DNA of 64,000 bases. It comes from Mannheimia sp. USDA-ARS-USMARC-1261 (GTDB lineage: Bacteria; Pseudomonadota; Gammaproteobacteria; Enterobacterales; Pasteurellaceae). The notes under the pieces are model-generated. The model was given only the letters and a program-made list of their open reading frames with translations, was not told where the DNA came from and did not search any database. Made by a program: the position numbers and the translations under genes. The stretch is from assembly GCF_000521605.1 (NCBI RefSeq), contig NZ_CP006942.1:434001-498000 (forward strand), read 5' to 3'. Of this stretch, positions 1 through 64,000 are shown in pieces (the first letter of the stretch is position 1; every line of letters begins with the position of its first letter).

Positions 1-387
1 TCAGCTCAGAATTTCATTCAACAATTAAGTCGTGCAAGAACATTCACCTTTATGAAAGATGTTGAATACCTTCAGTCCATTGGTCTAGCATTAGGTGGTA
101 GCTTAGATAACGCAATTGTGTTAGATGATTACCGAATTCTCAATGAAAACGGCTTACGCTTTAAAGATGAGCTAGTACGTCATAAAATGTTAGATTCAAT
201 CGGTGATTTATATATGTGTGGCTACAATATTCTTGGTGAGCTTACCGCTTATAAATCAGGGCACGGCTTGAATAACAAATTACTGCGTGCAGTGCTTGCA
301 AATGAAAATGCTTGGGAATTTGTAACCTTTGAAGATAAGCAACAAATCCCACAGGGTTATCAAGTTCAGCAAGAAATTTTTATCTAA
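1..387 (+). CDS. lpxC: LpxC, UDP-3-O-acyl-N-acetylglucosamine deacetylase (C-terminal part)
   Basis: The reading frame is open from base 1, so this is the last 128 residues of a gene that starts outside the window. It contains the zinc/catalytic signature [14 protein letters not shown] (H61 and D65 of the fragment) and, 27 residues later, the GHGLNNKLL motif. These correspond to H238, D242 and H265 of E. coli LpxC. The enzyme performs the committed deacetylation of lipid A synthesis in the cytosol. The C-terminus is complete and is followed by a terminator before recN. In E. coli lpxC follows ftsZ; that cannot be checked here. Confidence 0.96.
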
Positions 388-403
388 TTTAGATGTATGA
401 TTG

Positions 404-433
404 AAAAGACGAACAGTAATGTTCGTCTTTTTC
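404..433 (+). terminator. Intrinsic terminator after lpxC
   Basis: The 11-bp stem AAAGACGAACA / TGTTCGTCTTT has a 4-nt loop and runs directly into T-rich sequence. It ends the division/lipid A transcript before the independently controlled recN gene. Confidence 0.85.
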
Positions 434-506
434 TTTTACAACTTTTTGCTAAAAAACGACCGCTTGTAACAGTGTAAATTTCCAGTTTTTTATTTATTTT
501 TCTTTA

Positions 507-522
507 CTGTTCAAAAAAACAG
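507..522 (+). promoter_or_regulatory. LexA (SOS) box 1 upstream of recN
   Basis: CTGT-TCAAAAAA-ACAG is a perfect CTGT-N8-ACAG LexA operator, and its flanks TA/TT also match the extended E. coli consensus. It lies 42 bp upstream of the recN start codon. Confidence 0.92.
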
Positions 523-527
523 TTGTA

Positions 528-543
528 CTATATGCCTATACAG
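528..543 (+). promoter_or_regulatory. LexA (SOS) box 2 upstream of recN
   Basis: CTAT-ATGCCTAT-ACAG differs from CTGT-N8-ACAG at one position. It begins 21 bp after box 1, about two helical turns, and sits just before the recN ribosome binding site. E. coli recN also carries more than one LexA operator. Confidence 0.75.
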
Positions 544-564
544 TTAATTTGTGTAAGGTATAGT

Positions 565-2244
565 ATGCTAACTCAACTTACTATCAATAATTTTGCTATT
601 GTCCGCCATCTTGTTCTTGAACTAAATGAGGGAATGTCAGTGATTACCGGTGAAACAGGGGCGGGTAAATCTATTGCTATCGATGCGTTAGGATTATGCT
701 TAGGCTACCGTTCAGAAAGTGGAATGATCCGTAATGGGGCAGATAAAGCTGATATTACTGCAACTTTTTTGATGCAAAAAAATAGCCCGGCTTATTTATG
801 GCTAGAAGAACACGAACTGCTTGATGAAGATAATCCTCAAGAATGTATTTTACGCCGTATGATTAATGTTGATGGGCGTTCAAAAGCATTTGTTAATAAT
901 CGAGCGTTACCTGTTTCACAACTACGGGAGCTTGGGCAATACCTTATTCATTTAAATGGTCAGCACGCTCCTCAGCTATTATTAAAACAGGAATATCAGC
1001 TTGAGATTGTCGATAACTATGCTGCTGTACAGCCTTTATTAATTAAAATGGCAAAACAATATGGTGCTTGGAAAGGGCTTAATAAGCAGGTAAAAAACTT
1101 TCAGCAGCAATGCCAAGAAAATGAAGCTCGTAAGCAACTATTGCAATATCAAGTTGAAGAATTAGATGACTTTGCGATTAAAGAAAATGAATTTGAAGAA
1201 ATGGAAGAAAAATATAATGTTCTTTCTTCTTCCGAAGAGCTAACTGAGCTTTCAGATGAAATAATGAATCTGCTAAGTAATGATGAAATCAACGCAAACG
1301 ATTTGATTTATAAAGCAATACGCAATGCTGAAAATTTAGTGGAAGTAGATAGCCACTACCAAAGTGTGTTGGATATGCTCAATGAAGCTCTTATTCAGGT
1401 GCAAGAAGCGAGTTCTGAAGTAACACAATTAGCAAGTAAAATCGAACAAGATCCGGAATTATTACACGAGTTAGATAATCGCATTGCTCAAGCAATTTCT
1501 CTTGCTCGCAAGCACCATATTCAAGCGAATGAATTATGGCGACACCATTCAAAACTGAAGAGCGAATTACAAGCATTACTTGATTTTGAAGATAATGAAG
1601 AGCAGCTTATTCAAGATGAAAAACAAGCTCATCAGCAATGTTTAGTATTAGCAGAAGAAATTTATCAAAAACGAACAGAAGCAGCTAATAAGCTGGCTCA
1701 ACAAGTTACAAAACAAATTAAGCATTTAGCGATGGAGAATAGCGAATTTTTCATTAAAGTAGAGCATAATATTGAGAAACTCTCGCCAAATGGTGCGGAT
1801 TTTGTTGAATTTAACTTGCGGAGCAACTTAGGGCAACAAGCTCAACCGTTAGCTAAAATTGCATCGGGGGGGGAACTTTCCCGTATTTCTTTGGCAGTAC
1901 AGGTATTAACGGCGAATAAGCTCTCCACACCAACCATTATTTTTGATGAAGTTGATGTGGGCATTAGTGGCTCGGCTGCAACCACTGTGGGTAAATTATT
2001 ACGTGAATTAGGCAAAAAATGCCAAGTTTTATGTGTTACCCATTTACCACAAGTAGCAAGTTATGGTAATCAGCATTTTAATGTTCAAAAATATGTTGAA
2101 AATAACCAAACTGAAACGCAGATGACATTGCTATCTAAAAATGAGCGTGTTCAAGCCTTAGCTCGATTATTAGGCGGAAGTAAAATTACTGAAGCGGTAT
2201 TAGCCAACGCGGAAGAAATGCTAAAACTGGCAGGTAATGTTTGA
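565..2244 (+). CDS. recN: RecN, DNA double-strand-break repair ATPase
   Basis: An SMC-like cytosolic ATPase that acts in recombinational repair of double-strand breaks. The 559 residues compare with 553 in E. coli. Walker A GETGAGKS is at 29-36, a central coiled coil spans roughly 150-390, and the ABC signature IASGGELSR and Walker B TIIFDEVDVGISG lie in the C-terminal third. An in-frame TTG 42 bp upstream would overlap the LexA boxes. I therefore chose the ATG at 565, which matches the family N-terminus MLTQLTINNFAIV and has AAGG upstream. Two LexA operators make this a strongly SOS-controlled gene. Confidence 0.97.
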   Translation: MLTQLTINNFAIVRHLVLELNEGMSVITGETGAGKSIAIDALGLCLGYRSESGMIRNGADKADITATFLMQKNSPAYLWLEEHELLDEDNPQECILRRMINVDGRSKAFVNNRALPVSQLRELGQYLIHLNGQHAPQLLLKQEYQLEIVDNYAAVQPLLIKMAKQYGAWKGLNKQVKNFQQQCQENEARKQLLQYQVEELDDFAIKENEFEEMEEKYNVLSSSEELTELSDEIMNLLSNDEINANDLIYKAIRNAENLVEVDSHYQSVLDMLNEALIQVQEASSEVTQLASKIEQDPELLHELDNRIAQAISLARKHHIQANELWRHHSKLKSELQALLDFEDNEEQLIQDEKQAHQQCLVLAEEIYQKRTEAANKLAQQVTKQIKHLAMENSEFFIKVEHNIEKLSPNGADFVEFNLRSNLGQQAQPLAKIASGGELSRISLAVQVLTANKLSTPTIIFDEVDVGISGSAATTVGKLLRELGKKCQVLCVTHLPQVASYGNQHFNVQKYVENNQTETQMTLLSKNERVQALARLLGGSKITEAVLANAEEMLKLAGNV

Positions 2245-2257
2245 TTTAATATAGATA

Positions 2258-2291
2258 AAAAGAAAAATTGCATCAACATTTCTGTTGATGC
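2258..2291 (-). terminator. Terminator downstream of tRNA-Ala (minus strand)
   Basis: The 9-bp stem GCATCAACA / TGTTGATGC has a 4-nt loop. Read on the minus strand it is followed by AATTTTTCTTTTT, so it serves mainly the tRNA-Ala transcript, and it also separates it from recN. Confidence 0.75.
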
Positions 2292-2302
2292 GATAATAAA
2301 TT

Positions 2303-2378
<76 letters not shown>

Positions 2379-2455
2379 GATATGGGCGGAATGATATGCT
2401 TTCCGCCTGAATATGTCAATGGCTTTAGCTGGTGATAAAGCTGATTGATTAAAAA

Positions 2456-3895
2456 CTAGCTATTCGCTTGAATGAATTTGATTGCTTTTTCAAGGCGAGC
2501 TAAGGTTTTCTCTTTACCCACTAATTTAGCTGTAATATCCATAGAAGGAGATTGTCCTGAGCCTGTTACTGCTAAACGGAATGGCATACCAACTTTACCC
2601 ATACCAATTTCAAGTTCAGTAGCTGTTTGGTTCATCGCCTCGTGAATGTTTTCAACTGTCCAATCATTACAAGCGGTCAATTTTTCCAATAATTTTGCAA
2701 GTGATGCAACCGCTTCAGCCTTGAAGTTTTTAGCAGCGGCTTTTTCATCATAAGCTTCAAATTCTTGGTAGAAATAGCGGCTACTTTCAGCAATCTCTTT
2801 TAATGTTTTACAACGTTCGCCCAACACAGGAATAATTTCCGCAAGAGCTGGACCGTTACTAAAATCAATACCGTGGTTATTCATATGCCATTCAAGGTGT
2901 TTTGCAACATAATTTGGATCAAGAGATCGGATATAGTGATGGTTTAACCATTGTAATTTTTCAGTATTGAACGCACTTGCTGATTTGCTCACAGAGTGAA
3001 TATCAAATAATTCAATCATCTCTTCACGAGAGAAAATTTCCTGATCGCCGTGTCCCCAGCCTAAACGTACTAAATAGTTGATTAATGCTTCGGGCAAATA
3101 ACCATCATCACGATATTGCATTACACTCACTGCACCGTGGCGTTTGGATAGCTTCTGACCGTCATCACCGTTGATCATTGAAACATGAGCATAAGTTGGT
3201 ACAGGTGCTCCAAGTGCTTTTAAAATATTAATTTGGCGAGGCGTGTTATTGATATGATCTTCACCACGAACAACGTGAGTGATCCCCATATCCCAGTCAT
3301 CAACAACCACACAGAAATTATAAGTTGGTGAGCCATCTGTACGGCGGATAATTAAGTCATCTAATTCACTGTTACTGATTTCAATACGACCACGCACGGC
3401 ATCATCAAATATTACTGAACCTTCTTGCGGATTTTTAAAGCGTACAACGTGTGGAGCATCACTGGTGTGTGAGTGTTCGCCTAAACAGTGGCGGTCATAG
3501 CGAGGCTTCTCTTTATTTGTTTCTTGCGTATTGCGTAATTCATCCAAACGCTCTTTTGAGCAGTAGCAGCGATAAGCTGTACCTGCTTCAATCATTTGGT
3601 CAATAACTTCATTATAGCGATCAAAGCGTTTTGTTTGGAAATAAGGTCCGTGTTCCCAAGCTAAGTTTAACCATTCCATTCCTTCCAGAATAGCTGCCGT
3701 TGCTTCAGGGGTTGAGCGTTCCAAATCGGTATCTTCAATGCGTAATACGAATTCGCCGTTGTTGTGTTTTGCATATAGCCAAGAATAAAGTGCAGTACGA
3801 GCACCTCCAACGTGTAAATAGCCAGTTGGACTTGGTGCAAAACGAGTACGAACTTTTACATTTGGATCTAAAGGGAAGAGGGTTTCAATTTTCAT
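2456..3895 (-). CDS. gltX: Glutamyl-tRNA synthetase
   Basis: A class I aminoacyl-tRNA synthetase that charges tRNA-Glu in the cytosol. The HIGH-type motif is seen in [16 protein letters not shown], and the KMSKS-type loop is KLSKRHG. The zinc-type cysteines CYC and later HC are present. Its 479 residues are slightly longer than the 471 of E. coli because of an N-terminal extension before [13 protein letters not shown] that is also known in Haemophilus. An uptake signal (2669-2677) lies inside the coding sequence. It is transcribed away from the tRNA-Val array. Confidence 0.97.
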
Positions 3896-4027
3896 TTTAT
3901 ATTTGCCTAATCATTATTTTTAAAGGGAAAACTTGTCTATTTTACTACTCTTGGGGATGAATAATAGTAAAAAATTGATTTTCTGGGGCAAAAAATCAGC
4001 AAACAGGGTAAAAAGAGCAAAAAGCGT

Positions 4028-4055
4028 TTGACGAAAGAGCAAAAATCTCTATAAT
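4028..4055 (+). promoter_or_regulatory. Promoter of the tRNA-Val array
   Basis: A -35 TTGACG (4028-4033) and a perfect -10 TATAAT (4050-4055) are separated by 16 bp and end 16 bp before the first tRNA-Val. This fits a strong stable-RNA promoter driving all five genes. Confidence 0.8.
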
Positions 4056-4071
4056 TCACTTCCACAACAAC

Positions 4072-4147
4072 GGGCGATTAGCTCAGTTGGGAGAGCACCT
4101 CCCTTACAAGGAGGGGGTCACTGGTTCGAGACCGGTATCGCCCACCA
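4072..4147 (+). tRNA. tRNA-Val (TAC anticodon), copy 1
   Basis: 76 nt with encoded CCA. The anticodon arm CCTCC-CTTACAA-GGAGG gives anticodon TAC (UAC). It is the first of five near-identical genes. Confidence 0.97.
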
Positions 4148-4196
4148 CTTCAACTTTAAGTGTTCTGTTGTTGTAACAATCTAGTTATTTGGAAAC

Positions 4197-4272
4197 GGGC
4201 GATTAGCTCAGTTGGGAGAGCACCTCCCTTACAAGGAGGGGGTCACTGGTTCGAGACCGGTATCGCCCACCA
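4197..4272 (+). tRNA. tRNA-Val (TAC anticodon), copy 2
   Basis: Identical to copy 1 over 76 nt. The spacer after copy 1 and the spacer after copy 2 begin with the same roughly 22 bases, which points to tandem duplication. Confidence 0.97.
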
Positions 4273-4325
4273 CTTCAACTTTAAGTGTTCTGTTTTCAAA
4301 TTCCCTTTGATTTTAAGTCTCAAGT

Positions 4326-4401
4326 GGGCGATTAGCTCAGTTGGGAGAGCTCCTCCCTTACAAGGAGGGGGTCACTGGTTCGAGACCGGTATCGCCCACC
4401 A
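4326..4401 (+). tRNA. tRNA-Val (TAC anticodon), copy 3, position-26 variant
   Basis: Identical to the other copies except for one base. The nucleotide between the D arm and the anticodon arm (tRNA position 26, base 4351) is T where the others have A. The fold is otherwise unchanged. Confidence 0.95.
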
Positions 4402-4449
4402 CTTAAGACTAAAATCATAAACTTCAAATTACGATTATTCGTATCTGAA

Positions 4450-4525
4450 GGGCGATTAGCTCAGTTGGGAGAGCACCTCCCTTACAAGGAGGGGGTCACT
4501 GGTTCGAGACCGGTATCGCCCACCA
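4450..4525 (+). tRNA. tRNA-Val (TAC anticodon), copy 4
   Basis: 76 nt, identical to copy 1. With its 48-bp upstream spacer it forms a 124-bp unit that is repeated exactly in copy 5. Confidence 0.97.
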
Positions 4526-4573
4526 CTTAAGACTAAAATCATAAACTTCAAATTACGATTATTCGTATCTGAA

Positions 4574-4649
4574 GGGCGATTAGCTCAGTTGGGAGAGCAC
4601 CTCCCTTACAAGGAGGGGGTCACTGGTTCGAGACCGGTATCGCCCACCA
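4574..4649 (+). tRNA. tRNA-Val (TAC anticodon), copy 5
   Basis: 76 nt, identical to copy 1, and the last gene of the array. No strong terminator reading on the plus strand is obvious after it; the hairpin at 4677-4710 is T-rich on the opposite strand. Confidence 0.97.
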
Positions 4650-4676
4650 CTTTTCTTATTAATCAATTTTATAAAT

Positions 4677-4710
4677 AAAAAATCCCTTTCAAGCTTTAAC
4701 TCAAAAGGGA
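4677..4710 (-). terminator. Terminator ending the mltF / small-ORF transcript
   Basis: On the minus strand TCCCTTT and AAAGGGA form a stem around an A/T-rich loop and run into TTTTTT. It starts 6 bp after the stop codon of the 44-residue ORF at 4717-4851, so that ORF and mltF share a 3' end. Confidence 0.75.
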
Positions 4711-4716
4711 CGTATA

Positions 4717-4851
4717 TTACACTTCTTGTTGCATTTGCATAAACGCTTTTCTGCGTGAAGCAATGAGCCTTTTTCTATCTTTAATTTGTTTGATTTGGCG
4801 TGGACGTAGCTTCCTCGTTGGTAACGTTTTCTTTTTCTTCAATTTTCTCAT
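4717..4851 (-). CDS. Small highly basic protein overlapping the mltF 3' end (44 aa)
   Basis: An unrecognised gene. It has an ATG at 4851 preceded by a very strong ribosome binding site (AAAGGAGG, about 9-10 bp upstream). Its 44 codons are in a frame different from mltF and overlap it by 71 bp. The stop lies 6 bp from an intrinsic terminator. The peptide starts [19 protein letters not shown]; 18 of its 44 residues are Lys or Arg and only 2 are acidic. It has no membrane segment or cysteine. The composition suggests binding to RNA, ribosomes or anionic polymers, which is inference. The start signal and terminator position argue that it is real. Confidence 0.6.
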
Positions 4852-6307
4852 CAGACCTATCCTCCTTTTTTATATGATTATCAGATAAATTTTTTTGTTC
4901 TTGCTCAAGCTTTTTTTGCTCTTCAATTCGCTGATAATTGATGATACTGCCATAATAACGACGGATATTTTCAACGTATTGTAATGCTTCATAGCCTCTG
5001 GCATAACCATATTTCAGATTGGTATAATAACGTTTTTCAGCAAGTAGTGGCAGATTTTTCTTCACATCTAACCAATTATCAGGATCTCCGCCCAGTTGTT
5101 TGGTTAATCTACGGAGATCTAACAAATGTCCTAACCCCATATTATAAGCCGCTAAGCTATACCAAATTTTATCTTCTTGTGGAATAGTTTCTGGCATCTG
5201 TCTCATTAACATATGTAAATATTCAGAGCCAGCTTTTATACTTTGAGCAGGGTTTGTTCTATCTGAAATTTTCATTCTATCTGCGGTATCTTTTGTCAGC
5301 ATCATAATGCCACGTACACCTGTTGGTGAGGTAGCATTTGGATCCCAGTGAGATTCTTGATAGGCAATAGCAGCTAACATTTGCCATTCTAAATCGCCTT
5401 TATGTTCACGGAAAAGTGGCTCATATTTGGGGAGTACCGCTTTGATTGCTGCCAAATAGCTTTGAATATCAACATAATCAAATTTTTCCAGATGATTAAA
5501 ATATTTCTCCTCAATGCGTGAAATAAGTCCATTCTCTACAGAATCCGACATAAAATCCAATAGAGCTGATTGTAATTCGCTGTAGGAGCTATTTGCTAAA
5601 TACCATAACACAGGGTTTTCATCTGTCAAATCGAATCCTACCGCGAGATTAGGGTTAATATGCTGTACAGAAGAAATATCGACCGACATCGCGATAGTAT
5701 GTGGAATTTCGCCTTGAGCGACTTTTAATAATAGCTCTTCTTGGGTAAATTTATCTGAAATTTGCCACTTCAATTGAGGATTCTTTTGCTTTAGCTGATT
5801 GAGTATTGGAATAACCGCAGAACCAGTTGGAATAATGACATTTTCTTGCAAGTCTGAAAGTCGATATGGTCTTGTTGTCCCTTTTTTATACACTACTTGC
5901 CAAGAAGCTGAGTAATAAGATGGACCGATTTGAAAGGTTTCATTTAATTCCGGGTGATAGAGTAATCCTGCCGCAGCAATATCAATATCATTGTTTTTTA
6001 AGGCGTCAAATAATTTTTCGCTGCTATCGTAGCTTTTTACTTCAAGATTAACGTTTAGATATTGTGCAAAGGCAGTCGCTAAATCATATTCAATCCCACT
6101 TTTGCCTTCAGGACCGACAAAATAGGAAATCGGGTGGTTGATCATTCCCACTTTTAGCTTTTTACTCTGCTGAATTTGAGTGTAGTGGTTAGCTTCTGAA
6201 TGAATAATTTTTTGCCAAGGGAAAATCATATCCCAAGCCCAAAGTAAGAGAGCTATTGCGATAAAAAGGCGAGCAATTAATCCTTTCAATTTAAAATCCT
6301 CATTCAT
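4781..6307 (-). CDS. mltF: MltF, membrane-bound lytic murein transglycosylase F
   Basis: Cleaves peptidoglycan glycan strands at the inner face of the outer membrane. One N-terminal hydrophobic segment precedes a periplasmic binding-protein-like (SBP_bac_3) domain (about 50-270). The SLT lysozyme-like domain (about 290-450) has the catalytic glutamate in [21 protein letters not shown]. The tail is charged and repetitive (E/K-rich). Length is 508 against about 518 in E. coli. The annotated ATG has no clear Shine-Dalgarno. A TTG at 6289 preceded by GAGG at good spacing would give MKGLIARLF, closer to the family start, and may be the true start. The final 71 bp overlap the small basic ORF. Confidence 0.93.
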
Positions 6308-6411
6308 TCAACTAAGAGCTTAAGAGCTAAGTCTAGCCGAAATTATAGCTTAACGAAATAGTTTAATTAATTTAGTAGTAGAATTGATAAAAAGAAAGAA
6401 CTTAAATGAAA

Positions 6412-6488
6412 TGGCGCACCCGAGAGGATTCGAACCTCTGACCGCTCGGTTCGTAGCCGAGTACTCTATCCAGCTGAGCTACGGGTGC
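6412..6488 (-). tRNA. tRNA-Arg (ACG anticodon), copy 1
   Basis: 77 nt with CCA. The anticodon arm CTCGG-CTACGAA-CCGAG gives ACG, which is deaminated to ICG in bacteria. It is identical to the second copy. Confidence 0.97.
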
Positions 6489-6553
6489 GTATTTGAAGAT
6501 TGTGAGAATTTAGTTTATCAGCAACCATTTTATTTTTAGAGTAATAAATAAAA

Positions 6554-6630
6554 TGGCGCACCCGAGAGGATTCGAACCTCTGACCGCTCGGTTCGTAGCC
6601 GAGTACTCTATCCAGCTGAGCTACGGGTGC
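6554..6630 (-). tRNA. tRNA-Arg (ACG anticodon), copy 2
   Basis: Identical 77-nt gene, co-oriented with copy 1 and just downstream of tRNA-Ser. Confidence 0.97.
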
Positions 6631-6643
6631 GTGATAAAGTAAA

Positions 6644-6738
6644 TGGCGGTGAGAGAGGGATTCGAACCCTCGATAGAGCTTTTTAACCCTATACTCCCTT
6701 AGCAGGGGAGCGCCTTCAGCCTGCTCGGCCATCTCACC
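6644..6738 (-). tRNA. tRNA-Ser (GCT anticodon)
   Basis: A 95-nt class II tRNA with a long variable arm. The anticodon loop TGCTAAG gives GCT. The acceptor stem is GGTGAGA / TCTCACC with GCCA at the end. It is first in the Ser-Arg-Arg transcript. Confidence 0.97.
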
Positions 6739-6760
6739 ACTCACTGTGTCTGTGGGCGAC

Positions 6761-6788
6761 ATATTACTAGAATTTAAAAAGATGTCAA
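6761..6788 (-). promoter_or_regulatory. Promoter of the tRNA-Ser-Arg-Arg transcript
   Basis: On the minus strand there is a perfect -35 TTGACA (6783-6788), a 16-bp spacer and -10 TAATAT (6761-6766). The next bases, GTCGCCC, form a GC-rich discriminator of the kind linked with stringent control of stable RNA promoters. Confidence 0.8.
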
Positions 6789-6901
6789 ATTCTTTTTCCC
6801 GAAAATATTAAATTCTCGTGTGTTTGCCTATGTAATAAGCAAAACGATGATTTTTTAAGTTTTATAGAATAAATATTAAACATTTCATACGGTTATAAAT
6901 A

Positions 6902-6936
6902 AAGCGGTAAAATTTTCTAAAAATTTTACCGCTTGT
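6902..6936 (-). terminator. Uptake-signal dyad acting as terminator
   Basis: The 14-bp stem AAGCGGTAAAATTT / AAATTTTACCGCTT has a 5-nt loop. Its right arm contains a full uptake signal (6928-6936). It sits just after the stop codon of the lipoprotein gene. Confidence 0.75.
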
Positions 6937-6946
6937 AGCTTAAATA

Positions 6947-7495
6947 TTATTTTTGCTTTTTCTTGCTTTGAGCTTTCTCTTTATTTTCATCTTCGGCAAT
7001 CGTTTTTACACAAAGATGTAAGATTTGCTCGACACCGTTTTTAATATAGTCATCACCACGTACTTTATTTTTTTGCAAATCTAACATTGCATCGTGAATA
7101 CCTTGTGTCATACTCGTCGGTTGTACTAAGTTCCAGCAATTTGGATCTAAGTGGTTAAAGTTAGCTTGTAAATCGGCTGCATAAAGTATACCACTATAGT
7201 AAGCATAGACATTATGATCTAACATTCTATTTATTGTCATTGCACGAATCTGTTCAATTGGCAAGGATACTTTTTTAGTGTACCAATCATTTACTCCATT
7301 CATAAATGAATTGATGTCATAAGTTTCGTTTACTCTGTCTTTATAGGTTTGAGCGGTTGCACCGTAAGCAATTGCATAAGATTTTTGATCCACTTCTGCT
7401 TCATTTAAGCGTGTCCAACTGCCTTTATTTGATGAGCAAGCGGCTAAAAATGCCACTGCGGTAATCATTAAAATAGATTTAATTGTTTTTTTCAT
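6947..7495 (-). CDS. Putative outer-membrane lipoprotein, unknown function
   Basis: 182 residues. The N-terminus is a classical lipoprotein signal with lipobox LAAC (lipidated Cys20) followed by SSNKGS, and Ser at +2 predicts outer-membrane sorting. The rest is soluble and helix-rich with two further cysteines, and ends in a lysine/glutamine-rich tail. The ribosome binding site AAGGAG precedes the ATG. It is monocistronic between the tRNA cluster and divergent thyA. I do not recognise the family; it looks like a Pasteurellaceae lipoprotein of no assigned role. Confidence 0.8.
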   Translation of the reverse strand: MKKTIKSILMITAVAFLAACSSNKGSWTRLNEAEVDQKSYAIAYGATAQTYKDRVNETYDINSFMNGVNDWYTKKVSLPIEQIRAMTINRMLDHNVYAYYSGILYAADLQANFNHLDPNCWNLVQPTSMTQGIHDAMLDLQKNKVRGDDYIKNGVEQILHLCVKTIAEDENKEKAQSKKKQK

Positions 7496-7584
7496 ATTTA
7501 TAACTCCTTATTGTGTTTGTCATAAAGTTTTAGCTATTTTACCGAATAAATGGCAAAATTACTTAAAAATTTTATGAGGTCAAT

Positions 7585-8436
7585 ATGAAACAGTATTTAG
7601 ATTTATGCCATCGTATCGTAAATGAAGGGAAATGGGTAGCTAATGAACGTACAGGTAAGAGCTGTCTTACTGTGATTAATGCAGATTTAATCTATGATGT
7701 TGAGAAAGGAGAATTTCCATTAGTTACCACTCGTCGCAGTTATTGGAAAGCGGCAATTGCAGAGCTTTTGGGCTATATTCGAGGCTATGATAATGCTGCT
7801 GATTTTCGTAATCTGGGAACTAAATCTTGGGATGCCAATGCGAATGAAAATGCCGCGTGGTTAGCGAATCCTTACCGTAAAGGTGAAGATGATATGGGTT
7901 TGGTTTATGGGGCTGTTGGACGTAACTTCCCAAAACCTGATGGTGGTTCAGTGGATTTACTTCGCCAAATTGTTGATGATCTGAAAAAAGGTATTGATAA
8001 TCGGGGCGAAATTTATACTTTCTATCATCCAGGTGCATTTCATATGGGGTGTTTGCGTCCTTGTTTGCATAGCCACCATTTTTCATTGCTGGATGGTACG
8101 CTTTATCTTAATAGTACTCAGCGTTCAGCAGACGTACCTCTTGGCTTAAACTGGAATATGATCCAATGTTACACTTTCCTTGCGTTAATGGCTCAAATTA
8201 CAGGGCATAAAGCAGGGCAAGCTTTCCATAAAATTGTGAATGCTCATATTTATGAAGATCAACTTGAGCTAATGCGTGATGTACAGCTAAAACGTGAACC
8301 GTTAAATGCACCCAAATTAATTATTAATCCTGAGATTAAATCACTTGAAGATTTAGAAACTTGGGTAACTTTAGATGATTTTAAAGTGGAAGGTTATGAG
8401 TACCATCCATCTATTCAGTATCCATTCTCTGTGTAA
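7585..8436 (+). CDS. thyA: Thymidylate synthase
   Basis: Makes dTMP from dUMP with methylene-tetrahydrofolate. 283 residues, the same length as the divergent Haemophilus-type ThyA. The catalytic cysteine lies in [14 protein letters not shown], and phosphate-binding [11 protein letters not shown] corresponds to QRSxDxxLG. The C-terminus YPFSV replaces the usual PVAV-type tail of E. coli. A non-catalytic Cys that commonly follows QRS is Ala here. The folate-site motif [11 protein letters not shown] is intact. The ATG at 7585 has a GAGG-type Shine-Dalgarno. Confidence 0.95.
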
Positions 8437-8440
8437 TAAA

Positions 8441-8471
8441 AAAGAAAGCCTAGATATTCTAGGCTTTCTTT
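8441..8471. terminator. Bidirectional terminator between thyA and the HU gene
   Basis: The perfect 14-bp stem AAAGAAAGCCTAGA / TCTAGGCTTTCTTT has a 3-nt loop. It is A-rich on the left and T-rich on the right, so it can end both convergent genes. Confidence 0.9.
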
Positions 8472-8488
8472 CAAATCGTTAAAAAGAA

Positions 8489-8761
8489 TTATTTTACTAA
8501 GTCTTTTAATGCTTTACCTGAAACGAATGCAGGTACTTTAGCAGCTGCAATTTTGATCTCTTCACCGGTTTTTGGATTACGACCGGTACGTGCTTTACGC
8601 TCATTTACTTTAAATGTACCGAAGCCGATTAATTGAACAGGATCGCCTGCTTTTAAGCTTGCAGAGATTGCATCAAGAGTTGCTTCTAATGCTGCTTTAG
8701 CATCTTTTTTAGTTAAGTTTGCACCAGCTGCGATAGCATCGATTAACTCAGTTTTGTTCAT
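8489..8761 (-). CDS. hupA: DNA-binding protein HU
   Basis: A 90-residue histone-like protein whose sequence closely follows E. coli HU-alpha. It has the DNA-binding beta-arm [20 protein letters not shown] and the C-terminus [12 protein letters not shown]. It bends and compacts DNA as a dimer. The neighbours yjaG and hemE repeat the E. coli hemE-yjaG-hupA order, which supports hupA rather than hupB. The ribosome binding site is GAGG. Confidence 0.95.
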
Positions 8762-8895
8762 AGTTTTATCCTCTAAGATAGTGTTTTGAATAAATGACGT
8801 AAAACGTCTGAAAAGTTATTGAAACCTTGCCATAGCTTAATTCAAAGTTCAGATTTGTCAAAGTATTATTGTGCAAGATTTTGTAAATATGTATG

Positions 8896-9486
8896 TTATT
8901 GGTTAATATTTAACCCGATATTGCTGATGCCACTTGTTCTAATTTCATCTTTTAAATCAAAAATGAGATCAAGATCACGGTTTTCACATTCGTTGAGCAA
9001 GCGATAGATTTGCCATTGCACATCTAGCTCTTCTTGAATTTCCTCTGAATTTTTCAACTCTTGCTCGCTGAGTTCCTTGTCTTGTTGCATTTCAAGATAA
9101 CTTGCCACTGTGCCTAATGAAATTTGGCTGATACGGATTGCTTGTTCTAAAGTTGCCCCGGCAATAATGCTGTGTAGTAATTCAGAAAGGGCTTCACAGG
9201 CTTCCTGTGCAGGTAAAACCCCGAAAAATTCATATTCATTTACGTCGGGTATGATTTCTTCTAATTTCTCTAACTGATTGTCGAAATTAATTTTTGCCCC
9301 TTTTACGGTTAAATATTCCCAAACTAAATTTAAAATATTTTGGAACACTTTTGCTTTTTCCGGTTGCTCGGTAACTTCGCAGAAAAGTTGATAGTTAGGG
9401 TACATTCTTTCGCATAAACAAGCCATAAAGGTTACATTTTGCCAAGGCTCAAAGCGTTCCATACGTTTATGAATTGGGTTTCGCAT
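8896..9486 (-). CDS. yjaG: YjaG family protein (DUF416)
   Basis: A 196-residue acidic, mostly helical cytosolic protein. The start MRNPIHKRMERFEPWQNVTFMACLCERMYP is characteristic of the DUF416/YjaG family. The biochemical role is not known to me. Its position between hemE and the HU gene matches the E. coli order, and it is the basis of the assignment together with sequence resemblance. A 134-bp gap separates it from the HU start. Confidence 0.85.
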   Translation of the reverse strand: MRNPIHKRMERFEPWQNVTFMACLCERMYPNYQLFCEVTEQPEKAKVFQNILNLVWEYLTVKGAKINFDNQLEKLEEIIPDVNEYEFFGVLPAQEACEALSELLHSIIAGATLEQAIRISQISLGTVASYLEMQQDKELSEQELKNSEEIQEELDVQWQIYRLLNECENRDLDLIFDLKDEIRTSGISNIGLNINQ

Positions 9487-9581
9487 TTTGTTTCCTTATT
9501 AATTAATAAGTGCAAGCTGTTAAAAATTGCAGTTTTTTTGCAAAATTGCAAAAAATGATCGATTTTAGACCGCTTGTTGAA

Positions 9582-10646
9582 TTATTTATGATACTGCTTC
9601 GAGTAGTTGTGAATTGCATCAACAAACACTTTAGGGCTTTCGACCGGTACGTCTAAGTGGATACCGTGCCCTAAGTTAAAGACGTGTCCGCTGCCATTAC
9701 CGAAACCGGCAAGAATATTCTTCACTTCTTGTTCAATGCGTTCAGGTGTTGCGTAAAGCACGCTTGGATCCATATTGCCTTGAAGTGCCACTTTATCACC
9801 AACCCGTTTACGAGCATCGGCAATATCGACTGTCCAGTCTAAACCAATGGCATCACAGCCTGTTTCTGCAATTGCTTCTAACCATAAGCCGCCACCTTTG
9901 GTAAAGAGAGTAACAGGTACTTTACGACCTTCATTTTCACGGATTAACCCATCAACAATTTTGTGCATATAGCGTAAAGAGAACTCTTTATAATCGTTGT
10001 GTGCCAATACGCCGCCCCAAGTATCAAACACCATTACCGATTGAGCTCCTGCTTTGATTTGTGCATTTAAATATAAAATCACGCTATCGGCTAATTTATC
10101 AAGTAATTTGTGAAGAATTTGTGGCTCAGCGTAAAGCATTTTTTTGATTTTGGTAAAGGCTTTGCTTGAGCCACCTTCAACCATATAGGTTGCTAACGTC
10201 CAAGGGCTGCCGGAGAAGCCGATTAGCGGTACTTCGCCTTTTAATTCACGGCGAATGGTACGCACAGCGTTCATTACATATTGTAATTCACCTTCAGGAT
10301 CAGGAATAGGTAGATTATTCACATCAGCAAGTGATTGCACAGGGCGAGCAAATTTCGGACCTTCGCCAGCACCGAAACTCAAACCTAAGCCCATTGCATC
10401 CGGAATAGTGAGAATATCAGAGAATAGAATAGCAGCATCTAATTCATAGCGGCGTAAAGGTTGTAAGGTTACTTCACAAGCTAAATCGGCATTACGGCAG
10501 AGCGACATAAAATCGCCGGCGATCGCACGAGTTGCCTTATATTCAGGTAAATAACGCCCTGCTTGACGCATCATCCAAACGGGAGTCATATCCACAGGTT
10601 CACGCAAAAGGGCTTTTAAATAGCGATCATTTTTAAGTTGAGGCAT
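9582..10646 (-). CDS. hemE: Uroporphyrinogen decarboxylase
   Basis: Converts uroporphyrinogen III to coproporphyrinogen III in haem synthesis. 354 residues, the usual family length. The N-terminal signature [15 protein letters not shown] is intact, as are the downstream [17 protein letters not shown] and the C-terminal [13 protein letters not shown] complete haem biosynthetic enzyme is notable beside the haem uptake locus at 42-46 kb. An uptake signal lies 3' at 9569-9577. Confidence 0.97.
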
Positions 10647-10706
10647 TGGTTTTTCCTTTGATTATGAAACGGTCGTTTTTATTGAAAAAATTTGTAATTT
10701 CATCTG

Positions 10707-10732
10707 TAGGGGCAAATTGCAATTTGCCCCTA
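10707..10732. repeat. 26-bp perfect intergenic palindrome, copy A
   Basis: TAGGGGCAAATTG followed by its exact reverse complement, between hemE and ygfB. It is enclosed by a second inverted repeat, AATTTCATCT (10696-10705) and AGATGAAATT (10751-10760). A near-identical copy is at 24826-24850. It may work as a terminator for ygfB, or be a dispersed palindromic repeat family. Confidence 0.85.
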
Positions 10733-10780
10733 TAAAAATTTACAAAATATAGATGAAATTTGGCCGCTTGTATTTATTAA

Positions 10781-11338
10781 TTAATGTAATTGTGGCTTTT
10801 CTTCTGTTTTAGGCACGCCTAAAGCAAAATGGCTATGTAAAAATAGAGCTAACACTCGTAAATATTCCAGCACTTCTTCGCCAGCTTCAAGGAGTTCCGC
10901 ATTATTATCGTCCTCATTGTAACCTAATTTTGCGATTTCATCTAAATCATCAATTGCCTCGCCTACTTCGTCGGTTTCTTGTTGCAGGGTTGGCTGAGCA
11001 ACACCTAAGCCAAGTAAGAAGTTGTTTGTCCATTCAGAAATACCATCAGCAAGAGCAAATCCGTCTTCGTCATTTTCGGGTAGCCACAGGCTGAATAGGG
11101 TATTTGCTTGGGAGAAACTGTCGGTTAATTGTTGGTAAAATTCCGTTAGTTGTTTTAACGGCTCAACTGAAAAAGCGTGTCCGTCATTGGTAAATTGATA
11201 GGTTAAGGTTTTCCACGAATCATCTTGAATGCCACCTGCAATCAGTCCGCATAAGAAGCCGTGAAACTCTGCCGGGGTGTCTTCAATTTGTAATTGAGTG
11301 ATGAGTTGTTTAAATTCTTGGGAATTTGTCATAGCCAT
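10781..11338 (-). CDS. ygfB: YgfB family protein (UPF0149)
   Basis: A 185-residue acidic YecA/YgfB-family protein. The start (FKQLITQLQIEDTPAEFHGF) and LCGLIAGG are typical. It has no C-terminal zinc-binding SEC-C motif, unlike YecA. It is divergent from zapA, as in E. coli. The start could be the ATG two codons later, since neither has a clear Shine-Dalgarno. Confidence 0.88.
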   Translation of the reverse strand: MAMTNSQEFKQLITQLQIEDTPAEFHGFLCGLIAGGIQDDSWKTLTYQFTNDGHAFSVEPLKQLTEFYQQLTDSFSQANTLFSLWLPENDEDGFALADGISEWTNNFLLGLGVAQPTLQQETDEVGEAIDDLDEIAKLGYNEDDNNAELLEAGEEVLEYLRVLALFLHSHFALGVPKTEEKPQLH

Positions 11339-11415
11339 AATTGCATTATTGTGATTTTGCTAAAGAATGGCATAATATAGCAAAAATTTAGCGATTAAGT
11401 GAGGATTTCGTATTT

Positions 11416-11700
11416 ATGTCGGCAAATAATATCGAATTACAGATTTTTGGTCAGGTGCTACGCTTGCAATGCCCTGTTGAGCAGCAAGAGCATTTACTGG
11501 CTTGTGCACAGCGTTTGGAAGAACGTGTGGCGGTATTGAAAGAGCAGTCCGGCATTATTCAGCTTGAAAAAGTGTTAGCTATTGTGGCTCTGAATTTAAA
11601 TTATGAATTAGAGCAGGCACAGCGTCAAAATGCAGAAAATAAAAGTGTGCTTGTCGCTTGCATTGAGCAGCTAGATAATTCTCTCGGAAAATTTCAATAA
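11416..11700 (+). CDS. zapA: ZapA, cell division protein
   Basis: A 94-residue FtsZ-binding protein that promotes bundling of the Z ring. The N-terminal domain (IELQIFGQVLRLQCPVEQQEHL) is followed by a C-terminal coiled coil. It is followed by 6S RNA and fau, the same order as E. coli zapA-ssrS-ygfA. The GAGG ribosome binding site is at 11401-11404. Confidence 0.94.
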   Translation: MSANNIELQIFGQVLRLQCPVEQQEHLLACAQRLEERVAVLKEQSGIIQLEKVLAIVALNLNYELEQAQRQNAENKSVLVACIEQLDNSLGKFQ

Positions 11701-11813
11701 AATTAGCTGATTTTTAGTCTAATTGATTAGGAATAGAGCTAAGAGTATTGAGAAATTGCAATTTATGTGATTAAACACTAGGAAAAATTATTAAATTCCG
11801 TTACTATAAATCT

Positions 11814-12003
11814 TGCCTGGGGTGTGCGTTATTAGTTACGTCCCTGAGCCGATAATTTGAAACTTTGAGTTGAACATCTACCGCCGGTGAGCAAGCTTAC
11901 CTTGAGCTCAAATTCAAGAGTAAGAAGCCTAAAAGCAGTTACGTTTGACTCCCTTGAACCAACTGGTTCAAGGACCATTACTGGTAGCGGCATCTCGGGT
12001 ACT
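11814..12003 (+). ncRNA. ssrS: 6S RNA
   Basis: A regulatory RNA that binds sigma70-RNA polymerase and mimics an open promoter. Recognisable blocks are GTCCCTGAGCCGATA, CGCCGGTGAGCAAGCTTAC, AAGAAGCCTAAAAGC, CCTTGAACCAACTGGTTCAAGG and GCGGCATCTCGGGTAC. These correspond in order to E. coli 6S, and the 5' and 3' ends can pair with several G-U pairs. The candidate -10 CTATAAA ends near 11810, which sets the 5' end to within a few bases. It lies between zapA and fau as in enterics. The 3' end is an estimate. Confidence 0.93.
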
Positions 12004-12006
12004 TAT

Positions 12007-12594
12007 ATGAACAATTCTATTCATTCTTTTTGTCGCCATTCTCGTGAACAATTACGGCAATTGATGCGGGCGAAACGCTTAAGTTTAACCTCATCGCAAC
12101 AAGCACAAGCTGCTCAATCACTTATTCCACAAGCAATTTCTTTAATTGAATCTTACCAAGCCTCACATATCGCCTTTTATTTACCTTTTAACGGTGAAAT
12201 TTCTCCGCTGCCTTTAATGAATACTTTGCTTGGACAAGGAAAAAAAATCTATTTGCCTATTCTCCACCCTTTTACAAGCGGTCAATTATTGTTTGTAAAT
12301 TACAATTGCAAAACTATTCTAAAATTTAACCGCTTGGGCATTCAAGAGCCTGTGCCGGATGTTAGAAATATCATTCCCTTACAAGAACTAGAGATGATTT
12401 TTACACCATTAGTAGCGTGTGATAAAGCAGGGAATCGGTTAGGAATGGGAGGTGGTTTTTATGATAGAACACTTGCTCAAGCTCCTCATATTATAAGTGT
12501 GGGGCTGGCTCACGAATGCCAGCAAGTCGAACAATTACCGATTGAAAGTTGGGATATACCGTTAAATCATATTATTTTGGGAGGAGCAAGATGA
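12007..12594 (+). CDS. fau: 5-formyltetrahydrofolate cyclo-ligase
   Basis: ATP-dependent return of 5-formyl-THF to methenyl-THF (also called YgfA). 195 residues from the ATG at 12007. The family motifs IYLPILHPF and FTPLVACDKAGNRLGMGGGFYDRTL (the nucleotide/folate site) are present. Longer upstream frames run through 6S RNA and are rejected. The start is only a few bases from the 6S 3' end and lacks a good Shine-Dalgarno, so it is probably made from the ssrS-fau readthrough transcript. An uptake signal (12274-12282) is inside. It overlaps the next gene by 4 bp (ATGA). Confidence 0.93.
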   Translation: MNNSIHSFCRHSREQLRQLMRAKRLSLTSSQQAQAAQSLIPQAISLIESYQASHIAFYLPFNGEISPLPLMNTLLGQGKKIYLPILHPFTSGQLLFVNYNCKTILKFNRLGIQEPVPDVRNIIPLQELEMIFTPLVACDKAGNRLGMGGGFYDRTLAQAPHIISVGLAHECQQVEQLPIESWDIPLNHIILGGAR

Positions 12595-13379
12595 TTGAAA
12601 AAAAAGAAAAGGAGTCCACTGGAAACCAAAGTTTAATTCGTGGCTTAACGCTTTTGGAATTATTGGCAAAATTTCCTAATGGTTGCCCGTTAGCCCACTT
12701 AGCGGAGCTTTCAAGCTTGAATAAAAGTACGGTGCACCGTTTATTGCAAGGCTTACAGCAAGAAGGCTATGTTCGCCCGGCTCCAACTGCAGGCAGCTAT
12801 CGTTTAACCACTAAATGTTTAGCGATTGGGCAAAGAGCTTTAAGCTCAATTAATATCTTACACATTGCAGCACCACATTTAGAAGCCTTGAACTTAAAAT
12901 TAGGCGAGACGGTTAATTTTGCGATGCGAGAGAAAGATCACGCAATCCTCATTAATAAATTAGAGGCAACCACAGGTTTAATGCGGACTAGAGCTTATAT
13001 CGGGCAACAGATGCAACTATATTGTTCTGGTATGGGTAAACTTTTCTTAGCCTATGATTCCGAAGATTATATTCCCCAATATTGGCAAGCGAAATCCTCT
13101 GTAATTCAACAGCTTACAATCAATACCATTACCACAATTGAGGGAATGAAAAAAGAGCTGGAAACCATTCGTGAGCTCGGTTTTGCGATGGATGCAGAAG
13201 AAAATGAGCTAGGTGTTTCTTGTATTGCTTGCCCGATTTTTGATCATCAACAGAAGGTCCATTATGCGGTTTCCGTCTCGCTTTCAACGGCTCGTTTAAA
13301 TCAGCTTGGGCAAGAAAATTTACTGCCTGCTATTCAAGAAACGGCAGAAAAAATTTCAGCCGAGCTAGGTGGGCGATAA
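12591..13379 (+). CDS. IclR-family transcriptional regulator
   Basis: 262 residues. The N-terminal winged helix (about 10-75) has recognition helix region SSLNKSTVHRLLQGLQQEGYV, and the C-terminal IclR effector-binding domain (about 85-255) has GETVNFAMREKDHAILINK and a conserved late segment ELGVSCIACPIFD. The start overlaps the fau stop by 4 bp, and GGGAGGAG lies upstream, so translation is coupled. The target is unknown. The next gene, putP (90 bp downstream, same strand), is the obvious candidate, which is inference. Confidence 0.9.
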   Translation: MIEKKEKESTGNQSLIRGLTLLELLAKFPNGCPLAHLAELSSLNKSTVHRLLQGLQQEGYVRPAPTAGSYRLTTKCLAIGQRALSSINILHIAAPHLEALNLKLGETVNFAMREKDHAILINKLEATTGLMRTRAYIGQQMQLYCSGMGKLFLAYDSEDYIPQYWQAKSSVIQQLTINTITTIEGMKKELETIRELGFAMDAEENELGVSCIACPIFDHQQKVHYAVSVSLSTARLNQLGQENLLPAIQETAEKISAELGGR

Positions 13380-13468
13380 TTTTGTATTGCCATTTTGATT
13401 ATTTCAGGTAATCTTGCACCCTTTAAAAATTATATTTTATAAAATTAAAATTTTGAGGTTCATTCATA

Positions 13469-14983
13469 ATGTTTGGTTTTGACCCAACAACAATAATGTT
13501 TGTTGTTTATATTTTGGGTATGATTGCAATTGGATTTATTGCTTATCGTGTAACAAATAATCTTTCAGACTATATTTTAGGTGGTCGCCGTTTAGGCAGT
13601 TTTGTAACAGCATTATCCGCAGGTGCTTCAGATATGTCGGGCTGGTTGCTGATGGGATTGCCCGGTGCAGTCTATGCAGGCGGTTTAATTGAAGCTTGGA
13701 TTGCAATCGGTTTAACTATCGGTGCTTATCTAAACTGGAAATTAGTAGCAGGCAGATTACGTTCTCACACCGAACACAGCGGTGATGCTTTAACCTTACC
13801 CGAATACTTTCACAACCGCTTTGGTGATAAAACGAAATTAATTAAGATTTTATCAGCGGTCATTTTTTTACTCTTTTTTGCAATTTACTGTGCCTCAGGC
13901 GTAGTAGCCGGTGCGAGAGTGTTTGAAAACCTCTTTGGTTTACCTTACCACCAAGCAATTTGGTATGGGGCAGTAGCAACCATTCTTTACACCTTTATTG
14001 GTGGCTTTTTAGCAGTAAGCTGGACGGATACCATCCAAGCCTCATTAATGGTTTTTGCCTTAATTCTAACGCCTCTGTTTGTAATGTATAACTTAGGTGG
14101 TTTTGATGAAATGCAAGCCTTAATCGATCGTGCAGGCGAAATGGCACAAAAAGATTATAACGATATCTTTACCGGCACGAGTATTCTAGCCGTGATTAGC
14201 CTAATGGCGTGGGGGCTTGGCTATTTTGGTCAGCCACATATCGTGGTGCGTTTTATGGCAGCGGAAAGTGTGAAATCGCTTGAAAATGCACGCCGTATTA
14301 GTATGACGTGGATGGTTATTTGTTTAGTAGGGGCGATTGGCATTGGCTATTTCGGTATGGCTTATTTCTTTGGTAATCCGGAACAAGCAAGGAATGTGAG
14401 CCAAAACCCGGAACAAATTTTCATTGAATTAGCAAAATTACTATTCAACCCTTGGGTTGCCGGTATTTTATTGTCAGCAATTCTTGCCGCTGTAATGAGC
14501 ACACTTTCAGCACAATTACTGATTTGTTCAAGTGCGATTACCGAAGATTTATATAAAGGTATTTTACGCCCGAAAGCTACAGACAAAGAATTAGTGTGGT
14601 TAAGCCGTTTAATGGTGCTTGCGGTGGCAGCTCTTGCAATTTATATCGCTCAAGATCCGGACAGCAAAGTATTCGGTTTAGTCAGAAATGCGTGGGCGGG
14701 CTTCGGCTCTGCTTTCGGACCTGTGGTGCTCCTTTCCCTTTTCTGGAAGCGTATGAATGGCTTCGGGGCAATTGCTGGAATGCTGACCGGTGCATTAGTG
14801 GTGCATTTCTGGGCTGATATTACCGAACTCTTTGCTCTACCTGAACTTTATTCAATGATACCGGGCTTTATTACTGCAACCGTGATGATTATTGTGGTTT
14901 CACTAATTACACCGGCACCAAGCAGAGAAGTTCAAGAAACCTTTGAACGTGCAAATAAAGCATATTTAGATGAAGTAAAATAA
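13469..14983 (+). CDS. putP: PutP, sodium/proline symporter
   Basis: An inner-membrane Na+-coupled proline importer of the SSS family. 504 residues with about 13 membrane segments. Typical stretches are SDYILGGRRLGSFVTALSAGASDMSGWLLMG-type (about 33-64), GFGSAFGPVVLLSLFW and LPEYFHNRFGD. No putA or other proline catabolic gene adjoins it. Uptake may therefore serve protein synthesis, osmoprotection or respiration elsewhere. The ribosome binding site is TGAGG, and a strong terminator follows. Confidence 0.95.
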   Translation: MFGFDPTTIMFVVYILGMIAIGFIAYRVTNNLSDYILGGRRLGSFVTALSAGASDMSGWLLMGLPGAVYAGGLIEAWIAIGLTIGAYLNWKLVAGRLRSHTEHSGDALTLPEYFHNRFGDKTKLIKILSAVIFLLFFAIYCASGVVAGARVFENLFGLPYHQAIWYGAVATILYTFIGGFLAVSWTDTIQASLMVFALILTPLFVMYNLGGFDEMQALIDRAGEMAQKDYNDIFTGTSILAVISLMAWGLGYFGQPHIVVRFMAAESVKSLENARRISMTWMVICLVGAIGIGYFGMAYFFGNPEQARNVSQNPEQIFIELAKLLFNPWVAGILLSAILAAVMSTLSAQLLICSSAITEDLYKGILRPKATDKELVWLSRLMVLAVAALAIYIAQDPDSKVFGLVRNAWAGFGSAFGPVVLLSLFWKRMNGFGAIAGMLTGALVVHFWADITELFALPELYSMIPGFITATVMIIVVSLITPAPSREVQETFERANKAYLDEVK

Positions 14984-14991
14984 CATAAAAT

Positions 14992-15027
14992 AAAAGTGGC
15001 TTAGGGAGATCCTTAAGCCACTTTTTT
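14992..15027 (+). terminator. Terminator after putP
   Basis: A stem AAAAGTGGCTTA / TAAGCCACTTTT around a short loop, followed by a T run (CTTTTTTG). Confidence 0.9.
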
Positions 15028-15063
15028 GTAAAAGTTTTATTAAAAACAACCGCTTGTAACACT

Positions 15064-16224
15064 ATGACAAACCTCCTCCTTGCGATTATTTATCTCTGTT
15101 TTATCAGTTTAGGCTTGCCTGATGCGATTTTAGGAGCGGCTTGGCCTTCAGTGCACCAAGATCTTAGTGTACCGCTTTCCTATGCGGGTGTCGTTTCAAT
15201 GATTATGTCGATTGGGACTATTACCTCAAGCCTGATGTCGGATAAGCTCACCTACCATCTCGGCACAGGCAACGTGATGGTAATCAGCGTTGCTTTAACC
15301 GCTCTCGCATTGTGGGGGTTTTCGATAAGTGATTCTTTCTGGATTTTGTGTTTATGGGCAATTCCTTACGGCTTAGGAGCCGGAGCGGTGGACGCGGCGT
15401 TGAATAACTATGTGGCAGTTCATTACGCCAGCCGACATATGAGCTGGCTGCATTGTATGTGGGGCGTAGGAGCATCTATTGGTCCGCATATTTTAGGTAT
15501 TGCACTCTTGCAAGGTCGAGGCTGGGAAGGTGGCTATTACACGATTTCTCTATTACAAATCGGGCTAACGGTTATCTTATTTTGTTCTCTACCTTTTTGG
15601 AAATCTCGCAAGAAAACTGCTGCGGAAATGAATGAAGCCGCAAAACCGGTCAGCCTAAAAGAAGCCATTAAAATTCCAGGTGTGAAGTACGGCATTTTAG
15701 CCTTTATCGGCTACTGTGGTGTAGAACAAACTGCAGGGCTTTGGGCGAGTAGCTATTTTGTGATGGTAAAAGAAGTTGGCTTAGAACAAGCTGCCGCCTT
15801 TGGCAGTATCTTTTTTATCGGCATTACGGTTGGGCGAGGCATTAGCGGCTTTCTCACGTTAAAATTAAATAATCATCAAATGATTAAACTGGGTTTTGGT
15901 TTAATTCTGATCGGTATTGCAATGCTTTGTTTACCTTTCGGAAAATATGTAACCCTTGTCAGCTTAATTATTATCGGGCTAGGTTGTGCCCCTATTTTCC
16001 CGTGTTTAATCCATTCCACACCTGAATTTTTCGGGGAAGCTAAATCTCAGGCGGTAATCGGTATTCAAATGGCAAGTGCTTACGTGGGTGTGCTTTTACT
16101 ACCGCCGCTGTTTGGTTTGATCGCAAACGCTATTTCCATTCAATTATTACCGTTTTATCTGTTAGTAATGCTGACTCTTTTGGTTTATGCCTACCGCAAT
16201 TTGCGACGAAAAACGGCAAAATAG
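15064..16224 (+). CDS. Major facilitator superfamily transporter
   Basis: 386 residues with 12 predicted membrane segments in two halves separated by a basic loop (KSRKKTAAEMNEAAKP). The MFS-type motif is weak. It resembles FucP-like / YbjJ-like MFS carriers, and the substrate cannot be called. The ATG at 15064 lies 7 bp after an uptake signal (15049-15057) and lacks an obvious Shine-Dalgarno, so the start is uncertain. No partner enzyme adjoins it to suggest a substrate. Confidence 0.8.
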   Translation: MTNLLLAIIYLCFISLGLPDAILGAAWPSVHQDLSVPLSYAGVVSMIMSIGTITSSLMSDKLTYHLGTGNVMVISVALTALALWGFSISDSFWILCLWAIPYGLGAGAVDAALNNYVAVHYASRHMSWLHCMWGVGASIGPHILGIALLQGRGWEGGYYTISLLQIGLTVILFCSLPFWKSRKKTAAEMNEAAKPVSLKEAIKIPGVKYGILAFIGYCGVEQTAGLWASSYFVMVKEVGLEQAAAFGSIFFIGITVGRGISGFLTLKLNNHQMIKLGFGLILIGIAMLCLPFGKYVTLVSLIIIGLGCAPIFPCLIHSTPEFFGEAKSQAVIGIQMASAYVGVLLLPPLFGLIANAISIQLLPFYLLVMLTLLVYAYRNLRRKTAK

Positions 16225-16311
16225 CCAACACAAGCGGTCAAATTTTGAGATTTTTTTGCACATTTATCGACTATTACCTATTGTTACTATAGTTTAAGTA
16301 AATTAAATCTA

Positions 16312-16325
16312 TTGATCCTACTCAA
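16312..16325 (+). promoter_or_regulatory. FNR-type site, class II position, upstream of the peroxidase
   Basis: TTGAT-CCTA-CTCAA matches 9 of 10 bases of the FNR consensus TTGAT-N4-ATCAA. A -10-like CATAAT lies at 16348-16353. A start about 7 bp after it (near 16360) puts the site centre at about -41.5, the classic class II activator position. Confidence 0.75.
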
Positions 16326-16394
16326 AATATTAGTGGATGTTTTGGCTCATAATAAAATCTCCTGTACCTATTATTGATTATTAAGGGGTTTATT

Positions 16395-17804
16395 ATGAAG
16401 AAATATCTATTTTCAGGGCTTGCTTTAGCTGCTATCGGATATTTTGGGTTAGTGGGATACGCAACGTATTTTGATAAAGCAAATTCAGAAAAATTAATGG
16501 CGACAACTGCGGCAGAATTACCGCAATCGCATAAATCGGTATTAGGTGTAATGTATAAAAATGGTTGTCAATATTGCCATTCACCGAATGCTGAACTGCC
16601 GGGCTACGCGAAATTTCCTATTGCAAATCAAATTATTGCGAGTGATATTGAAACCGGAAATCGCTTTTTCCGTTTAGATCAGATGATTGAAGGAATGAAA
16701 GATCCAAGTAAATTATCTGAGGCAGATTTAGCGAAACTTGAGCAAGTTATTCGTAACGATGAGATGCCTGCGGCGAAATATATCCATATTCACTGGGGAT
16801 CTCGCCCTGATGAAGCAGAACAGAAAGTGATTTTAGATTGGATCGAAGAGCAACGTAAAACACATTTCTTACCAGAAGGGGTGGAAGGCGTAAATGCGAA
16901 AAACCTTGTGCAACCTATTCCAAACAGCTTACCAACCAACCCTAAAAAAGTGGCATTGGGTAAAGATCTTTACTTAGATGGTCGTTTATCGGCAGATGGT
17001 TCTATCAGTTGCCACTCTTGCCATTTACTCGCACAAGCCGGCGTAGATAATTTACCGGTAGCGGAAGGGATTCACGGACAAAAAGGTGGTATTAATGCCC
17101 CAACCGTATTTAATGCCGCATTAAACAAATGGCAATTCTGGGACGGGCGTGCGAAAACGCTTGCTGATCAAGCAAGCGGTCCACCAACCAATCCTGTCGA
17201 AATGGGCTCGAAGAGCTGGGACGAAATTGTAGCGAAATTTGAACAAGATGAAGAGTTCAAAAAACGTTTCTTTGAAGTTTATCCACAGATTTCCGAAGCA
17301 AATCTCACTGATGCAATCGGTGAATTTGAGAAAACCTTATTAACCCCAAATAGTGCGTTCGATAAGTTCTTAAAAGGTGATGAAAATGCTTTAACGGCAG
17401 AGCAAAAACGAGGCTACGGGCATTTCAAAAATGCAAAATGTGATACTTGCCACACCGGTAGCTTAATGGGCGGGCAATCCTTTGAATATATGGGCTTGTA
17501 TGGCGATTACTTTAAAGATCGTGGCACGGCGATGACTGATGCGGATCAAGGTCGTTATGCTCATACTAAAGATCCGCACGATATGCACCGTTTCAAAGTA
17601 CCAACTTTGCGTAATGTTGCTTTAACTGCACCTTATATGCACGATGCCAGTGCAAAAGACTTAAAAGAAGCGGTGCGTATTATGGGCAAATATCAAAGCA
17701 ATAAAAACTTCACGGATACAGAGTTAAACGAAATTGCCTCATTCCTTGAGTCTTTAACCGGGGAATACGAAGGTAAGTTACTCACTAATGAAAAAATGAA
17801 GTAA
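16395..17804 (+). CDS. Tri-haem cytochrome c / quinol peroxidase (YhjA-type)
   Basis: Reduces H2O2 with electrons from the quinol pool, facing the periplasm. 469 residues: an N-terminal membrane anchor (about 3-25), an extra haem domain with CQYCH, then the two-haem bacterial peroxidase core with CHSCH and CDTCH. Three CxxCH motifs place it with E. coli YhjA and Aggregatibacter quinol peroxidase rather than the di-haem CcpA. The ATG at 16395 follows AAGGGG; an upstream in-frame start at 16374 is rejected. The FNR-type promoter fits expression at low oxygen. The 3' end is marked by an uptake-signal dyad. Confidence 0.93.
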   Translation: MKKYLFSGLALAAIGYFGLVGYATYFDKANSEKLMATTAAELPQSHKSVLGVMYKNGCQYCHSPNAELPGYAKFPIANQIIASDIETGNRFFRLDQMIEGMKDPSKLSEADLAKLEQVIRNDEMPAAKYIHIHWGSRPDEAEQKVILDWIEEQRKTHFLPEGVEGVNAKNLVQPIPNSLPTNPKKVALGKDLYLDGRLSADGSISCHSCHLLAQAGVDNLPVAEGIHGQKGGINAPTVFNAALNKWQFWDGRAKTLADQASGPPTNPVEMGSKSWDEIVAKFEQDEEFKKRFFEVYPQISEANLTDAIGEFEKTLLTPNSAFDKFLKGDENALTAEQKRGYGHFKNAKCDTCHTGSLMGGQSFEYMGLYGDYFKDRGTAMTDADQGRYAHTKDPHDMHRFKVPTLRNVALTAPYMHDASAKDLKEAVRIMGKYQSNKNFTDTELNEIASFLESLTGEYEGKLLTNEKMK

Positions 17805-17817
17805 TTATTGCAAACTG

Positions 17818-17864
17818 ACAAGCGGTAATATTTTGCAAATTTTTTACCAAATATTACCGCTTGT
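17818..17864. terminator. Uptake-signal dyad between the peroxidase gene and rsmI
   Basis: Two perfect uptake signals in opposite orientation (17818-17826 and 17856-17864), with flanks AAGCGGTAATATTT and AAATATTACCGCTT that can pair. They lie between convergent genes and probably terminate both. Confidence 0.8.
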
Positions 17865-17867
17865 ATC

Positions 17868-18740
17868 TTAATCAAAATGCTCTAACCCATACTGATATAA
17901 CGCATTTTTCTTATAACCAAAAGTTTCTGCCACAATCGCTGCCGCTTTTTTCAGTGGCAATTCTTGGCAGAGGAGTTCAAGCAGTTTGATTGCTTGGCTG
18001 GAAAATTCTTCCTCAAGATTTTGTTGTTTTCCTTCAACAATCAGCACAATCTCGCCTTTAATGCGGTTGCTGTCTTCATTTAGCCATTCAATTAAATTGC
18101 CGAGTTGCTCGCCGTGAATGGTTTCCCACGTTTTAGTAATTTCACGAGCCATCACTACATAACGCTCTTCGCCGAAGACCTGCTTCATATCTGCCAAAGT
18201 GTCTAAAATGCGATGGGTGGATTCATAAAAAATCAACGTGCGAGGCTCATTTTCTAATTCCGCTAGTTTATCGCAACGAGCCTTTGTTTTAGCAGGTAAG
18301 AACCCTTCAAAGCAAAAACGGTCTGATGCAATACCCGATGCACATAAGGCGGTAATCGCAGCACAAGCTCCGGGAATAGGAACAACTTTCACGCCTGCTT
18401 GGCGGCAGTGGCGAACCAGATGAAAACCCGGGTCGCTAATCAGTGGCGTACCGGCATCTGAAATTAACGCAATGTTTTCGCCTTTTGCTAATTTTTCCAC
18501 TAAAACGACCGCTTTCTGTTGTTCGTTATGGTCGTGTAAGGCAAAAAACGGTTTTTTGATGCCGTAGTGGCTGAGTAATAAGCCACTGTGGCGAGTGTCT
18601 TCAGCGGCAATTAAATCAACGCAGCCAAGCGTATCTAACGCACGTTGGGTAATATCACCTAAATTGCCGATAGGCGTGGCAACAATATATAAAATTCCGT
18701 AGTCCGGATTGATTTCAGATGAATTTTGTCTGTTTTTCAT
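17868..18740 (-). CDS. rsmI: RsmI, 16S rRNA C1402 2'-O-methyltransferase
   Basis: A SAM-dependent tetrapyrrole-methylase-fold enzyme that modifies the ribosomal decoding site. 290 residues. The motifs [41 protein letters not shown] and [14 protein letters not shown] are typical. It is divergent from lpoA, as in E. coli yraL/yraM. Confidence 0.96.
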
Positions 18741-18814
18741 TTGCTTTTAGCTCATTTGATAAGTAAGATTTCATCATTAAATTTAGCACATTATATTCTA
18801 TCGAGGAAAATACA

Positions 18815-20536
18815 ATGGCAACTATTTTAAACCAAACAATGAAAAAGGCATTCGTGCCAACTGCAATTGCATTATTCATTTCTGCCTGTACATCGGTAAA
18901 CCCAATCACCGAATCCATCAAAGATGAGGCTTATTCAAGCTCAGAGTTCTATATCAATAAAGCCGATCAAACTAGAGCCAAAGAAGATAAAATTTCATAC
19001 CAGCTTCTCGCCGTACGTAAATTAATTGATGAAAATAAAGAATATGAAGCACAAAATACCTTTAGTGAAATTCAAGTGGCTGAAATGAATGACGTGCAGA
19101 AATTAGAATATGCATTAGTTTCTGCACAACTTGCGGCTTTACAAGGTAAAAATGAAATGGCGATTAGCCAGTTAAAAGCGGTTCAACCTTCTTTATTAAG
19201 TCCTGCACAGCGTTTACGCTATATTCAAACACAAGCCCGTATTGCGGCAAATCAGAATGATGCAATTGGTATTGTACGTGCGAGATCGCAGTTAAATGCT
19301 TACTACAAAATGAACCGCGAACGCCAAGAAAATAACGATATTATTTGGCAAACCTTACGTGATGCTAATCGTGGAATGCTGGAAAGAACAGTGCCTGAAG
19401 CCGGTGAAATGGAGCTTGCAGGCTGGTTAGCATTAATTAATATTTATAACCAAAATGTAACTACACCTGCTCAAATGCCACAGGCAATTAATAATTGGAA
19501 AAACCAATATCCAAACCACAGTGCGGTTACGGTTATGCCAACTGAATTACAAGGTGTGAATAATTTCCAACAAACGCAATTAAATAGTGTTGCATTATTA
19601 TTACCGCTTAGTGGTGATGCTCAAATTTTAGGCGATATTATTCAGCGTGGTTTTAATGATGCAAAAGCAGATGATCCAACAGCAGTTCAGACGTTTGATA
19701 CAAGCTCATCTGATGTAAATTCATTAATTGCCCAAGCAAAACAACAAGGGGCAAATATTATTGTTGGACCGTTGCTGAAATCTCGGGTAGATGAAATGCT
19801 ATTGAGCCCGGAAATTCAAAATATTAACGTGTTAGCTCTAAACGCAACGGAAAATGCACGCAATATTGCTCAAGTTTGTTACTACGGCTTATCGCCGGAG
19901 TCTGAAGCTCAAGCAGGGGCGGAGAAAATGTACCGTGATGGTCATCGAGTGGCTATCGTTGCAGCCCCACAAGATGATTTTGGTAATCGCTCAGCAGAAG
20001 CCTTTGCAAAACGTTGGCGTCAGTTAAGTGGCACTGATGCTGATGTACGTTATTATAATCAACCGCTTGATTCTGTTGCTTCTATTCAAAATGCAGGCAT
20101 AACTAAAGCTGGTTTGTATGTATTAGGCGGTGCAGAACAAGTGGTAGAAATTAAACAAGGTATTGATAGTTCTAACTTAAAAGATCGCTTGGTAATTTAT
20201 ACTTCATCACGCAGTAACTCGCCAAATAATGGCATTGATTTCTATACGGCAATGGAAGGTGTAAAATTTAGTGAAGTGCCGTTATTGGCAGATACTACTT
20301 CAAATGAATACCAAAAAGCAGAAAATTTAGCCAATAGTGATTTCTCAATGATGCGTTTATATGCAATGGGAGCTGATGCGTGGTCGCTTGCTACGAAATT
20401 TAACGAGTTCCGTCATATTCCGGGCTATAAAATTTCAGGTTTAACCGGCGAATTAAAAGCCGGACAAAATTGTAATATTGAACGTAGTTTATCTTGGTTG
20501 CAATATCGAAATGGGGCTATTCAACAGGCTTATTAA
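18815..20536 (+). CDS. lpoA: LpoA, outer-membrane lipoprotein activator of PBP1A
   Basis: 573 residues. A lipoprotein signal ends at lipobox ISAC (Cys25). The N-terminal part is a TPR-like helical domain (to about 250), and the C-terminal part has a periplasmic binding-protein fold starting [12 protein letters not shown]. It spans the periplasm to stimulate the peptidoglycan synthase PBP1A. The ATG at 18815 has GAGG at good spacing; an internal ATG at 18839 is possible but has no signal. First gene of the lpoA-yraN-diaA-dolP block. Confidence 0.95.
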
Positions 20537-20882
20537 TAAACGAGAACAAGGCTCTTTTTATGAACAAAAAGCCCGAGTGTTTTTAGAACAGCAAGGGCTT
20601 CGTTTTGTTGCCGCTAACCGACATTTTAAAGGCGGAGAGCTGGATTTGATTATGCAAGACGGACAAACGATTGTTTTTGTCGAAGTCCGTCAGCGTAAAA
20701 GTGATCGTTATGGTTCGGCAGTTGAAAGCATTGATTACCGAAAACAACAAAAATGGCAAAATGCGGCGAATATGTGGCTACTCAAACAACATCAAAGTTT
20801 AGAAACTGCAAATTGCCGCTTTGATGTGGTTGCTTTTGATGGAAGCCAATCCCCATTATGGATTCCTAACTTTTTAGGTTAG
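20511..20882 (+). CDS. yraN: YraN family protein (UPF0102, endonuclease-like fold)
   Basis: 123 residues. The nuclease-like core [22 protein letters not shown] (acidic residue, then E-V-K/R type) is characteristic of UPF0102. The function is unknown in detail. The start at 20511 overlaps lpoA by 26 bp; a longer frame from 20478 has no support. Confidence 0.9.
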
Positions 20883-20888
20883 ATTAAG

Positions 20889-21473
20889 ATGTTAAATAAA
20901 ATCCAAGATAGATTTACCGAAAGTATACAAACCCAAATTTCTGCAGCAGAATTATTGCCGGCTAAATTAAGTGAAGCAGCAAACCGCATTGTGGCGTGTT
21001 TATTGCGTGGCGATAAAGTGATTGTGTGCGGGCACGGGCGTTCTTACGGCAATGCGGCTTTGCTGGTTAGCCACTTAATTCATCGCTATGAGCTGGCAAG
21101 ACCGAGCTTTTCTGCGGTGCAATTACAAATTAACGGCATATTAGCCGGCGTTTTTGCACAAGATAATGAGCTAGATTCAATTTATAAAAAACAATTACAA
21201 GCGGTTGCAAAAGAGGGTGATCTCTTCATTGTTTTTTCGCCTGTGGGAAATGAAGAGTGTATATTGCAAGCCATTCATACGGCTAAAAGTCAGCATTTAG
21301 ATTTAGATATTATTGCTTTAACAGGCAGTAATAATGACCACACACTCGGATTATTAGATGAAAGTGATATTGAAATTTCAGCTCCCTCAACCAATGAGTT
21401 GAGAGTGATTGAAAGCCATCATTTTTATACTAATTTACTCTGTGAACTTATCGACCATTTACTTTTCTCGTAA
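20889..21473 (+). CDS. diaA: DiaA, DnaA initiator-associating factor (SIS domain)
   Basis: A 194-residue SIS-domain protein. E. coli DiaA binds DnaA and promotes orderly initiation at oriC. Motifs are VIVCGHGRSYGNAALL (the sugar-phosphate-like site) and the C-terminal NLLCELIDHLLF, close to E. coli CLCDLIDNTLF. It is 6 bp after yraN and 9 bp before dolP, so one transcript is likely. GmhA is an alternative SIS homologue, but the context favours DiaA. Confidence 0.9.
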   Translation: MLNKIQDRFTESIQTQISAAELLPAKLSEAANRIVACLLRGDKVIVCGHGRSYGNAALLVSHLIHRYELARPSFSAVQLQINGILAGVFAQDNELDSIYKKQLQAVAKEGDLFIVFSPVGNEECILQAIHTAKSQHLDLDIIALTGSNNDHTLGLLDESDIEISAPSTNELRVIESHHFYTNLLCELIDHLLFS

Positions 21474-21482
21474 GGAGAGATT

Positions 21483-22073
21483 ATGACGTATTTAGCAAAA
21501 AAACTGCTTAAAGCAGGTTTATTCACTTTAGGCTTCCTGTCTTTACAAGGCTGTATTACCACCGCAGTAGTAACTTCAGCAGCAGTGGCAACCAAAGTGG
21601 CTACTGACCCACGCTCAACAGGCACACAGGTTGATGATGAAATTTTAGAAGAAAAAGTGGCTTACAACATCAATAAAGACGAACAAATTAAACAAGAAGC
21701 CCGCATTAATGTAGTGGCTTACAACGGTAAGGTGTTATTAATTGGTCAAGCACCGAGTATGGACGTCGTGGAAAATGCTAAAAACTTAGCCGCAGGAGCA
21801 GAAGGGGTAACGGAAATTTATAACGAAATCCGACAAGGCGAAAAAATCGGCTTTGGACAGATTACACAAGATAGCTGGATTACCACCCAAGTTAAATCTA
21901 AGCTCTTAGTAAATGGCGAAGTAAAAGCTACGGAAGTAAAAGTCGTTACCGAAAACAGCGAAGTTTTCTTAATGGGTAAAGTAAGCCACGTTCAAGCTGA
22001 TGCTGCCGCAGAAGTAGCTCGTAATGTAGGTGGTGTAACAAAAGTTGTTAAAGTATTTAGCTATGCACACTAA
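21483..22073 (+). CDS. dolP: DolP, BON-domain outer-membrane lipoprotein
   Basis: 196 residues. A lipoprotein signal with lipobox LQGC (Cys24) is followed by two BON domains (about 48-115 and 125-195). DolP (YraP) maintains outer-membrane integrity at division sites and BAM function in E. coli. The Shine-Dalgarno AAGGAGA is strong. Last gene of the block, followed by a terminator. Confidence 0.94.
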   Translation: MTYLAKKLLKAGLFTLGFLSLQGCITTAVVTSAAVATKVATDPRSTGTQVDDEILEEKVAYNINKDEQIKQEARINVVAYNGKVLLIGQAPSMDVVENAKNLAAGAEGVTEIYNEIRQGEKIGFGQITQDSWITTQVKSKLLVNGEVKATEVKVVTENSEVFLMGKVSHVQADAAAEVARNVGGVTKVVKVFSYAH

Positions 22074-22076
22074 TTG

Positions 22077-22107
22077 ATAAGGCGAACCTCAGTGTTCGCC
22101 TTATTTC
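22077..22107 (+). terminator. Terminator after dolP
   Basis: The perfect 11-bp stem ATAAGGCGAAC / GTTCGCCTTAT with a 6-nt loop, then TTTC. Confidence 0.88.
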
Positions 22108-22172
22108 GTTGATTTGTAAAATTTTAGGGAAATTTAACCGCTTGTTTTACTAATAAAATAGGAATAAACAAT

Positions 22173-24782
22173 ATGAAAAAGACAGCATTATTTAAATTAA
22201 GTGCATTAAGTCTTGCTTTAGCAGGGCAATATGCTTACGCAGATGTAGTTAATCATACTTGCACGGTAAGTTCAGATTGTTATTACTCAACATTACAAGT
22301 TGGAAGTTCTAACTATAATGATAGAGAAAATAATAAACGTTACTGGTATGTTCATTCATCTCGGTTGGGTAATCATGATGATGATTTAAATGTTTCAATT
22401 ATACCGCAGCATTATAAAAATACATTGTCATCTAATAATACTGATAGTAGTTTTGTTTTAATTGGTATTGACAATCCGTATCGAGATGATTTTTCACTTT
22501 CTGATTTAGAATATAAACGAAAAGCGAGTTTATATATTCCGTCAGGAACAATGGCAACAGTATCAAATAGTGGTCATTATGATACTAAAGTTGTATATCT
22601 CCACAATGCAGATGGGAATATTGAATCTGGTGTTACATTACAAGTAGGGGAGTTAGAACACGATACTGCAACACTATTGACTGCTATTCGTGTATCTGGA
22701 GAAAGTAATTTAACGACTTCTGCGGACATTATTTTAAAAAGCAGAGATGCTGATGCAATTTTTGCAAAAGATAATTCAAAAGTAACAGCTGAAAATCATA
22801 AAATTGAATTATCTCCCGAATCAGAGGGCATTGTAGTTCGTGATAATGCTAGAGTGATAGCAGATAATGTAACTATTAGTGGTTCTGGTTTTCTCCAAGC
22901 TGGGTTGGTTACTTCAGGAGAAAGATCTTCCATTGAGTTTAATAACGGAAAAATTAATTTAACTAATGATATTTTAACGATGGCTATTAGTGCAGATAAT
23001 GGAAAAATTGATATTAATCATAGTGATATTAATGCCAATTATGCGGTAACTCCAGATGCTTATGGGTATAAAGAAAATGCAGATTATACTTCTGCTCATA
23101 GTGTTGTGAATATCAATCATAGCAATGTTACTGGTAGAGAATTATTTGTGGCAGTAAATACCAATGAAGATACAGAGCCACTTTCTCGTGATTATTCTAC
23201 TACCGTGAATGTTGAGAGCAGTAAGATATCAGGTAGAATTGTAAATATTAAAGATGTTTCTGAGGAAAACGAAGACAACGAATTAGATATTCGCATTGAT
23301 ACACAAGCTAATACTAATGTTGATCTTACAATGAAAAACAGTCAATGGATGGTAAATGGCGATAGTCATTTAAATGGACTTGCAATGGCAAATTCTACAA
23401 CCTCATTGCAAAAAACAGGTAATCAATTTCAAACTTTGACGATTACGGATTACTTAATCGGCAACGGTCATTTTGATCTCAACACCGATCTTGCTAACCA
23501 GCAATCTGACAAAATTGTGGTAAAAGGCGAAGATAGAGGTAATTTCACATTAGGCATTAAAGATAGCGGTAATGAACCGGATGCACCTAACGGAAAAGTA
23601 ACTTTGGTTGAAACCCAAACAGGGCGAGCTGAATTTAGCTTAAAAGATCGTGAATATGTGGATGCAGGGGCGTATCGTTATCGCTTAAACAAAGAGGGAA
23701 CAAATTGGGTATTGGCAAACCGCCAAGCTGAGCCTGTTAAAAATAACTCTATTCAGCCTACGCCCCCTGCTAAGCCGGTAACACCAGCACCTACTGAACC
23801 AAGTCAGCCAGTGGTTCAGCCAAAACCTGTAGCTCCAACTCAGCCGGTTGTTGTTCAACCGACACAACCTCAACCAATGCAGCCTAGCCAACCTGTTGTA
23901 GTTCCTGTGTTGAAAGCCTTAAGTGAGAAAACAAACGCTCTTGTTTCTCTCCGCCAGGCTCAAGGTATATTGCTGAACCAAAACTTACAAGGCATTCATC
24001 AACGTTTAGGCGAGTTAAAAACTGATAAATCCAGCAATGTGTGGGTAAAAAATAGCAATAGCCGAAGTGAAGCTAAAGCCCAAAATGTGGCAGTAGATAG
24101 CCGTTCTTCAGGGTTTGAGATGGATTCTCACAGCTTACAAATTGGGGCAGATCGTGCTATTAATGATAATCTGCGTTTAGGTGGATTTGTAGGTACAAGC
24201 CGTGCTGATGTGGATTTTAATAGTGAATACAGCAAAGGGAAATTACGTTCACAAGCGGTCGGTTTATACGCAACTTTTGCAAATGAACAAGGCTGGTATC
24301 TGGATAACATCGTCAAATATGAACGTTTAACTGCTAAATTTGTTGATGAAAAACGTAAATACAATGCGTTTAGTCTTTCCAGCGAAATCGGCAAACGTTT
24401 TGTATTAAGCAATGATTGGAGCATTACACCACAAGCTCAACTTGCTTACCATACCGTTAATGGAAAAGCTGATGAAAGCCGTTTAAATCTCTTTACCGCT
24501 CGTGCAGGCGTGCGTGTCGCAAAAGGCTTTGTATTGAATAATGGTTGGAATGTACAACCTTATGCGGAAGTGAATGCGATTACTGAAAAAGCGAATAATG
24601 CAAAAGTGCGAGTGAATCAATATCAATTTGATGTGGTAGAAAACAAAGGCAGAGTACAAACTGCATTAGGCTTAACGGCAGGAAATAATAACCACCGTTT
24701 AGGCTTAGAGGCTTCAGTTATCTCTGGTAGTAAATTTAAGCAGCCACTTAGTGTGTTAGCGAATTATCGTTATCAGTGGTAA
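22173..24782 (+). CDS. Autotransporter (type Va secretion) with proline-rich linker
   Basis: 869 residues. A signal peptide (1-23, ending AYA) is followed by a passenger (about 24-520) rich in Asn/Ser/Asp with imperfect beta-helix-like repeats, an early cysteine pair (CTVSSDCYY) and no GDSGS serine-protease motif. A Pro/Gln/Val-rich linker lies at about 525-578 and a 12-strand-type barrel at about 610-869, ending in aromatic YRYQW. This is pertactin/AIDA-like architecture, so a surface-exposed adhesin-like role is inferred. It is monocistronic. The barrel carries an uptake signal (24251-24259). It is the most variable-looking gene in the 18-29 kb region. Confidence 0.9.
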   Translation: MKKTALFKLSALSLALAGQYAYADVVNHTCTVSSDCYYSTLQVGSSNYNDRENNKRYWYVHSSRLGNHDDDLNVSIIPQHYKNTLSSNNTDSSFVLIGIDNPYRDDFSLSDLEYKRKASLYIPSGTMATVSNSGHYDTKVVYLHNADGNIESGVTLQVGELEHDTATLLTAIRVSGESNLTTSADIILKSRDADAIFAKDNSKVTAENHKIELSPESEGIVVRDNARVIADNVTISGSGFLQAGLVTSGERSSIEFNNGKINLTNDILTMAISADNGKIDINHSDINANYAVTPDAYGYKENADYTSAHSVVNINHSNVTGRELFVAVNTNEDTEPLSRDYSTTVNVESSKISGRIVNIKDVSEENEDNELDIRIDTQANTNVDLTMKNSQWMVNGDSHLNGLAMANSTTSLQKTGNQFQTLTITDYLIGNGHFDLNTDLANQQSDKIVVKGEDRGNFTLGIKDSGNEPDAPNGKVTLVETQTGRAEFSLKDREYVDAGAYRYRLNKEGTNWVLANRQAEPVKNNSIQPTPPAKPVTPAPTEPSQPVVQPKPVAPTQPVVVQPTQPQPMQPSQPVVVPVLKALSEKTNALVSLRQAQGILLNQNLQGIHQRLGELKTDKSSNVWVKNSNSRSEAKAQNVAVDSRSSGFEMDSHSLQIGADRAINDNLRLGGFVGTSRADVDFNSEYSKGKLRSQAVGLYATFANEQGWYLDNIVKYERLTAKFVDEKRKYNAFSLSSEIGKRFVLSNDWSITPQAQLAYHTVNGKADESRLNLFTARAGVRVAKGFVLNNGWNVQPYAEVNAITEKANNAKVRVNQYQFDVVENKGRVQTALGLTAGNNNHRLGLEASVISGSKFKQPLSVLANYRYQW

Positions 24783-24825
24783 TGATCTGCAAAAAATTAG
24801 GTAAATTCTACCGCTTGTAAAAATG

Positions 24826-24850
24826 TAGGGGCAAATTGCAATTTGCCCTA
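24826..24850. repeat. Intergenic palindrome, copy B
   Basis: TAGGGGCAAATTG followed by CAATTTGCCCTA. It is the same palindrome as at 10707-10732 with one C lost on the right arm. It lies between convergent autotransporter and tusA genes, where it may terminate transcription. Confidence 0.82.
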
Positions 24851-24858
24851 TGGTTGTT

Positions 24859-25101
24859 TTACTCTAGACCTTTTTTGATCCAATAGTGATAGGGAGAGGT
24901 AGAAACCTCTTTTTGCAGGAGCTGATGATCCATAAATTCGCAGAAACTTGGAATATCACGCGTAGTTGCTGGGTCATCGGCGATAATATGTAAAATTTCG
25001 CCATCTTCCATCGTGCGGATTGTTTTACGGGTCAGCATTACCGGCTCCGGGCAGCGTAGCCCTAAGGTATCTAATTCTCTATTTACAATTAACTTATTCA
25101 T
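24859..25101 (-). CDS. tusA: TusA, sulfur carrier protein
   Basis: 80 residues. The active cysteine is in GLRCPEPVM near residue 17, the CPxP signature of TusA/SirA proteins. It relays sulfur to the TusBCD/TusE/MnmA route of 2-thiouridine synthesis. It is divergent from pepQ with only 10 bp between start codons, so the promoters overlap the coding regions. Confidence 0.93.
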
Positions 25102-25111
25102 TCTATTCCTT

Positions 25112-26434
25112 ATGAAAACATTATTCTCTGAACATCTCTCTCGCTTGCAAAATGTTGTACAAGACTTACTTGAAAAAGCTTTTTTAGACGGTTTATGGAT
25201 TTATTCAGGCAAAGCGAAAAATTGGTTTGTAGACGACCAAACCGCCCCATTTAAAATTAACCCTTATTTTAATTACTTTTTCCCTTATTCCCAAGCTGAA
25301 AATTGCTGGTTATTCCTAGACGGCAAAAATAAACCAACAATTTACTTTTATGCCCCTGAAGATTATTGGGTTTCTACTCCAAAAATACCGACGGAAGCTT
25401 TTTTTGCCACTGAATTTGAGTGGGTTTTACTTAAGTCTGAAACTGAAATTGCAAAATTTATTCAAAATCCGACCGCTTGTGCTTTTATTGGGGAAGATAG
25501 CCTGCTTGCAAATTCACTTGGCTTTAGCCAAATTAATCCGCAAAAACTTCTGAATATACTTAATTTTGAGCGTTCAATTAAAAGTGAATTTGAGATCGAG
25601 AGTATTTACCAAGCTCAATTTTCTGCGTTAAAAGGGCATTATGCAGCTAAAGATGCCTTTTTGGCAGGCAAAAGTGAGTTTGAAATTAACCTTGAATATT
25701 TAAAAGCCACTCAGCAGTCTGATCTAAATGTGCCTTATGGCAATATTATGGCGATTAATCAAAACGGAGCGGTGTTGCATTATACGGCATTAGATTTTGA
25801 TACCGGTACAAAACGCCACAGCTTTTTAATTGATGCGGGGGCAACGGTAAATGGTTATGCTTCTGATCTTACTCGAACTTATGCTTTTGATAGTTCATCA
25901 GAATTTGCGGAATTGGTTGCTAAAATGGAGCAATTTAAATTAGAGATTATTGCAGATTTATCGATTGGCATTAATTATCTGCATTACCACACTCGAATGC
26001 AGCAGATGATTTCTCAGCTTTTAGTTGAGCATCAATTTATTCATTTACCGGCAGAACAAATTTTTGAGGAAGGTATCAGCAGAACTTTCTTCCCACACGG
26101 GTTAGGGCATTTACTTGGCATTCAGGTTCACGATGTGGCAGGTTTTCAACAGAATGCAAGAGGTAGCCACAAAGCACCGCCAGAGGCTTATCCGAGCCTA
26201 CGTTGCACTCGTGATTTGCAAGAAAATATGGTACTGACTATTGAGCCGGGTTTCTATTTTATTGATATGTTGCTGAGTAGCTGGAAAAATAGTGCTTATT
26301 CTTCTGCCTTTAATTGGCAGAAAATTGATGATTTTAAACGCTTTGGTGGTATTCGTACCGAAGATAATATCGTGATGCGTGCAACAGGTGCGGAAAACTT
26401 AACCGCAAAAGCAGAATTAAATGTGAGGAAATAA
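25112..26434 (+). CDS. pepQ: PepQ, Xaa-Pro dipeptidase
   Basis: A metallopeptidase that cleaves X-Pro dipeptides. 440 residues. The pita-bread fold metal ligands are visible: [20 protein letters not shown] (two Asp), [16 protein letters not shown] (His), LTIEPGFYF (Glu) and GGIRTEDN (Glu). The longer frame from GTG at 25013 overlaps tusA and is rejected. First of five closely packed genes. Confidence 0.95.
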
Positions 26435-26919
26435 TGCCGATTTTAATGGTTCTTTTTGGAATTTTCTTTTATATCTATTGTGAAATTTCACTGCTGGTTA
26501 GCATCGGCTCCGAAATTGGCGTGCTACCAACTATTTTATTATTAGTTGCTATCTCTTTTTTAGGCTTATGGTTTGTGAAGCTACGAGGTGTCTACACCCT
26601 CTATTCAATTAAGCAAGATCTCAGCCAAGGCAAAATGCCAACAGAAGCGGTGAGTAATTCAATAATGTTTGTTCTAGCAGGCATTTTATTGATTATTCCC
26701 GGCTTTTTAAGTGATATCTTGGCGATTTTATGCGTGTTGCCGTTTAGCCGAAAACTGATTCAAGCTTTTGTGATTAATAGCGTAAAAAATAAAGTTTTTA
26801 TGCGTTTTACCTCGCAAAACACCCACTTTCATTCACAATCGGCTCAAGAGAGCAATACTTTTGATGCCGAGTTTGAGCGTAAATTTGATCCACAAGATGA
26901 AACCAAGAGGATCAAATAA
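26434..26919 (+). CDS. fxsA: FxsA family membrane protein
   Basis: 161 residues with hydrophobic segments at about 4-30, 30-48 and 78-100. The LRG motif and IPGFLSDILA are typical of FxsA. The E. coli protein is associated with F-plasmid exclusion of phage T7; its cellular role is unclear. The start overlaps the pepQ stop by one base (TAATG). Confidence 0.88.
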   Translation: MPILMVLFGIFFYIYCEISLLVSIGSEIGVLPTILLLVAISFLGLWFVKLRGVYTLYSIKQDLSQGKMPTEAVSNSIMFVLAGILLIIPGFLSDILAILCVLPFSRKLIQAFVINSVKNKVFMRFTSQNTHFHSQSAQESNTFDAEFERKFDPQDETKRIK

Positions 26920-27767
26920 TGGATAAAAGAACGCTTGCTCTGTTGAAAGTACACGGCACAGCAGTGTTTTTCGGAGCTTCCGGTATTTTCGGGGCATTAA
27001 TTCACAGCTCTGCTGAAACCATTGTTCTCGGGCGAGTGATGATCGCATTTACGATGATTTCTTTGTATTTTTTATGGAAAAAACAACCGCTTGTAAAGCT
27101 AAATCTCAAACAAATCGGGCAACAAGCTGTATCGAGTGGTTTATTAGCTGCCCATTGGGTAACGTTTTTTATTGCGGTTAAGGTAGGCGGTGTTGCGGTT
27201 GCAACATTGGGTTTTGCCAGTTTCCCTGCCTTTGTGGCGTTGTTTGAAAGTTTATTCTTCCGTGAAAAATTACGTTTTCGAGAAGTCGTATTACTGATTG
27301 CAATTACCATCGGTTTGATTTTAGTTACCCCTGAATTTACCTTTGGTAATGAAGCCACACGAGGCTTACTTTGGGGTATTTTTTCGGCATTAGTTTACGG
27401 CATTCTTGCGGTATTTAACCGCAATACAATGAGCAAAATTTCCGGTGTGCAGGCAAGTTGGTGGCAGTATATTTTTGCAACGATTTTACTGCTACCTTTT
27501 TCGCTAACTGAATTGCCTAGTGTGTCTGCACAAGATTGGTTTTGGATTTTCTGCATTGGCTTTTTGTGTACAACACTTGCTTATACTTTGTTTATTTCAA
27601 GCCTTGATACCATTAATGCACGTACCGCTTCAATGATTATCTCACTTGAGCCGGTTTATGCGATTGCAATTGCGTGGCTTTGTTTTGGTGAAATACCAAC
27701 GCTTAAGATGATTATTGGCGGAGCAATTATTTTACTTTCTGTTGCGTGGGCGAATTTGAAAAAATGA
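26919..27767 (+). CDS. DMT-superfamily (EamA) transporter
   Basis: 282 residues and 10 hydrophobic segments arranged as two EamA repeats. The second repeat ends [20 protein letters not shown], the family signature. An inner-membrane exporter or importer of small metabolites; the substrate is unknown. It overlaps fxsA by one base and rluE by 4 bp. Confidence 0.88.
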
Positions 27768-28447
27768 AACAACCAATCTTTAAAAAAGCACCAAACAAGC
27801 GGTCAAATTTTGCTAAAAATTTGCAAAAACGGGAGAAAAAACGACCGCTTACTTTTGCTGAAACGACCGTCGTGCTCTTTAATAAGCCCTATGATGTACT
27901 TACGCAATTTACTGATGAGCAAGGGCGAAAAACGTTAAAGGATTTTATCGCCATTCCCAATGTTTACCCTGTAGGTCGGTTAGACAGAGATAGCGAAGGC
28001 TTATTGCTTTTAACCAATAATGGCGAGCTACAACATCGTTTAGCTCACCCAAAATTTGAGAAACAAAAAACTTATTGGGTGCAAGTAGAAGGCATTCCTA
28101 CTCTTACCGATTTAGCGAAATTAGAAAAAGGTGTGGAGTTAAAAGATGGTTTAACCCAGCCCGCGAAAGCAAAAGCGATTTCTGAGCCAAACTATCATTG
28201 GCAATCTGCTCCCAAAATTCGTGAGCGAAAAAGCATTCCAACCAGCTGGGTTGAATTGATTATTCACGAGGGAAAAAATCGCCAAGTCAGACGAATGACG
28301 GCACATATCGGCTTTCCAACGTTACGCCTAATTCGTATCGGTTTAGGCAATTTTGAATTAGCTGATTTAGACAGCGGAGAATACCGAGTGTTATCGGAAA
28401 GTGAAAAACGCAAATTATTCAAGCAGTTAGGATTAAAAGATGAGTAA
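27764..28447 (+). CDS. rluE: RluE, 23S rRNA pseudouridine(2457) synthase
   Basis: 227 residues. An RsuA-family enzyme with catalytic Asp in [18 protein letters not shown] and the C-terminal [21 protein letters not shown] motif. No S4 domain, as in RluE. The basic N-terminus (about 1-30) contains two inverted uptake-type sequences in the DNA (27795-27803 and near 27842). It begins inside the EamA gene (ATGA overlap). Confidence 0.9.
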
Positions 28448-29198
28448 AGGATATTGGATTATTGTTAAGGATTTTGACATTGCGTTAGTGAAAAGCGAAA
28501 TTCCTTGCGGTTTGGCAGAAGAGTTTAGCTTGGGGGATCGTGAAAAATTAGCGATAGGGATTTATCAAAATTTGCCTGTTTATTTAGTGAAAGCAACTGG
28601 GGAAGATGATCATCGAGAGTTCGCTTATTTAAGAACGCAAATTGGGCGAGAGCCGGAGTTAAGTCATTTATTGCATAGGGCTGTATCGTTAAATCATTTC
28701 TTTCATTCCCATCAATTTTGTGGGAAATGTGGTGAGAAAACCGTACTGGCAGATAATGAAATTGCGGTTCATTGTAATGCTTGCGGTAATCGAGCTTATC
28801 CAACTATTAGCCCATCAATTATTGTCGCTGTGCGTAAAGGCAGACAAATTTTGCTGGCAAATCATTTACGTCATAAAGGCACAATTTACACTACGTTAGC
28901 GGGTTTTGTGGAAGCCGGCGAACCTGTTGAAAATGCGGTTCATCGTGAAATATTTGAAGAAACAGGGTTGAAAGTTAAAAATATACGTTATTTTGGTAGC
29001 CAGCCGTGGGCGTTTCCTAATTCATTGATGCTTGGCTTTTTGGCAGATTATGAAAGTGGCGAAATTATTCTACAGGAAGAGGAGATCTGTGATGCTAAAT
29101 GGTTTGACTGTGATGAAGCATTACCTGAAATTCCACAAAAAGGTACAATTGCATTTGAGTTAATTCAAGCAACATTAAAGTTGTGTAGAGAAGAGTAG
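28440..29198 (+). CDS. nudC: NudC, NADH pyrophosphatase / RNA deNADding enzyme
   Basis: 252 residues. A zinc ribbon (FCGKCG ... HCNACGNR), then the Nudix box [23 protein letters not shown] and the NudC signature [11 protein letters not shown]. It cleaves NADH and removes NAD caps from RNA. It overlaps rluE by 8 bp and is followed by a terminator. Confidence 0.95.
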
Positions 29199-29228
29199 GG
29201 ATAAATAATCATTTTGCTTTATTAAATA

Positions 29229-29264
29229 AAAAATGCTGAATAACGTTCTTTATTCAGCATTTTT
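29229..29264. terminator. Bidirectional terminator between nudC and nrdA
   Basis: The stem AAAAATGCTGAATA / TATTCAGCATTTTT around a short loop sits between convergent genes, A-rich on the left and T-rich on the right. Confidence 0.9.
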
Positions 29265-29280
29265 ATTGTTACGTTTTTAA

Positions 29281-30948
29281 TTACCCTTCACAACTTGAGC
29301 AGCTGAGCAAGTTACGGTTAAATACCTGTGCTGCACTCATTGAGTTTTGGTAGTAAATGGATTTTAAACCGAGTTCTTCAGCGGTTAAGTATAATTGGTT
29401 CAGATCACGTGCCGGTGTTGCCGGGTGAATCATCACATTAATACTTTGTCCTTGGTCGATATATTTTTGACGCTGAGCGGCTTGTTGAATCACGCTTAAT
29501 TGGCTGATTTCAGCAAAGGTTTTAAATACCTCTTTTTCGTGTTCGGAAAGCTGTGCTAAATGTTGAACAGAGCCATCATTATGTAAAATAGATTCCCAAA
29601 CTTCCTCTGTATCTAAGTCTTTTTCTTGGAGTAATTTCTCTAAGAACGGGTTTTTATACACGGTTTTGATCTTCGCTAAATCTTTTACATAGTAGTTTGA
29701 TTTAAACGGTTCGACTGATGGCGAAACGCTACCTAAAATAAAGCTACTGGATTTAGTCGGGGCAATACTCATTAAAGTAGTATTGCGGCGACCATAACCT
29801 TCTAAAATTTCCGGCTCACCAAAGCGTTGTGCCAATTCTTGTGATGCTTTTAATGTTTTTTGTTGCAATGTTTTGAAGATTTCATTGTTTTTCTGCATTG
29901 CTTGAAAGCTATCAAAGGCAATATTATTTGCCTGTAAATAGCTATGCCAACCTAATACGCCTAAACCCAATGCACGGTGGCGACGGGCAAAGCGGTTTGC
30001 ACGGTCTAAGAATGGAATTGATTGACTTTTCTCAATAAATTCACTCATTACCACATCGAGGAAATAGGTTAATGTTTCCGGTGCGTCGGTATCTTTCCAC
30101 TCATCAAAATAGAGTAGGTTCATTGACGATAAACAGCATACGAAACTTTCATCGCTGCTTGAAGGCAACATAATTTCAGTACATAAGTTTGATGCGTGAA
30201 TAGTCATATTTTTATCTTTATAGACATCAGGACGCCCTGCGTTCGCATTGTCTTTAAAGAATAAATATGGGATACCGGTTTCAGTTTTACGTTGCAATAA
30301 TTTTGCCCAAAGCTGACGTTTGTATGGATCGCCTGCTTTCATTGATTCTAACCAATCGTGTCCAACACAAACACCATAATACATTAATTGAATTGGGTTA
30401 CCTTCGGTGTGAATATCTAACCATTCATCAATATCACCGTGTTCAATATCAATATAGCCGGCAAATTGACCTTTACGAGATGTGCCTTGAGAAATCACAT
30501 CAATTACCGTATCGAATAACTTACTGAAGTTGAATGAGCCGTCTGATTTACCATTATTCTTAATTAAAGAACCACGTGGGCGAATGTCGCCAAAATAGGC
30601 TGATGTACCGCCACCGATTTTACTCATCATACCCACTTCAGCGGTTGTTACCATAATTTCGTGGATAGAGTCGCCAATGTAGCTACCGAAACAAGAGATC
30701 GGTAAACCACGATCTAAACCGAAGTTTGACCAAATTGGCGAAGAAAGTGAGAAATAACCTCTCGCCATATAGTGATAGAATTTATCTGCATAGCCTTCAA
30801 TGCCAAGTTTACGTTCTGCGTGCTCGGCAATAAAACGAATACGGTCTAGTGCAGTTGTGCCTTCCAATAAATAGCCACGTTGTAAGAATAAACGGCTGTC
30901 TTCATTTAACCAGTGGAAGTCTGGGCGGTCTGTATTAGAATAAGTCAT
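29281..30948 (-). CDS. nrdA: Class I ribonucleotide reductase large subunit, short form without ATP cone
   Basis: Reduces ribonucleotides with the beta subunit's radical. 555 residues against about 760 for enteric NrdA. The N-terminal ATP-cone regulatory domain is absent. Catalytic elements are all visible: PISCFGS (redox Cys), ASNLCTEIMLP (N-x-C-x-E), VCCLSSMNL (second redox Cys), IYYQNS (tyrosine dyad) and the C-terminal CSSCEG shuttle. The open frame begins at a good ATG inside nrdB, so the short length is native, not a truncation. It is encoded after nrdB with a 14-bp overlap. Confidence 0.93.
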   Translation of the reverse strand: MTYSNTDRPDFHWLNEDSRLFLQRGYLLEGTTALDRIRFIAEHAERKLGIEGYADKFYHYMARGYFSLSSPIWSNFGLDRGLPISCFGSYIGDSIHEIMVTTAEVGMMSKIGGGTSAYFGDIRPRGSLIKNNGKSDGSFNFSKLFDTVIDVISQGTSRKGQFAGYIDIEHGDIDEWLDIHTEGNPIQLMYYGVCVGHDWLESMKAGDPYKRQLWAKLLQRKTETGIPYLFFKDNANAGRPDVYKDKNMTIHASNLCTEIMLPSSSDESFVCCLSSMNLLYFDEWKDTDAPETLTYFLDVVMSEFIEKSQSIPFLDRANRFARRHRALGLGVLGWHSYLQANNIAFDSFQAMQKNNEIFKTLQQKTLKASQELAQRFGEPEILEGYGRRNTTLMSIAPTKSSSFILGSVSPSVEPFKSNYYVKDLAKIKTVYKNPFLEKLLQEKDLDTEEVWESILHNDGSVQHLAQLSEHEKEVFKTFAEISQLSVIQQAAQRQKYIDQGQSINVMIHPATPARDLNQLYLTAEELGLKSIYYQNSMSAAQVFNRNLLSCSSCEG

Positions 30949-31912
30949 CTGCGGTAATCTGCTTCATTTTTTTAGAATAATCGGTACTACGTTTGTTAAA
31001 GAAATCGGTTTCTTTGGTAGAAAGAATTTCAATATCAAACCACTCAGTTTCTTTTAACAATTCAGGATCGATATTATGAGGTGGTTCTAGCCCTAAAATA
31101 CTCAACGAATTGTTGTAACGGTTCTTAATATAGTTTTCTACCGTTGCTTTGGTGATAAAGCTTAAATCGCCCTCTTCGAAAATCCAGTCTAAGATCCCTT
31201 TTTCTGCCTCAAATGCTTGAGTTGCCAAGGTTTCTAAATCTTTAAAGAATTCCGGTGTGAAAAGTTCACTGTGTTCATCACGCAAGATTTCGTATAACGC
31301 AATACCAAATTTCCCGTGAATTTCTTCTTCTTTAGAGGTTGCTTCAACTGCATTTGAAATCCCCTTAAATAGGTTTTTATGCTTGTTGAATGACATCATA
31401 ATAATGAACTGACCGAATAACGAAATATGTTCAACGAATAAAGAGAACAGTACTAAAGACAATACAAACTCACCTTTGCCTGCATCTTTATCTTTCATAA
31501 AACTTTCCATATAACGAATACGGTTCATTAATGGTTCAATTTCGTGAATTTGGCTAAACATTTCATTTAAGCCGAGCTTTTCCAATAAGAATGAATACGC
31601 ATCTTTATGACGCACTTCGCTTTCTGCGAAAGTACCACCCACATCGTCCATTTCCGGTTTTGGGAAATAGCGGTATAACTCGCCCCAGAAACGTTTTACG
31701 TTCACTTCCACTTGTGAAATTGCCAACATCGCACGAGTTAAAACGTGGCGTTCGTGATCATTAATAGTGGTGCGATAATCTTGAATATCACCGGTAAAGT
31801 TAAACTCGGTATGTAACCAGTAAGAATGGCGGATAGCATCTTTAAATTCAAGAAGCTCAGGATACTCATACGGCTTAATATTTAAGCGTTTTTGGAAAAG
31901 ATTTCTAGACAT
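30935..31912 (-). CDS. nrdB: Class I ribonucleotide reductase small (radical) subunit
   Basis: 325 residues from the ATG at 31912 (MSRNLFQKR); an upstream in-frame TTG at 31945 would add 11 residues. The ferritin-like di-metal site is seen in SEVRHKDAYSFLL (E-x2-H, with the radical-type Tyr four residues after His), VEHISLFGQF and EEEIHGKFG. The first ligand appears to be Glu (QVEVNVKRFW) where E. coli has Asp84. It lies upstream of nrdA, the reverse of the usual order. Two NrdR-type boxes lie upstream. Confidence 0.92.
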   Translation of the reverse strand: MSRNLFQKRLNIKPYEYPELLEFKDAIRHSYWLHTEFNFTGDIQDYRTTINDHERHVLTRAMLAISQVEVNVKRFWGELYRYFPKPEMDDVGGTFAESEVRHKDAYSFLLEKLGLNEMFSQIHEIEPLMNRIRYMESFMKDKDAGKGEFVLSLVLFSLFVEHISLFGQFIIMMSFNKHKNLFKGISNAVEATSKEEEIHGKFGIALYEILRDEHSELFTPEFFKDLETLATQAFEAEKGILDWIFEEGDLSFITKATVENYIKNRYNNSLSILGLEPPHNIDPELLKETEWFDIEILSTKETDFFNKRSTDYSKKMKQITADDLF

Positions 31913-32061
31913 ATTCTTAGGCTCTATCTTAAAGTTTGATTTCAATCTGGGAGATGATTGTATGCAAAAAAAGTTTCAAGACAAGACTTGACAAACAACC
32001 TTTTTACGTCGTTTTTGTTAGCTTATTGATTTATAAAGGAAAATAATTTTGTAAATTTTTA

Positions 32062-32077
32062 TATCAATATATTGTGT
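32062..32077 (-). promoter_or_regulatory. NrdR box 1 upstream of nrdB
   Basis: TATCAATATATTGTGT matches 13 of 16 positions of the NrdR consensus acaCwAtATaTwGtgt, including the whole CAATATATTG core. Confidence 0.75.
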
Positions 32078-32093
32078 TTATTTTATGGTCTAA

Positions 32094-32109
32094 CCACTAG
32101 ATGTTGTGT
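32094..32109 (-). promoter_or_regulatory. NrdR box 2 upstream of nrdB
   Basis: CCACTAGATGTTGTGT matches 13 of 16 consensus positions. Its centre is 32 bp from box 1, three helical turns, as in paired NrdR boxes of enteric nrd promoters. Together they mark the 357-bp region between nrdB and dusA as the control region; I see no other gene there. Confidence 0.72.
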
Positions 32110-32269
32110 TTTGTCGTTTGTTTCAAAAGTGTGCAATAAACTAAGAAAGCCTTGATAAAACTATGTTTGGCTTCCTTTTTCGAGTATGATATCAGCCTGT
32201 TTTTATAGGTTGCAAGCGGTCGCCTTTTTGCAAATTTTTACACTTTTTTAACCGCTTTATTTTGATTTT

Positions 32270-33247
32270 ATGGATACGAATACTCAACAATTTTATCGAG
32301 GGCGTTTCTCAGTTGCTCCAATGTTAGATTGGACAACTCGCCACTGCCGTTATTTTCATCGTCAATTTAGCAAAAATGCCTTGCTTTATACGGAAATGAT
32401 TACAGCTCCGGCGATCATTCACGCTAAATATGATTTGCTAGAATATGATCCAAGCGAAAATCCTGTCGCATTGCAATTAGGTGGAAGCGATCCTACTCAG
32501 CTTGCTCATTGTGCTAAATTGGTGGAAGAGAGAGGTTATACGGAAGTTAATTTAAATGTGGGCTGCCCCTCAGACCGTGTGCAAAACGGAATGTTTGGGG
32601 CTTGTTTAATGGCAAAAGCTGATTTGGTGGCTGATTGCATTAAAGCAATGCAAGATGCAGTCGAAATTCCTGTTACCGTCAAACACCGTATTGGGATTGA
32701 CGATTTAGACAGCTATGAATTTTTGTGTGATTTTATTGAAAAAGTGCAGCAATTCAGCAGTGATTTTATTGTCCACGCCCGTAAAGCGTGGCTGACAGGT
32801 TTAAGCCCGAAGGAAAACCGTGAAATTCCACCGCTGGATTATGAGCGAGTTTACCAACTGAAACGGGATTTCCCGCACCTGAACATCAGCATTAATGGTG
32901 GTATTAAAACCATTGACGAAATCAAACATCACCTACAATTTGTTGATGGCGTAATGATTGGGCGTGAGGCTTATCAAAATCCGTCTCTATTAGGCGAAAT
33001 TGACTTGCAAATTTTTAACGAAAATCGACCGCTTGTAACGGCAAAAGAAGCGGTGGAAAAGATGTTTCCTTATATTGAACGAGAGCTGGCAAAAGGTGTC
33101 TATTTAAATCATATTGTTCGCCATATGCTTGGGGCATTTCAAAATTGTAAAGGGGCGAGACAATGGCGTCGTCATTTAAGTGAAAATGCCACTAAACAAG
33201 GGGCTGGCGTAGAAGTGGTAGAGCAAGCTCTGGCATTTATCGGCTAA
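32270..33247 (+). CDS. dusA: DusA, tRNA-dihydrouridine(20/20a) synthase
   Basis: A flavin-dependent tRNA modification enzyme. 325 residues. [19 protein letters not shown] at the start, [19 protein letters not shown] with the active Cys, and [23 protein letters not shown] identify DusA rather than DusB or DusC. An uptake signal lies at 33028-33036. The Shine-Dalgarno is weak. Confidence 0.95.
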
Positions 33248-33264
33248 CATTTAAGGAGAAAGTT

Positions 33265-33771
33265 ATGGCAGATCCTCATATCAAATCGCCAATGGATTTT
33301 TGGGATTATTTAACTGTCATTGTTTATCGTAGCGGTTTTGTATTAGCCACCTTAATGCTGTTTTTGCTGCCTTATTACACATCAACGGCTCAACTTGGCT
33401 TATTGGTGGCAGGTACGATGTTGGCTTCGTCTTTACATCTTTATGACAAAACATTCCGCCTGATTTTCCAATTTTCAGCGTGGTTAGGCTTACTTTTCTA
33501 CATCTTTAATTTTCCATTATTAGCCTTGGGGGCGATGCTACTGGTTATTGGTGGTTTAAGTTATAAGGAATACTTCTGTTTTAGAGTATTTGGCTTGAAC
33601 TTCCAGCCTGTTCTAGTGGCTATTTTATGGGGAGCATTTGCGTTGGAATGGCATTTTATTATTCAAATTCTAAGCGTGATTTGTGGCTTGTTACTTTTAG
33701 TGTTAAGTATTCAAAAATGGCGAATGCCGCTACATTTTGATATTGGTGATAAAACCAAATATCAGGTGTAA
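33265..33771 (+). CDS. DUF2301 integral membrane protein
   Basis: 168 residues with five or six hydrophobic segments. The start DPHIKSPMDFWDYLTVIVYRSGF and the middle GLSYKEYFCFRVF are typical of DUF2301 membrane proteins. Function unknown. It follows dusA by 17 bp with AAGGAGAA, so the two are probably co-transcribed. Confidence 0.82.
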   Translation: MADPHIKSPMDFWDYLTVIVYRSGFVLATLMLFLLPYYTSTAQLGLLVAGTMLASSLHLYDKTFRLIFQFSAWLGLLFYIFNFPLLALGAMLLVIGGLSYKEYFCFRVFGLNFQPVLVAILWGAFALEWHFIIQILSVICGLLLLVLSIQKWRMPLHFDIGDKTKYQV

Positions 33772-33798
33772 TTTTTATATTATTTTATCGGAATTTTT

Positions 33799-34263
33799 AT
33801 GCAAAAATTTAAAATCGCCTTAGTGGCAACAATGATTATGGGGGTATTTGCTTGTACGCCATCACAATCACCAAAAATAACACAACATAAGCCACAGGTG
33901 GGCTATTTAAAAGAGAATATCAGCCAAGCTGAGCTGAATAATCCGAAAAATTATAAACGCTATAGCTATTACTGTAAGAATTTTGCGACAGGTGATGGCT
34001 CTTATCTGGCAACTTATTTTCCACTTTGGTCTGAGAGCCGTAAGCAAGAGAATTTCGGGATCTATTTCCAGCTGGATGGCGGAAAACCGTATCCGTTCGA
34101 CCATATTGCGAATATTAATTTAAATGCCAGAGGTACGAAGTTTGAAGTGCGTTATCGTTCTTATCAGCCGATTGAGGGCAGTTATGTAGAATTAATGGCA
34201 AGAGAGTTTAAATCGACCTATTATAAAAATGGTATGCCTTGGCTGGAGTGTCGGGAAGGCTAG
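33799..34263 (+). CDS. Putative lipoprotein, unknown function
   Basis: 154 residues with signal sequence and lipobox VFAC (Cys19). The mature part has two cysteines (YYCKNF and LECREG) that could form a disulfide and reads as a small beta-rich domain. I do not recognise the family. It is 27 bp after the DUF2301 gene and ends in a strong terminator, so it is the last gene of the dusA transcript. Confidence 0.78.
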   Translation: MQKFKIALVATMIMGVFACTPSQSPKITQHKPQVGYLKENISQAELNNPKNYKRYSYYCKNFATGDGSYLATYFPLWSESRKQENFGIYFQLDGGKPYPFDHIANINLNARGTKFEVRYRSYQPIEGSYVELMAREFKSTYYKNGMPWLECREG

Positions 34264-34273
34264 TTGAGAATAG

Positions 34274-34312
34274 AAAAAACGGCTAGAATTTAAATTTCTA
34301 GCCGTTTTTTTA
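34274..34312. terminator. Terminator between the lipoprotein gene and leuD
   Basis: The stem AAAAACGGCTAGAA / TTCTAGCCGTTTTT around TTTAAA, with T run on the plus strand and A run that reads as T on the minus strand. It serves both convergent genes. Confidence 0.92.
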
Positions 34313-34320
34313 TTGAGACA

Positions 34321-34923
34321 TTAGCGTAAGAATGCAGGAATTTTGCTTTCGTACTCGGCAATTTTCTGTTCGTGCTGAAGTGTTAAGCCAATATTATCTA
34401 AACCATTGAGTAAACAGTGGCGGCGGAATTCATCTAACTCGAACGTATACACTTTATCGCCAGCGGTAACGATCATCGCTTCTAAATCAACGTGGATCTG
34501 TTTGCCTTCATTCGCCCACACCCATTGAAAGATCTCTTCCACTTCTTCTTCGGTTAATTTGATTGGAAGCATATGGTTGTTAAGGCTATTGTTGTAGAAA
34601 ATATCCGCAAAACTTGGGGCGATCATCACTTTAAAACCGTAATCCGCCAACGCCCACGGAGCGTGTTCACGTGAAGAACCACAACCTAAATTTTTGCGAG
34701 CAAGCAAAATCGTTGCCCCTTGATATTGTGGGAAATTCAGCACAAAATTAGGGTTTGGCTGGGTTTCTTCTGCATCTAAATAACGCCATTCGTGGAAAAG
34801 GTGTTTACCAAAGCCCACACGGGTAATTGCTTGTAAAAACTGTTTTGGAATGATTGCATCAGTGTCTACGTTCGCTGCATCAAGAGGAACGACTAAGCCT
34901 GAATGTTGTTTAATACCTGCCAT
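34321..34923 (-). CDS. leuD: LeuD, isopropylmalate isomerase small subunit
   Basis: 200 residues. The swivel-domain motifs [31 protein letters not shown] and [17 protein letters not shown] are present. With LeuC it isomerises 2- to 3-isopropylmalate in leucine synthesis. It is 12 bp after leuC. leuA and leuB are not in the window. Confidence 0.96.
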
Positions 34924-34935
34924 TTCTTATACCTC

Positions 34936-36354
34936 TTATGCGTTTAATGAAACATTACGAATATCAACAAATTTGCCAAATACCGCGGCAGCTGCTGCCA
35001 TTGCAGGGCTGACTAAGTGGGTACGACCGTTACGTCCTTGACGCCCTTCAAAGTTACGGTTAGAAGTGGAGGCACAACGCTCCCATTCGCCTAAAATGTC
35101 ATCGTTCATTCCTAAGCACATAGAACAACCCGGGTTACGCCATTCTGCACCGGCTTCGATAAAGATTTTATCCAAGCCCTCTTTTTCTGCCTGTTCTTTC
35201 ACTAAGCCGGAACCCGGTACTACTAAAATACGTTTTACGTTCTCCGCTTTTTTACGCCCTTTCATTACTGCCGCTGCTGCTCGTAAATCTTCAATACGGG
35301 CATTAGTACAAGAGCCGATAAAGACCTGATCAACAGGTACATTTTTCATATCAGTATGTGGATCTAAACCAATATAAGCCAATGCTTTTTCTGCTGAAGC
35401 TCGAGTAACAGGATCTGCCATTTCTTCAGGATTAGGAATGACATCATCAATACCGATTACTTGCCCCGGGTTTGTTCCCCAAGTTACTTGTGGTGCGATA
35501 TCTTTTGCTTCTAAAATCACTTCGGCATCGTAAATTGCACCTTCATCGGTTTTTAATGTTTTCCAATATTCAACGGCATCGTCCCAATCTTTGCCTTTCG
35601 GTGCATTTGGACGATCTTTTAAGTAAGCAAAAGTGGTTTCGTCAGGGGCAACAATACCGGCTTTAGCACCGAATTCAATTGCCATATTGCATACGGTCAT
35701 TCTACCTTCCATTGAAAGATCACGAATGGCTTGTCCGCAAAATTCCACTACATAGCCTGTACCGCCAGCCATTGTGGTTTTTCCGATAATCGCAAGCACG
35801 ATATCTTTTGCGGTAATACCCGGGTTCACTTTGCCACGTACTTCCACTTTCATACTTTTCGCACGGGCTTGTTTTAAGGTTTGGGTAGCTAAAACGTGCT
35901 CTACTTCAGATGTCCCGATACCAAATGCCAACGCCCCGAAAGCTCCGTGAGTAGCAGTGTGGGAATCGCCACATACAATTGTCATTCCGGGTAAGGTCAA
36001 GCCTTGTTCCGGTCCCATCACATGTACGATGCCTTGTTGTTTTTTAGTTATATCAAATAATGGGATACCATTTTCTGCACAGTTTTTCTCTAATTCCAAC
36101 ACTTGAACTTTCGCTTGCCCTTCTAGTTTTTGCACATCACGCACTTGAGTAGAAATACTATGATCCATTGTGCCGAAGGTTTTGCTCACTTGGCGAACTT
36201 GACGACCGGCAACACGTAAGCCATCGAAAGCTTGTGGGCTGGTTACTTCGTGAATTAAGTGGCGGTTGATATAAATAATCGGCGTTTCGCCCTCAGCTTC
36301 ATACACAACGTGTGAATCGAAAAGTTTCTGATATAGGGTTTTAGCTTGCTGCAT
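34936..36354 (-). CDS. leuC: LeuC, isopropylmalate isomerase large subunit
   Basis: 472 residues. A [4Fe-4S] dehydratase with cluster cysteines in [13 protein letters not shown] and [37 protein letters not shown]-like region is intact. The ATG at 36354 gives [19 protein letters not shown], matching E. coli MAKTLYEKLFDAHVVYE. A TTG 12 bp upstream is rejected. Confidence 0.96.
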
Positions 36355-36387
36355 AAAATAGTCCAACTCAATAAGATAATTTTGTAC

Positions 36388-36433
36388 TCAAGCGGTTAGA
36401 TTTGTAAAAAATTTTGCAAAATTGACCGCTTGT
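36388..36433. repeat. Inverted uptake-signal pair upstream of leuC
   Basis: TCAAGCGGT (36388-36396, one mismatch) and a perfect reverse copy (36425-36433) face each other around an A/T-rich loop. It is in the leuC 5' region, so it is either a leader hairpin or only a paired uptake signal. Confidence 0.65.
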
Positions 36434-36625
36434 TAATGATGGATATGAATATAACGACTAAAAAAATGAAAGTAAAATAGTATTTTTACAGAAAATAAGG
36501 ATTTTTATTCTGTTAAATCAAGCTAAAAATAGCTTTAATAATCAATGTTTAGCATATTATGCTGATTTGTTGGATTGTTACAGCAAGTTATCTAGTCATT
36601 ATTACAGTTTATAGAGCTATTTTCT

Positions 36626-36654
36626 TTGACATATTTTTCATCATTTTTTAGATT
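36626..36654 (+). promoter_or_regulatory. Candidate oppA promoter
   Basis: A perfect -35 TTGACA (36626-36631), a 17-bp spacer and -10-like TAGATT (36649-36654) imply a leader of about 125 nt before oppA. The 433-bp gap between leuC and oppA otherwise holds only the uptake-signal pair; I see no leader peptide or riboswitch. Confidence 0.5.
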
Positions 36655-36787
36655 AAAAGGAGATATCTATCACATTTTTTTAAAAATCCCCTTGCAATTA
36701 AAATAATAATCCCTAGACTTAAAAAAATTAATTTGAAAAATATTATTTTGAACCCAGTCTTTATTTATAATAAATGGAGCTTAAATT

Positions 36788-38422
36788 ATGCAGTCAAAAT
36801 TCCGTCTTTCATTGTTAGCCACCTCTTTAGTATTAGGCTTATCAGCTAATGTTTTTGCAGCCAAAGTGCCGGAAGGTACAGCATTAGCAGACAAACAAGA
36901 AATTGTTATTAATAACGGCTCTGAGCCTTCGAGTTTTGACCCGCATAAAATTGAAGGTGTGCCTGAATCTCAAGTTGCTTATCAGCTTTTTGAAGGCTTA
37001 GTAACCAAAGATGCTGATGGTAATATCCAACCGGGGGTAGCGGAATCTTGGGAAAGCACTCCTGATTATAAAACGTGGACATTCAAATTACGTAAAGATG
37101 CCAAATGGTCTAACGGTGAGCCGGTAACTGCTCACGATTTCGTTTTCTCTTGGCAGCGTTTGGTGAACCCACTCACTGCTTCACCTTACTCAAGTTACTT
37201 AACTTATTTAAATGTTGAAAATGCACAGGATATTATCGATGGTAAGAAAAAGCCTGAAGAATTGGCAGTAAAAGCGGTTGATGATCACACTTTCCAAGTG
37301 CAATTAAGCCAGCCAATTCCTTATGCGGCGGAGCTTGTAACTCACTCTTCTGTTTTACCTGTACATAAAGCAACAGTAGAAAAATTAGGTGATGCGTGGG
37401 TGAAAAAAGGCAATTTAGTGGGTAATGGTGCTTATACTTTAGCAGATCACATCATTAATGAGAAAATCGTTTTTGCCCGTAATCCAAATTATTGGAACGA
37501 CAAAGAAACTGTGATTAATAAAGCGACTTTCTTAGCAATTCCTAATGCGACAACTGATGTAGCTCGTTATCGTGCGGGTGATTTGGATATGACGAACTAT
37601 TCCTTACCACCGGAGCAGTTTGCAACTCTTAAAAAAGAGATACCAAATGAAGTATTCACAGCAAGAACACTTTCAACCTATTACTACGAGTTTAACCACA
37701 AACGTGCTCCATTTGATAATGTGAAAGTGCGTGAAGCCTTAAACTTAGCTTTAGATCGTAACATCATCACCGATAAAGTATTAGGGCAAGGACAAACTCC
37801 AACCTATGTGTTTACGCCTCCTTATATCCACGAAGGGGATAAAATCCAGCAGCCGGCGTATTCAACGCAACCAATGGCAGAACGTAAAGCAAAAGCGTTG
37901 AAATTGTTGGAAGAAGCGGGTTATAGCAAATCTAACCCACTGAAATTCACAGTTCTTTATAATACTAACGATAACCACAAGAAGATTGCGATTGCGGTTT
38001 CGTCCTTATGGAAACAAGGTACAGACGGTATTGTTGATGTGAAATTAGAGAACCAAGAGTGGAAAACATTCTTAGATACACGCCGTAATGCAAACTACGA
38101 TGTTTCTCGTGCTGGCTGGGCGGCAGACTACAACCAAGCCTCAACCTTTATTAAGTATTTCTTATCGAACTCAAGTAATAATACGGCATTCTATAAGAAC
38201 CAAGCCTACGATGATGCAGTGGCAGAATCTTACAAAGCAACCGATGCAGCAGGTCGTGCAGCGGCATACGCCAAAGCAGAAGAGCAGTTAGCGAAAGATT
38301 TTGCCATTATGCCGATTTACAACTATGTAAATCCACGCTTAGTGAAACCTTACGTGAAAGGCTATGAAGGAAAAGATCCACAAGATGATATTTTGCTTCG
38401 TAACTTATACATCGTGAAATAA
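36788..38422 (+). CDS. oppA: OppA, periplasmic oligopeptide-binding protein
   Basis: 544 residues. Signal peptide 1-24 (ending VFA), then the family start ADKQEIVINNGSEPSSFDPHKIEGVPES. SBP_bac_5 motifs VAESWESTPDYKTWTFKLR and WAADYNQASTF are present. It delivers peptides to the OppBCDF permease, none of which is nearby: the next gene is acyP, after a terminator. It may therefore serve a permease encoded elsewhere. The Shine-Dalgarno is TGGAG. Confidence 0.93.
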   Translation: MQSKFRLSLLATSLVLGLSANVFAAKVPEGTALADKQEIVINNGSEPSSFDPHKIEGVPESQVAYQLFEGLVTKDADGNIQPGVAESWESTPDYKTWTFKLRKDAKWSNGEPVTAHDFVFSWQRLVNPLTASPYSSYLTYLNVENAQDIIDGKKKPEELAVKAVDDHTFQVQLSQPIPYAAELVTHSSVLPVHKATVEKLGDAWVKKGNLVGNGAYTLADHIINEKIVFARNPNYWNDKETVINKATFLAIPNATTDVARYRAGDLDMTNYSLPPEQFATLKKEIPNEVFTARTLSTYYYEFNHKRAPFDNVKVREALNLALDRNIITDKVLGQGQTPTYVFTPPYIHEGDKIQQPAYSTQPMAERKAKALKLLEEAGYSKSNPLKFTVLYNTNDNHKKIAIAVSSLWKQGTDGIVDVKLENQEWKTFLDTRRNANYDVSRAGWAADYNQASTFIKYFLSNSSNNTAFYKNQAYDDAVAESYKATDAAGRAAAYAKAEEQLAKDFAIMPIYNYVNPRLVKPYVKGYEGKDPQDDILLRNLYIVK

Positions 38423-38428
38423 TCATTT

Positions 38429-38466
38429 TTAGGCTGTTTATTGAAAAATAAGCAGCCTAATTTTTT
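38429..38466 (+). terminator. Terminator after oppA
   Basis: The stem TAGGCTG / CAGCCTA, extended with a mismatch toward TTATT / AATAA, is followed by TTTTTT. It confirms that oppA is monocistronic. Confidence 0.85.
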
Positions 38467-38475
38467 GAGGAAAAT

Positions 38476-38748
38476 ATGGTTGTAAAACGGTTTTCGATTT
38501 ATGGTCGGGTGCAAGGTGTTGCTTTTCGTTTTTTCACCTTAAAAGAAGCTGAAAAATTGGGTGTGAAAGGCTATGTGAGAAACTGTAATGATGGCTCGGT
38601 AGAAGTTATTGCAATGGCAGATGAGTTAGCAATGGCTCAGTTGGAACAATGGTTACATCAAGGTTCACCTTCTGCAAAAGTAGAGCGAGTCATCGTTAGT
38701 GATTATAACGGTAGGGAAACCTTTGAACGGTTTGAGATAAGAGATTAA
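38476..38748 (+). CDS. acyP: Acylphosphatase
   Basis: 90 residues, the family size. The phosphate-binding loop GRVQGVAFRFFT and the catalytic Asn in VRNCNDGSVEV are intact. It hydrolyses acyl phosphates. Shine-Dalgarno GAGG; the hairpin just upstream terminates oppA. Confidence 0.94.
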   Translation: MVVKRFSIYGRVQGVAFRFFTLKEAEKLGVKGYVRNCNDGSVEVIAMADELAMAQLEQWLHQGSPSAKVERVIVSDYNGRETFERFEIRD

Positions 38749-38751
38749 AGT

Positions 38752-38798
38752 ACAAGCGGTCGTTTTTAGTAAAAAATTTACAAAATTCAACCGCTTGT
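38752..38798. terminator. Uptake-signal dyad between acyP and pepN
   Basis: Perfect uptake signals at 38752-38760 (forward) and 38790-38798 (reverse) around an A/T-rich loop, between convergent genes. The same arrangement is seen at 17818-17864. Confidence 0.78.
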
Positions 38799-38808
38799 GG
38801 TTTGTTAT

Positions 38809-41421
38809 CTAATCCAATGCTTTTTCGATTTTCTCGAATAAATCACGAGCGAGATTATCCATTTCACGTAAACGCTCTAAACCACGACGCATCAAGGTTT
38901 GGCGTTGATTATCGTAGCGAGAAAGCTTGATGAGTGGCTCAATAAGTCGTGCAGCCACTTGTGGATTGCTTTCATTTAGTTTGATGAGGGTATCGACTAA
39001 GAAACGGTAACCGGAGCCATCAATAGCGTGGAAAGCTTTCGGGTTTTGACCGCAGAATGCCCCTACCAATGAACGTAGTCGGTTTGGATTGTTAAAGTTG
39101 AAACTTGGGTGTTCCATTAAACCTTGCACAATCGCTAATACATTTTCGTCCGGGCGGGTGGCTTGAATCATAAACCATTTATCCATTACCAAGCCATCGT
39201 GCTTCCATTTTTCCTCAAAATCTGCCAATAACGCATCACGGCAACTTAGCTGAGCTTTGGTTGCTGCTTGTAATGCGGCTAGCGTATCAGTCATATTGTC
39301 TGCATTATTGTAATGTTTATGCACAAGGGCATTGCCTAAGTCAGTAAAGGCTAAATAACTTAAGCAGACATTGCGTAACGCACGTTTAGCAATATCTTCC
39401 GCTACCACTTGGTAAGCATCACATTTGTTTTGGTTATAAACAATGAATAATTTATCTTGCAATGCGGTAGCAATCGAATGTTGCATAAACTCACGGACAA
39501 GAGAAATACCCGTTGGGTCAATGGTTTTAAACGACTCGGCAAATTCAGTTTCTTTCGGTAATGTGAGCGTTAATGCGGTTAATTCAGGCGATTTGGCTGA
39601 ATTATCCAACACGAAAGTTAAAGCATCTGCTAAACCTTCTGAGAAGCTAAACGGCTGATTTTGCTGATAACGGCTTAAATTTTCACGCAGTTCATTGGTG
39701 TAGAGCATTTGTGCAGCGTCCCAACGTACAAAATCATTTTCAGCGTGTTTGAGTAAGGTTAAAAGCTGTTCGGTAGTGTAGTTGTAATCTAAACGCACCG
39801 GAGCAGAGAAATCACACAATAATGCAGGCACAGGGCGTTGCGTTACATTGTGGAACTCAAAGGTTTGATGCTCAGCGGTAACATCTAATACATCACTTAC
39901 CGTTAATAATTCATACTGTAACGGAATATTTTTACCGTCATTTTCGCCATATAACGCGACTTTCAATGGAATGTGTAAGTTTAATTTTTCCAATTGATCG
40001 TGCGTTGGCGGTGTCATTTGTGAAATATGCAAGCGATAGGTTTTGCGAGCTTCATCATATTCATCGGAAATCGTGAGTTCAGGTGTTCCCGATTGGCTAT
40101 ACCAACGGCGGAACTGTTCTAAATCAACGCCTGAAGCATCTTCCATTGCCTTAACGAAATCTTCACAGGTAGCGGCTGAACCGTCGTGTCTTTCCACATA
40201 GAGCTTCATTCCTTTTTGGAAGTTTTCTTCGCCTAATAGGGTGTGGATCATACGAATGATTTCAGCTCCTTTTTCATACACAGTTACAGTGTAGAAATTG
40301 TTCATTTCAATGACTTTTTCCGGGCGAATTGGGTGTGCCATCGGGCTGGCATCTTCGGCAAATTGCACTGTACGCAATAGACGTACATCTTCGATACGTT
40401 TTGCCGAACGAGCCCATAAATCCGAAGTAAATTCCTGATCACGGAAAACGGTTAAACCCTCTTTTAGGCTTAATTGAAACCAATCACGGCAAGTAATGCG
40501 GTTGCCCGTCCAGTTATGGAAATATTCGTGGGCGATAACTGCTTCAATATCTAAATAATCGGTATCAGTTGCAGTTTCCGGTTTTGCCAATACAAATTTA
40601 GAGTTAAAGATATTTAAGCCTTTATTTTCCATCGCTCCCATATTGAAGAAATCAACGGCAACAATCATATAAATATCTAAATCGTACTCTAAACCGAAGC
40701 GGTCTTCGTCCCATTTCATTGAGCGTTTTAAGCTCTCCATCGCCCAAGGGGCACGGTCTAAATTACCACGATCAACGTAGATTTCTAACGTAACTTCACG
40801 TCCGCTTTTGGTAATGAATTTATCTTGTAGGAGGTCAAAATCGCCAGCCACTAATGCAAATAAATAACTTGGTTTGAAGAAAGGATCTTGCCATTCCACC
40901 CAGTGTCTGCCGTCGTGCAATTCACCTTGAGCAATACGGTTACCGTTAGAGAGTAAGTAAGGATATTTGCTCTTACTAGCGGTGATTTTTGTCGTATATT
41001 TTGCAAGTACATCGGGGCGGTCAAGCATATAAGTAATTTGGCGGAAACCTTCAGCTTCACACTGTGTGCAAAGTCCGTCGCCCGATTTATATAAACCTTG
41101 TAGTGAGGTATTTTGTGTAGGATTTAAGGCTGTCTCAATTTGCAGTTCAAAACGATCGGCTTTTACCTCTGCTAAATTTAAGGTTAAAGATTCATCATCT
41201 TTTTCATAAGATGAAAATGGTTCACCGTTAAATTTAATCGAAAGGAAATCAAAACTATGACCATCTAAGCGAAGGGTAGTCGCATCAGGGTTTTTACGTT
41301 CAACAGTTAATGCTGAGGTTACAAAGGTGCGATCAGGGTCAAGTTGAAAATCAAGATAAATATCAGTAATAGTGAAATCTGGTGCTTTATAATCTTTTCT
41401 TAGTTTGGCTTTAGGTTGCAT
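38809..41421 (-). CDS. pepN: PepN, aminopeptidase N
   Basis: 870 residues, the same as E. coli. An M1 zinc aminopeptidase with GAMENKGLN substrate motif and zinc site HEYFHNWTGNR with the third ligand in LKEGLTVFRDQEF. A major cytosolic aminopeptidase. Ribosome binding site AAGGAAA. Confidence 0.97.
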   Translation of the reverse strand: MQPKAKLRKDYKAPDFTITDIYLDFQLDPDRTFVTSALTVERKNPDATTLRLDGHSFDFLSIKFNGEPFSSYEKDDESLTLNLAEVKADRFELQIETALNPTQNTSLQGLYKSGDGLCTQCEAEGFRQITYMLDRPDVLAKYTTKITASKSKYPYLLSNGNRIAQGELHDGRHWVEWQDPFFKPSYLFALVAGDFDLLQDKFITKSGREVTLEIYVDRGNLDRAPWAMESLKRSMKWDEDRFGLEYDLDIYMIVAVDFFNMGAMENKGLNIFNSKFVLAKPETATDTDYLDIEAVIAHEYFHNWTGNRITCRDWFQLSLKEGLTVFRDQEFTSDLWARSAKRIEDVRLLRTVQFAEDASPMAHPIRPEKVIEMNNFYTVTVYEKGAEIIRMIHTLLGEENFQKGMKLYVERHDGSAATCEDFVKAMEDASGVDLEQFRRWYSQSGTPELTISDEYDEARKTYRLHISQMTPPTHDQLEKLNLHIPLKVALYGENDGKNIPLQYELLTVSDVLDVTAEHQTFEFHNVTQRPVPALLCDFSAPVRLDYNYTTEQLLTLLKHAENDFVRWDAAQMLYTNELRENLSRYQQNQPFSFSEGLADALTFVLDNSAKSPELTALTLTLPKETEFAESFKTIDPTGISLVREFMQHSIATALQDKLFIVYNQNKCDAYQVVAEDIAKRALRNVCLSYLAFTDLGNALVHKHYNNADNMTDTLAALQAATKAQLSCRDALLADFEEKWKHDGLVMDKWFMIQATRPDENVLAIVQGLMEHPSFNFNNPNRLRSLVGAFCGQNPKAFHAIDGSGYRFLVDTLIKLNESNPQVAARLIEPLIKLSRYDNQRQTLMRRGLERLREMDNLARDLFEKIEKALD

Positions 41422-41523
41422 AGGATTTCCTTGTTGATTGGCATTCTGCCGCTAGAATAGTGCTGGTTATTGTACTAAATTTATTGCAAATTTTCCAAGA
41501 AATATGACCGCTTGTATCAAACA

Positions 41524-41557
41524 AAACGGCTATAAATATTGCCATTTATAGCCGTTT
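41524..41557 (-). terminator. Terminator after hutZ
   Basis: The 14-bp stem AAACGGCTATAAAT / ATTTATAGCCGTTT, followed on the minus strand by TTTTGTTT, lies just past the hutZ stop. Confidence 0.85.
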
Positions 41558-41571
41558 AGGAAGTATTGAAA

Positions 41572-42090
41572 TTATAGGGTTTGGTGTCCTTGATCGAGAT
41601 GTACTAAGCTGATTAAATCATCAACGCCAACATCAAATGCTTGTCCAAAACCTTTCACAAATAAACCTGCGGTTGGTTTAAAGCTAAAGAGTTTGAAATC
41701 TTGCATATTAGATAGATCATCAATTAATTCACCGTGTCTGGCTTTAAGTGCATTAATGCTTATATTCCATTCATCTTGATCGCGTTCAATAATACGGGCT
41801 GTTGCATCAAAGGTTAAACGACGACGTGCAAAAATTTGGCGACTTTTGTTCTCATCTTCAATCAGCATTAGGGAAACTTTAGGTATTTCCTGCAAATTTC
41901 GTGCGTGGCGGGCAATAATTGAAATAAGCACTTTATATTCGCCATTGTGAATAACAAAAGGAGCATAGCTCACATTTGGAGTGCCATCTTTATCTGTTGT
42001 TGCCATTACAATCGTCTTAATTTGTTGTTTTAGTTCTTCTAGTTCAGGACCTAAACGGTTTTGTAAAACCTCTTGGCGGTTTGTTGTCAT
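41572..42090 (-). CDS. hutZ: HugZ/HutZ-family haem utilisation protein
   Basis: 172 residues with the FMN-binding split-barrel fold of pyridoxamine-phosphate-oxidase relatives. Typical segments are ATTDKDGTPNVSYAPF, RHARNLQEIPKVSLMLIEDE, FARRRLTFDATARII and GLFVKGFGQAFDV. The C-terminus has a His (HLDQGHQTL) as in HugZ-type haem ligation. In relatives it degrades or stores haem iron in the cytosol. It is divergent from the surface lipoprotein gene, and the locus also holds hutX, which supports a haem role. Confidence 0.85.
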   Translation of the reverse strand: MTTNRQEVLQNRLGPELEELKQQIKTIVMATTDKDGTPNVSYAPFVIHNGEYKVLISIIARHARNLQEIPKVSLMLIEDENKSRQIFARRRLTFDATARIIERDQDEWNISINALKARHGELIDDLSNMQDFKLFSFKPTAGLFVKGFGQAFDVGVDDLISLVHLDQGHQTL

Positions 42091-42153
42091 TATTTCTCCT
42101 TATTAATGATTGGGTTAGCCTATTTATTATATTGAAAAAATGAGCGTTCGATC

Positions 42154-42172
42154 AATAATAATGATATTGAAA
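42154..42172. promoter_or_regulatory. Candidate Fur-like site in the hutZ / lipoprotein divergent region
   Basis: AATAATAATGATATTGAAA matches about 11 of 19 positions of GATAATGATAATCATTATC. It is AT-rich and could be chance, but its place between divergent haem genes is where Fur control would be expected. Confidence 0.35.
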
Positions 42173-42256
42173 ATAGTTTTTATTTGAATTATATTCCTTG
42201 TCGATATTTATATTATTAAATGCTTATTAAAATTGAATAAACCTAAGGGGATTTGT

Positions 42257-43492
42257 ATGAAAAAAATAATATTATCAACCTTTGCCGTTCTTTGTGCGTT
42301 AGGTATGTCAGCTTGTTCTTCCAGCAGTTCTAGTGGTAGCTCTAATAACAAAGTAGATAAACAAGAGTATGAAATTCTAAAAAGCGAAGTAACGGATCTA
42401 AACTCCACTTTATCTGATCTACAAAGTACATTACAACGCTTGCAAAATAAGCTGGCTTCATCTCAATCTGCCAGTAAAAGTGAAATCGAAAAATTAGAAA
42501 CCCAATTAGCAGAGGCTAAGGGGAATGAAGCGAAAACGGCAGAATTAGTACAACAATTAGATGAACAATTAAAAAATGCTATCAAGGCGGCAACAGAGTC
42601 CGGCGATGCTAGATTGGCAGAGGCTTTGGCTAAATCTCAAGAAGAAGTGGCAGCCATTAAAAAGCAAGCAGATGACGCAGCTAAAAAAGCTAACGATGCA
42701 ATTAATAATGCTCAAAAAGCACAAGAAGATGCAGCAAAAGCACAAGAGGACTTAAATAAAGCTAAAGCAGATTTAGAAGAGGCAAAATCTCGAGCACCAA
42801 TTAGCGATAAAATCTTTGGGGGATCGTCAGGAAAAATGACGGCAGCGAGCGGTAAACTCTCTGGTGGTGTTTTGGTAAAAGATAAAGATGGCACAGTTTC
42901 ATCTATAGATGCTCCGGATACTCGAGAAGGAATTAGTTATATTACGGTAATTGATGATAGAGGGAGTGCAGTTGATGTTGGTATTGATTCAGCTCGTGGT
43001 GGTTGGAAGCGTAATTTAGGTGGTTCAAGCCTATTTGATCACTCGGGAGCAATAGTTCGCTATGGCGTTTATAATTCTAGTGAAACAGAGAAAGGCTATA
43101 TCTATTCACAAGGTCAAGCAACCGAGATTGATAAGATGCCTAGAGAAGGTGAATTTACTTATTTGGGTACTGTAGGACAAGCATCATATCAATATGGTTC
43201 TTGGAGTGCAGATAGTGGTTCAGCATATGCTAAAGTGAATTTTGCAGATAAAACAGCTCGTGTTGAATTAAACACAGAGTTTGCGGCAGCTCAAAATGGT
43301 CGTACGGCAAGTACGAGAGTGGAGGCTTACACTTTTGACAGTAAAATCACCGAGAACTCTATTTCGGGAGTTGCTAATGAAAATAAAGAGGTCAAAATGC
43401 AAGCCGGTTTCTTTGGCGATGATGCGAAATATCTATCAGGTATTTACCAATCAGATAAAGTTCAGGGTGTATTTGGTGTAACGAAACAGTAA
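42257..43492 (+). CDS. Surface lipoprotein with coiled-coil stalk and TbpB-like barrel, putative haem/haemoprotein capture
   Basis: 411 residues from the ATG at 42257, which follows AAGGGG. Lipobox MSAC (Cys20) is followed by a Ser/Gly run, then a long K/E/Q/A coiled coil (about 33-178) with degenerate KAQEDAAKAQEDLNKAKAD repeats. The C-terminal domain (about 180-411) is beta-rich. It ends GFFGDDAKYLSGIYQSDK then VFGVTK, matching the G-F-F-G-x-x-A...G-x-F/Y...G-V-F-G signature of TbpB-type and other Slam-exported lipoproteins. It adjoins a TonB receptor, as TbpB and HpuA do. A capture role is inferred; the ligand is unknown. No Slam gene is in the window. Confidence 0.75.
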   Translation: MKKIILSTFAVLCALGMSACSSSSSSGSSNNKVDKQEYEILKSEVTDLNSTLSDLQSTLQRLQNKLASSQSASKSEIEKLETQLAEAKGNEAKTAELVQQLDEQLKNAIKAATESGDARLAEALAKSQEEVAAIKKQADDAAKKANDAINNAQKAQEDAAKAQEDLNKAKADLEEAKSRAPISDKIFGGSSGKMTAASGKLSGGVLVKDKDGTVSSIDAPDTREGISYITVIDDRGSAVDVGIDSARGGWKRNLGGSSLFDHSGAIVRYGVYNSSETEKGYIYSQGQATEIDKMPREGEFTYLGTVGQASYQYGSWSADSGSAYAKVNFADKTARVELNTEFAAAQNGRTASTRVEAYTFDSKITENSISGVANENKEVKMQAGFFGDDAKYLSGIYQSDKVQGVFGVTKQ

Positions 43493-43500
43493 AAAAGGCT

Positions 43501-43525
43501 CTCCCCTTTAATTTTAAAAGGGGAG
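43501..43525 (+). repeat. Hairpin between lipoprotein and receptor genes
   Basis: CTCCCCTTT and AAAGGGGAG form a 9-bp stem, but no T run follows (CAAAATAGG). It is therefore more likely an RNA stability or processing element, or weak attenuator, than a terminator, and would let the lipoprotein be made in excess over the receptor. Confidence 0.6.
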
Positions 43526-43541
43526 CAAAATAGGATTTGAT

Positions 43542-45860
43542 ATGAATAAAAAACAATCTATTGCAAGCGGTCTTTTTTTCAGTTTTTTTGCAATTCAGCC
43601 TGTATTCGCTGAGGAAGCGGTAGAACTTGAGCAAGTTGTAGTTACGGAAAAAGAAACTAAGGCAAATTTAATTCAGAAATCACGTAAGGCAGTTCAGCAA
43701 GAGATGATCAATGATAGCCGAGATCTTGTTCGCTATACAACAGATGTCGGTATTAGTGATAATGGTCGCCATCTAAAAGGCTTTGCAATGAGAGGCGTTG
43801 AGGGAAACCGTGTTAGTATTAGTATAGATGGGGTTTCTTTGCCTGATTCGGAAGAAAACTCATTATATGGTCGCTATGGTAATTTTAACTCTTCCAGACT
43901 AAGTATTGATCCTGAATTAACAACGGGCATTGATATTTATCGAGGAGCAAACTCTTTTAATAGCGGCAGTGGTTCGTTAGGCGGTTCGGTAAACTATAAA
44001 ACCTTAGATGCAGTTGATTTAGTATCTAATGGAAATCGATTTGGTGGTTTAGCGAAAGCAGGCTATTCAAGTAAAAACAGAGAATGGGTTAAAACGGTTG
44101 GTGTCGGCTATCTTGGTGAAAAGTTGGATGTTGCATTGCTCTATTCCCATCGAGCAGGGCACGAGCTCAAGAGTAATGGGCGTGGCGATATTGAATTATT
44201 TAGTGCCAGACAAAAGCCGGATCCGGTAAGACATCGTACCAACAATTATTTATTCAAGTTAGGTTATGCCTTTAACCCGGAGCATAGAGTTGCTTTTTCG
44301 ATTAATGGACAAAAAGGTAGCCGTTATACTGACGAGCTTTCTTATACTTCAATAGGTTCATTATGGCGTGAAGCTGATGACCAGAACAAGCGTGTTAATG
44401 CGAATGTAAATTACGCTTTTACCCCTGAATCTAAGTATTTAGCATTATTTAAAACCGATATTGACTACCAATATACAGATTTAGCTGCAGTAAACTATAA
44501 AGGTCTCAGATCTTGGAACTTTCTCACAAACCAGAGCAATCCCAAAGAGTTGATGGAAATTTATGATCGCCGAATGAAAACCAAATATACTCGAGTGAGT
44601 ATGCAAGCGGATAGCCAGCCGTTTGAGTTTCCTTATAAAGCCTTAGGTGAACATCAGCTTTCGGTGTCAGCCTTTGTCGGTAGACGGGATTTTAAAAACA
44701 TCAATTACGATACGATTATTGGGGCACCAACCAGTGAATACACTATTCAGTATCCTGTAAGAACAACTCAGTTAGGAGCAACGATTAAGGACAAAGTAGT
44801 CTGGAACCCGACGTTTGATAACTGGTCGCCTATTATTACCGCTCAGTTTGGTTCACGTTTTAATTATGAAAAATTAACGCCGCAAGAGCTAAATGCAGCT
44901 TGCAGTGCCGCGTGTAAACGTGAGGGTAAGCCTGATAAGGCTATTTTTAAAACAGTAAGTAGCTTTCTTGATTTAGAAGCTCAGCTTAATGATGTTTGGA
45001 AAGTAGGTTATAACGTTGGCTCAGGTTACCGTATTCCAACTGCATCAGAGATGTATTTTACCTTTGATAGCCCTTATGGAAAATGGCAATCTAACCCTGA
45101 TTTAAGAGCTGAGCGTAGCATTACTCATACGCTTTCAGTTGTTGCGGAAGATAAGAAAGGGAGCTTTGATTTAAATCTTTATCAAAGCAACTATAAAGAT
45201 TTCTTATTTGAGCAAGAAACTATCGTTAAAAACTACAATATTTACTATAGACAATGTGCTTATTATGGTTGTTCAAGATATTTTGAAACACCTAGACAGC
45301 AAATGGTCAATATTGATAAAGCTCGAATTAGGGGATTGGAAGCAAAATTAGCTCTCAATCTTGGTTCATTTACAGAACATTTGAATGGCTGGAAAGTATC
45401 AGGTGCAGTTGGTTATAGTAAAGGGAAACTTTCTACCGAAAGTAGCTTATTATCTATTCAACCGGTTAAAGCGATTTTGGGTTTAGATTACGAAGCTACG
45501 AGTGGTAAATGGGGTATTTTCAATCGCTTAACTTATCTTGGAGCGAAAAAAGCCAAAGATGCTCAGGTTGTTGAAAATGTTTATAGTTCAAGAGGCTATG
45601 CTCCCAAAGTTACCACCTATAAATATCTCAATAAATCAGCCTATGTGTTTGATCTTTTTGGATACTATAAAGCGACTAAAAATATTACGTTAAGGGCGGG
45701 TGTCTATAACCTGTTTAACCGAACCTACCACACTTGGGACGCCTTAAGAGGTATTAATGCAAATAGCACAACCAATGTAGTAGATAGGGACGGAAAAGGT
45801 TTACAGCGTTTCTATGCACCGGGTCGTAATTACTCAGCATCAATAGAGATTAAGTTCTAA
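43542..45860 (+). CDS. TonB-dependent haem/haemoglobin-type outer-membrane receptor
   Basis: 772 residues. Signal 1-23 (ending VFA), TonB box-like LEQVVVTEK, plug domain (about 40-160) and 22-strand-type barrel ending IEIKF. The C-terminal GVYNLFNRTYHTWDALRG is typical of the haemoglobin/transferrin/lactoferrin receptor family. Loop cysteines are in CSAACKREG and RQCAYYGC. The upstream surface lipoprotein and downstream hutX suggest haem, haemoglobin or a haem-protein as ligand. FrpB-like siderophore receptors are less likely. Shine-Dalgarno AGGA at 43532-43535. Confidence 0.88.
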   Translation: MNKKQSIASGLFFSFFAIQPVFAEEAVELEQVVVTEKETKANLIQKSRKAVQQEMINDSRDLVRYTTDVGISDNGRHLKGFAMRGVEGNRVSISIDGVSLPDSEENSLYGRYGNFNSSRLSIDPELTTGIDIYRGANSFNSGSGSLGGSVNYKTLDAVDLVSNGNRFGGLAKAGYSSKNREWVKTVGVGYLGEKLDVALLYSHRAGHELKSNGRGDIELFSARQKPDPVRHRTNNYLFKLGYAFNPEHRVAFSINGQKGSRYTDELSYTSIGSLWREADDQNKRVNANVNYAFTPESKYLALFKTDIDYQYTDLAAVNYKGLRSWNFLTNQSNPKELMEIYDRRMKTKYTRVSMQADSQPFEFPYKALGEHQLSVSAFVGRRDFKNINYDTIIGAPTSEYTIQYPVRTTQLGATIKDKVVWNPTFDNWSPIITAQFGSRFNYEKLTPQELNAACSAACKREGKPDKAIFKTVSSFLDLEAQLNDVWKVGYNVGSGYRIPTASEMYFTFDSPYGKWQSNPDLRAERSITHTLSVVAEDKKGSFDLNLYQSNYKDFLFEQETIVKNYNIYYRQCAYYGCSRYFETPRQQMVNIDKARIRGLEAKLALNLGSFTEHLNGWKVSGAVGYSKGKLSTESSLLSIQPVKAILGLDYEATSGKWGIFNRLTYLGAKKAKDAQVVENVYSSRGYAPKVTTYKYLNKSAYVFDLFGYYKATKNITLRAGVYNLFNRTYHTWDALRGINANSTTNVVDRDGKGLQRFYAPGRNYSASIEIKF

Positions 45861-45872
45861 TCAAGTATTCGG

Positions 45873-45898
45873 ACACATTAATGTGTCCGATTTTTATC
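45873..45898 (+). terminator. Terminator between the receptor gene and hutX
   Basis: The stem CGGACACAT / ATGTGTCCG with a TA loop, then ATTTTT. It lies 18 bp before the hutX start codon, so hutX is either served by readthrough or has its own promoter inside the receptor gene. Confidence 0.85.
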
Positions 45899-45915
45899 TG
45901 ATTAAAGGAGAAACA

Positions 45916-46428
45916 ATGTCAGTGTTAACTCAAGAACAACAAACCGCTTTACGCAATGAATTAAATGAAAATCCGGGGCAAATTTTAGAGATGGTTGCTT
46001 CAAAATATCAATGTTCGTTGGAAGATGTAATGCTTAACTTGCCACCGGATATGCTTAAAGTAACAGATGGGGAACGCTTTGCTGAAATTCTACAAGAAAT
46101 TCACGAATGGGACGATGCAATTACCTTTATTTCGCATACGGAAGATGCGATTGTTGAGTTTGTTGGTAAATTACCAAGCGGTTCAATTTCTCGTGGATTT
46201 TACAATTTTGAACACAAAGAAAATGGCGGTTTACAAGGGCATTTACGCTATGAAAATTGTGCCAAGATTTATCTATTAGACCGCCCATTTAGAGGAAAAC
46301 GCACGGTTTCGTTGGTGTTTATCAACAAAAAAGGGAATGCGATGTTTAAGATTTTTGTCGGCAGAGAAAAAGTAGGTGGGGCATTAAAAGAAGATCAAAT
46401 CAGGGCGTTATATAAATTAATCGGCTAA
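45916..46428 (+). CDS. hutX: HutX, cytosolic haem-trafficking protein
   Basis: 170 residues. An HutX/ChuX-family haem carrier that passes haem to HutZ. PDMLKVTDGERFAEILQEIHEWDD and LPSGSISRGFYNFEHKENGGLQGHL are typical of the family. The start at 45916 follows AAAGGAGA; a longer frame at 45883 lies within the terminator and is rejected. A terminator follows at 46464-46489. Confidence 0.9.
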   Translation: MSVLTQEQQTALRNELNENPGQILEMVASKYQCSLEDVMLNLPPDMLKVTDGERFAEILQEIHEWDDAITFISHTEDAIVEFVGKLPSGSISRGFYNFEHKENGGLQGHLRYENCAKIYLLDRPFRGKRTVSLVFINKKGNAMFKIFVGREKVGGALKEDQIRALYKLIG

Positions 46429-46463
46429 CTTGCAAAAGATTACTCAAATTTAACCGCTTGTAA

Positions 46464-46489
46464 AAAGGCTACGATAAATCGTAGCCTTT
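46464..46489. terminator. Terminator between hutX and tyrP
   Basis: The 11-bp stem AAAGGCTACGA / TCGTAGCCTTT with a 4-nt loop, between convergent genes. A perfect uptake signal sits beside it (46453-46461) and another at 46506-46514. Confidence 0.85.
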
Positions 46490-46498
46490 ATCAGTTTA

Positions 46499-47716
46499 TT
46501 AACCCACCGCTTGTGGCAAATAACCCAGCTGAATTAAAAATGGAATGACCATAATGCAAATACCTGCAATTAAGGCGATAACTAAGGCTAAATTACCGCC
46601 AATTACACGGTAAGGCAGATTTGGGTGCTGTCTACGAGCTTTCCACGCCAAACCGATAGGTAAAATCATTCCGTAGAAGGCAAATAATAAACCTGCATAA
46701 CCTAAAGCCATAATAAAACCGTCCGGATAGAACAACGCAAACAACAGTGGCGGCGTGAAGGTCGCAATAGTCAGCCATAAGCGGTTAGTTGGTAAGTTTA
46801 AGCGTTTTAATAAATCGCCCACACCCTCAAAAATACCCATCGAAACACCTAAGAATGAGGTAATTAATGCAAGTACAGAGAACAAACGAACCATTTCGCC
46901 TAAAATTGTGCTACCTGTAATTTGGCTGGTTGCAGTTACTAAGCCGTTTAAAGTAGGGTCTTGTTTTAAAATAGTCGTAAATTCGTTTTGACTTAATACA
47001 CCGTGCGTAGCCAATTGCCATAATAAATAAGCAACTAACGGAATAGCCGTACCGATATAAATCGATTTACGAATTTTGCCGATATCAGCATCTAAATAGG
47101 TATTGATAGTCCCCATAATTACGTGGAAACCAAATGCCGTAAAGAAAATAGGCACAGCAGAAAGCACTAATAAATTATCTAACGGAATGGCAGTTAAGTT
47201 TTCTAGTTTCGCTTTTGGTAACATCATCACTAACACAGCAATGAAAGCGATGATTTTTCCAAGAAACAGCACTCGGGTTAAACCATCAACGGATTTCACA
47301 CCAACTACAACAAAGGCACCTAATACCACTGTAAAAATTAAAATGCTGATTTTAAGTTTCATATCAGCATCTACCATTTCCGGCATAATACCACTAAGCA
47401 GTGAACCACCACCGGTAATATAAGCTGAGAGTAACGCATAGAGTAGAACAAGTAAGCTAAAAGTCGCTAAAGCACGTCCGAACAAACCAAAATACTGTTC
47501 CGCAAGGGTTGCTACCCCTACACCTTTTTGTGGAGCAGTTTGATAAACTTCCATAAATAATAAACCGGTGTAAGCTAATAATGCCCATAGTCCGATTAAT
47601 AATAAAGCAGTTGCACCAAAGCCCATACCCGCAGAGGTTAGTGGCATTGCAAGCATTCCTGCACCGATTGTGGTGCCCGCAATCATTAATGCACTTCCTA
47701 AAATTTTATTTTTCAT
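46499..47716 (-). CDS. tyrP: TyrP-like aromatic amino-acid transporter
   Basis: 405 residues and 11 membrane segments. A HAAAP-family permease with start GSALMIAGTTIGAGMLAMPL and downstream AFGFHVIMGTINTYLDADI. It is probably a tyrosine or tryptophan importer; the substrate within the family is not certain. Monocistronic. The divergent mfd start is 158 bp away. Confidence 0.9.
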   Translation of the reverse strand: MKNKILGSALMIAGTTIGAGMLAMPLTSAGMGFGATALLLIGLWALLAYTGLLFMEVYQTAPQKGVGVATLAEQYFGLFGRALATFSLLVLLYALLSAYITGGGSLLSGIMPEMVDADMKLKISILIFTVVLGAFVVVGVKSVDGLTRVLFLGKIIAFIAVLVMMLPKAKLENLTAIPLDNLLVLSAVPIFFTAFGFHVIMGTINTYLDADIGKIRKSIYIGTAIPLVAYLLWQLATHGVLSQNEFTTILKQDPTLNGLVTATSQITGSTILGEMVRLFSVLALITSFLGVSMGIFEGVGDLLKRLNLPTNRLWLTIATFTPPLLFALFYPDGFIMALGYAGLLFAFYGMILPIGLAWKARRQHPNLPYRVIGGNLALVIALIAGICIMVIPFLIQLGYLPQAVG

Positions 47717-47874
47717 AATATTATTTGAGTTAAACTTAAAAGGGGATTTATTCTATCAGAAATTTTAATTAATAGATCTGAATGCTGTAATTTCTCATCT
47801 AATTTTGCACAATTCTGCCTGCTTTAGTAAACTAGAGTCAATTTGTCATTTTTTATCAAAAACAGACCGCTTGT

Positions 47875-50800
47875 ATGTCTCTAATTTTACTTAATCTGCC
47901 GCAAACCGGCGGCAATTTTCAAGATCATCAAACTCTTGGCAACCTTGTCGGGCATTCCGATACGCTTGCGATCAGCCAAGCCGCTCAACAGTTTCACGGC
48001 TTGACGGTGGTGGTGACTCCCGACACCCGCACAGCGTTACGGCTGGAAAAATCCCTACCGCAATTTGCTAATTTGCCTGTGCAACTTTTCCCCGATTGGG
48101 AAACCTTGCCCTACGATAATTTTTCGCCACATCAAGATATTATTTCCGCCCGACTTTCTGCCCTGTTCGAGCTACAACAAGGGCGTAAGCAGATTTTCTT
48201 GTTGCCAATCAATACCTTAATGCAGAAGGTTTGTCCACCGAGTTATCTTGCCAACAATGTGTTGCTGATTAAAAAAGGCGACCGTTTTTCAATTCAAAAC
48301 CTGCGTTTGCAGTTGGAAAATGCCGGCTATCGGGCGGTCGATCAGGTGCTTGAATATGGCGAATATGCGGTGCGTGGGGCGATTTTGGACTTGTACCCAA
48401 TGGGGGCGGACGAGCCATTCCGCTTGGATTTTTTTGATGATGAAATCGATACTATCCGCACCTTTGATGTGGATAGCCAACGTACGAAGGCAGAAATTGC
48501 CGAAATCAATCTACTGCCGGCTCACGAGTTCCCGACAGATAGCAACGGAATCGAGCATTTTCGCAGCAAATTCCGTGAAACTTTCGGCGAAATCCGCCGT
48601 GAGCCGGAGCATATTTACCAGCAGGTCAGCAAGGGCATTTTGAATGCGGGGATCGAATACTGGCAGCCGCTGTTTTTTGCGGAAATGGCGAGCCTGTTCG
48701 ATTATCTCAACCCGAACACGCTGTTTATCACTTATGCCGATATTCAGCAGAAAGCTGAGCAATTTCAACAAGATACGCAGAATCGCTATGAAAGTCGCCG
48801 AGTCGATCCAATGCGTCCGCTGTTACCACCGAGCGATCTCTGGTTTGCGATTGATGAAGTGAACCGTTGGCTCAAAGGTTACCCACGTTTAAGCATAACC
48901 GCTGAGAAAATCCGTAAATCTGCGGCGAAAATGAATGCAAATGTGGGGAATTTACCCGATTTAGCCATTCAATCAGGGGCAAAAGAGCCGTTTGCAACGT
49001 TCCAGCAGTTCCGCCAAACATTCAAGGGCGATATTCTGTTTTCGGTGGAGAGTGAAGGACGGCGTGAAACCTTGTTGGATTTGCTTGCTCCGTTGGGCGT
49101 GAAACCGAAGCAGATTTTGCAAATTTCCGATGAAATAGAACCGCTTGCGTTGATGATATCCAATTTGGATCAAGGTTTTGTGATTGAAACAAGCGGTCGA
49201 AATTTGGCAATTATTTGCGAAACCGACTTGCTTGGCGAAAAAGTCCAGCAAAAACGCAGTGAGAAAAACCGCAAAACCGTCAACCCTGACACGCTAATCC
49301 GAAACCTCGCAGAGCTGAAAATCGGGCAAGCGGTGGTGCATTTGGAAAACGGCGTGGGTCGCTACGGCGGTTTGACGGTACTCGATGCAGGCGGAATGAA
49401 AGCCGAATACTTGGTGTTGCACTATGCCAACGATGCGAAATTGTACGTCCCTGTTGCGTCCTTGCATTTAATCAGCCGTTATATCGGTGGTGCGGACGAA
49501 ACCGCTCCACTGCACAAACTCGGCTCGGAAGCGTGGGCGAAAACCCGCCAAAAAGCGGCAGAAAAAATCCGTGATGTGGCGGCGGAGTTGCTCGATGTTT
49601 ATGCTAAAAGAGAGAGCCAGACAGGCTTCGCTTTTGCTTACGACAAGGCAGAATTCGACCGTTTCAGTGCGACGTTCCCGTACGAAGAGACGGACGATCA
49701 GAAAATGGCGATCAATGCCGTTATCAGCGATATGTGCCAAGCGAAGGCGATGGATCGGCTGGTGTGTGGCGATGTTGGCTTCGGTAAAACCGAAGTCGCC
49801 ATTCGGGCGACGTTCTTGGCGGTGATGAACCATAAACAGGTCGCCATTCTTGCTCCGACCACCTTGCTCGCTCAACAACATTTCGAGAATTTTAAAGACC
49901 GTTTCGCCAATTATCCGGTCAATGTTGAGGTACTTTCCCGCTTTAAAACCGCCAAAGAGCAGAAAACGATTTTGGAAAAAGTCGCCGAAGGTAAGGTCGA
50001 TATTTTGGTCGGTACACACAAGCTTCTGCAAGATGACGTGGCGTTTCGGGATCTCGGTTTACTCGTAATTGATGAAGAACACCGTTTCGGCGTGCGTCAA
50101 AAAGAGAAAATCAAGCAACTGCGAGCCAACGTCGATATTCTCACGCTCACCGCTACACCGATTCCGAGAACGCTCAATATGGCGCTCAACGGAATGCGAG
50201 ATCTCTCGATTATCGCCAGTCCGCCGGCTCGCCGTCTGAGCATTAAAACCTTTGTGCGACAAAGCGATGAAGCGATTATTCGAGAAGCGATTTTGCGTGA
50301 AATTCTGCGTGGCGGACAGGTTTACTACCTGCATAATGATGTCGCCACCATTGAAAATTGTGCCGAAAAACTCAGCCAGCTTGTGCCAGAAGCACGCATT
50401 GTGATCGGGCACGGACAAATGCGAGAGCGTGAGTTGGAGCGAGTGATGAGCGATTTTTATCACCAACGTTTTAACCTACTGGTCTGCTCGACCATTATCG
50501 AAACGGGGATTGACGTGCCGACCGCCAATACAATTATCATCGAACGGGCGGATAAATTCGGCTTGGCACAGCTCCACCAACTGCGTGGGCGTGTGGGGCG
50601 TTCCCACCACCAAGCCTACGCCTATATGCTTACGCCACATCCGAAAACGCTGACCAAAGATGCCGAACAACGCTTGGAGGCGATGAGTACTATCGACAAT
50701 CTCGGTGCAGGTTTTGCCCTTGCGACCCACGATTTAGAGATCCGTGGTGCGGGCGAACTGCTTGGCTCTGAGCAGAGCGGACAGATCGAGAGCATCGGCT

Positions 50801-51324
50801 TTTCGCTCTATATGGACTTGCTCGAAAATGCGGTCAAAGCCTTGCAGGAAGGGCGTGAACCAACGCTGGAAGAAATCACCCAAAACCAAGTGGAGATTGA
50901 ACTGCGAGTACCGGCATTAATTCCGGACGACTACCTGCCGGATGTGAATATGCGACTGTCGTTCTATAAACGGATCGCAAGTAGTGAGAGCGATGAACAG
51001 CTCAAAGATCTTAAAATCGAGCTGATCGACCGCTTCGGGCTACTGCCGGAAGCAACCAAAAACTTGTTTGCGATTACCCAACTTCGCATTGCTGCCCAAC
51101 CGCTCGGCTTGAAGAAAATCGATGCCGGCATTCACGGCGGTTATTTGGAATTTAAACCGATCGCCCAACCGGATCCGATGAAGTTTATTCAGCTTATTCA
51201 AAAACAACCGGCAGTGTACAGCTTTGAAGGGGCGGTGAAATTCAAGTTCAGATTACCGCTGGAAGAAAACCACAAGCGGTTGGAATTTGTGGAGAATTTG
51301 CTAAACGATATTGTGGCTGAATAG
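47875..51324 (+). CDS. mfd: Mfd, transcription-repair coupling factor
   Basis: 1149 residues. UvrB-like N-terminal domains, RNA polymerase interaction region (about 480-560), and RecG-like helicase core with GDVGFGKTEVAIR (Walker A), DEEHRFGVRQKEKIK and LTLTATPIPRTLNMAL, then the TRCF domain. It releases stalled polymerase at lesions and recruits UvrA. The DNA is clearly more GC-rich than its neighbours (two 60-bp samples near 48.4 and 50.6 kb are about 60% GC). The ATG directly follows an uptake signal (47866-47874) and lacks a Shine-Dalgarno. Confidence 0.97.
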   Translation: MSLILLNLPQTGGNFQDHQTLGNLVGHSDTLAISQAAQQFHGLTVVVTPDTRTALRLEKSLPQFANLPVQLFPDWETLPYDNFSPHQDIISARLSALFELQQGRKQIFLLPINTLMQKVCPPSYLANNVLLIKKGDRFSIQNLRLQLENAGYRAVDQVLEYGEYAVRGAILDLYPMGADEPFRLDFFDDEIDTIRTFDVDSQRTKAEIAEINLLPAHEFPTDSNGIEHFRSKFRETFGEIRREPEHIYQQVSKGILNAGIEYWQPLFFAEMASLFDYLNPNTLFITYADIQQKAEQFQQDTQNRYESRRVDPMRPLLPPSDLWFAIDEVNRWLKGYPRLSITAEKIRKSAAKMNANVGNLPDLAIQSGAKEPFATFQQFRQTFKGDILFSVESEGRRETLLDLLAPLGVKPKQILQISDEIEPLALMISNLDQGFVIETSGRNLAIICETDLLGEKVQQKRSEKNRKTVNPDTLIRNLAELKIGQAVVHLENGVGRYGGLTVLDAGGMKAEYLVLHYANDAKLYVPVASLHLISRYIGGADETAPLHKLGSEAWAKTRQKAAEKIRDVAAELLDVYAKRESQTGFAFAYDKAEFDRFSATFPYEETDDQKMAINAVISDMCQAKAMDRLVCGDVGFGKTEVAIRATFLAVMNHKQVAILAPTTLLAQQHFENFKDRFANYPVNVEVLSRFKTAKEQKTILEKVAEGKVDILVGTHKLLQDDVAFRDLGLLVIDEEHRFGVRQKEKIKQLRANVDILTLTATPIPRTLNMALNGMRDLSIIASPPARRLSIKTFVRQSDEAIIREAILREILRGGQVYYLHNDVATIENCAEKLSQLVPEARIVIGHGQMRERELERVMSDFYHQRFNLLVCSTIIETGIDVPTANTIIIERADKFGLAQLHQLRGRVGRSHHQAYAYMLTPHPKTLTKDAEQRLEAMSTIDNLGAGFALATHDLEIRGAGELLGSEQSGQIESIGFSLYMDLLENAVKALQEGREPTLEEITQNQVEIELRVPALIPDDYLPDVNMRLSFYKRIASSESDEQLKDLKIELIDRFGLLPEATKNLFAITQLRIAAQPLGLKKIDAGIHGGYLEFKPIAQPDPMKFIQLIQKQPAVYSFEGAVKFKFRLPLEENHKRLEFVENLLNDIVAE

Positions 51325-51326
51325 AA

Positions 51327-51349
51327 AAAGGCAGAGAGCATCTGCCTTT
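51327..51349 (+). terminator. Terminator after mfd
   Basis: The 9-bp stem AAAGGCAGA / TCTGCCTTT with a 5-nt loop lies 2 bp after the mfd stop. The T run is only the stem itself. Confidence 0.7.
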
Positions 51350-51358
51350 AGAAATAGC

Positions 51359-51481
51359 TCAATAGATATATTGATGCATATAAGATTGTGCCTGTGCTTG
51401 TGTTGCAAAATCAGCACATTTAGCTGCGTGTGCAGAATAAGAAACAAATAAGATTGATAAGGCTAAAAGGGCTTTTTTCAC
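51359..51481 (-). CDS. Small secreted peptide, truncated excalibur-like (40 aa)
   Basis: A GTG start at 51481 follows AGGAGAAAATCC. It gives a 20-residue signal peptide (MKKALLALSILFVSYSAHAA) and a short mature part starting KCADFATQAQAQSYMHQY. CxDFxTQxxAQ is the opening of excalibur domains, but the DGDGxACE half is missing and the frame stops at TGA. It is either a shortened gene or a remnant. Confidence 0.5.
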   Translation of the reverse strand: MKKALLALSILFVSYSAHAAKCADFATQAQAQSYMHQYIY

Positions 51482-51494
51482 GGATTTTCTCCTA

Positions 51495-51752
51495 TTATTG
51501 ACGTAGATGAACTTTCCAAAAACCATAGGATTGACAGATCCTACTATTTGGAGTGGTTTTCCCATAAAGACACTGTTTAGCTTGTGAAACTGCAAATTTA
51601 AAAGCATCTTCGTAGGAGTATTGTTTGTGCATCAAATCTTCAGCAAATTGCTGTACACGAGGATCTAGTTTGAGAGCCTCATCAATTTCTTCATTAGAGT
51701 ATGTAAAGGGAGATATTAATAGGCTAAAATAGAATAAGTAACTGCGAGACAT
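51495..51752 (-). CDS. Small secreted protein, unknown function (85 aa)
   Basis: A signal-peptide-like N-terminus (MSRSYLFYFSLLISPFTYS) precedes an acidic, helical mature domain with two cysteines (KQCLYG and RICQSY) that could pair. Ribosome binding site AAGGAAA. It lies 13 bp upstream of the excalibur-like gene and is probably co-transcribed. I do not recognise it. Confidence 0.6.
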   Translation of the reverse strand: MSRSYLFYFSLLISPFTYSNEEIDEALKLDPRVQQFAEDLMHKQYSYEDAFKFAVSQAKQCLYGKTTPNSRICQSYGFWKVHLRQ

Positions 51753-51852
51753 AATTTTCCTTAAAATGATGTTAAATTTATTATGTCATTATCGTTTAAT
51801 ACTCTACAATCAACCCAAAGTGAACATTTCTACCGAATTTATGGAGATTAAA

Positions 51853-52242
51853 ATGAATGTGAATGAAAAAGTCCGTTTTTTGCGTGAAGCGAGAGGTTGG
51901 TCTCAGGAAGAAATGGCTGAAAGAGTTTGGCTTTCCGTACACGGTTATTCCAAAATTGAGAGAGGATAAACCCAGCTTAATCTTTCTCGCCTTCGCCAAA
52001 TTTGTGAGGTATTGAATTACGATATGTTGGAATTGATGACATTAGGCGAGAAAAATGTGGTTTATTTTCAAGAAAGTGGAAATAATCATAGTATCAATAT
52101 TATTAATCCAACTTCAGAAAATTTAGTTTCCGAAATTGCTCAACTAAAGCAAACAATATCCCATCAAGCGGAGATTATTGAAATGCAAAAGGTACAAATA
52201 GAGACATTGAACGCTCTTGTAGCTTCAATGAAAAGTGCATAA
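51853..52242 (+). pseudogene. XRE-type HTH regulator broken by an in-frame stop
   Basis: Starts at the ATG at 51853 with GGAG upstream. A helix-turn-helix (VRFLREARGWSQEEMAERVWLSVHGYSKIERG) is followed by TAA at 51967-51969. The same frame then continues TQLNLSRLRQICEVLNYDMLEL and ends in a C-terminal coiled coil to 52242. One substitution (GAA to TAA) would explain the break, since G-E/D-T is usual at this place. It encodes at most a 38-residue fragment now, unless the stop is read through. Confidence 0.8.
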
Positions 52243-52260
52243 CAAATCGGGTATCACATA

Positions 52261-52299
52261 AAACGATTTTTGCGATTTATCTCGTAAAAATCGTTTTTT
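52261..52299 (+). terminator. Terminator after the broken regulator
   Basis: The 11-bp stem AAACGATTTTT / AAAAATCGTTT, with inner GCGA/CTCG-type contacts, runs into TTTTT. The 157-bp gap to pepT also holds an uptake signal (52346-52354). Confidence 0.85.
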
Positions 52300-52399
52300 A
52301 TTTGAAAGAGTGCCGCACAGAAATGAAAACCGAATATTGTTGGTAACAAGCGGTCAATTTCGGCTAAAATGTTGCAAATTCTATGATTAAGGACATTAT

Positions 52400-53632
52400 A
52401 TGAAACAAGCTCTTCTCAACCGTCTTTTACGTTATACCCAAATCTACACTACTTCTGACCCGAAAAGCCAAAGCGTGCCAAGTTCTCCTCAACAATGGGA
52501 TTTGCTCAACCTTTTGAAAGCAGAGGTGGAATCAATGGGGCTGACGGAAATTTTTCTCGATCCTAACGGCTATCTGTTTGCTACACTGCCTGCCAATACG
52601 GATATCTCCATTCCTGTATTGGGATTGATTGCACACGTTGATACTTCACCCGATTTTAATGGTAAGAACGTTAAGCCACAGGTGATTGAATGCTATCAAG
52701 GTGGCGATATTTTATTAAGCGGTAGTGGTGATAAGCTCTCGCCGAACGACTTTCCAAATTTAAACAAACTTATTGGCGACACATTGGTAACGACTGACGG
52801 CACAAGTCTGCTAGGAGCGGATGATAAGTCGGGCATTGCGATTATTCTCTCGGCGATTGAATATTTACAAGCTAATCCGCAGATTTCGCATGGCAAGATC
52901 CGCATTGGTTTTACCACCGATGAAGAGATTGGGCGTGGTGCAGATCATTTTGATGTAAAAGCTTTTGGTGCCGATGTAGCGTTTACGCTTGATGGTGGTC
53001 CGCTTGGCGAGTTGCAGTATGAGAATTTCAATGCCGATGCTGCAGTGGTAACTTTCTTTGGTCGCAGCGTTCACCCCGGCACGGCAAAAGGTAAAATGAT
53101 CAATGCGTTAGAACGAGCGTGTGAATTCCAGAACCGTTTACCGCCACATTTAACCCCGGCAACCAGTGAGCATCGTAAAGGTTTTATTATGATGCACGAT
53201 ATTGAAGGCGGTGTAGATAAAGTAGAAGTGCGTTATATTCTTCGTAGTTTTGAGCGTGAAGAGCTGGCAACATTTGGCAAAATGTTGACAGATACGATAG
53301 CAGAAATGCAGAAAATTTACGGCGAAAACTGCGGCAAAGTTGAGATTATTGAACAGTATCGCAATATGCGTGAGGTATTAGACGGCTATCCATACCTGAT
53401 TGAGATTGCGGAAAAAGTAATGCGGGAGCAGGGCATTGAGCCGAATTTAGAGCCAATTCGAGGTGGTACAGATGGCTCTCGTTTGTCGTTTATGGGATTA
53501 CCTTGCCCGAATTTATTTACCGGAGGAGAGAACTTCCACGGACGTTTTGAATTTATTTCTGTTGATACAATGGAAAAGGCGGCAACGGTTGTAGTTGGTA
53601 TTTCAACAGGTTTTACCAAGCATCAATTTTAG
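52400..53632 (+). CDS. pepT: PepT, peptidase T (tripeptidase)
   Basis: 410 residues. An M20 metallopeptidase that removes the N-terminal residue of tripeptides. The dinuclear zinc site is visible: IAHVDTSPDFNG (His, Asp), GADDKSGIA (Asp), TDEEIGRG (Glu-Glu), DGGPLGEL (Asp) and TGGENFHGRFEF (His). Confidence 0.96.
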   Translation: MKQALLNRLLRYTQIYTTSDPKSQSVPSSPQQWDLLNLLKAEVESMGLTEIFLDPNGYLFATLPANTDISIPVLGLIAHVDTSPDFNGKNVKPQVIECYQGGDILLSGSGDKLSPNDFPNLNKLIGDTLVTTDGTSLLGADDKSGIAIILSAIEYLQANPQISHGKIRIGFTTDEEIGRGADHFDVKAFGADVAFTLDGGPLGELQYENFNADAAVVTFFGRSVHPGTAKGKMINALERACEFQNRLPPHLTPATSEHRKGFIMMHDIEGGVDKVEVRYILRSFEREELATFGKMLTDTIAEMQKIYGENCGKVEIIEQYRNMREVLDGYPYLIEIAEKVMREQGIEPNLEPIRGGTDGSRLSFMGLPCPNLFTGGENFHGRFEFISVDTMEKAATVVVGISTGFTKHQF

Positions 53633-53733
53633 CCTAGAGTGAATTACAAGCGGTTAAATTTGTGCAAAAATTTGCAAAAAAGCCTTATTTTTCGCCACTT
53701 AAACCATTTTTTAAAGATTTCCTGTAAATTTAT

Positions 53734-53761
53734 TTGACATTAAATCGGAAATCCATAGAAT
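53734..53761 (+). promoter_or_regulatory. Promoter of the Gly/Leu tRNA array
   Basis: A perfect -35 TTGACA (53734-53739), a 16-bp spacer and -10 TAGAAT (53756-53761), ending 43 bp before the first tRNA-Gly. Confidence 0.75.
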
Positions 53762-53804
53762 ATGCACCTGTTGAGACGCTACGAAGTTCGTAGCGTTTTT
53801 AAAT

Positions 53805-53880
<76 letters not shown>

Positions 53881-53896
53881 ATTTCTATATCGTGCT

Positions 53897-53983
53897 GCCC
53901 GAGTGGCGGAATCGGTAGACGCAAGGGATTTAAAATCCCTCGCCTTTCGGGGCGTGCCAGTTCAAGTCTGGCCTCGGGCACCA
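53897..53983 (+). tRNA. tRNA-Leu (TAA anticodon), copy 1
   Basis: An 87-nt class II tRNA. The anticodon arm AGGGA-TTTAAAA-TCCCT gives TAA (UAA), and the variable arm is long. Confidence 0.97.
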
Positions 53984-54008
53984 TTTAGAAATCAACAATT
54001 TAAAATTT

Positions 54009-54084
<76 letters not shown>

Positions 54085-54102
54085 ATTTTTCTATATCGTG
54101 TC

Positions 54103-54189
54103 GCCCGAGTGGCGGAATCGGTAGACGCAAGGGATTTAAAATCCCTCGCCTTTCGAGGCGTGCCAGTTCAAGTCTGGCCTTGGGCACCA
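54103..54189 (+). tRNA. tRNA-Leu (TAA anticodon), copy 2, two-base variant
   Basis: Differs from the other two Leu copies by A for G in the variable arm (TTTCGAGGCG) and by T for C in the 3' acceptor strand (GCCTTGGGC), which turns the fifth acceptor pair G-C into G-U. The fold is kept. Confidence 0.95.
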
Positions 54190-54228
54190 TTTAGAAAAAG
54201 ACAATTTTAAAATCAAAACATTATCGAA

Positions 54229-54315
54229 GCCCGAGTGGCGGAATCGGTAGACGCAAGGGATTTAAAATCCCTCGCCTTTCGGGGCGTGCCAGTTCAAGTC
54301 TGGCCTCGGGCACCA
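54229..54315 (+). tRNA. tRNA-Leu (TAA anticodon), copy 3
   Basis: Identical to Leu copy 1 over 87 nt. Confidence 0.97.
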
Positions 54316-54336
54316 TTTCGATAATATACCAAATAT

Positions 54337-54412
<76 letters not shown>

Positions 54413-54430
54413 ATCTTAAAAAGAACAGAT

Positions 54431-54453
54431 AGCACCACGAGGTGCTTTTTTTA
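54431..54453 (+). terminator. Terminator after the Gly/Leu tRNA array
   Basis: The stem AGCACC / GGTGCT with an ACGA loop, then TTTTTT. The next gene starts 13 bp later. Confidence 0.88.
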
Positions 54454-54465
54454 TGCCTAAAATTT

Positions 54466-55248
54466 ATGAAAAAAATCACCATTATCGGCTTAGGCTGGCT
54501 AGGTTTACCGCTCGCCCAAAAATTACAAAATGAGGGCTGGCAAGTTGCTGGTTCAAAACGCACAGCGGGCGATTTGCCGGTTGAGTGCTATCCGCTAGAC
54601 TTAAATCATTTTGCTATTACGCCTGACATTGAGCGTATTTTGGCAACTGATGCAATGGTGATTACTTTGCCGCCATCTACGACAAGTGAAGAGGGGTATT
54701 TTTCGGGTATCCAAAAACTGGCATCATTTGCGATGGCTAAAGGCTTAAAACATTTGATTTTTATCAGCTCGACCTCAGTTTTGCCGATGTCGGAGGGGAA
54801 TTTTGCCGAAGATACTGAAGTGGATCCAAATTCGTTGCTTGCAAAAGTAGAAAATTGGTTGTTAAGCCAAAAACTTGATTGCGATATTTTGCGATTAGCT
54901 GGACTAGTCGGCAAGCAACGCCACCCAGTGTTTTATTTGGCGGGAAAATCAAATTTGAAAGCACCGAACCAACCTGTGAATTTAGTCCATTTAGAGGATT
55001 GTGTATTCGCCATTTCCTTACTTTTAGCTAAACCAAACGGGCAACGCATTTTCCATTTATGTGCAGAACAGCACCCTACTCGTAAAGCGTATTATGGCGA
55101 AATGGCAAAACGCTTTGGCTTGGCGGATTTGCAATTTTCTGACGAAAATCAACTGCTTGTAAGAGTAGTAAAAGCAGACAAAATTTGCAGAGAGCTAGGC
55201 TTTATTTATCGTTATCCGAATCCTTACGATTTTAAATTAGATATTTAG
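54466..55248 (+). CDS. NAD(P)-binding epimerase/dehydratase-like protein (YeeZ-type)
   Basis: 260 residues from the ATG at 54466. Rossmann motif ITIIGLGWLGLPLA at the N-terminus, then LKHLIFISSTSVLP and a C-terminal extended-SDR region. It lacks a clear YxxxK pair, as in YeeZ-like atypical SDRs. The substrate is unknown. It lies just after the tRNA terminator; a longer frame from 54442 would start inside it. Confidence 0.82.
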   Translation: MKKITIIGLGWLGLPLAQKLQNEGWQVAGSKRTAGDLPVECYPLDLNHFAITPDIERILATDAMVITLPPSTTSEEGYFSGIQKLASFAMAKGLKHLIFISSTSVLPMSEGNFAEDTEVDPNSLLAKVENWLLSQKLDCDILRLAGLVGKQRHPVFYLAGKSNLKAPNQPVNLVHLEDCVFAISLLLAKPNGQRIFHLCAEQHPTRKAYYGEMAKRFGLADLQFSDENQLLVRVVKADKICRELGFIYRYPNPYDFKLDI

Positions 55249-55331
55249 CAAAATACAAGTTTAATCCCTACATACAAAGTGGTTTATATGGTAGTATATG
55301 CGAACTATTATCAACAACTTATTGGGATTTT

Positions 55332-56207
55332 ATGCTTGATGTTTTATTAGAACCCTTTGCCTACAACTATATGCAAAAAGCGATTTTTGTGAGTATGGGA
55401 GTGGGCTTGGTTTGTGCTTTTCTCTCCGCTTTTTTAATGTTAAAAGGCTGGTCTTTAATTGGTGATGCCTTGTCGCACGCAGTCGTGCCGGGTGTTGCCA
55501 TTGCTTATGCGTTAAAATTACCTTACGCCGTTGGGGCGTTTTTTTCAGGGATTTTGGCGGCATTATCAATTCTTTGGGTAAAAAGCCTCACAAAAATTAA
55601 AGAAGATGCTGTCATCGGCTTTATTTTTACCACCTTTTTTGCCTTAGGTATGTTTATTGTTTCCTTAAATCCGACATCAGTGGATGTAAATTCCATTGTG
55701 ATGGGAAATATTTTAGGGATTGCTGATGAAGATTTGTGGCAGGTGGTACTGATTATCGTCATTTCGTTACTCGGTTTAATCCTATTTTGGAAGGATTTGC
55801 TACTCGTCTTTTTTGATGAACATCACGCTCTTTCGGTCGGTATTTCGCCATTACGCTATAAAGTCATCTTTTTTACCCTGTTAAGTGCCTGTGTGGTAGT
55901 GGCATTACAAACTGTTGGGGCAATTTTAGTGATTGCGATGGTAGTAACACCGGGAGCAACGGCGTATTTATTGTCGGATCGTTTCTCTAAAGTCGTAATG
56001 ATTGCAATGATTATCGGTACACTAACTTCAGGGCTAGGAGCGTATTTAAGCTACTTTTTAGATGGGGCAACAGGAGCTGTGATTGTATGCCTGCAAACCT
56101 TGATTTTTCTCGCTGCATTTTGTTTCGCTCCTAAATATGGTTTAGTTTCGCAAAAGGGTCAATTTGTGAAAGAAGGAGATCGAGAAGTGGAGGAGCAAAA
56201 TGCTTGA
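55332..56207 (+). CDS. Manganese/iron-type ABC transporter permease 1
   Basis: 291 residues with 7-8 membrane segments. ABC-3 family signature LKGWSLIGDALSHAVVPGVAIAY. Related to SitC/YfeC/MntB permeases. It overlaps the second permease by 8 bp. The matching ATPase and binding protein are on the opposite strand, converging on this pair. Confidence 0.9.
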   Translation: MLDVLLEPFAYNYMQKAIFVSMGVGLVCAFLSAFLMLKGWSLIGDALSHAVVPGVAIAYALKLPYAVGAFFSGILAALSILWVKSLTKIKEDAVIGFIFTTFFALGMFIVSLNPTSVDVNSIVMGNILGIADEDLWQVVLIIVISLLGLILFWKDLLLVFFDEHHALSVGISPLRYKVIFFTLLSACVVVALQTVGAILVIAMVVTPGATAYLLSDRFSKVVMIAMIIGTLTSGLGAYLSYFLDGATGAVIVCLQTLIFLAAFCFAPKYGLVSQKGQFVKEGDREVEEQNA

Positions 56208-57009
56208 TTGGATTTTAGAACCTCTTCAGTTTGAGTTTATGCAAACCGCCCTCATCACAGCTATTTTAGTGGCGAGTGTGAGTGCCGTTCTCTCGTGCTA
56301 TTTGGTGTTGAAGGGGTGGTCTTTAATGGGGGATGCCATTTCCCACGCAGTATTGCCGGGTGTGGTGATTTCTTCATTATTAGGTTTACCACTTGCGATT
56401 GGTGCATTTTCTTCGGGCTTATTTTGTGCGTTATCGGTTGGCTATTTAAAAGAGAACAGTCGTTTAAAAGAAGATACCATTATGGGGATTGTGTTTTCGG
56501 GTATGTTTGCCTTTGGGATTCTGTTGTTTACTGCATTTAATACGGGTGAACATTTAACCCATATTTTATTTGGAAACTTATTGGGTGTAACGAAAAGCGA
56601 TTTAATCCAAACGGTAGTAGTCAGCCTTTTCACCTTTGCAGTTATGTTGCTCAAACGTAAAGATTTCTTACTTTATTGTTTTGATATGAACCAAGCCAAA
56701 GTGGTTGGTTTACCGGTGAAATTATTGCACTATGGCTTGCTATCACTATTAGCTTTAACTATTATCAGTGCAATGCAAGTTGTAGGGGTGATTTTAGTTG
56801 TGGCAATGCTGATTATACCGGGCATTACTGCTTACTTGCTCACAAAGCGGTTTGATAAAATGCTTGCCATTGCGTTAGTGATTTCCGTCGGTTCATCTGT
56901 ATTTGGTACTTTACTAAGCTACCATATTGATGCTGCTACAGGTCCGACTATCATTCTAGTGCAAGCGGTCATTTTTTTCTTAAGTTTTGCGTATTCTAAA
57001 ATCCGCTAA
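56200..57009 (+). CDS. Manganese/iron-type ABC transporter permease 2
   Basis: 269 residues with the same ABC-3 motif LKGWSLMGDAISHAVLPGVVIS. A SitD/YfeD-type partner of the upstream permease, from which it probably arose by duplication. It ends at a shared terminator. Confidence 0.9.
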   Translation: MLDWILEPLQFEFMQTALITAILVASVSAVLSCYLVLKGWSLMGDAISHAVLPGVVISSLLGLPLAIGAFSSGLFCALSVGYLKENSRLKEDTIMGIVFSGMFAFGILLFTAFNTGEHLTHILFGNLLGVTKSDLIQTVVVSLFTFAVMLLKRKDFLLYCFDMNQAKVVGLPVKLLHYGLLSLLALTIISAMQVVGVILVVAMLIIPGITAYLLTKRFDKMLAIALVISVGSSVFGTLLSYHIDAATGPTIILVQAVIFFLSFAYSKIR

Positions 57010-57020
57010 CACAAATAAAA

Positions 57021-57047
57021 AATAGGGAGTGCGTTAGCCTCCCTATT
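57021..57047. terminator. Bidirectional terminator between permease and ATPase genes
   Basis: The 9-bp stem AATAGGGAG / CTCCCTATT with a 9-nt loop lies between the two convergent transporter units. Confidence 0.75.
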
Positions 57048-57056
57048 GTTCAAACA

Positions 57057-57800
57057 CTATTTTTGATAATGCAATAAACCACCAAATACCCTTTCTAGGT
57101 TTTGATTATTAAAGGTTTCTTCTGTTTTGCCTGCGGCTAATAATGTTCGGTTGATCATTAACACCTGATCGCAAAAACTTGGCACGCTGGCAAGATTATG
57201 AGTAGAAACTAAAATCAAATGCCCTTCTTCTTTGAGCTGTTTGAGCAATTCAACAATGGCATTTTCAGTTTTTACATCAACGCCTGTAAAAGGCTCATCT
57301 AACAAAATAATCTTACTTTCTTGGGCTAAGGCTCGGGCGAGAAAGACTCGCTTTTTCTGCCCGCCGGAAAGTTCGCCAATTTGTCGTTCTTTCAGATGTA
57401 AAACACCGACACGCTCCATTGCTTGTTCTGCTTTTTGTTTGTCAATTCCACGAGGAATACGCAAGAAATTCATATAGCCGTATCGCCCCATCATTACGAC
57501 ATCATAAACAGAAACAGGGAATTGCCAGTCTACCTCTTCACTTTGTGGCACATAAGAGACTAAATTTTGCTTTAAGGCTTTAGAAATGGGTAATTGACTC
57601 AGTTTAACTGAGCCGGTAAGTGGTTTTACCAGCCCCATTAAACTTTTAAAAAGTGTGGATTTACCCCCTCCATTTACCCCGATTAATGCACAAATCGTAC
57701 CGTTTTCAAGCTGAAACGACACATCGTGCAAGGCGATGTGTCCGTTATTGTAACGGACGGATAAATTTTCGACGGAAATGGAGGTTGAATGTGTTGTCAT
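57057..57800 (-). CDS. Manganese/iron-type ABC transporter ATPase
   Basis: 247 residues. Walker [10 protein letters not shown], signature [15 protein letters not shown], Walker [13 protein letters not shown] and the H-loop STHN are intact. SitB/YfeB-like. 11 bp after the binding-protein gene, so co-transcribed with it. Confidence 0.93.
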
Positions 57801-57811
57801 TTTAACTCTGG

Positions 57812-58708
57812 TTATTTTTTACTACGCTCGAAACCTTCAACAATGGTGCTGATGGTAACATTCAGTAGATCTAAATAAGTTGGTACAGGACCATCTTTTT
57901 CTGAAAGTGAATCTACATAAATTACACCACCGTATAACGCACCGGTTTCTTTCGCTACTTGTTTAGCAGGTTTGTCTGAAACGGTACTTTCACTAAAGAC
58001 AACAGGGATTTTATTCGCTTTCACGCCATCAATCACTTTTTTAACTTGTTTCGGTGAGCCTTGCTCTTCGGCGTTGATCGCCCATAAATAAAGCTCTTTT
58101 AAGTTGTAGTCTTTTGCAAGATAGCTAAATGCCCCTTCGCTTGTAACCAACCAGCGTTGTTGCTCAGGAATAAAGGCTAAACGTTGGCGAAGTGGCTCAG
58201 CAATGCCTTTGACTTTTTCAGCATAGGCTTTTGCATTTGCGTTGTAAGTTTCGGCATTTTTAGGGTCGTATTTTACTAAAGCTGCACGAATGTTTTCAAT
58301 GTAAATTAATGCATTGTCGGTGGACATCCAAGCGTGTGGATTCGGCAAGTTTTTATATTCGCCTTCGGTAATTGGCATTGGCGTAATCCCTTCGGTTACA
58401 ACAACGGCAGGTTTACCTTTTACATTTTCAAAGAAACGTTCAAACCAACGCTCAAGGTTCATACCATTCCATAATACTAAATCAGCTTTTTGGGCTTTTA
58501 CAATATCTTTTGGCGTAGGTTGATAATCGTGAATTTCCGCACCGGGTTTAGTGATTGATTCAACAACTGCTTTATCGCCTGCTACGTTTTGCGCAATATC
58601 TTGAATAACAGTGAAGGTGGTTACAACTTTAAACGGTTCTGCCATTGCCATTGCGGAGCCTAAGCCAAAGGTTAGGACTAATGCTTTTTTGATTGTTGAT
58701 AATTTCAT
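57812..58708 (-). CDS. Manganese/iron-type periplasmic binding protein
   Basis: 298 residues with signal 1-23. Cluster A-I metal ligands are visible: [11 protein letters not shown] (His), LPNPHAWMS (His), INAEEQGSP (Glu) and [19 protein letters not shown] (Asp). No His-rich loop, so manganese/iron (SitA/YfeA/MntC) is favoured over zinc (ZnuA). Strong AGGAGG-type ribosome binding site. A Fur-like box lies upstream. Confidence 0.92.
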
Positions 58709-58729
58709 TTTCAGCCTCCTTTTTGTTAT

Positions 58730-58744
58730 TGAGAATGATTATTA
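58730..58744 (-). promoter_or_regulatory. Fur-like box upstream of the binding-protein gene
   Basis: TGAGAAT-G-ATTATTA matches 12 of 14 informative positions of the 7-1-7 Fur consensus TGATAAT-N-ATTATCA. It is 22 bp upstream of the start codon and predicts iron repression. Mur/MntR control is an alternative. Confidence 0.7.
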
Positions 58745-58956
58745 TCGTTTGATATTCTATAGATCATTTAGATTAATGTAAATAGTCTTATATTTTATAA
58801 GGATATTATTTATCCAAAACATTTTGACTTAAAAAGCACTAGCCTTAAAACAAAAGAACCAGTAAAATTGCACGCTTTAAAAATCATCGCAAAACAAGGG
58901 CAAGTTCGTCCTAACCTTTTGCCACAAAACGTGTAACAACGAGGCTTTCTAATTTT

Positions 58957-60117
58957 ATGTCAGAACAAATCACTAATGCTGCCTGTGGAGCAGCAGACCA
59001 ACCTAAAGAAAAAATCAATTTATTAAACCTAAACCGCCAAGAAATGCGTGAGCTTTTTGCGGAAATGGGGGAAAAACCTTTCCGTGCCGATCAGCTAATG
59101 AAATGGATTTACCATTTTGGGGAAGATAATTTTGATAATATGAGCAATATCAATAAGGTATTGCGTGAGAAATTAAAACGTATTGCGGAAATCAAAGCAC
59201 CGGAAGTGGCGGTAGAACAACGCTCGGCAGATGGTACAATCAAATGGGCGATGCAAGTAGGCGATCAGCAAATCGAAACCGTATATATCCCAGAAGATGA
59301 TCGTGCAACCCTTTGTGTATCTTCACAAGTAGGCTGTGCATTGGCGTGTACCTTCTGTTCAACTGCTCAACAAGGTTTTAACCGAAATTTAAGCGTGTCA
59401 GAAATTATCGGGCAAGTGTGGCGAGCTTCTAAAATTATCGGTAACTTTGGCGTAACCGGTGTACGCCCGATTACCAATGTAGTGATGATGGGAATGGGCG
59501 AGCCGCTTCTGAATATGAACAATGTGATTCCTGCAATGGAAATTATGTTGGACGATTTTGCCTACGGCTTATCAAAACGCCGTGTAACCCTTTCCACCTC
59601 AGGAGTTGTGCCGGCATTAGATAAAATGCGTGAGCAAATTGATGTGGCGTTAGCGATTTCGCTCCACGCTCCAAATGATGAATTGCGTGATGTATTAGTG
59701 CCGATTAACAAAAAATATAACATTAAAATGTTGATGGAATCGGTGAATAAATACTTAGAGGTATCTAACGCTAACCACGGTAAAGTAACGATTGAATATG
59801 TGATGTTAGATCACGTTAATGACAGCACAGACCACGCACATCAACTTGCCGAAGTATTGAAAAATACCCCGTGTAAAGTGAACTTAATTCCTTGGAACCC
59901 GTTCCCGGAAGCTCCTTATGGCAAGAGTTCAAATTCCCGTGTTGATCGCTTCCAAAAAACGCTGATGGAGTACGGCTTCACCGTAACAGTGCGTAAAACC
60001 CGAGGCGATGACATTGACGCTGCTTGCGGTCAGCTTGCCGGTGATGTGATCGATCGCACCAAACGTACCTTAGAAAAACGCAAGTTTGGACAAGGGATTG
60101 ATGTGAAAACGCAGTAA
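58957..60117 (+). CDS. rlmN: RlmN, 23S rRNA / tRNA adenine C2-methyltransferase
   Basis: 386 residues. A radical-SAM enzyme with the [14 protein letters not shown] cluster motif (C-x3-C-x2-C), [10 protein letters not shown], and the C-terminal cysteine in DIDAACGQL. It methylates A2503 of 23S rRNA and A37 of some tRNAs. E. coli order is rlmN-pilW; here a toxin-antitoxin pair lies between. Confidence 0.97.
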
Positions 60118-60129
60118 TCTGAATAGAGA

Positions 60130-60152
60130 AAAGGCAGGGGTTTCCTGCCTTT
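60130..60152 (+). terminator. Terminator after rlmN
   Basis: The 9-bp stem AAAGGCAGG / CCTGCCTTT with a 5-nt loop, followed by TGTTTT. It also faces the end of the antitoxin gene. Confidence 0.85.
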
Positions 60153-60159
60153 TGTTTTC

Positions 60160-60462
60160 TTATCCTAAATGTGGAACATATTGGAATGAGCCGCCTAAGG
60201 CGTTTAAGTAACGGACAACCGTTGTGTATTTAGGAGAAACGACGCCTCGTTCTAAGCGACTGATATTTTTTACATTAATCCCTGAAAGCTCGGCAACTTG
60301 TGCTTGTGTGAGGTTTTTCTCAAGCCTTGCCTGTTTTAGCATTTGAGCTAATTCTCTCTGTACTCTCAGCTCGTCAAATTCCTCTTTAAAGTGAGGATTT
60401 GTCATCGCTTGCTGTAACACTTCATCAAAAGAGATAACTGCTAAATCAAGATCTTTTGTCAT
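60160..60462 (-). CDS. XRE-family antitoxin (HigA-like)
   Basis: 100 residues. A lambda-repressor-type helix-turn-helix (KQARLEKNLTQAQVAELSGINVKNISRLERG) is central. It is second in the pair, overlapping the toxin gene by 17 bp, which is the usual higBA order. It would neutralise the toxin and repress the pair's promoter. Confidence 0.88.
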   Translation of the reverse strand: MTKDLDLAVISFDEVLQQAMTNPHFKEEFDELRVQRELAQMLKQARLEKNLTQAQVAELSGINVKNISRLERGVVSPKYTTVVRYLNALGGSFQYVPHLG

Positions 60463-60817
60463 TTTCTAATTCCTGTTTTAATTTCTTCATTCGCTCAATA
60501 GCAAGATCAAGGTTTTGCTTTGGCGTTTTTTGACTCTTTTTCTGAAAAATATGCACAATATAGGCTTGCTTGCCTTTTATAAAGAAAAAGAAACTGCGAG
60601 AAATACCTTCTCTAGATTTAGCTCTTAATTCTTTAAGCCCATTTTTGAAAGACTTTACTTCCGGCTCTGTAAGCGTATTTCCATATAATTTTAGCTCGTT
60701 AATAACATCAGCCGTTGCTGCTTGGAGCGAAACCGGTAATGCTAAAAATTCTTTGTGAGCATGCTTTGTCAGAAACACATCAAAAGATTGAATAGCCTGA
60801 TTCTGAGGATTTGTCAT
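60446..60817 (-). CDS. RelE/HigB-family (Gp49-like) toxin
   Basis: 123 residues. The core EVKSFKNGLKELRAKSREGISRSFFFFIKGKQAYIVHIFQKKSQKTP is typical of Gp49/HigB-type mRNA interferases, including the Arg-rich middle and the Phe-Gln-Lys-Lys-Ser-Gln-Lys-Thr-Pro segment. It would cleave mRNA on the ribosome. Ribosome binding site AAGGAA. The 215-bp gap before pilW holds its promoter and an inverted repeat (CGACGCA, 60896-60902; TGCGTCG, 60928-60934). Confidence 0.88.
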   Translation of the reverse strand: MTNPQNQAIQSFDVFLTKHAHKEFLALPVSLQAATADVINELKLYGNTLTEPEVKSFKNGLKELRAKSREGISRSFFFFIKGKQAYIVHIFQKKSQKTPKQNLDLAIERMKKLKQELENDKRS

Positions 60818-61032
60818 AACAATTCCTTGTAATCATAAGTGATTAGTTTAGGGAGATTTTATAGCGTGTCAAGTATCTTGAGAAAAAGCATAGAACGACG
60901 CAACTTCCAATTATTATTTTTGCGATCTGCGTCGAAAAAATCGCACGAAAAATTTCCCTCTTTATGCAAAAATCTCTAGTCTTATAGGGTATTGAACAGT
61001 AAAATTTAGCCTTTTGATGACAGGAGAACGCT

Positions 61033-61590
61033 ATGTTTGCAAAATTTCTTAAAAAAATAACCGCTTGTATGGCGATAGTGTTATTGGCGGCGTGTTCTTC
61101 TCAGCAAGAATCTTCTTCCGAACCTGAATTTAATCGCTCTGAAGCAGTGAAAGCCCGCATTAATCTTGCTTTAGCCTATTTGGAACAAAACGATTTCCCC
61201 AAAGCAAAACAAAATATTGATAAAGCCCTTGCTCACGATGAAAAAGATTACCTCCCTTATTCGGTATTAGCCTACTATTATCAACAAACAGGTGATATTG
61301 AAAATGCTGAAAAAGCCTATCAACAAGCGCTCAATTTAAGTGAAAATCGCCCTGATGTATTGAATAATTACGGCACTTTTTTGTGTAAACAGGGTCAATT
61401 TCAACAGGCGTATCAACAATTTGAACAAGCGGTAAAAAGCCCAAAACCCTATTATCATCAAGCAGATAGCTTAGAAAATATCATTCTGTGTGCGAAAAAA
61501 GAGCCAAACCCGCAGAAAGTGAATGAAACATTAACCCAGCTCGAAAAATTAGATAAAGCTCGAGCGAATTTATTGAAGGAAAATCAATGA
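61033..61590 (+). CDS. pilW: PilW/PilF-type pilus-biogenesis lipoprotein with TPR repeats
   Basis: 185 residues. Lipobox LAAC (Cys21) and at least three TPR units (about 40-150). In type IV pilus systems this pilotin helps the secretin reach the outer membrane. The order rlmN-pilW matches enterics and Haemophilus. An uptake signal (61060-61068) encodes ITACM within the signal peptide, and another (61425-61433) lies later. It overlaps tex by 4 bp. Confidence 0.9.
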
Positions 61591-63923
61591 GTCAATTAAA
61601 CAGTGAGTTAAATCGTCAAATCAGCCAAATTATCGCCGGTGAATTAAATGTGGGATCACATCAAGTTTTAGCGGCAATGACTTTATTAGACGAGGGCAAC
61701 ACCATCCCCTTTATCGCTCGTTATCGTAAAGAGGTAACGGGTGGGCTAGATGACACCCAACTTCGCCATTTTGAAACACGTTTAATCTATTTACGTGAAA
61801 TGGACGACCGCCGTCAAACCATTCTGAAATCTATTGAAGAACAAGGCAAACTCACCGAGGAATTAAGAGAGAAAATCTTAAATTGCGAAAGCAAAACCGA
61901 GTTAGAAGATCTCTATTTACCGTACAAACCAAAACGCCGTACTCGTGGGCAAATTGCGATTGAGGCAGGTTTAGAGCCGTTGGCGGAAACGTTATGGAAC
62001 AATCCAAACCAAGTGCCCGAATTACTTGCTGAACAGTTTATCAACGCCGAAAAAGGCGTTGCCGATACCAAAGCCGCTTTAGACGGGGCAAGATATATTT
62101 TAATGGAGCGCTTTGCCGAAGATGCGGAATTACTTGCAAAACTTCGCCAATATTTGACCGCTTACGCCACCCTTGAATCGAAAGTGATTGAGGGCAAAGA
62201 GGAAGAGGGCGAGAAATTCCGTGATTATTTCGCTCACAGCGAGCCGTTTAAAACCGTGCCTTCCCACCGAGCATTAGCGATGTTCCGTGGGCGTAATGAG
62301 GGCATTTTATCCCTTTCGTTAAATGCCGATCCGGAAGCGGAAGAAGGGGCAAAAAGCAGCCATTGTGAAGAGATTATCCGCAGCTACTTAGGGGTAATTT
62401 TCAATAATCAACCTGCCGACAAATGGCGTGAGCAAGTGATTGCTTGGACGTGGAAAATCAAAGCGGCTCTGCATTTAGAGACCGAGTTAATGGGTAGTCT
62501 GCGTGAAAAAGCGGAAGAAGAGGCAATTGATGTTTTCGCCCGCAACCTTTCTGCTTTATTGATGGCGGCTCCGGCAGGGGCAAGAAATACGATGGGCTTA
62601 GACCCCGGCTTGCGTACCGGCGTAAAAGTGGCGGTGGTGGATAACACCGGTAAACTACTTGATACTGCGACCATTTATCCACATACAGGGCGAGAGGCTG
62701 AGGCTCAAGTGGCGATTTTCAGCTTGATTAAAAAGCATAATGTTGAGCTGATTGCGATTGGTAACGGCACGGCATCTCGTGAAACGGAACGTTTTGCCAA
62801 AGAAGTGATCAAAGAAATTAAAGAAAATAAACCACAAACTGTCGTTGTAAGTGAGGCTGGAGCATCGGTCTATTCTGCCTCAGAATTTGCTGCTAATGAA
62901 TTCCCGAACTTAGATGTGTCTCTGCGTGGTGCGGTGTCAATTGCCCGCCGTTTGCAAGATCCATTGGCGGAATTAGTGAAAATTGAACCGAAAGCGATTG
63001 GAGTGGGGCAGTATCAGCACGATGTAAACCAATCCCAACTTGCTCGCAAACTTGATGCAGTAGTGGAAGATTGTGTAAATGCGGTAGGCGTGGATCTTAA
63101 CACTGCTTCAGCACCGCTATTGGCTCGAGTAGCTGGAATGACGAAAACGCTTGCTCAAAACATTGTGGCATTCCGTGATGAAAACGGACGTTTTGCCAGC
63201 CGTTCTGACTTGAAAAAAGTGCCTCGTTTAGGACCTAAAGCCTTTGAACAATGTGCCGGTTTTATGCGAATTGTCGGTGGAAAAAATGCGTTAGATGCCT
63301 CTAGTGTTCACCCGGAGGCTTATCCAATCGTTGAGAAAATCCTACAGGCAACCACATCAACGTTAGCAGAATTAATGGGTAACAGCTCGAAAATCCATTC
63401 GCTAAATGCGAAAGATTTTGTGGATGAACAGTTTGGTTTACCGACCGTAAACGACATTTTCAAAGAGCTGGAAAAACCGGGAAGAGACCCACGAGGCGAG
63501 TTTAAAACGGCAGTGTTTATGGATGGTGTAGAAGAAATTACCGACTTAAAAGTGGGTATGATCTTAGAAGGCACGGTTACCAATGTTGCCAACTTTGGGG
63601 CATTTGTAGATATCGGCGTTCACCAAGACGGCTTAGTCCACATTTCAATGCTGTCAAACTCTTTTGTGGAAGACCCACATACGGTGGTTAAAGCGGGCGA
63701 TGTGGTTAAAGTGAAAGTGCTGGAAGTGGATGCGGCTCGCAAGCGTATTGCTTTATCAATGCGTTTAGACGATAAACCTACCGAGAAAAGTGAGGCTGCA
63801 AGCGGTCGAAATTCGCAAGAAATTCGCAAAAATCCGCCAAAAAATGACCGCTTGCAACGTGATAACCGCAACGCATTTGGTAACAATGCCTTTGCCGATG
63901 CGTTGAAAGGGTGGAAGAAGTAA
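61587..63923 (+). CDS. tex: Tex, RNA-binding transcription accessory protein
   Basis: 778 residues. The N-terminal Tex domain, YqgF/RuvX-like nuclease fold ([18 protein letters not shown]), helix-hairpin-helix region (VNTAS-type [16 protein letters not shown]) and C-terminal S1 domain ([32 protein letters not shown]) are in the expected order. The basic tail after S1 is largely encoded by an inverted uptake-signal pair. It overlaps pilW by 4 bp. Confidence 0.96.
63798..63855 (+). repeat. Inverted uptake-signal pair inside the 3' end of tex
   Basis: GCAAGCGGT (63798-63806) and ACCGCTTGC (63847-63855) face each other, each one base from the full signal. They lie inside coding sequence and encode the linker [16 protein letters not shown]. 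Confidence 0.75.
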
Positions 63924-63956
63924 AATTATTTTGTTTATTTCAGCTTTTTAGTCACA

Positions 63957-63990
63957 AGCCCGATTAGGATATCCTAATCGGGCTTTCTCT
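63957..63990 (+). terminator. Terminator after tex
   Basis: A perfect palindrome (63957-63984): AGCCCGATTAGGAT followed by its exact reverse complement, then TTCTCTT. Confidence 0.85.
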
Positions 63991-64000
63991 TGACAGAGAA

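Follow-up and report, generated by a model that had tools for sequence, protein, structure and literature searches.

Does a 44-codon open reading frame (ORF) that runs across the 3′ end of mltF in a Mannheimia genome encode a protein, and what might such a protein do? The question arises on the minus strand of the 64,000-nucleotide stretch of DNA analyzed here (the window). A first-pass annotation had placed the ORF over the end of mltF, in a frame other than that of mltF, and had credited its peptide with 41% Lys plus Arg. The coordinates agree, with 71 nt shared between the two genes, and the computed composition is the same. The features of the locus are as follows.

4717–4851, minus strand: gene for a small basic protein of 44 amino acids with an ATG start, member of a conserved family (conservation and codon selection)
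4861–4868, minus strand: Shine-Dalgarno sequence AAAGGAGG, 9 nt 5′ of the ATG of the small gene
4781–6307, minus strand: mltF, membrane-bound lytic murein transglycosylase (NCBIfam NF008112, 643 bits)
4781–4851, minus strand: 71 nt shared by the mltF 3′ end and the small ORF in different frames (selection tracks the frame of the small ORF)
4682–4711, minus strand: terminator-like hairpin and T-run, 3′ of both mltF and the small gene (pattern match only)

Among the 148 ORFs of 40–60 amino acids in the window, the small ORF (41%) alone has a Lys plus Arg content of at least 30%. It is preceded by AAAAAAGGAGGATAGGTCTG-ATG, a 7-base match to the Shine-Dalgarno consensus as compared to 4 bases for mltF, which bears out the early impression that its start signal is the better of the two. 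A terminator-like stem does follow closely, as had been noted, but at a distance of 5 nt and not 6, because the last base of the stop codon is at 4717 and the stem begins at 4711. The site lies 3′ of both mltF and the small ORF, and a terminator common to the two, as first proposed, is plausible from the pattern match. We go no further than plausible because a pattern scan of positions 4000–5600 yields one such site, against a mean of 1.4 in shuffled sequences.

Conservation of the ORF beside mltF in relatives was the check that had been proposed for it, and the ORF was found directly behind mltF in 127 of 140 Pasteurellaceae genomes. The peptide alone recovered matches at an E-value of up to 1 in 22 of these genomes. 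mltF was present at 17 of the 22 loci; the other five (L014, L015, L017, L018, L020) were dropped as no mltF was found there. mltF itself was detected in 134 of the 140 genomes and was counted as absent from the six genomes without a match at an E-value of 1e-30. A basic ORF of 44–54 amino acids (at least 27% Lys plus Arg, with a choice of start codon that favoured Shine-Dalgarno sequences) was read on the same strand in the mltF 3′ flank of 126 genomes, and one further flank holds a small ORF that is broken by undetermined bases. A whole-genome search with a profile built from 64 member sequences (alignment A1) agrees with this composition-filtered reading. In 129 of 140 genomes it gave one clear match (E-value 1.4e-8 or better); this match immediately follows mltF in 127 genomes and lies elsewhere in two. 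By genus, the small gene is thereby placed in 39 of 43. The six genomes without mltF gave no match to the small protein or weak ones only (0.015 and 0.078, in two genomes), which we counted as chance. Five genomes, four from one genus and one other, retain mltF without the small gene, which is thus not universally needed. At the four loci of that one genus (L128, L133, L135, L141), the small gene is gone and an rph-like ORF, which we take to be rph, lies directly 3′ of mltF. A Shine-Dalgarno match of at least 4 bases precedes the small gene in 125 of 126 relatives, a figure somewhat inflated by the choice of start codon, as compared to 16% of 1142 control ATGs.

When an mltF alignment was used to search named genomes, 12 of the best 80 loci among the matches listed were from Pasteurellaceae, and the small gene was present in 11 of these 12: Haemophilus haemolyticus, Aggregatibacter actinomycetemcomitans, Histophilus somni, two Rodentibacter, Glaesserella australis, Bibersteinia trehalosi, Actinobacillus minor, two further Actinobacillus, and one Pasteurellaceae bacterium. 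It was absent from the Gallibacterium record. None of the 68 loci from outside the family (Yersinia, Serratia, Vibrio and others) held the small gene in flanks of up to 4 kb (best E-value 0.32). Two order-wide profile searches of 394 genomes each likewise revealed no convincing member outside Pasteurellaceae. The best two outsiders of one of these searches (G345, G428) overlap longer ORFs and were rejected, and the weaker outsiders of both searches had E-values of 0.002–0.1. The second search also finds YciY because its alignment contained YciY rows. Phages and plasmids gave no match for the member from Haemophilus haemolyticus.

Comparison of the relatives also puts the overlap with mltF in another light. 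The description of the ORF as overlapping the end of mltF holds for the window, where, as in this genus, the mltF frame runs into the small gene, but not for most relatives, in which the gene stands free behind mltF. Its ATG lies at or past the mltF stop codon in 102 of 126 relatives, and an overlap of at least 1 nt occurs in the other 24. C-terminal tails of mltF overlap the small gene by 11–71 nt in 19 of the 126 relatives. These observations suggest that mltF may have been extended into the small gene repeatedly. Purifying selection on the amino acid sequence of the small protein is strong: dN/dS ratios ranged from 0.03 to 0.19 in 16 groups that together comprise 93 of the 126 sequences. 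The suggestion to look for constraint in the frame of the small ORF was also followed up: among the seven genomes of the window's genus, whose pairs are not independent, pN/pS within the overlap was 0.11 in this frame, 2.12 in the mltF frame and 1.14 in the third frame. Outside the overlap, the small ORF again had a pN/pS of 0.11 in these seven genomes. These values show that it is the small protein that is maintained, with the mltF tail as a by-product of the mltF frame running into the gene. As the gene is mostly free-standing in relatives, the overlap is probably derived. Judged from these sequence comparisons, the small gene has evidently been overrun by the tail of mltF rather than the other way round. 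The locus is a clear case of a long gene extending its tail over a small gene of greater age, whereas such overlaps are usually read in the opposite sense.

The small gene is separable from mltF. In two genomes of one genus (G128 and G129), it is intact away from mltF, behind ruvC-, ruvA- and ruvB-like ORFs and facing a bamD-like gene.

L186, 4007–4156, minus strand: small gene parted from mltF, behind a ruvCAB-like cluster
L187, 3930–4079, plus strand: small gene parted from mltF, behind a ruvCAB-like cluster

A bamD-like ORF also faces the small gene in 12 of the 13 other genomes of this genus, the stretch from the 13th being too short. Elsewhere, the downstream neighbor varies by genus (dsbB-, hpf-, mutT-, rpsF- or gltX-like as judged from the translations), while the small gene is constant. 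A role as leader peptide for a fixed downstream gene is unlikely because this neighbor varies.

Members of the family have an isoelectric point of at least 11.4 (median 12.0), 28–42% Lys plus Arg and at most 8% Asp plus Glu. The predicted C-terminal helix follows the consensus RxxRIxxLKxxKxxIxxRHxLxF, and K5, R19, K27, R33, and F38 are conserved in at least 90% of 64 sequences. AlphaFold, run on 12 sequences, predicts a single helix at residues 17–43, with a pLDDT of 96–97 at residues 21–40, 66 at residues 1–10, and a pTM of 0.49. The protein is thus predicted to consist of a loose basic N-terminal tail and one confidently modeled helix. The amphipathicity of this helix was not above that of shuffled versions (mean z 0.17), and inspection of the sequence by eye revealed no signal or membrane stretch.

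The first-pass annotation had recognized no family, which holds for Pfam, PHROGs, and the PDB, where no consistent significant profile match was obtained (best 0.027 in a scan of 12 members), but YciY (NCBIfam NF033701) provides a weak lead. The window peptide alone gave nothing in family scans. All 64 members together gave scattered Pfam matches to eight families (best 0.0027) and no consistent family. A profile search against PDB chains retrieved none up to an E-value of 10, and a Foldseek structure search retrieved no chain. A ribosomal protein L20 fusion model was touched by one member (0.053). No description of the small gene was found in the parts of the open-access literature consulted; two transcriptome papers tabulate unannotated small ORFs without their sequences (PMC3262788, PMC4809551).

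We somewhat favor the view that the small gene encodes a cytoplasmic RNA- or ribosome-binding microprotein that is translated from the last cistron of the mltF transcript. The gene has a ribosome binding site to itself and would come last on this presumed transcript; its linkage to mltF probably reflects shared transcription. Its product of about 44–54 amino acids, a loose tail rich in Lys and Arg followed by one C-terminal helix, would most likely bind RNA through tail and helix together, with ribosomal RNA or the ribosome as the likeliest target by analogy. We infer all four elements of this proposal, i.e., cytoplasmic location, co-transcription with mltF, RNA binding, and the ribosome as target. 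A cytoplasmic location is suggested because no signal or membrane stretch was seen in the sequence, and binding of RNA or the ribosome, as the first-pass annotation had proposed, is plausible because of the isoelectric point of about 12, the few acidic residues and the single helix. The small basic ribosomal or ribosome-associated proteins bL34 and SRA are of a similar size class, with comparably high isoelectric points and Lys/Arg contents. Unlike these, the small family matched none of the PDB chains in a general profile search. It speaks against the proposal that RNA-binding families gave no convincing match, that neither profile nor structure search retrieved a PDB chain, that the helix is not unusually amphipathic, that five genomes retain mltF without the small gene, and that the basic charge also fits DNA or acidic membranes.

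The arguments from charge and helix apply equally to a small protein that binds DNA or the nucleoid. Yet no DNA-binding family was matched consistently, a winged-helix model being touched by 2 of 64 members (0.026), and nothing specific to DNA was seen, which makes this alternative unlikely. Still less probable, in our judgment, is a peptide at the membrane surface that aids or regulates MltF or envelope turnover. Such a partnership would be in keeping with the position next to mltF that the small gene occupies in 127 of the 129 genomes containing the two genes, and with the six genomes without mltF, which lack the small protein or have weak matches only. MltF acts outside the cytoplasm, however, and the small protein has no signal or transmembrane stretch by eye and no notably amphipathic helix; moreover, the small gene is intact away from mltF in two genomes, and mltF is kept without it in five.

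Two further readings would deprive the peptide of any function. A cis-acting leader or coupling ORF, with an irrelevant peptide, would be in keeping with the position at a gene boundary and with the strong Shine-Dalgarno sequence. The codon analysis contradicts this, as the amino acid sequence is under strong purifying selection; moreover, the ORF precedes a terminator-like site in the window, and the next long ORF lies on the other strand in most relatives and differs between genera; we regard such a role as very improbable. Overlap and short length would fit an ORF that arose by chance at the 3′ end of mltF, but this reading, to which we give practically no credence, is contradicted by conservation, dN/dS and the pN/pS values of the overlap. 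Conservation and codon-level selection exclude a chance ORF. It is close to certain that the small ORF is a genuine protein-coding gene.

A different kind of proposal, on ancestry and not in conflict with RNA binding, is that the small protein is a highly diverged YciY homologue re-sited behind mltF. YciY, from E. coli and related bacteria, is likewise short and basic and has a C-terminal pattern (SRR..RI..IR, then R..L.F) that bears some likeness to that of the small family. It differs in being about 57 amino acids long, with a conserved EVGRWRM start, a block that is missing in the small family; in one E. coli strain (MB06233), yciY lies between cls and kch, whereas the small gene lies behind mltF. 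Ribosome profiling and a Venus fusion showed that E. coli yciY is translated (PMC4909307); no functional study was found in the literature consulted on YciY. In the family of G156, taken for Enterobacteriaceae, 49 of 79 genomes contain YciY. A near-identity search with a yciY query from another genome matched 1 of 5426 E. coli genomes, which is no measure of yciY frequency.

The NF033701 model matched 3 of 64 members at an E-value of 0.1 or better (best 6.1e-4, 19.9 bits; eight members were rescanned for bits), and hhalign aligned the C-terminal halves of the two families over 32 columns with a pairwise P-value of 0.0078, but with a probability of 5%. None of 300 column-permuted YciY alignments reached the real score with the option -M 50 (best 15.10 vs. 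15.17), but 10 of 300 did with -M first. Scores of members on the YciY profile depend on residue order (mean 4.5 bits, as compared to 0.56 for shuffled and 0.80 for reversed sequences), and 26 of 107 members outscored all 50 of their own shuffles where about two would be expected, although related members are not independent. In the reverse test, 7 of 28 YciY sequences scored above all of their own shuffles, yet the best shuffle (13.7 bits) exceeded the best real YciY (6.6 bits). The curated cut-off of NF033701 (30 bits) was reached in none of the 140 family genomes, and at an E-value of up to 1 the model also matched 10 of 14 control genomes, one match among those listed (G086) being recognized as a member. 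Weak, stop-interrupted NF033701 matches in Pasteurellaceae were treated as chance. Weighing the differing gene context and the missing start block as well, we hold homology to YciY to be possible but somewhat doubtful.

It is tempting to go further and to unite YciY and a ribosome- or RNA-associated microprotein of nearly all Pasteurellaceae in one order-level superfamily, in which the N-terminal half was rebuilt and the gene re-sited behind a cell-wall lytic enzyme, but we consider this wider proposal rather unlikely. Through this analysis, 39 of the 43 genera sampled gain a conserved small gene, in a family to which Haemophilus, Aggregatibacter, Histophilus, and Rodentibacter belong, and the possible link to YciY is one that can be tested.

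Five tandem tRNA-Val(TAC) genes (4072–4649, plus strand) converge on the mltF unit in the window. Copies 3 and 4 are followed by identical spacers, and the tRNA of copy 3 has one changed base, which points to a recent duplication.
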